Positions 1 through 11,873 of a stretch of DNA of 11,873 bases are shown one piece after another. The position numbers were made by a program, and so were the translations under genes. This stretch comes from Campylobacteraceae bacterium (GTDB lineage: Bacteria; Campylobacterota; Campylobacteria; Campylobacterales; Sulfurovaceae). Location of the stretch: the NCBI GenBank assembly GCA_027002755.1, contig JALWZI010000251.1, forward strand, positions 1 through 11,873, written 5' to 3'. The notes under the pieces were generated by a model. It was not told where the DNA came from. It did no database searches and saw only the letters and a list, made by a program, of their open reading frames with translations. How positions within the stretch are numbered: the first letter of the stretch is position 1; each line of letters starts with the position of its first letter.

Positions 1-590
1 TCATTGAGATCGGCGATCATATCATCAGGAAGGTCTTCGAGTTTATCCAACAACACAAACGGGAGATCGAAAGATCGGGCCTCAAAAATATCGCCATCAA
101 TGTCTCTCCGACCCAATACAGTTCAGCGGGTTTTTCAGAGAGAGTGACCGCTCTCGCCAAAGAGTATGATATCGATCCGGAATTCATCATCTTTGAAGTG
201 ACTGAAGAGGTGGTCGCAGGGGCCATCAACAACATGATCGATATCATGTACCGATTGACCAGACATGGTTTCAGGTTCTCTATCGATGATTTCGGGACAG
301 GATACTCATCACTGCGTTATCTCAAAAACCTCCCGATGGGAGAACTCAAAATCGACAAATCCTTTGTCGACGAGATCACCAAAGAGAGTCGGGCAAACGC
401 GATCGTCAAGACGATTATCGACATGGCACACAACTTCGATCTCCATGTGGTGGCGGAAGGCGTGGAGACCGAAGAGCAGTTCGAGACGCTCCTGGCCTAC
501 CGTTGCGACCAGTTCCAGGGCTATCTCTTCTCAAAACCTCTGCCCGAAAAAGCCTTTCTGGACAAGCTGCGTGGGAACGACAATGGCTGA
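1..590 (+). CDS. EAL-domain cyclic-di-GMP phosphodiesterase, 5'-truncated by window edge
   Basis: The frame is open from base 3 to the TGA at 588-590, giving about 195 residues of an EAL domain. The EAL signature and everything N-terminal to it (often GGDEF, PAS or membrane sensor domains) lie outside the window. The later motifs are intact and in order: IAINVSPTQY, FEVTEE (metal-binding Glu), IDDFGTGYSSL (paired Asp and loop 6), LKIDKSFV (catalytic Lys), VAEGVET, and the terminal QGYLFSKPLP. In this family these residues hold the divalent metals and hydrolyse cyclic di-GMP to pGpG, so an active phosphodiesterase is likely. The EAL Glu itself and any sensor domain cannot be seen. The gene converges on mrdA and the 90 bp between the two stops is a heptamer tract. 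A GTG at 144 could be mistaken for a start, but homology clearly continues upstream of it. Confidence 0.93.
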   Translation, partial: IEIGDHIIRKVFEFIQQHKREIERSGLKNIAINVSPTQYSSAGFSERVTALAKEYDIDPEFIIFEVTEEVVAGAINNMIDIMYRLTRHGFRFSIDDFGTGYSSLRYLKNLPMGELKIDKSFVDEITKESRANAIVKTIIDMAHNFDLHVVAEGVETEEQFETLLAYRCDQFQGYLFSKPLPEKAFLDKLRGNDNG

Positions 591-632
591 GAAAAGCCCT
601 GAATACCGTGTGCCCTCTGATATGGAATTTTC

Positions 633-709
633 AGTTTCCGGTCACTGGTTACCCGTTACCGGTTCACAAAATCCGACTCCTCACTCCTGATTTCCGACTT
701 TTCTCCCCG
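633..709. repeat. Heptamer-phased repeat tract between the EAL gene and mrdA
   Basis: Read on the plus strand in steps of seven from 633, the DNA parses into related words such as GGTCACT, GGTTACC, CGTTACC, GGTTCAC, GACTCCT, CACTCCT, GATTTCC and GACTTTT. Each differs from its neighbours by one to three bases while the 7-bp spacing holds. The tract fills most of the gap between the two convergent genes and runs into mrdA, providing its last seven codons and the TGA. It is a degenerate relative of the sharper arrays at 8251-8576 and 11574-11650. This is seen directly; how it arose is inference. Confidence 0.7.
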
Positions 710-2594
710 TCTGATCCATCCTGAGCTTCGGAGGAACCGTAGCGGCAGGAACGGTGACGTTGGCCTCCCGCATCCGTCTCTCCAGCTCCGCCCGTATCTT
801 CTCCACCGGATGGTTTTTGAAATAGCCGTTGTAGTAGAGCCACTTGTAGATCTTGGCGGCGATGGGCCCGGCGGCGCTGCCCCCGTGTCCTCCATGCTCC
901 ACCAGGACCGTCACCACATATTCCGGCTTTTTGAGCGGGGCGTAGGTGGTGATCCAGGCATGCGATTTTTTGAAATAGGCCAGGTCCTGCTCTTTGACCC
1001 GTTTCTTGATCTCCTGGGGAATGGAGACCACCTGGGCGGTCCCGGTCTTGCCGGCCACCTTGATGGGCAGGTCGTGCATGGTCTTGTAGGCCGTTCCCCG
1101 CCGATCGTTGCAGACGTCGATCATCCCCTGACGGATAACGCTCATGTGGTAGGGGTTGAAACGCAGCTTTATCCGCCTGGGGGTGACTTTTTTGCCGTCG
1201 AGCTCTTTGGCCAGGGTGGGAGTGGGCAGTTTTCCCGTCGCCAGAAAAGCGGTGTAGCGGGCCACCTGCATGGGAGTGATGTTGTCGTAGCCCTGGCCGA
1301 TGGCGGCGATGACGGTCTCCCCTTTGTACCAGGGTTGATGGTAGCGTTTGCGTTTCCAGGCCTTGTCGGGGATGATCCCGCGATACTCCCTGGGCAGGTC
1401 GATCCCGGTTTTGACCCCGAGACCGATCTTTTTGAGGGTCTTGGCGATCTTGTCGATCCCGATCTTGAGGCTTTTGTCGTAGTAGTAGACATCGCAGCTC
1501 TCCCGGATCGATTTGCGCAGGTCCACGTCGCCGTGTCCCCACTTTTTCCAACAGCGGAACTTGTGTTTGCTCTTGCCGATGGTGATATAGCCCTTGCAGT
1601 ACTCATGTTCGTCCAGAATCCCGTGGCCCTCTTTGGAGGCGGCCAGGGCCACCCCCATCTTGATGACCGAACCGGGAGGATAGACGGCGTGGATGAACTT
1701 GTTGGTGAAGGGGTGGCCCAGGTTGTTCTGGAGTGCTTTCCAGTCCTTGACACTGATCCCCCCGACGAAGAGGTTGGGGTCGAAGCTGGGGTTGCTCACC
1801 GCCGCCAGGACCTCTCCGGTGGTCCGCATCACGATCACCACCGCCGGCGTCTTGCCCAGCAGGTCATAGATATATTTCTGCAGGTCCATATCCAGATGGA
1901 TCTTCAATGAGCGGTTGTTGACCGGTTCTTTGCGTTCCAGGACCTCCAGGGCCTTGTTGCGGGCGTTGACCTTGCTGAGAATATATCCCGGTTCCCCCTC
2001 CAGCCATCGGTTGTAGTATCGCTCCAGGCCGCTTTTGCCGGTATAGCCCACGATCTCGGCTACCGGATCGGCGGCGATCTCCCGACGGTTGGCCCGCCCT
2101 ACGTAGCCAACGATATGGGCCGCGTAGCGCCCGTAGGGATAGTAACGCTTGGTCTCGGTCTCGATCTTGACCGTCGGCAGAGCGCTCAGCCGGGCATAAT
2201 CCCGCATCATCGCATCGTAGGGGATGAAGTCGATCACCTTGATATAGCGGTAGTTGTAGGGGGAGTTCTGTCGCCGGTAGACCCGCTCCATCACCGTGGC
2301 GTTGAGATCGGGGAAATAGCGTTTCAGTGTGGAGATAACGGCCTGGAGCTCTCCCTTTTTCGTGCTCAGATGGGGAGCCAGGGAGAGGGAGAACCCGATC
2401 TTGTTGACGGCGAGGAAGTTCCCTTTGGCGTCGAAGATCTCTCCCCGGACCGGCTTGAGATAGTTCTTGCGCTCGATGTTCTCTTTGGCGAGCTTCTCGT
2501 AGTAGAAGTTGGATTTGATGCTGATATGGTAGAGCCGGACAATGAGGACCACCCAGAAGATCGCGAAGATCAGGTAAACGATCTTGAACCTCAC
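681..2594 (-). CDS. mrdA: Penicillin-binding protein 2, peptidoglycan D,D-transpeptidase
   Basis: At 637 residues this is the usual length for PBP2, the elongation-specific transpeptidase that cross-links peptidoglycan in the periplasm together with RodA and MreBCD. A single N-terminal membrane anchor spans about residues 4-22, followed by the PBP dimerisation region (about 45-220, with PVRGEIFD and GKSGLERYYN). The transpeptidase domain follows with all three active-site motifs: S309-V-I-K312 (nucleophile Ser), S366-C-D368 (PBP2 enzymes normally have SxD here) and K516-T-G518 in GKTGTAQ. The start is a GTG sharing the four bases GTGA with the stop of the upstream membrane-protein gene, which implies translational coupling; no strong ribosome-binding site is visible. 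The last seven residues (RKVGNQE) and the stop lie in the heptamer tract, so the C-terminus has probably been replaced or extended by repeat DNA. It is the last gene of the envelope operon. Confidence 0.95.
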   Translation of the reverse strand: MRFKIVYLIFAIFWVVLIVRLYHISIKSNFYYEKLAKENIERKNYLKPVRGEIFDAKGNFLAVNKIGFSLSLAPHLSTKKGELQAVISTLKRYFPDLNATVMERVYRRQNSPYNYRYIKVIDFIPYDAMMRDYARLSALPTVKIETETKRYYPYGRYAAHIVGYVGRANRREIAADPVAEIVGYTGKSGLERYYNRWLEGEPGYILSKVNARNKALEVLERKEPVNNRSLKIHLDMDLQKYIYDLLGKTPAVVIVMRTTGEVLAAVSNPSFDPNLFVGGISVKDWKALQNNLGHPFTNKFIHAVYPPGSVIKMGVALAASKEGHGILDEHEYCKGYITIGKSKHKFRCWKKWGHGDVDLRKSIRESCDVYYYDKSLKIGIDKIAKTLKKIGLGVKTGIDLPREYRGIIPDKAWKRKRYHQPWYKGETVIAAIGQGYDNITPMQVARYTAFLATGKLPTPTLAKELDGKKVTPRRIKLRFNPYHMSVIRQGMIDVCNDRRGTAYKTMHDLPIKVAGKTGTAQVVSIPQEIKKRVKEQDLAYFKKSHAWITTYAPLKKPEYVVTVLVEHGGHGGSAAGPIAAKIYKWLYYNGYFKNHPVEKIRAELERRMREANVTVPAATVPPKLRMDQTGRKVGNQE

Positions 2595-3034
2595 AGGAGC
2601 ACCGCCGCAAAGAGATCCATCAGCAGTGAATAGGCCAGCTGCGTATTGATCGTGATACTGGAGGTGGAGAAGATGAAATCATAGATCTCGATCAGTCCCA
2701 GGTAGATCAGATCGATGAAAAACACCGACAGGAGCGCCACACAGAGCCGACAGCGCTTGAGAAAGAGCATCGACGGATAGAGAAGAAGATAGTAGATCAG
2801 GACCGCCGCCAGGCTCAGCAGGAGGGGCAGCGAGAGGTTGATCTCCAGATTGAGGAGATAGAAAAGGGGCAGCAGCAGGTAGCGCCACCCCTCCCCCTCC
2901 AGGCCCCGAAGGATCAGGTAACCGGCAATGCCGATAAAAAGCGGCAGGGTGACATAGACCGAGACCAGCATCGGATAGAGCAGGACAAAGGCGAAGATCC
3001 CAAGCCACAACAGCCAGCGCCAGACTCTCCCCAC
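2591..3034 (-). CDS. Small polytopic inner-membrane protein, MreD-like position next to PBP2
   Basis: A 147-residue, very hydrophobic protein with about four to five predicted membrane segments (WLLWLGIFAFVLLYP, TLPLFIGIAGYLIL, a Leu-rich central pair, and VALLSVFFIDLIYLGLIEIYDFIF). I chose the GTG at 3032-3034 because AAAGGA sits about six bases upstream and because it starts two bases after the upstream acetyltransferase stop; the frame remains open further upstream but only inside that gene. It overlaps mrdA by GTGA. No sequence signature identifies it. Its size, topology and place directly before PBP2 resemble MreD, the elongasome membrane protein, and from memory C. jejuni has an integral membrane protein (Cj0651) in the same slot. 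A role in cell-wall elongation is inference; MreD identity is unproven. Confidence 0.8.
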   Translation of the reverse strand: MGRVWRWLLWLGIFAFVLLYPMLVSVYVTLPLFIGIAGYLILRGLEGEGWRYLLLPLFYLLNLEINLSLPLLLSLAAVLIYYLLLYPSMLFLKRCRLCVALLSVFFIDLIYLGLIEIYDFIFSTSSITINTQLAYSLLMDLFAAVLL

Positions 3035-3036
3035 GG

Positions 3037-3507
3037 CTATCCTTTGGGGGTGACCGGACGGATCAGCGAGACTTCGTTGCAGTTGGGGAAGTGGATGCAT
3101 TTGATACAGTCGGTCCATATTTTGTGCTCGGGGATGCTCTCTTTGTCGATCTCGTGAAATCCGAGTTTTCGGAAAAACTCCGGCAGATAGGTCAGGACCA
3201 GCACTTCGGCGACCTCCAGGGCCTCCGCCTCCCGGAGCGCCTCCTCCACGATCCCGCGTCCGATGCCCCGCCCCTGCCAGGCCGGTGCGACGATCAGGCT
3301 GCGGATCTCCGCCAGACGCGGAGAGTGCAGATGCAGAGCCCCGTACCCGACGATCATCCCCTCCGCCTCCGCCAGAATATAGCTGCGGATGTTGGTGGCC
3401 ACCTCGTCGTCGCTGCGGGGCAGGATCACTCCCTCCTGGACCTGTTCGGCCACCAGGGACTGCATCTCGGGGATATCCCTCAGCGTCGCTTTGCGGTAAC
3501 GGATCAT
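3037..3507 (-). CDS. GNAT acetyltransferase resembling short N-acetylglutamate synthase
   Basis: A 156-residue GNAT-fold protein. The acetyl-CoA pyrophosphate loop is clear (QGRGIG, residues 78-83, after the strand IRSLIVAPAWQ), and LPEFFRKLGFHEI is the usual last helix-strand pair. The tail, with PEHKIW followed by Cys134, Cys137 and Cys143, resembles that of short stand-alone ArgA-type enzymes, which make N-acetylglutamate as the first step of arginine synthesis. That assignment rests on recall of family features, so a generic GNAT remains possible and I give no symbol. The ATG overlaps the engB stop as ATGA and the stop is two bases before the next start, so it is embedded in the operon. 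Cj0650 and Cj0651 are adjacent in C. jejuni as I recall, so this gene looks like an insertion into the conserved order. Confidence 0.85.
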   Translation of the reverse strand: MIRYRKATLRDIPEMQSLVAEQVQEGVILPRSDDEVATNIRSYILAEAEGMIVGYGALHLHSPRLAEIRSLIVAPAWQGRGIGRGIVEEALREAEALEVAEVLVLTYLPEFFRKLGFHEIDKESIPEHKIWTDCIKCIHFPNCNEVSLIRPVTPKG

Positions 3508-4124
3508 TGGAAACGCTCTCCGAAGATCGATTCGAAGATCGCCTGCTGGATCCGCTCCTGGCCGTTCTTCTTGAGATTGGAGATGAGGATCGCTCCGGGG
3601 AAATCCCGCAGCAGTGCCCCCCGCTCCTTCTGATTGAGCTTGTCGGCTTTGGTGAAGACCGTCAGATAGCGCTGGTCAGGACGGAGGAACTCTTTGATAT
3701 AGCGCTCCACCTCGTCGTCGATTTTGGCATGGGGGTGCCGGGCGTCGCGCAGGTGGATGAAGAGCCGGATCGCCGTCCGGTGGCGGATGAACTCCACCAG
3801 GTTCTTCTGCCAGATCTCCTTCATGGACTTGGAGACCTTGGCATACCCGAAACCGGGCAGATCCACGAAGCGCACGGTGTAGTCCCGGTCATCGAGTTTG
3901 TAGCCGACATCGAAGAAGTTGATCAGCCGGGTCTTGCCGGGGGTCGAGGAGCTCTTGGCCAGGTTCTTCCGGCCGGCGAGCAGATTTATCGTGGAGCTCT
4001 TGCCCACATTGGAGCGGCCCAGAAAGACCACTTCGCTCAGGCTCTCCTCTACGCTGTCGTTGATGGACTGGGCCGATTTGAGAAATTCGGCCCGCACCGG
4101 CCTGGGGATTCTTGACGACTGCAC
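3504..4124 (-). CDS. engB: Ribosome-biogenesis GTP-binding protein EngB/YsxC (YihA)
   Basis: A 206-residue TRAFAC-class GTPase with every G motif of the EngB family in order: G1 GRSNVGKS (36-43), the family-typical STPGKT switch I (G2 Thr61), G3 DLPGFGYA (88-95), G4 TKAD (158-161) and a G5-like SNLKKNG (182-188). EngB is a cytoplasmic GTPase needed for late assembly of the 50S ribosomal subunit and is usually essential. The start is the GTG at 4122-4124, one base after the lptA stop; its 3' end overlaps the next ATG as ATGA. Length and motif spacing are typical of the family, and nothing suggests truncation. The same position next to lptA occurs in C. jejuni (Cj0650, from memory). Confidence 0.96.
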   Translation of the reverse strand: MQSSRIPRPVRAEFLKSAQSINDSVEESLSEVVFLGRSNVGKSSTINLLAGRKNLAKSSSTPGKTRLINFFDVGYKLDDRDYTVRFVDLPGFGYAKVSKSMKEIWQKNLVEFIRHRTAIRLFIHLRDARHPHAKIDDEVERYIKEFLRPDQRYLTVFTKADKLNQKERGALLRDFPGAILISNLKKNGQERIQQAIFESIFGERFQ

Positions 4125-4125
4125 C

Positions 4126-4620
4126 TCAGCGTTTTCCTTTCTTCTTCTTGCCGGTGGCCTCTTTCATAGGGAAGACGAACTTCACCGGCCCTTTTTTGCC
4201 GCTTTTGGCCGTGGCGAGACCCTTTTTGTTGTCCAGATAGATCTCCTGCCCCTTCATGACCCGCTTGTTGACCAGATCGTTGACGTAGGCGTGGCCGATG
4301 AGCCGGTAGGTATCTTCGGCGACCCGGTAGACCAGGCGGTCACAGCTCCCTTTGATGTGACGGTCGGGCATTTTGACGATCTCGAAGCGGACCCCGTCGA
4401 TCGCCTGATAGACCCGCGCATTGCCGTCTTTGTCGAAATTGACGATAAACTTGCGGGCATCGATCCGGCTTTTGCCCTGGGTGGCGTGGGCATGCCCTTC
4501 GAAGATCGCCTTCTGCTCTTTTTCCAGGTGGGTGAAGCGATCCGCCGTCACCTCCAGGTTCTCCGCACTCCACAGGAGCGAGGCCGCCGCTGTCATCCAC
4601 CAAACCGTTCTTCGTAACAT
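4126..4620 (-). CDS. lptA: LPS-transport periplasmic protein LptA (OstA-like N-domain)
   Basis: A 164-residue protein that begins with a cleavable-looking signal peptide (MLRRTVWWMTAAASLLWSA) followed by a single OstA/LptA jellyroll region (LEVTADRF, then KEQKAIFEGHAHATQGKSRIDA). In the Lpt machine LptA forms the periplasmic bridge that passes LPS from LptC to LptD at the outer membrane. The Lys-rich tail (KKKKGKR) is highly basic. I place the start at the ATG at 4618-4620 because AGGAG lies seven bases upstream and the signal peptide then starts directly; an in-frame ATG at 4635 adds only five residues and has poorer Shine-Dalgarno spacing. It lies just downstream of lptC and one base before engB. 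Sequence similarity across LptA is low, so the call rests on the domain pattern plus the lptC-lptA order. Confidence 0.9.
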   Translation of the reverse strand: MLRRTVWWMTAAASLLWSAENLEVTADRFTHLEKEQKAIFEGHAHATQGKSRIDARKFIVNFDKDGNARVYQAIDGVRFEIVKMPDRHIKGSCDRLVYRVAEDTYRLIGHAYVNDLVNKRVMKGQEIYLDNKKGLATAKSGKKGPVKFVFPMKEATGKKKKGKR

Positions 4621-4652
4621 CTCGCTGCTCCTCATGCCCTTTGCGTTGTTTA

Positions 4653-4658
4653 ATTATA
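4653..4658 (-). promoter_or_regulatory. Possible -10 box for an internal promoter before lptA
   Basis: On the minus strand the 43-bp gap between lptC and the preferred lptA start holds a perfect TATAAT followed by an A/T-rich run (TATAATTAAA). No good -35 hexamer lies 16-18 bp upstream, though Campylobacterota sigma-70 promoters often lack one. If real, it would let lptA, engB and mrdA be transcribed independently of the distal promoter. Confidence 0.4.
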
Positions 4659-4663
4659 GCCAG

Positions 4664-5197
4664 CTATCGTAACGATTCCTTGGCGTCTTTCAGCAGATAG
4701 TGGGCAAAGACCTGCTCCGCCCGGGTGCGCTTGGGGACGATCTCGTAGAAGAAATCGATCCCCCGCACGTAATTCTCCCCTTTCTTTCCGTCAAAGGGAC
4801 CGATGGAGTTGAGGGTTTTTTTCCGCCGGTCGTAGATCACCGTCTCCGCCCGGTAGACGGCGCCGTCGGTCCGGACCAGGGTCACATTGCCGTCCAGGCG
4901 GGTCAGCCGATCGTTGCGCATCGCTTTCCGGGCCCGAAGCATGCGGATATCGGCATTGTGGGTCCGGAAATCCTCCATCCACCAGGTCTTGCGGATCAGT
5001 ACCGCATGGGCGGCGGCGAATTCGTTTTTGACCCCGGTGGCGTTGACCTCCCGGCTCCGGGCGTCGAAAAGCTCCGCCGACTTCTGTACCGTCTTCTGCG
5101 CCGCTTTGGCCCGGGTGATCTCGGTCCGGTTGAAGAGCCCCAGTCCCAGGGCCAGCAGGAGCATCGCTCCCAGAAAGATCTCTAGACGACTGACCAT
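4664..5197 (-). CDS. lptC: LPS export system protein LptC
   Basis: A 177-residue protein with one N-terminal membrane anchor (about residues 6-22, IFLGAMLLLALGLGLF) and a periplasmic LptC/OstA-like beta-jellyroll. LptC sits in the inner membrane with LptBFG and hands LPS to LptA. The ATG at 5195-5197 is preferred because the anchor then begins at once and the gene overlaps the kdsC tail by only 16 bases; a GTG at 5218 would add seven residues. The periplasmic part shows the alternating pattern seen in LptC (LTRLDGNVTLVRTDGAVYRAETVIYD, given here only as the region of about residues 99-124). Identification depends on topology, length and its place between kdsC and lptA, which is a widespread LPS-transport order. 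Confidence 0.88.
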   Translation of the reverse strand: MVSRLEIFLGAMLLLALGLGLFNRTEITRAKAAQKTVQKSAELFDARSREVNATGVKNEFAAAHAVLIRKTWWMEDFRTHNADIRMLRARKAMRNDRLTRLDGNVTLVRTDGAVYRAETVIYDRRKKTLNSIGPFDGKKGENYVRGIDFFYEIVPKRTRAEQVFAHYLLKDAKESLR

Positions 5198-5685
5198 AGA
5201 CGGAGATACTCCTCCCACAGGCCTTCACGATGCAGAAGGTCCTCGATCATCTCCCGGACCGCACCCCGGCCTCCGGAGGCCGTCAGGACCCGGTCGACCC
5301 GCTCCCGGATCATCGGGACCGCATCGGCGGGGGCGTAGGAGCGGCCTGCAGTGCTCAACATCCCCCAGTCGTTGAGATCGTCACCGATGACGGCCGTCTC
5401 TTCCGCTTTCAGCCCCAGTTCCTCCATGAGAAGCTTCAACTGCGCCTCCTTGTCCTGGACCGCCTGATAGAGGTGGTGGATCCCCAGCTCTTTGGTGCGG
5501 CGTTCCACGATCTTGGAGCGCCGGCCGGTGATGATGGCTGCCTGTCGACCCAGACGGACCCAGCTGGCGATGGCCAGCCCGTCCTTGACATCAAAGGCCT
5601 TGACCTCGTCTCCCTCGGCGGTATAGATGATCCGTCCGTCGGTCAGACAGCCGTCCACATCCAGGACGATCAGCCGGATCCCCAT
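5182..5685 (-). CDS. kdsC: 3-deoxy-D-manno-octulosonate 8-phosphate phosphatase KdsC (HAD family)
   Basis: A 167-residue HAD phosphatase of the short, cap-less KdsC type. Motif I is D9-V-D11-GCLTDG (nucleophile and acid/base Asp), motif II is ITGRRS (52-57), the motif III Lys is in QDKEAQ (about 79), and motif IV is GDDLND (101-106). The C-terminal GGRGAVRE matches the KdsC tail that reaches the active site of a neighbouring subunit in the tetramer. The enzyme removes phosphate from Kdo-8-phosphate to give Kdo, an inner-core LPS sugar, which suits its place before lptC-lptA. Start ATG lies one base after the hisB stop; the 3' end overlaps lptC. Confidence 0.95.
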   Translation of the reverse strand: MGIRLIVLDVDGCLTDGRIIYTAEGDEVKAFDVKDGLAIASWVRLGRQAAIITGRRSKIVERRTKELGIHHLYQAVQDKEAQLKLLMEELGLKAEETAVIGDDLNDWGMLSTAGRSYAPADAVPMIRERVDRVLTASGGRGAVREMIEDLLHREGLWEEYLRLWSVV

Positions 5686-5686
5686 C

Positions 5687-6262
5687 TCAGAGCACCCCTT
5701 TGGTACTGGGGATCCCGATCCGTTCGTTGGGGGTCACTGCCCGGCGCAGCGCCACGGCGAAAGCCTTGAAGGCCGCCTCGATCAGGTGGTGGCGGTTGCG
5801 TCCGCGTCTGGCCGTCAGGTGGCAGGTCAGCGGCAGGTTGAAGACCAGCGCCCGGAAAAACTCCTCCGTCAGCTCCGTATCGAACTCCCCCACTTTCCCT
5901 TCCACAGGAAGCTCGTAGACCAGAAAAGGGCGGTTACTCAGATCGATGTCGCACTCCACCGCCGCTTCGTCCATGACCACCACGGCATTGCCGAAGCGCT
6001 CCATCCCCTGGACCGGATAGACCGCCTCTCCCAGAAGCTGCCCCAGGACGATCCCCACATCCTCCACCGTGTGGTGGGCATCGATATGCAGATCCCCGCG
6101 GCACTCCACCTCCAGATCGATCAGAGCATGTCGGGCGAAGGACTCCAGCATATGGTCAAAAAAGCCCACCCCGGTCTCCACCGCCGAGTTTCCCTTGCCG
6201 TAGAGGTTGAGGGCGACACGGATCTCGGTCTCTTTGGTGCTTCGCTGTTTCTCTATCATCAT
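5687..6262 (-). CDS. hisB: Imidazoleglycerol-phosphate dehydratase (monofunctional HisB)
   Basis: A 191-residue monofunctional IGPD, without the N-terminal phosphatase domain found in E. coli HisB. The manganese-binding motifs of the duplicated fold are present: GFFDHML (33-39), DAHHTVED (61-68), MDEA (97-100) and GRNRHHLIEA (154-163). It catalyses the dehydration of imidazole-glycerol phosphate to imidazole-acetol phosphate in histidine synthesis. The start is ATGATG; AAAGGA lies three bases before the first and six before the second ATG, so initiation at 6259 is equally likely. It lies one base before kdsC. It is the only histidine gene in an envelope operon; from memory the C. jejuni order lacks it, so it may have been recruited in this lineage. 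Confidence 0.96.
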   Translation of the reverse strand: MMIEKQRSTKETEIRVALNLYGKGNSAVETGVGFFDHMLESFARHALIDLEVECRGDLHIDAHHTVEDVGIVLGQLLGEAVYPVQGMERFGNAVVVMDEAAVECDIDLSNRPFLVYELPVEGKVGEFDTELTEEFFRALVFNLPLTCHLTARRGRNRHHLIEAAFKAFAVALRRAVTPNERIGIPSTKGVL

Positions 6263-6285
6263 GCGTCCTTTGGATAGGTATTGGG

Positions 6286-7062
6286 TCAGTTCCGGATCAG
6301 GAAACCGCCGTCGATTCCCTGATCACGAATATAGTCTCTCGCCTCCTCTTCCGAGCCGAATCCCATGACCCAGACCCGATAGAGCGGTGCGCCGTCCACG
6401 ATGAATTTGCGGATCTGCACCCGTTCGGGCCGATCCACCGTCGCCGCATAGCGACGCTGATAGATCCGGGCACCCTCGTAGCGGCGGAAGGCCCCGACCT
6501 GTACACCGAAGTTGCTCAGCAGTACCCTTGGTGCGGGAGCTTTACGCGCTTTCTGGGCTTCGGTGGGGCGGTAGACCTTGCCGGCGAAGCCCAGGACCGT
6601 CAGCTTGACCCGGGCGGTCCCGGTCCGGTCCAGCCCGAGCTTCTTGCCCGCGGCGTAGGAGCAGTCGATCACCCGCCCTTTGACGAAGGGACCCCGATCG
6701 TTGATCCGCACCACGGCGCTGCGGCCGTTGTCCAGGTTCTGCACCCTCACCATCGTGTCCATAGGCCAGGTCTTGTGGGCCGCGGTCATCGCGTTCATAT
6801 TATACCGTTCTCCGTTGCTGGTTGCCTTGCCGTGGAAGTTGGGGCCGTACCAGCTGGCGATCCCGCTCATGGTATCGCCGACGCTGACGTAGGTGGGGTG
6901 GTAGGTACGTCCCCGCACGGTGTAGGTGCGCATAGTGGCCCGGTGGCGGGCGGCGGAGGTGTGACCCGGTTTGGTGTAATGCCGGTGGGAGCATCCGGTG
7001 AAGCTGACGATCCCTGTCAGAACGATACCGGCGATCAGGCCAAAACTCAGGACTCTTCTCAT
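6286..7062 (-). CDS. rlpA: RlpA-family septal lytic transglycosylase, lipoprotein with SPOR domain
   Basis: A 258-residue exported protein. It starts with a lipoprotein-like signal peptide (MRRVLSFGLIAGIVLTGIV) and a lipobox-like FTGC at Cys24. The double-psi beta-barrel spans about 68-160 (ASWYGPNFHGKATSNGERYN ... VVRINDRGPF), with the family's proposed catalytic Glu85 and Asp122. A SPOR domain occupies about 184-258 (FGVQVGAFRRYEGA ... YRVWVMGFGSEEEA); SPOR domains bind denuded septal glycan. In Pseudomonas, RlpA cleaves glycan strands lacking stem peptides. The ATG at 7060-7062 is chosen because it opens the signal peptide; the frame extends ten codons to a TTG with no support. No strong Shine-Dalgarno is visible. 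A 69-bp AT-rich gap separates it from mltD. Confidence 0.93.
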   Translation of the reverse strand: MRRVLSFGLIAGIVLTGIVSFTGCSHRHYTKPGHTSAARHRATMRTYTVRGRTYHPTYVSVGDTMSGIASWYGPNFHGKATSNGERYNMNAMTAAHKTWPMDTMVRVQNLDNGRSAVVRINDRGPFVKGRVIDCSYAAGKKLGLDRTGTARVKLTVLGFAGKVYRPTEAQKARKAPAPRVLLSNFGVQVGAFRRYEGARIYQRRYAATVDRPERVQIRKFIVDGAPLYRVWVMGFGSEEEARDYIRDQGIDGGFLIRN

Positions 7063-7131
7063 GGTTTCCGCTTTCTCATTTTTTAATATCAATTCTAACG
7101 GCTTTTGGCTTTGACTTTTCTGTCTATTCGC

Positions 7132-8592
7132 CTAGAAACGAAGATGCCCCTCATAATAGGCCTTTGTCACAGGGACCATGAGCACTGTACCGGGCTTGAG
7201 CTCCAGGTGCTGCAATTGATTGGCGACGATGAGATCCAGCGGCGTAGCATGATACTGCCGGGCGACCTTTTTGAGCGTGTCGCCGGGCCGAACGATGTGG
7301 GCGATGAGCTTGGCGTAGTGTTTGCGGCGGTAGATCTGCTCCAGGGTCGGGGGGGTGTAGTAGGCCCGGTAGTAGGGCAACCGGTCGGCGGGGATGAAGA
7401 TCTGGGTCATCCCGATCTCCTCGCCGATATGCCCTCCCGCCAGATGGGGGTTGAGCCTGGCCAGACGCCCTACGTTCATCCGCAGCATCTCCGCGATCTT
7501 CTCCAGCGTCGTTCCGCCGTAGATATTGACCAGCACTTCGGTGTCGGGGAGGATCTCTTTGCTGATCTTGCGATCTTCGCGTTTGGGAGAGCTCTTGATC
7601 TTCTCACCCATCATCGAGAGCAGCAGGATCTTTCGCAGGTAGTTGCGGGTCTCTTTGGGGAGGTAGGCTCTGCGCTCGTCCATGAGGGTGGCAAAGTCGT
7701 CGGTTCCCGCCGCTTTGATCGCCTGCTGCAGCCTCCCCTCCCCGCAGTTGTAGGCCATCATCACCAGATACCATTTGCCGAACATCCGGTAGAGGGTCTG
7801 GATGTACTGCATCGCCGCTTTGGTGGAGGCGATGGGGTCGTAGCGCTCGTCCCGGTTCTTGCCCACCTTCAGATGGAAGCGCCGTGCCGTCGCCGCCATG
7901 AACTGCCAGAGCCCCGCTGCTTCTTTGGAGGATCTGGCCGTCGATTTGAAGCCCGATTCGGTCATGGACATGTAGATGAAGAGATGGCTCAATCCCCCGG
8001 AGCTGAGCAGATCTTTGAAGAGAGGGATGTAGGCCTTGCCCCGGCGGGTGGAGTTTTCGTAAAAGCGGCGGTATTTGGCTTCGTTTTTGACGACGAAGTC
8101 CTGAAACCATGGATCCCGGATATAGGTAGGGGCGATGTCGAACTCCTGCATCACGTAGCTGTAGCTGGGGAAGCGGGTTTCGAGGATGGAGAGGGCGTTC
8201 AGGGTAAGAGGAAGAGCGATAAGGCCCAGAAGGAATCGGCGACGAGAGAGAGGAGTGGGTAGTGGGTAGTGGGTAGTGGGTAGAGCTTTGTGAATGAGGA
8301 GTGAGGAGTGAGGAGTGAGGAACCGAAGTTTGGAAACTAGTAACGAGTAACTAGTAACTAGAAACTGAAACAGTCTACGTAGCGTGGAATTGCTATCCCG
8401 CGAATAAATGGAGGATTGAGAATTGAGAATTGAGAATTTCGGTAGGCGTTGCTTGGCAACGCTTCTATTAATCAATGACCAATGACCAATGACCAATGAC
8501 CGCGCCGCAGGCGCCCCCACTGCCGACTGCCGACTGCCGACTTCACTCAAACGACAAACGACAAACGACAAACGACGAAACCCCAATCTCAA
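7132..8592 (-). CDS. mltD: MltD-type membrane-bound lytic transglycosylase with two LysM domains; start uncertain
   Basis: The conserved protein runs from about 8250 to 7132. In maximal-frame numbering it has a hydrophobic export segment (116-136, SRRRFLLGLIALPLTLNAL), an SLT family-1 domain (about 195-335; catalytic Glu212 in MTESGFKS, then AAGLWQFM and AYNCGEG), and two LysM motifs (about 350-400 and 430-475; HIVRPGDTLKKVA). It cleaves peptidoglycan glycan strands in the periplasm. The frame stays open upstream through 340 bp of heptamer repeats and hairpins to a TTG at 8592 that overlaps the tatD TGA; a second TTG at 8586 has GGAG seven bases upstream. No ATG, GTG or TTG lies in frame between 8475 and 8154. 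Either about 112 repeat-encoded residues are translated, a rare ATT or CTG codon initiates, or the gene has lost its start. No lipobox Cys is present. Confidence 0.85.
   Translation of the reverse strand: MRLGFRRLSFVVCRLSEVGSRQSAVGAPAARSLVIGHWSLINRSVAKQRLPKFSILNSQSSIYSRDSNSTLRRLFQFLVTSYSLLVSKLRFLTPHSSLLIHKALPTTHYPLPTPLSRRRFLLGLIALPLTLNALSILETRFPSYSYVMQEFDIAPTYIRDPWFQDFVVKNEAKYRRFYENSTRRGKAYIPLFKDLLSSGGLSHLFIYMSMTESGFKSTARSSKEAAGLWQFMAATARRFHLKVGKNRDERYDPIASTKAAMQYIQTLYRMFGKWYLVMMAYNCGEGRLQQAIKAAGTDDFATLMDERRAYLPKETRNYLRKILLLSMMGEKIKSSPKREDRKISKEILPDTEVLVNIYGGTTLEKIAEMLRMNVGRLARLNPHLAGGHIGEEIGMTQIFIPADRLPYYRAYYTPPTLEQIYRRKHYAKLIAHIVRPGDTLKKVARQYHATPLDLIVANQLQHLELKPGTVLMVPVTKAYYEGHLRF
8251..8373. 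repeat. Heptamer arrays: GGTAGTG x3, AGGAGTG x3-4, AGTAACT series
   Basis: On the plus strand GGTAGTG repeats exactly three times from 8258, bounded by one-base variants. After a short break AGGAGTG repeats three times from 8297, followed by the variant AGGAACC. From 8332 come GGAAACT, AGTAACG, AGTAACT twice and AGAAACT. All units are 7 bp and share a purine-G-N-A-purine-pyrimidine pattern. The arrays lie inside the open frame upstream of the conserved part of mltD, where they encode no conserved sequence. Confidence 0.92.
8372..8405 (-). repeat. Dispersed hairpin repeat, copy 1 (CGxGGGATAGCAATxCCACG type)
   Basis: Read on the minus strand this 34-bp segment matches 11489-11521 with two substitutions and one 1-bp indel. 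The core is an imperfect inverted repeat with an AGCA loop; the other copy forms a perfect 8-bp stem. It directly follows the AGTAACT heptamers and precedes the ATTGAGA array. Near-identity over the whole unit in two distant, unrelated contexts marks it as a mobile or spreading palindromic element. Confidence 0.8.
8415..8438. repeat. Heptamer array ATTGAGA x3
   Basis: ATTGAGA occurs three times in perfect tandem (8415-8435) followed by ATT of a fourth unit. Same unit length as the neighbouring arrays but a different sequence. Confidence 0.9.
8444..8464. repeat. Hairpin GCGTTGC-TTG-GCAACGC between heptamer arrays
   Basis: A perfect 7-bp inverted repeat (8446-8452 with 8456-8462) with a 3-base loop; the stem extends by a G-T and an A-T pair on the outside. 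No T-run follows on either strand, so an intrinsic terminator is unlikely. It resembles a small palindromic repeat unit. Confidence 0.65.
8474..8501. repeat. Heptamer array AATGACC x4
   Basis: Four perfect tandem copies of AATGACC. The reverse complement (GGTCATT) is the same kind of word seen in cyanobacterial STRR heptamers, as I recall them. It differs by one base from AGTGACC-type words in the 633-709 tract. Confidence 0.95.
8502..8514. repeat. GC hairpin GCGCC-GCA-GGCGC
   Basis: A perfect 5-bp all-GC stem with a GCA loop, placed exactly between the AATGACC and ACTGCCG arrays. It is short, so chance is possible, but its position as a separator matches the hairpins at 8372-8405 and 8444-8464. 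Confidence 0.5.
8519..8542. repeat. Heptamer array ACTGCCG x3
   Basis: Three perfect tandem units (8519-8539) plus ACT of a fourth. Confidence 0.93.
8549..8576. repeat. Heptamer array AAACGAC x4
   Basis: Four perfect tandem copies of AAACGAC ending 12 bp before the tatD stop codon. Confidence 0.95.
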
Positions 8593-9359
8593 ACTCCAAA
8601 AAGCCGTCGGGTGTTTTCCCGGCAGATGGCGGTGAGCTCTTCGTAGGAGATTCCGGAGAGTTCGGCCATCTTTTGGGCGACGAGGGTGCAGTAGGCGGGT
8701 TCGTTGCGCTGGCCCCGGTGAGGATGGGGGGTCAGGTAGGGACCGTCAGTCTCGATGAGGAGCCGGTCTCGGGGGATTTGGGGATAGACCTCCACCAGCT
8801 TGCGGGCGTTTTTGAAGGTGATGACGCCGCCGATGCCGTAGTAGAAGTTGCGCTCGGCCAATTGGAGAAGCTGGTGATCGGCGTTGTAGCAGTGCAGCAC
8901 CCCGCCCCGCTCTCCGGCATGTTCTTCCAGCAGCGCCTGACAGTCCCGGCTCGCTTCGCGGATGTGGACGATGAGGGGTTTGTCGTGCTCCCCGGCCAGG
9001 GCGATCTGATCGACGAAGATCTCTTTCTGGATCCGCTTCTCCTCGGCGATCGCCTCTTCGCCTTCGGGGAGGCGGTAGTAGTCCAGCCCGCACTCCCCTA
9101 CTCCCACACACTTTTCGTGCCCGATATAGCGCTCCAGCAGCCCCCGGTCGTAGCGCCGCGCATCGTAGGGATGCACCCCCACGGCAAAAAAGATGTCGTC
9201 GTGACTCTCCGCCAGCTCCACAGCCCTGGGCAGCGTATCGGGATCGGCTCCGGGGATGATCCAGCGATTCACCCCCGCCGCCCGGGAGCGCGCCAGCACC
9301 TCCTCCAGATCTTCGGCATAACGGGGATCGTCCAGATGAACATGGGTATCGACGATCAT
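8589..9359 (-). CDS. tatD: TatD-family metal-dependent hydrolase (DNase)
   Basis: A 256-residue TIM-barrel metallohydrolase of normal TatD length. Metal ligands are visible: H6 and H8 in DTHVHLDD, Glu89 in GECGLDYY, H132 in VHIREA, H156 in LHCYNA and Asp205 in ETDGPYLTPH. TatD enzymes are cytoplasmic metal-dependent nucleases with 3'-5' exonuclease activity reported, linked to DNA repair or turnover; the exact substrate here is not determinable. The ATG at 9357-9359 has AAGGA eight bases upstream and a TATAAT box 29-34 bp upstream, so this is the first gene of the minus-strand operon. Its TGA overlaps the first possible TTG of the mltD frame. From memory the same gene heads the C. jejuni block (Cj0644). 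Confidence 0.95.
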   Translation of the reverse strand: MIVDTHVHLDDPRYAEDLEEVLARSRAAGVNRWIIPGADPDTLPRAVELAESHDDIFFAVGVHPYDARRYDRGLLERYIGHEKCVGVGECGLDYYRLPEGEEAIAEEKRIQKEIFVDQIALAGEHDKPLIVHIREASRDCQALLEEHAGERGGVLHCYNADHQLLQLAERNFYYGIGGVITFKNARKLVEVYPQIPRDRLLIETDGPYLTPHPHRGQRNEPAYCTLVAQKMAELSGISYEELTAICRENTRRLFGV

Positions 9360-9387
9360 GGGATTGTGTCCTTGGTTTTTGAGGGAT

Positions 9388-9393
9388 ATTATA
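9388..9393 (-). promoter_or_regulatory. -10 box (TATAAT) of the tatD-to-mrdA operon
   Basis: A perfect TATAAT on the minus strand, within the A/T-rich stretch GATATAATATCCC. It would place the transcription start about 20-25 bp before the tatD ATG. No convincing -35 is seen, which is common in Campylobacterota. Confidence 0.55.
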
Positions 9394-9440
9394 TCGAAGA
9401 GGGGCGTTTACGTGGAGGGTTGGCGCACCAGACTCGTTAT

Positions 9441-9468
9441 ACTCGTTCCCACTGTCCCCGGTGCGAAT
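9441..9468 (-). repeat. Palindromic repeat family, copy A (degenerate)
   Basis: Read on the minus strand: TTCGCAC, an 8-base loop, then GTGGGAA and CGAG. Six of seven stem positions pair. It aligns with the copies at 9531-9558 and 10499-10525, sharing the CATTC lead-in (with 9531), the GGxGAC-like loop and the GGAACGA tail. Confidence 0.6.
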
Positions 9469-9530
9469 GCATAATTTTGATAGAAGAAAATAAGAATCTT
9501 GTTTATGTGAAGTAACGCGATGCTGTAAAC

Positions 9531-9558
9531 ATTCCTACAGAGACCGTAGGAACGAAAG
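9531..9558 (+). repeat. Palindromic repeat family, copy B (perfect stem)
   Basis: TTCCTAC (9532-9538), loop AGAGACC (9539-9545), GTAGGAA (9546-9552), tail CGAAAG. A perfect 7-bp stem and 7-base loop. It lies in the 265-bp gap between tatD and the beta-barrel gene. Apart from copies A and B, the tatD promoter and a CCAACTT/CCAACTC heptamer doublet near 9611-9624, I see nothing else in that gap. Confidence 0.75.
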
Positions 9559-9624
9559 AGATACTGAGTTGGACGATTATACTCCAAAGCAATTATAAAT
9601 TTTGAATATCCAACTTCCAACTCA

Positions 9625-10332
9625 TCAGAAATGATAGCTGAGTCCAACTTGGATTACATTTTCGTGCAGTTTGACTTTTTCATAGGTTGCGAAATAGGTT
9701 CCGCCAACCCATTCATCATGAAGGAGATCAGCTTGATGATAGTGGTTATAGCGATATTGTAACCTGACATGCAGATTTTTTGAAAGCTTCATTTCCAGTC
9801 CTGCACCCAGCGTCCATCCATGAAGAGTCTTTTTATCTTCTGCCGCCCAAGCACTATCATTGACAGTATTCGGCCAGGAACCTGCAATTCGTTGCCATGT
9901 CAATCCACCCAATATGTAAGGAAAATAAGTTTGATCCAGTACCTTTCCGACACGGGCCAGCACGGCAGCTTCCCACTTATATTTGATTTTATAATTGTAA
10001 CTGGGGTCCAAAGTGGGAATCTCATCATCTGCTGAAATCCAGTTGAACTCTCCTTCTATTCCAACCAGCCAGTTTTTGGAAAGTTCCCAATTGTACCCTC
10101 CATATAGACCTCCTAGCCCTCCGTTAGGTTTTAAGCGAAAACGATCGCTATAGCCGTAATTTGAGCTCACATCAACATTATCTCTCCCCCGAATCCATCC
10201 TGCTTGAGCTCCGATATAAAATCCGCCCCAACTATCCGCAGGTGCGAGAGTGACCGGAGCGATATCTCCACCCCCCATTCCAAGACCGCTCAATCCAATA
10301 GTCAAAATCCCAACTATCACACTTTTTTTCAT
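9625..10332 (-). CDS. Outer-membrane beta-barrel protein (OmpA/Omp25-like porin-family fold)
   Basis: A 235-residue protein with a signal peptide (MKKSVIVGILTIGLSGLGMG), alternating amphipathic strands rich in Gly and aromatic residues (GGFYIGAQAGWI, LYGGYNWEL, LRVQYRYNHY-like LRLQYRYNHYHQ) and a terminal YHF ending in Phe, the Bam-recognition signature of outer-membrane barrels. Size and the GGFYIGAQAG opening fit the 8-stranded 'outer membrane protein beta-barrel' family. No specific function can be assigned. The start has AAAGGAG six bases upstream and a well-spaced promoter (10360-10388). The gene is clearly richer in A+T than the tatD-mrdA operon and uses more A/T-ending codons, which could mean later acquisition or simply surface-gene composition. 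Confidence 0.87.
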   Translation of the reverse strand: MKKSVIVGILTIGLSGLGMGGGDIAPVTLAPADSWGGFYIGAQAGWIRGRDNVDVSSNYGYSDRFRLKPNGGLGGLYGGYNWELSKNWLVGIEGEFNWISADDEIPTLDPSYNYKIKYKWEAAVLARVGKVLDQTYFPYILGGLTWQRIAGSWPNTVNDSAWAAEDKKTLHGWTLGAGLEMKLSKNLHVRLQYRYNHYHQADLLHDEWVGGTYFATYEKVKLHENVIQVGLSYHF

Positions 10333-10359
10333 CGACCACTCCTTTTTTTCTCTTTAACT

Positions 10360-10388
10360 ATTTTACCACTATGAAAACTAATAGTAAA
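10360..10388 (-). promoter_or_regulatory. Sigma-70-type promoter for the beta-barrel gene
   Basis: On the minus strand TTTACT (10383-10388) and TAAAAT (10360-10365) are 17 bp apart, close to the -35/-10 consensus and spacing. The predicted leader is about 20 bases, AT-rich, and contains the AAAGGAG ribosome-binding site. Confidence 0.6.
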
Positions 10389-10498
10389 CTGGATAAAGGT
10401 AAAATTTTCAACATCGTTCCCTCCACCCTCGATAGAAATGCATATTCCGGATAAAATAAGATACCAAACTTTTATGAACTCATTGCAAACTTTATATA

Positions 10499-10525
10499 TC
10501 CCCACGGAGACTGTGGAGACGAAAG
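10499..10525 (+). repeat. Palindromic repeat family, copy C, in the leader of the GNAT gene
   Basis: Aligns without gaps to copy B over 27 bp with seven differences. Two stem pairs change together (T-A to C-G, twice), one pair is broken (C-A), and the GAGAC loop core and ACGAAAG tail are kept. It ends 16 bp before the ATG at 10542, so it is probably in the transcript leader. Confidence 0.75.
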
Positions 10526-10541
10526 AAAAACAAGGAATTCC

Positions 10542-11024
10542 ATGACCATAAGAGAAGCTACTCACGAGGACTTTGAAGAAATTTGGCCGATTTTCCATGA
10601 AATAGTCAGAGCCGGAGAGACCTACGCCTATCCTAGAGATACAGACAAAAATGAAGCCAGAAAAATCTGGATGGAGAGCCCGAGAAAGACCTTTGTCCTG
10701 ACAGAGAACGAAACCATCCTGGGAACCTACTACATCAAGACCAACCACCCCGGGCCGGGTTCCCATGTCTGCAACTGCGGCTATATGGTCGCTTCCGCCG
10801 CCAGAGGCAGAGGCCTGGCCGCCGCCATGTGCCTGCACTCCCAGCAAATCGCCAAAGAACTCGGCTACAAAGCTATGCAGTTCAACTTCGTCGCCTCAAC
10901 CAACGAAACCGCCGTTCACCTCTGGCAGAAACTCGGCTTCGAGATCGTGGGGCGCCTGCCCGGAGCCTTCAATCATCCTACCAGAGGGTATGTGGATGCT
11001 CTGGTGATGTATAAGTGGATCTGA
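10542..11024 (+). CDS. GNAT-family N-acetyltransferase
   Basis: A complete 160-residue GNAT protein. It opens with the usual first strand (MTIREATHEDFEEIWPIF), has the acetyl-CoA loop RGRGLA (88-93) preceded by GYMVASAA, and closes with NETAVHLWQKLGFEIVGRLPGAF, the conserved final helix and strand. AAGGA lies five bases before the ATG. The acceptor substrate cannot be read from the sequence; similar proteins include L-amino-acid and phosphinothricin-type acetyltransferases. The hotdog gene begins 47 bp after its stop on the same strand, and the pair is probably one transcript. A palindromic repeat sits in the leader. Codon use is intermediate between the GC-rich operon and the AT-rich barrel gene. 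Confidence 0.92.
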   Translation: MTIREATHEDFEEIWPIFHEIVRAGETYAYPRDTDKNEARKIWMESPRKTFVLTENETILGTYYIKTNHPGPGSHVCNCGYMVASAARGRGLAAAMCLHSQQIAKELGYKAMQFNFVASTNETAVHLWQKLGFEIVGRLPGAFNHPTRGYVDALVMYKWI

Positions 11025-11071
11025 AACCCAAACTCGTCCACTATCGGTGGGAATAGCTAAGGAACAGAAAA

Positions 11072-11479
11072 TTGAAAGCAACAGATATCCCGTTCGTCAG
11101 ACACATAGGAATAGAAGAACAAAACGGTGAACTGTCACTGGATTTCAAAAACGATGTATTGAACCACATAGAAACGATCCATGCAAGCGCCCAGTTCGCC
11201 TTGGCGGAGACACAAAGCGGTATGCACCTCCAAAACCTCTTCCCGGATCTTGAAGGCAAAGTCCTGCCTGTCTTGAGAGACGCTCAGATCAAATACAGAA
11301 AACCGGCCCAAGAGAAAATCATCGCCTTCGCATCGACAGATGCAGAGGATGTTGCCAAATTCAGATCCCAATTTGAAAAAAGAGGCAGAGCCTCAATTCA
11401 GATCAACGTCGAAGTGAAAGATATAAACGGTGTTTTGACATGTCAGGCTACGTTTACCTGGTTCGTTCAGGCGCTATAG
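11072..11479 (+). CDS. Hotdog-fold thioesterase-like protein (DUF4442 / YiiD C-terminal type)
   Basis: A 135-residue single hotdog domain. His37 and Glu46 sit in the long central helix (HASAQFALAETQSG), as expected for the PaaI/DUF4442 group, and DAQIKYRKPAQEK (70-82) resembles the strand I recall from E. coli YiiD (DAHIRYSKPISGK). Such domains usually hydrolyse acyl-CoA or acyl-ACP thioesters; the substrate is unknown here. The start is a TTG with AAGGA about eight bases upstream and no better in-frame codon before the conserved region. It follows the GNAT gene by 47 bp. A hairpin repeat begins 10 bp after its stop. Confidence 0.83.
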   Translation: MKATDIPFVRHIGIEEQNGELSLDFKNDVLNHIETIHASAQFALAETQSGMHLQNLFPDLEGKVLPVLRDAQIKYRKPAQEKIIAFASTDAEDVAKFRSQFEKRGRASIQINVEVKDINGVLTCQATFTWFVQAL

Positions 11480-11488
11480 AGTACCCAG

Positions 11489-11521
11489 ATTCGTGGGATA
11501 GCAATCCCACGCTACGTGACT
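11489..11521 (+). repeat. Dispersed hairpin repeat, copy 2, perfect 8-bp stem
   Basis: CGTGGGAT (11492-11499), loop AGCA, ATCCCACG (11504-11511), followed by CTACGT. It matches 8372-8405 (minus strand) apart from two substitutions and one indel. It lies 10 bp after the hotdog gene and could weakly terminate transcription, but no U-run follows, so a repeat element is the better reading. Confidence 0.8.
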
Positions 11522-11541
11522 TTAACGAGATATATCTTTCG

Positions 11542-11559
11542 CCGGGAATGAATTCCCGG
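11542..11559. repeat. Hairpin CCGGGAAT-GA-ATTCCCGG between convergent genes
   Basis: A perfect 8-bp inverted repeat with a 2-base centre (realistically a 7-bp stem with a TGAA loop). It lies between the convergent hotdog and polymerase genes, so it may act as a bidirectional terminator or be another palindromic repeat; no strong T-run is seen on either side. Confidence 0.6.
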
Positions 11560-11573
11560 TTCCAAAAATTTCT

Positions 11574-11650
11574 CTCTCCTCACTCCCCATTCCCCGTTAC
11601 TAGTTACTAGTTTATAGTTACTCATTACTCGCTGCCGCCAACTCATTCCC
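11574..11650. repeat. Heptamer-phased tract at the 3' end of the polymerase gene
   Basis: On the plus strand, sevens from 11574 read CTCTCCT, CACTCCC, CATTCCC, CGTTACT, AGTTACT, AGTTTAT, AGTTACT, CATTACT, CGCTGCC, GCCAACT, CATTCCC. The complements (AGTAACT, AGTAATG, GGGAATG, GGGAGTG) match the words at 8297-8359. The stop and about the last ten codons of the polymerase fall inside it. Confidence 0.8.
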
Positions 11651-11873
11651 CGTCCTGATCGCATCCAGGCCGAAGCGTTCCCGGATCCGCTGCATCCCTT
11701 CGCTGATCGCCCGGGCGCGGCGGTCGGCTTCCAGGTCCAGGAGCGAAAGGGTCCGGGGATGGAGATGGGTGAAGTCCGAGACCGAGAGGGCCAGTTTGAT
11801 CGCCCCCTCTCCCGGGCGGTGGATCCGGTCGAAGAGGCGGGAGAGCTCCGCCTTGTAGAGGGTTTCGCTGAAG
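11618..11873 (-). CDS. Y-family DNA polymerase (DinB/UmuC-like), C-terminal end only
   Basis: Eighty-four C-terminal residues, open to the window edge on the minus strand and ending in TAA at 11618-11620. The region KLALSVSDFTHLHPRTLSLL, followed by an acidic/basic helix and AISEGMQRIRERFGLDAI, resembles the little-finger (beta-strand 'LSVSNF') and tail of translesion polymerases such as DinB, where the domain grips the DNA duplex. The catalytic palm with its acidic residues is outside the window, so activity and subfamily cannot be judged. The final residues (about TGNELAAASNE) are encoded by heptamer-repeat DNA, which suggests the native C-terminus was altered. A different protein with a similar tail is possible. 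Confidence 0.65.
   Translation of the reverse strand, partial: FSETLYKAELSRLFDRIHRPGEGAIKLALSVSDFTHLHPRTLSLLDLEADRRARAISEGMQRIRERFGLDAIRTGNELAAASNE

Follow-up and report, generated by a model that had tools for sequence, protein, structure and literature searches.

Our data show a sharp excess of 7-bp tandem arrays in a Sulfurovum-like Campylobacterota genome and its relatives, with a mode of four units per array, modules shared between loci, a concerted change of word, a link between arrays and palindromes at gene ends, and an inward orientation of the C-free strand. These data hint that one DNA-copying process, rather than chance slippage alone, builds the gaps in which the arrays lie. We tentatively propose, at slightly less than an even chance, that templated copying of DNA at the edges of genes creates such mosaics and drives their turnover. 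A strand's 3' end at a gene boundary would fold back and copy a short part of the gene's own terminus, giving a palindrome; the palindrome would then be extended by an array of roughly four, mostly C-free heptamers; after it would follow dispersed modules, arrays as well as hairpins, copied in from other sites; and the units inside one array would be homogenised together, their number staying near four. That fold-back is the cause, that the steps follow in this order and that a single activity makes palindrome and array alike are our inferences. Scattered bacteria are known to carry heptamer repeats, for which there is no agreed mechanism. Any mechanism must produce three signatures: a word-independent four-unit mode, a C-free inward strand, which holds where several arrays meet and from both genes, and fold-back copies of gene ends.

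Seven-bp arrays in the window and across genomes

The window, the whole stretch of DNA analyzed, is one entire contig (C251; 11,873 b) of a genome of 1.57 Mb in 300 contigs, 75.6% complete and labelled G000 in all counts. Sampled proteins of this genome matched those of the MAG Campylobacteraceae bacterium isolate M1 at 85-96%; the better matches to Sulfurovum sp. MAG S141 stood at 68-81%, and others at 33-44%. These matches fit an origin in Campylobacterota. The mosaic, ~330 bp long, sits between two minus-strand genes, tatD and an SLT + LysM (MltD-like) gene (Table 1). The MltD-like frame is open across the entire mosaic, as far as a TTG that overlaps the tatD stop codon; in G029, where nothing matched the mosaic, an ATGA overlap joins the two genes. 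No Rfam family matched within the window above its gathering score.

Tandem Repeats Finder (TRF) reported seven arrays, all of period 7, spanning 8254-8581, in line with an earlier note on this DNA that had claimed at least six heptamer arrays in about 330 bp. The words given there are identical to ours after rotation, and the copy number, given as two to four, is 3.4-4.7. Hairpins between arrays, also claimed there, were seen by eye at three places. An additional TRF row of period 21 (8545-8594) overlaps array 7, and the counterpart of array 1 is present in the relative G038, altered at its edge. Hairpin A reads by eye as GTAG plus a palindrome, with better-kept copies at loci L002 and L091 and at 11492-11515 of the window (by eye).

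Table 1. Genes, heptamer arrays and hairpins of the window
Feature	Position	Strand	Basis
SLT + LysM (MltD-like) gene, ORF extent	7132-8592	-	Open frame and domain matches
Array 1, AGTGGGT x4.3, adjoins MltD-like gene	8254-8283	+	TRF, 100% matches
Array 2, TGAGGAG x3.9	8295-8321	+	TRF
Array 3, AACTAGT/AGTAACT x4.6, imperfect	8335-8366	+	TRF, 88% matches
Hairpin A, GTAG at one end, degenerate copy of dispersed GTAGCGTGGGATTGCTATCCCACG palindrome	8379-8402	+	By eye
Array 4, AATTGAG x4.6, imperfect	8407-8438	+	TRF, 88% matches
Hairpin B, GCGTTGC-TTG-GCAACGC, dispersed module beside arrays	8446-8462		By eye
Array 5, CAATGAC x4.1	8473-8501	+	TRF
Hairpin C, GCGCC-GCA-GGCGC	8502-8514		By eye
Array 6, ACTGCCG x3.4	8519-8542	+	TRF
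Array 7, CAAACGA x4.7, perfect to 8576, adjoins tatD stop codon	8548-8581	+	TRF, 96%
tatD (TatD-related DNase), right of mosaic	8589-9359	-	PF01026, E 5e-77
Eighth array, GTTACTA x3.9, degenerate, other gap of window	11596-11622	+	TRF, 80%

We sampled every fifth contig of G000 (60 of 300; 353,361 b in all, with one contig truncated at 20 kb) and counted perfect arrays with a self-match run of at least 14. Period 7 accounted for 36 of the 46 arrays and period 14 for five, versus 0 period-7 arrays of that run when each sampled contig was replaced by two first-order Markov draws. At a looser cut-off (run of at least 11) the same 353 kb held 51 period-7 arrays of 22 words, which extrapolates to about 230 per 1.57 Mb. 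Period 7 likewise dominated in the closed, single-contig relative G020 (400 kb; 30 of 37 arrays) and in G038 (296 kb; 26 of 32). In G010, a genome of the same genus with 34% GC and no match to the mosaic, it accounted for only 3 of 16 arrays (244 kb). The earlier note had suggested looking for a 7-bp excess genome-wide and in relatives of the same genus, and had taken the mosaic to suggest a process that fixes the length at seven; the excess at many words in three genomes makes such a common process likely. Arrays lie in 141 gaps between predicted ORFs, and many clusters also fall inside an ORF, because arrays can be open in one strand and the ORF calls are mechanical. The mosaic is matched at E 1e-4 or better in 47 of 150 genomes of the family and in 9 of 13 of the genus, the window's own included; most of the genomes compared are many-contig drafts.

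With the run cut-off of at least 11, for which the minimum possible span is 18, perfect spans in G000 measure 28-33 nt in 23 of 51 cases and 18-20 nt in 15, with two longer (36 and 66 nt); in G020 the corresponding numbers are 17 and 15 of 45, with none longer. When imperfect units are allowed the mode is four (38 of 75 arrays in G000, 37 of 73 in G020 and 21 of 58 in G038). Because G038 (58, 67 and 133 nt) and G010 (61 and 95 nt) have long arrays, the four-unit length is a strong tendency and not a law. Selection for G-quadruplexes, as proposed for GGGNATC repeats, could fix four units and would fit a four-unit mode seen also in Xanthomonas and Nostoc (PMC4692102). We consider it highly improbable: AAACGAC, AAGTCGC and AATTCTC lack GG on both strands, and the arrays of the first two (29 nt in four arrays of AAACGAC, 30 nt for AAGTCGC) are as long as those of other words. 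On this ground we rejected G-quadruplexes as a general cause.

Within G000 the mosaic has 63 matches with E no higher than 1e-5, one of them the mosaic itself, and 80 with E up to 10. Stretches with identical word order recur at 71-94% identity, among them 175 nt at 84% in contig C168 of the same genome and 231 nt at 78% in G086, and recurrent short hairpins join arrays (by eye; GCGTTGC-loop-GCAACGC, GTAGCGTGGGATTGCTATCCCACG, GGGACTTCAGTCCC and GGCGCC types). G038 retains, in its orthologous tatD gap, the three arrays closest to the MltD-like gene, and a single AAAATCC array makes up the remainder. There the counterpart of array 2 has gone from TGAGGAG to TGAGGAA in all four units with its right flank unchanged, a concerted change of word at one locus. 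The tatD gaps of G086 and G053 carry other combinations that share the tatD-side AAAATCC array with G038, and that of G020 holds a mostly degenerate mosaic. Some arrays also consist of two units of one word followed by two of another, a trace of homogenisation unit by unit. Because modules recur elsewhere in similar order and orthologous gaps differ module by module, in-place slippage does not by itself account for the mosaics.

Plain slippage would have each array arise independently under a polymerase with a 7-nt contact length, the hairpins being unrelated. The heptamer excess is widespread and this explanation has been suggested in print (Mrazek 2007, cited in PMC4679880 and PMC4692102), the two-plus-two blocks show turnover at the level of units, and a few long arrays exist in G000, G038 and G010. 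We nevertheless judge plain slippage unlikely: unit number peaks at four instead of decaying, array neighbours are common to several loci, and slippage predicts neither abutting palindromes nor inward orientation. To an assembly or amplification artefact we assign a negligible probability. The window does come from an assembly of 300 contigs that is 76% complete, but the pattern is also found in closed G020, and the orthologous tatD gaps of G038, G053 and G086 carry mosaics; an assembly artefact, which the earlier note had named as fatal to its reading, thus appears unlikely as the source. Separately, phages and plasmids were rejected as carriers, since the short matches came from 10 plasmid records and a single phage record, the longest covering 82 query bases at 75%.

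Palindromes that copy gene ends

We scored palindromes at array edges, at gene starts and in three genes; the start and three-gene sets overlap in loci and are not independent, one start set double-counted some loci, and part of the loci were collected by similarity to the mosaic. In three genome samples and the window, a hairpin base abuts the cluster edge in 32 of 176 cases, versus 2.3 expected from shuffles. Many of these edge hairpins enclose the next gene's SD and start codon, and the bases from array to start codon often form a fold-back palindrome that copies the SD, start and first codons. With starts chosen by an SD rule and not by annotation, a palindrome score of at least 8 was reached at 19 of 42 array-flanked starts (shuffled, 2) versus 10 of 537 starts without an array (shuffled, 4; control windows of random 15-35 nt upstream lengths; Fisher 3e-17). 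The array-flanked palindromes came from G000 (9 of 17), G020 (5 of 11), G038 (2 of 7) and others (3 of 7), and in 17 of the 19 the left arm and the array end were at most 2 nt apart, with the arm beginning at the array's last base in 12. A wider, overlapping start set gave scores of at least 7 at 49 of 70 starts (shuffled, 2.9), and in 29 of the 49 the arm passes the start codon into coding sequence.

Palindromes were much commoner at starts than at stops, where 7 of 79 sites with an array and 17 of 910 without had one (p 0.0018). This imbalance, which a translational role would predict, weakens templated copying, as do the 21 of 70 array-flanked starts that score below 7. Native terminators were rejected as the abutting hairpins: many of these lie at starts and enclose the SD and first codons. 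Across phyla, 12 of 388 edges (117 loci, Campylobacterota included) had palindromes versus 0.6 expected, and these were partly terminator-like.

By Pfam match, genes with palindromes include tsaD, truB, a GHMP kinase (ispE-like), ruvB, hisA, lgt and dxr. In tsaD, truB and ruvB (90 loci; genes chosen because they showed palindromes, truB starts set by tblastn), scores of at least 8 occurred at 16 of 26 starts with a flagged array versus 5 of 64 without (p 2.5e-7). Among the five, L195 and L233 lie beside degenerate heptamers, L241 is a REP-like hairpin (by eye), and L231 and L239 score just 8. The ten flagged arrays with lower scores comprise five at 7, three at 6, one at 5 and one at 0, and the ruvB start L430 stands beside a perfect array without a palindrome, which also counts against templated copying.

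In tsaD (30 loci), the nine starts with a flagged array and L195, with its degraded array, score 11-17, and the other 20 score 0-7; the gene was selected since G000 and G020 showed the palindrome, and 8 of the 10 lie outside that choice, some closely related. The arms read CGATACTCAGGAG...CTCCTGAGTATCG in G020 and CGATACTCAACAGGAG...CTCCTGTTGAGTATCG in G000 and G038, whose tsaD has one more in-frame Leu codon than that of G020, so that the copied arm tracks lineage-specific codons. At truB, two different palindromes occupy the same place within one genus, spanning the start in G053 and lying upstream of it in G000.

These hairpins could alternatively be kept by selection at the RNA level, with the G-free array as a ribosome standby or S1 site and the palindrome as an SD-holding hairpin, together a translation-control element; we regard this as rather unlikely. 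It would suit the many start-side palindromes that enclose the SD (by eye) and the different truB hairpins in different lineages, and S1/Csp/Csr binding has been proposed for TAACTGA arrays (MacGregor 2015). Selection for RNA pairing should make G.U outnumber A.C among arm mismatches, and we found no such excess: the 27 mismatches among 616 pairs comprise 6 G.U, 11 A.C and 10 others (G.U versus A.C, p 0.33, small numbers). Predicted stabilities of seven examples range from -8.2 to -27.5 kcal/mol; the folds predicted over the tsaD and dxr starts (-18 to -27.5 kcal/mol) should block translation, and others are milder (truB of G000, -12.4; lgt, -8.2 kcal/mol). Palindromes on the stop side also speak against an RNA role. 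On these small numbers, the arms look more like products of template copying in DNA than of selection on RNA pairing, with an RNA role possible in some genes.

Strand orientation and its bearing on mechanism

A C-free strand exists in 99 of 134 sampled arrays; among random 7-mers, 9% lack C and 9% lack G. In gaps with more than one array, read inward from the gene, the edge units at starts were C-free in 49 cases, G-free in 6 and both in 11, and those at stops C-free in 26, G-free in 7, both in 18 and neither in 1. Single arrays between tandem genes showed no bias for either strand (C-free in 19, G-free in 25, both in 10), and C-free and G-free arrays numbered 6 to 7 in divergent and 2 to 6 in convergent gaps, so we rejected gene direction as the determinant of array strand. 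Because both edges are C-free inward and single tandem arrays lack a preference, the inward rule in multi-array gaps is symmetric about the gap. In 61 of 70 cases the sense strand of the final unit before the start lacks G, as RNA-level selection would have it, but the single arrays between tandem genes do not follow suit. Templated copying is in turn weakened by the half of stop-side edges that are not C-free and by the single arrays, which obey no such rule.

Dispersed small repeats offer another route, in which the mosaics are REP/RAYT or SDR-like hairpin nests inserted in heptamer arrays. Dispersed GTAG-ended hairpins do lie between arrays, and SDR hairpins are reported inside Nostoc heptamers. 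GTAG and CGTC REPs are also reported in Sulfurovum NBC37-1 (PMC3733652). REPs would leave the arms copied from coding sequence unexplained, and the Y1 transposase (PF01797) is not associated with the mosaic within the genus: it is present in 4 of 9 mosaic genomes (G020, G038, G053 and G064; no match in G000, 76% complete, G046, 99%, G070, G081 or G086) versus 3 of 4 same-genus genomes without a mosaic (G010, G029 and G076; no match in G058). Drafts may miss copies of this gene, and G046, with no match, is 99% complete. We therefore rejected a Y1/RAYT transposase as required machinery and find mobile repeats very unlikely overall. Y1 transposases were the one family tested as candidate enzymes for the copying, and we know of no enzyme for templated end-copying.

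The case for templated copying is built on period 7, the four-unit peak, recurrent modules, abutting palindromes, codon-tracking arms and the C-free inward strand. A more specific and improbable version is a telomere-like healing of DNA ends, in which free 3' ends at gene boundaries would self-prime, giving the fold-back copy of the gene terminus, and gain about four copies of a C-free 7-nt word before two capped ends were joined. If true, it would explain together why units measure seven bases, why copies come in fours, why the inward strand is C-free on both sides of a gap and why the palindromes occur, and heptamer repeats across many phyla would be scars of that activity. More generally, our data suggest that copying of neighbouring coding DNA can overwrite the 5' ends of genes along with their SD, which would offer a way for new ribosome-binding sites to arise.

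Heptamer repeats in other bacteria

Cyanobacterial STRRs are heptanucleotide tandem repeats. Nostoc punctiforme reportedly also has small dispersed repeats (SDR; Elhai 2008), tiny hairpins of set-sequence families inside heptamer arrays, and by this description they would resemble the hairpins embedded in arrays here. Like the arrays here, STRRs and TAACTGA arrays have 7-bp units, lie mostly in intergenic sequence, often near start codons, occur sporadically among relatives and mix words in some species.

The word AATGAGG, three times in tandem, occurs in at least 117 stretches, and the 80 matches listed include Clostridia, Bacteroidetes, Planctomycetes, Chloroflexi, cyanobacteria and Spirochaetes. 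In viral contigs, two words of the vocabulary occur in 20 and 27 stretches versus 3 and 3 for one composition-matched control each, and because of these counts we conclude that the heptamer vocabulary is not random. A heptamer excess in other bacteria has been described, with seven tentatively equated with a polymerase contact length (Mrazek 2007, cited in MacGregor 2015), mixed words are reported in Microcystis and some Bacteroidetes, and TAACTGA arrays are found in Beggiatoaceae, cyanobacteria and Bacteroidetes (MacGregor 2015). The heptamer excess, four-unit arrays and mosaics are thus already known in other phyla. The earlier note knew of no account in Campylobacterota; the best-ranked literature matches included none of a heptamer mosaic in that phylum, nor any description of array-bound fold-back palindromes.

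In BOGUAY, one word dominates, three-unit TAACTGA sets outnumber four-unit ones among the table entries compared, and about 10% of repeat regions have an SD (MacGregor 2015). What differs here from TAACTGA arrays is the use of 22 words within the sampled fifth of a single Campylobacterota genome, the four-unit mode and the abutting fold-back copies of gene ends. Geobacter metallireducens has 49 dispersed elements of four tandem heptanucleotides and another class with five, each class with one word and proposed as regulatory RNA or regulator sites (PMC2700814); we compare them by their arrays alone. GTAG/CGTC REPs are short dispersed palindromes reported in Sulfurovum (PMC3733652), whereas the palindromes here are modules between heptamer arrays with no transposase link in the genus. 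A template switch at a quasipalindrome can make or repair a perfect inverted repeat beside its template in one event (Monttinen and Loytynoja 2022, PMC8794818); here the palindromes recur at the edges of genes, with heptamer arrays as their borders.

The closest parallel in placement is that of the GGGNATC and GGGGA(C/T)T repeats of Xanthomonas and Nostoc, in which four units are preferred and the G-rich strand is reported as coding after stops and non-coding before starts (Rehm 2015, PMC4692102). Several words here have no GG and should not form G-quadruplexes, unlike those repeats. Their placement equals our inward C-free rule, and this match suggests that a shared process underlies the G-rich heptamers of Xanthomonas and Nostoc and the heptamer mosaics described here.

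The MltD-like reading frame and neighboring gaps

In the window's own genome, the MltD-like frame (window 7132-8592) runs without a stop across the entire mosaic of period-7 arrays and hairpins, which would give a heptapeptide-like leader; any start codon assigned to the gene is putative. The frame is likewise open in three same-genus relatives (G038, G053 and G086), each time across a mosaic that differs from that of the window.

Both repeat-bearing gaps of the window hold copies of a GTAG-ended palindrome. Other gaps (window 640-700 and 11580-11640) contain degenerate heptamer-like words (GTTACC, CTCCTCACTCC and GTTACTAG) that are probably decayed mosaics.

GTAG-ended palindromes in the window
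Feature	Window position
GTAG-ended palindrome, REP-like	8379-8402
GTAG-ended palindrome, REP-like	11492-11515

ruvB of the window's genome

The open frame of ruvB (L063:1937-2698) spans 273 aa, versus 336-415 aa in nearly all relatives among the matches listed. The second part of the relatives' ruvB aligns to this locus in another frame, and the gene looks frame-shifted.

Array lengths and words elsewhere

In loci of many phyla carrying AATGAGG x3 (L254-L370), array spans show maxima at 7n-1, i.e. 20, 27 and 34 nt. These arrays are single-word blocks flanked by units with a one-base difference, and AATT is frequent at a block edge. In G010, a same-genus relative (34% GC) without this mosaic, we found long AACCAAT arrays of 61 and 95 nt in place of four-unit ones (L140-L159).

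The CAATGAC array of the mosaic (window 8473-8501) has exact matches of 28-29 nt in plasmids of Rhizobium (four), Nostoc (one) and Serratia (one), and in Aphanizomenon phage CL131.
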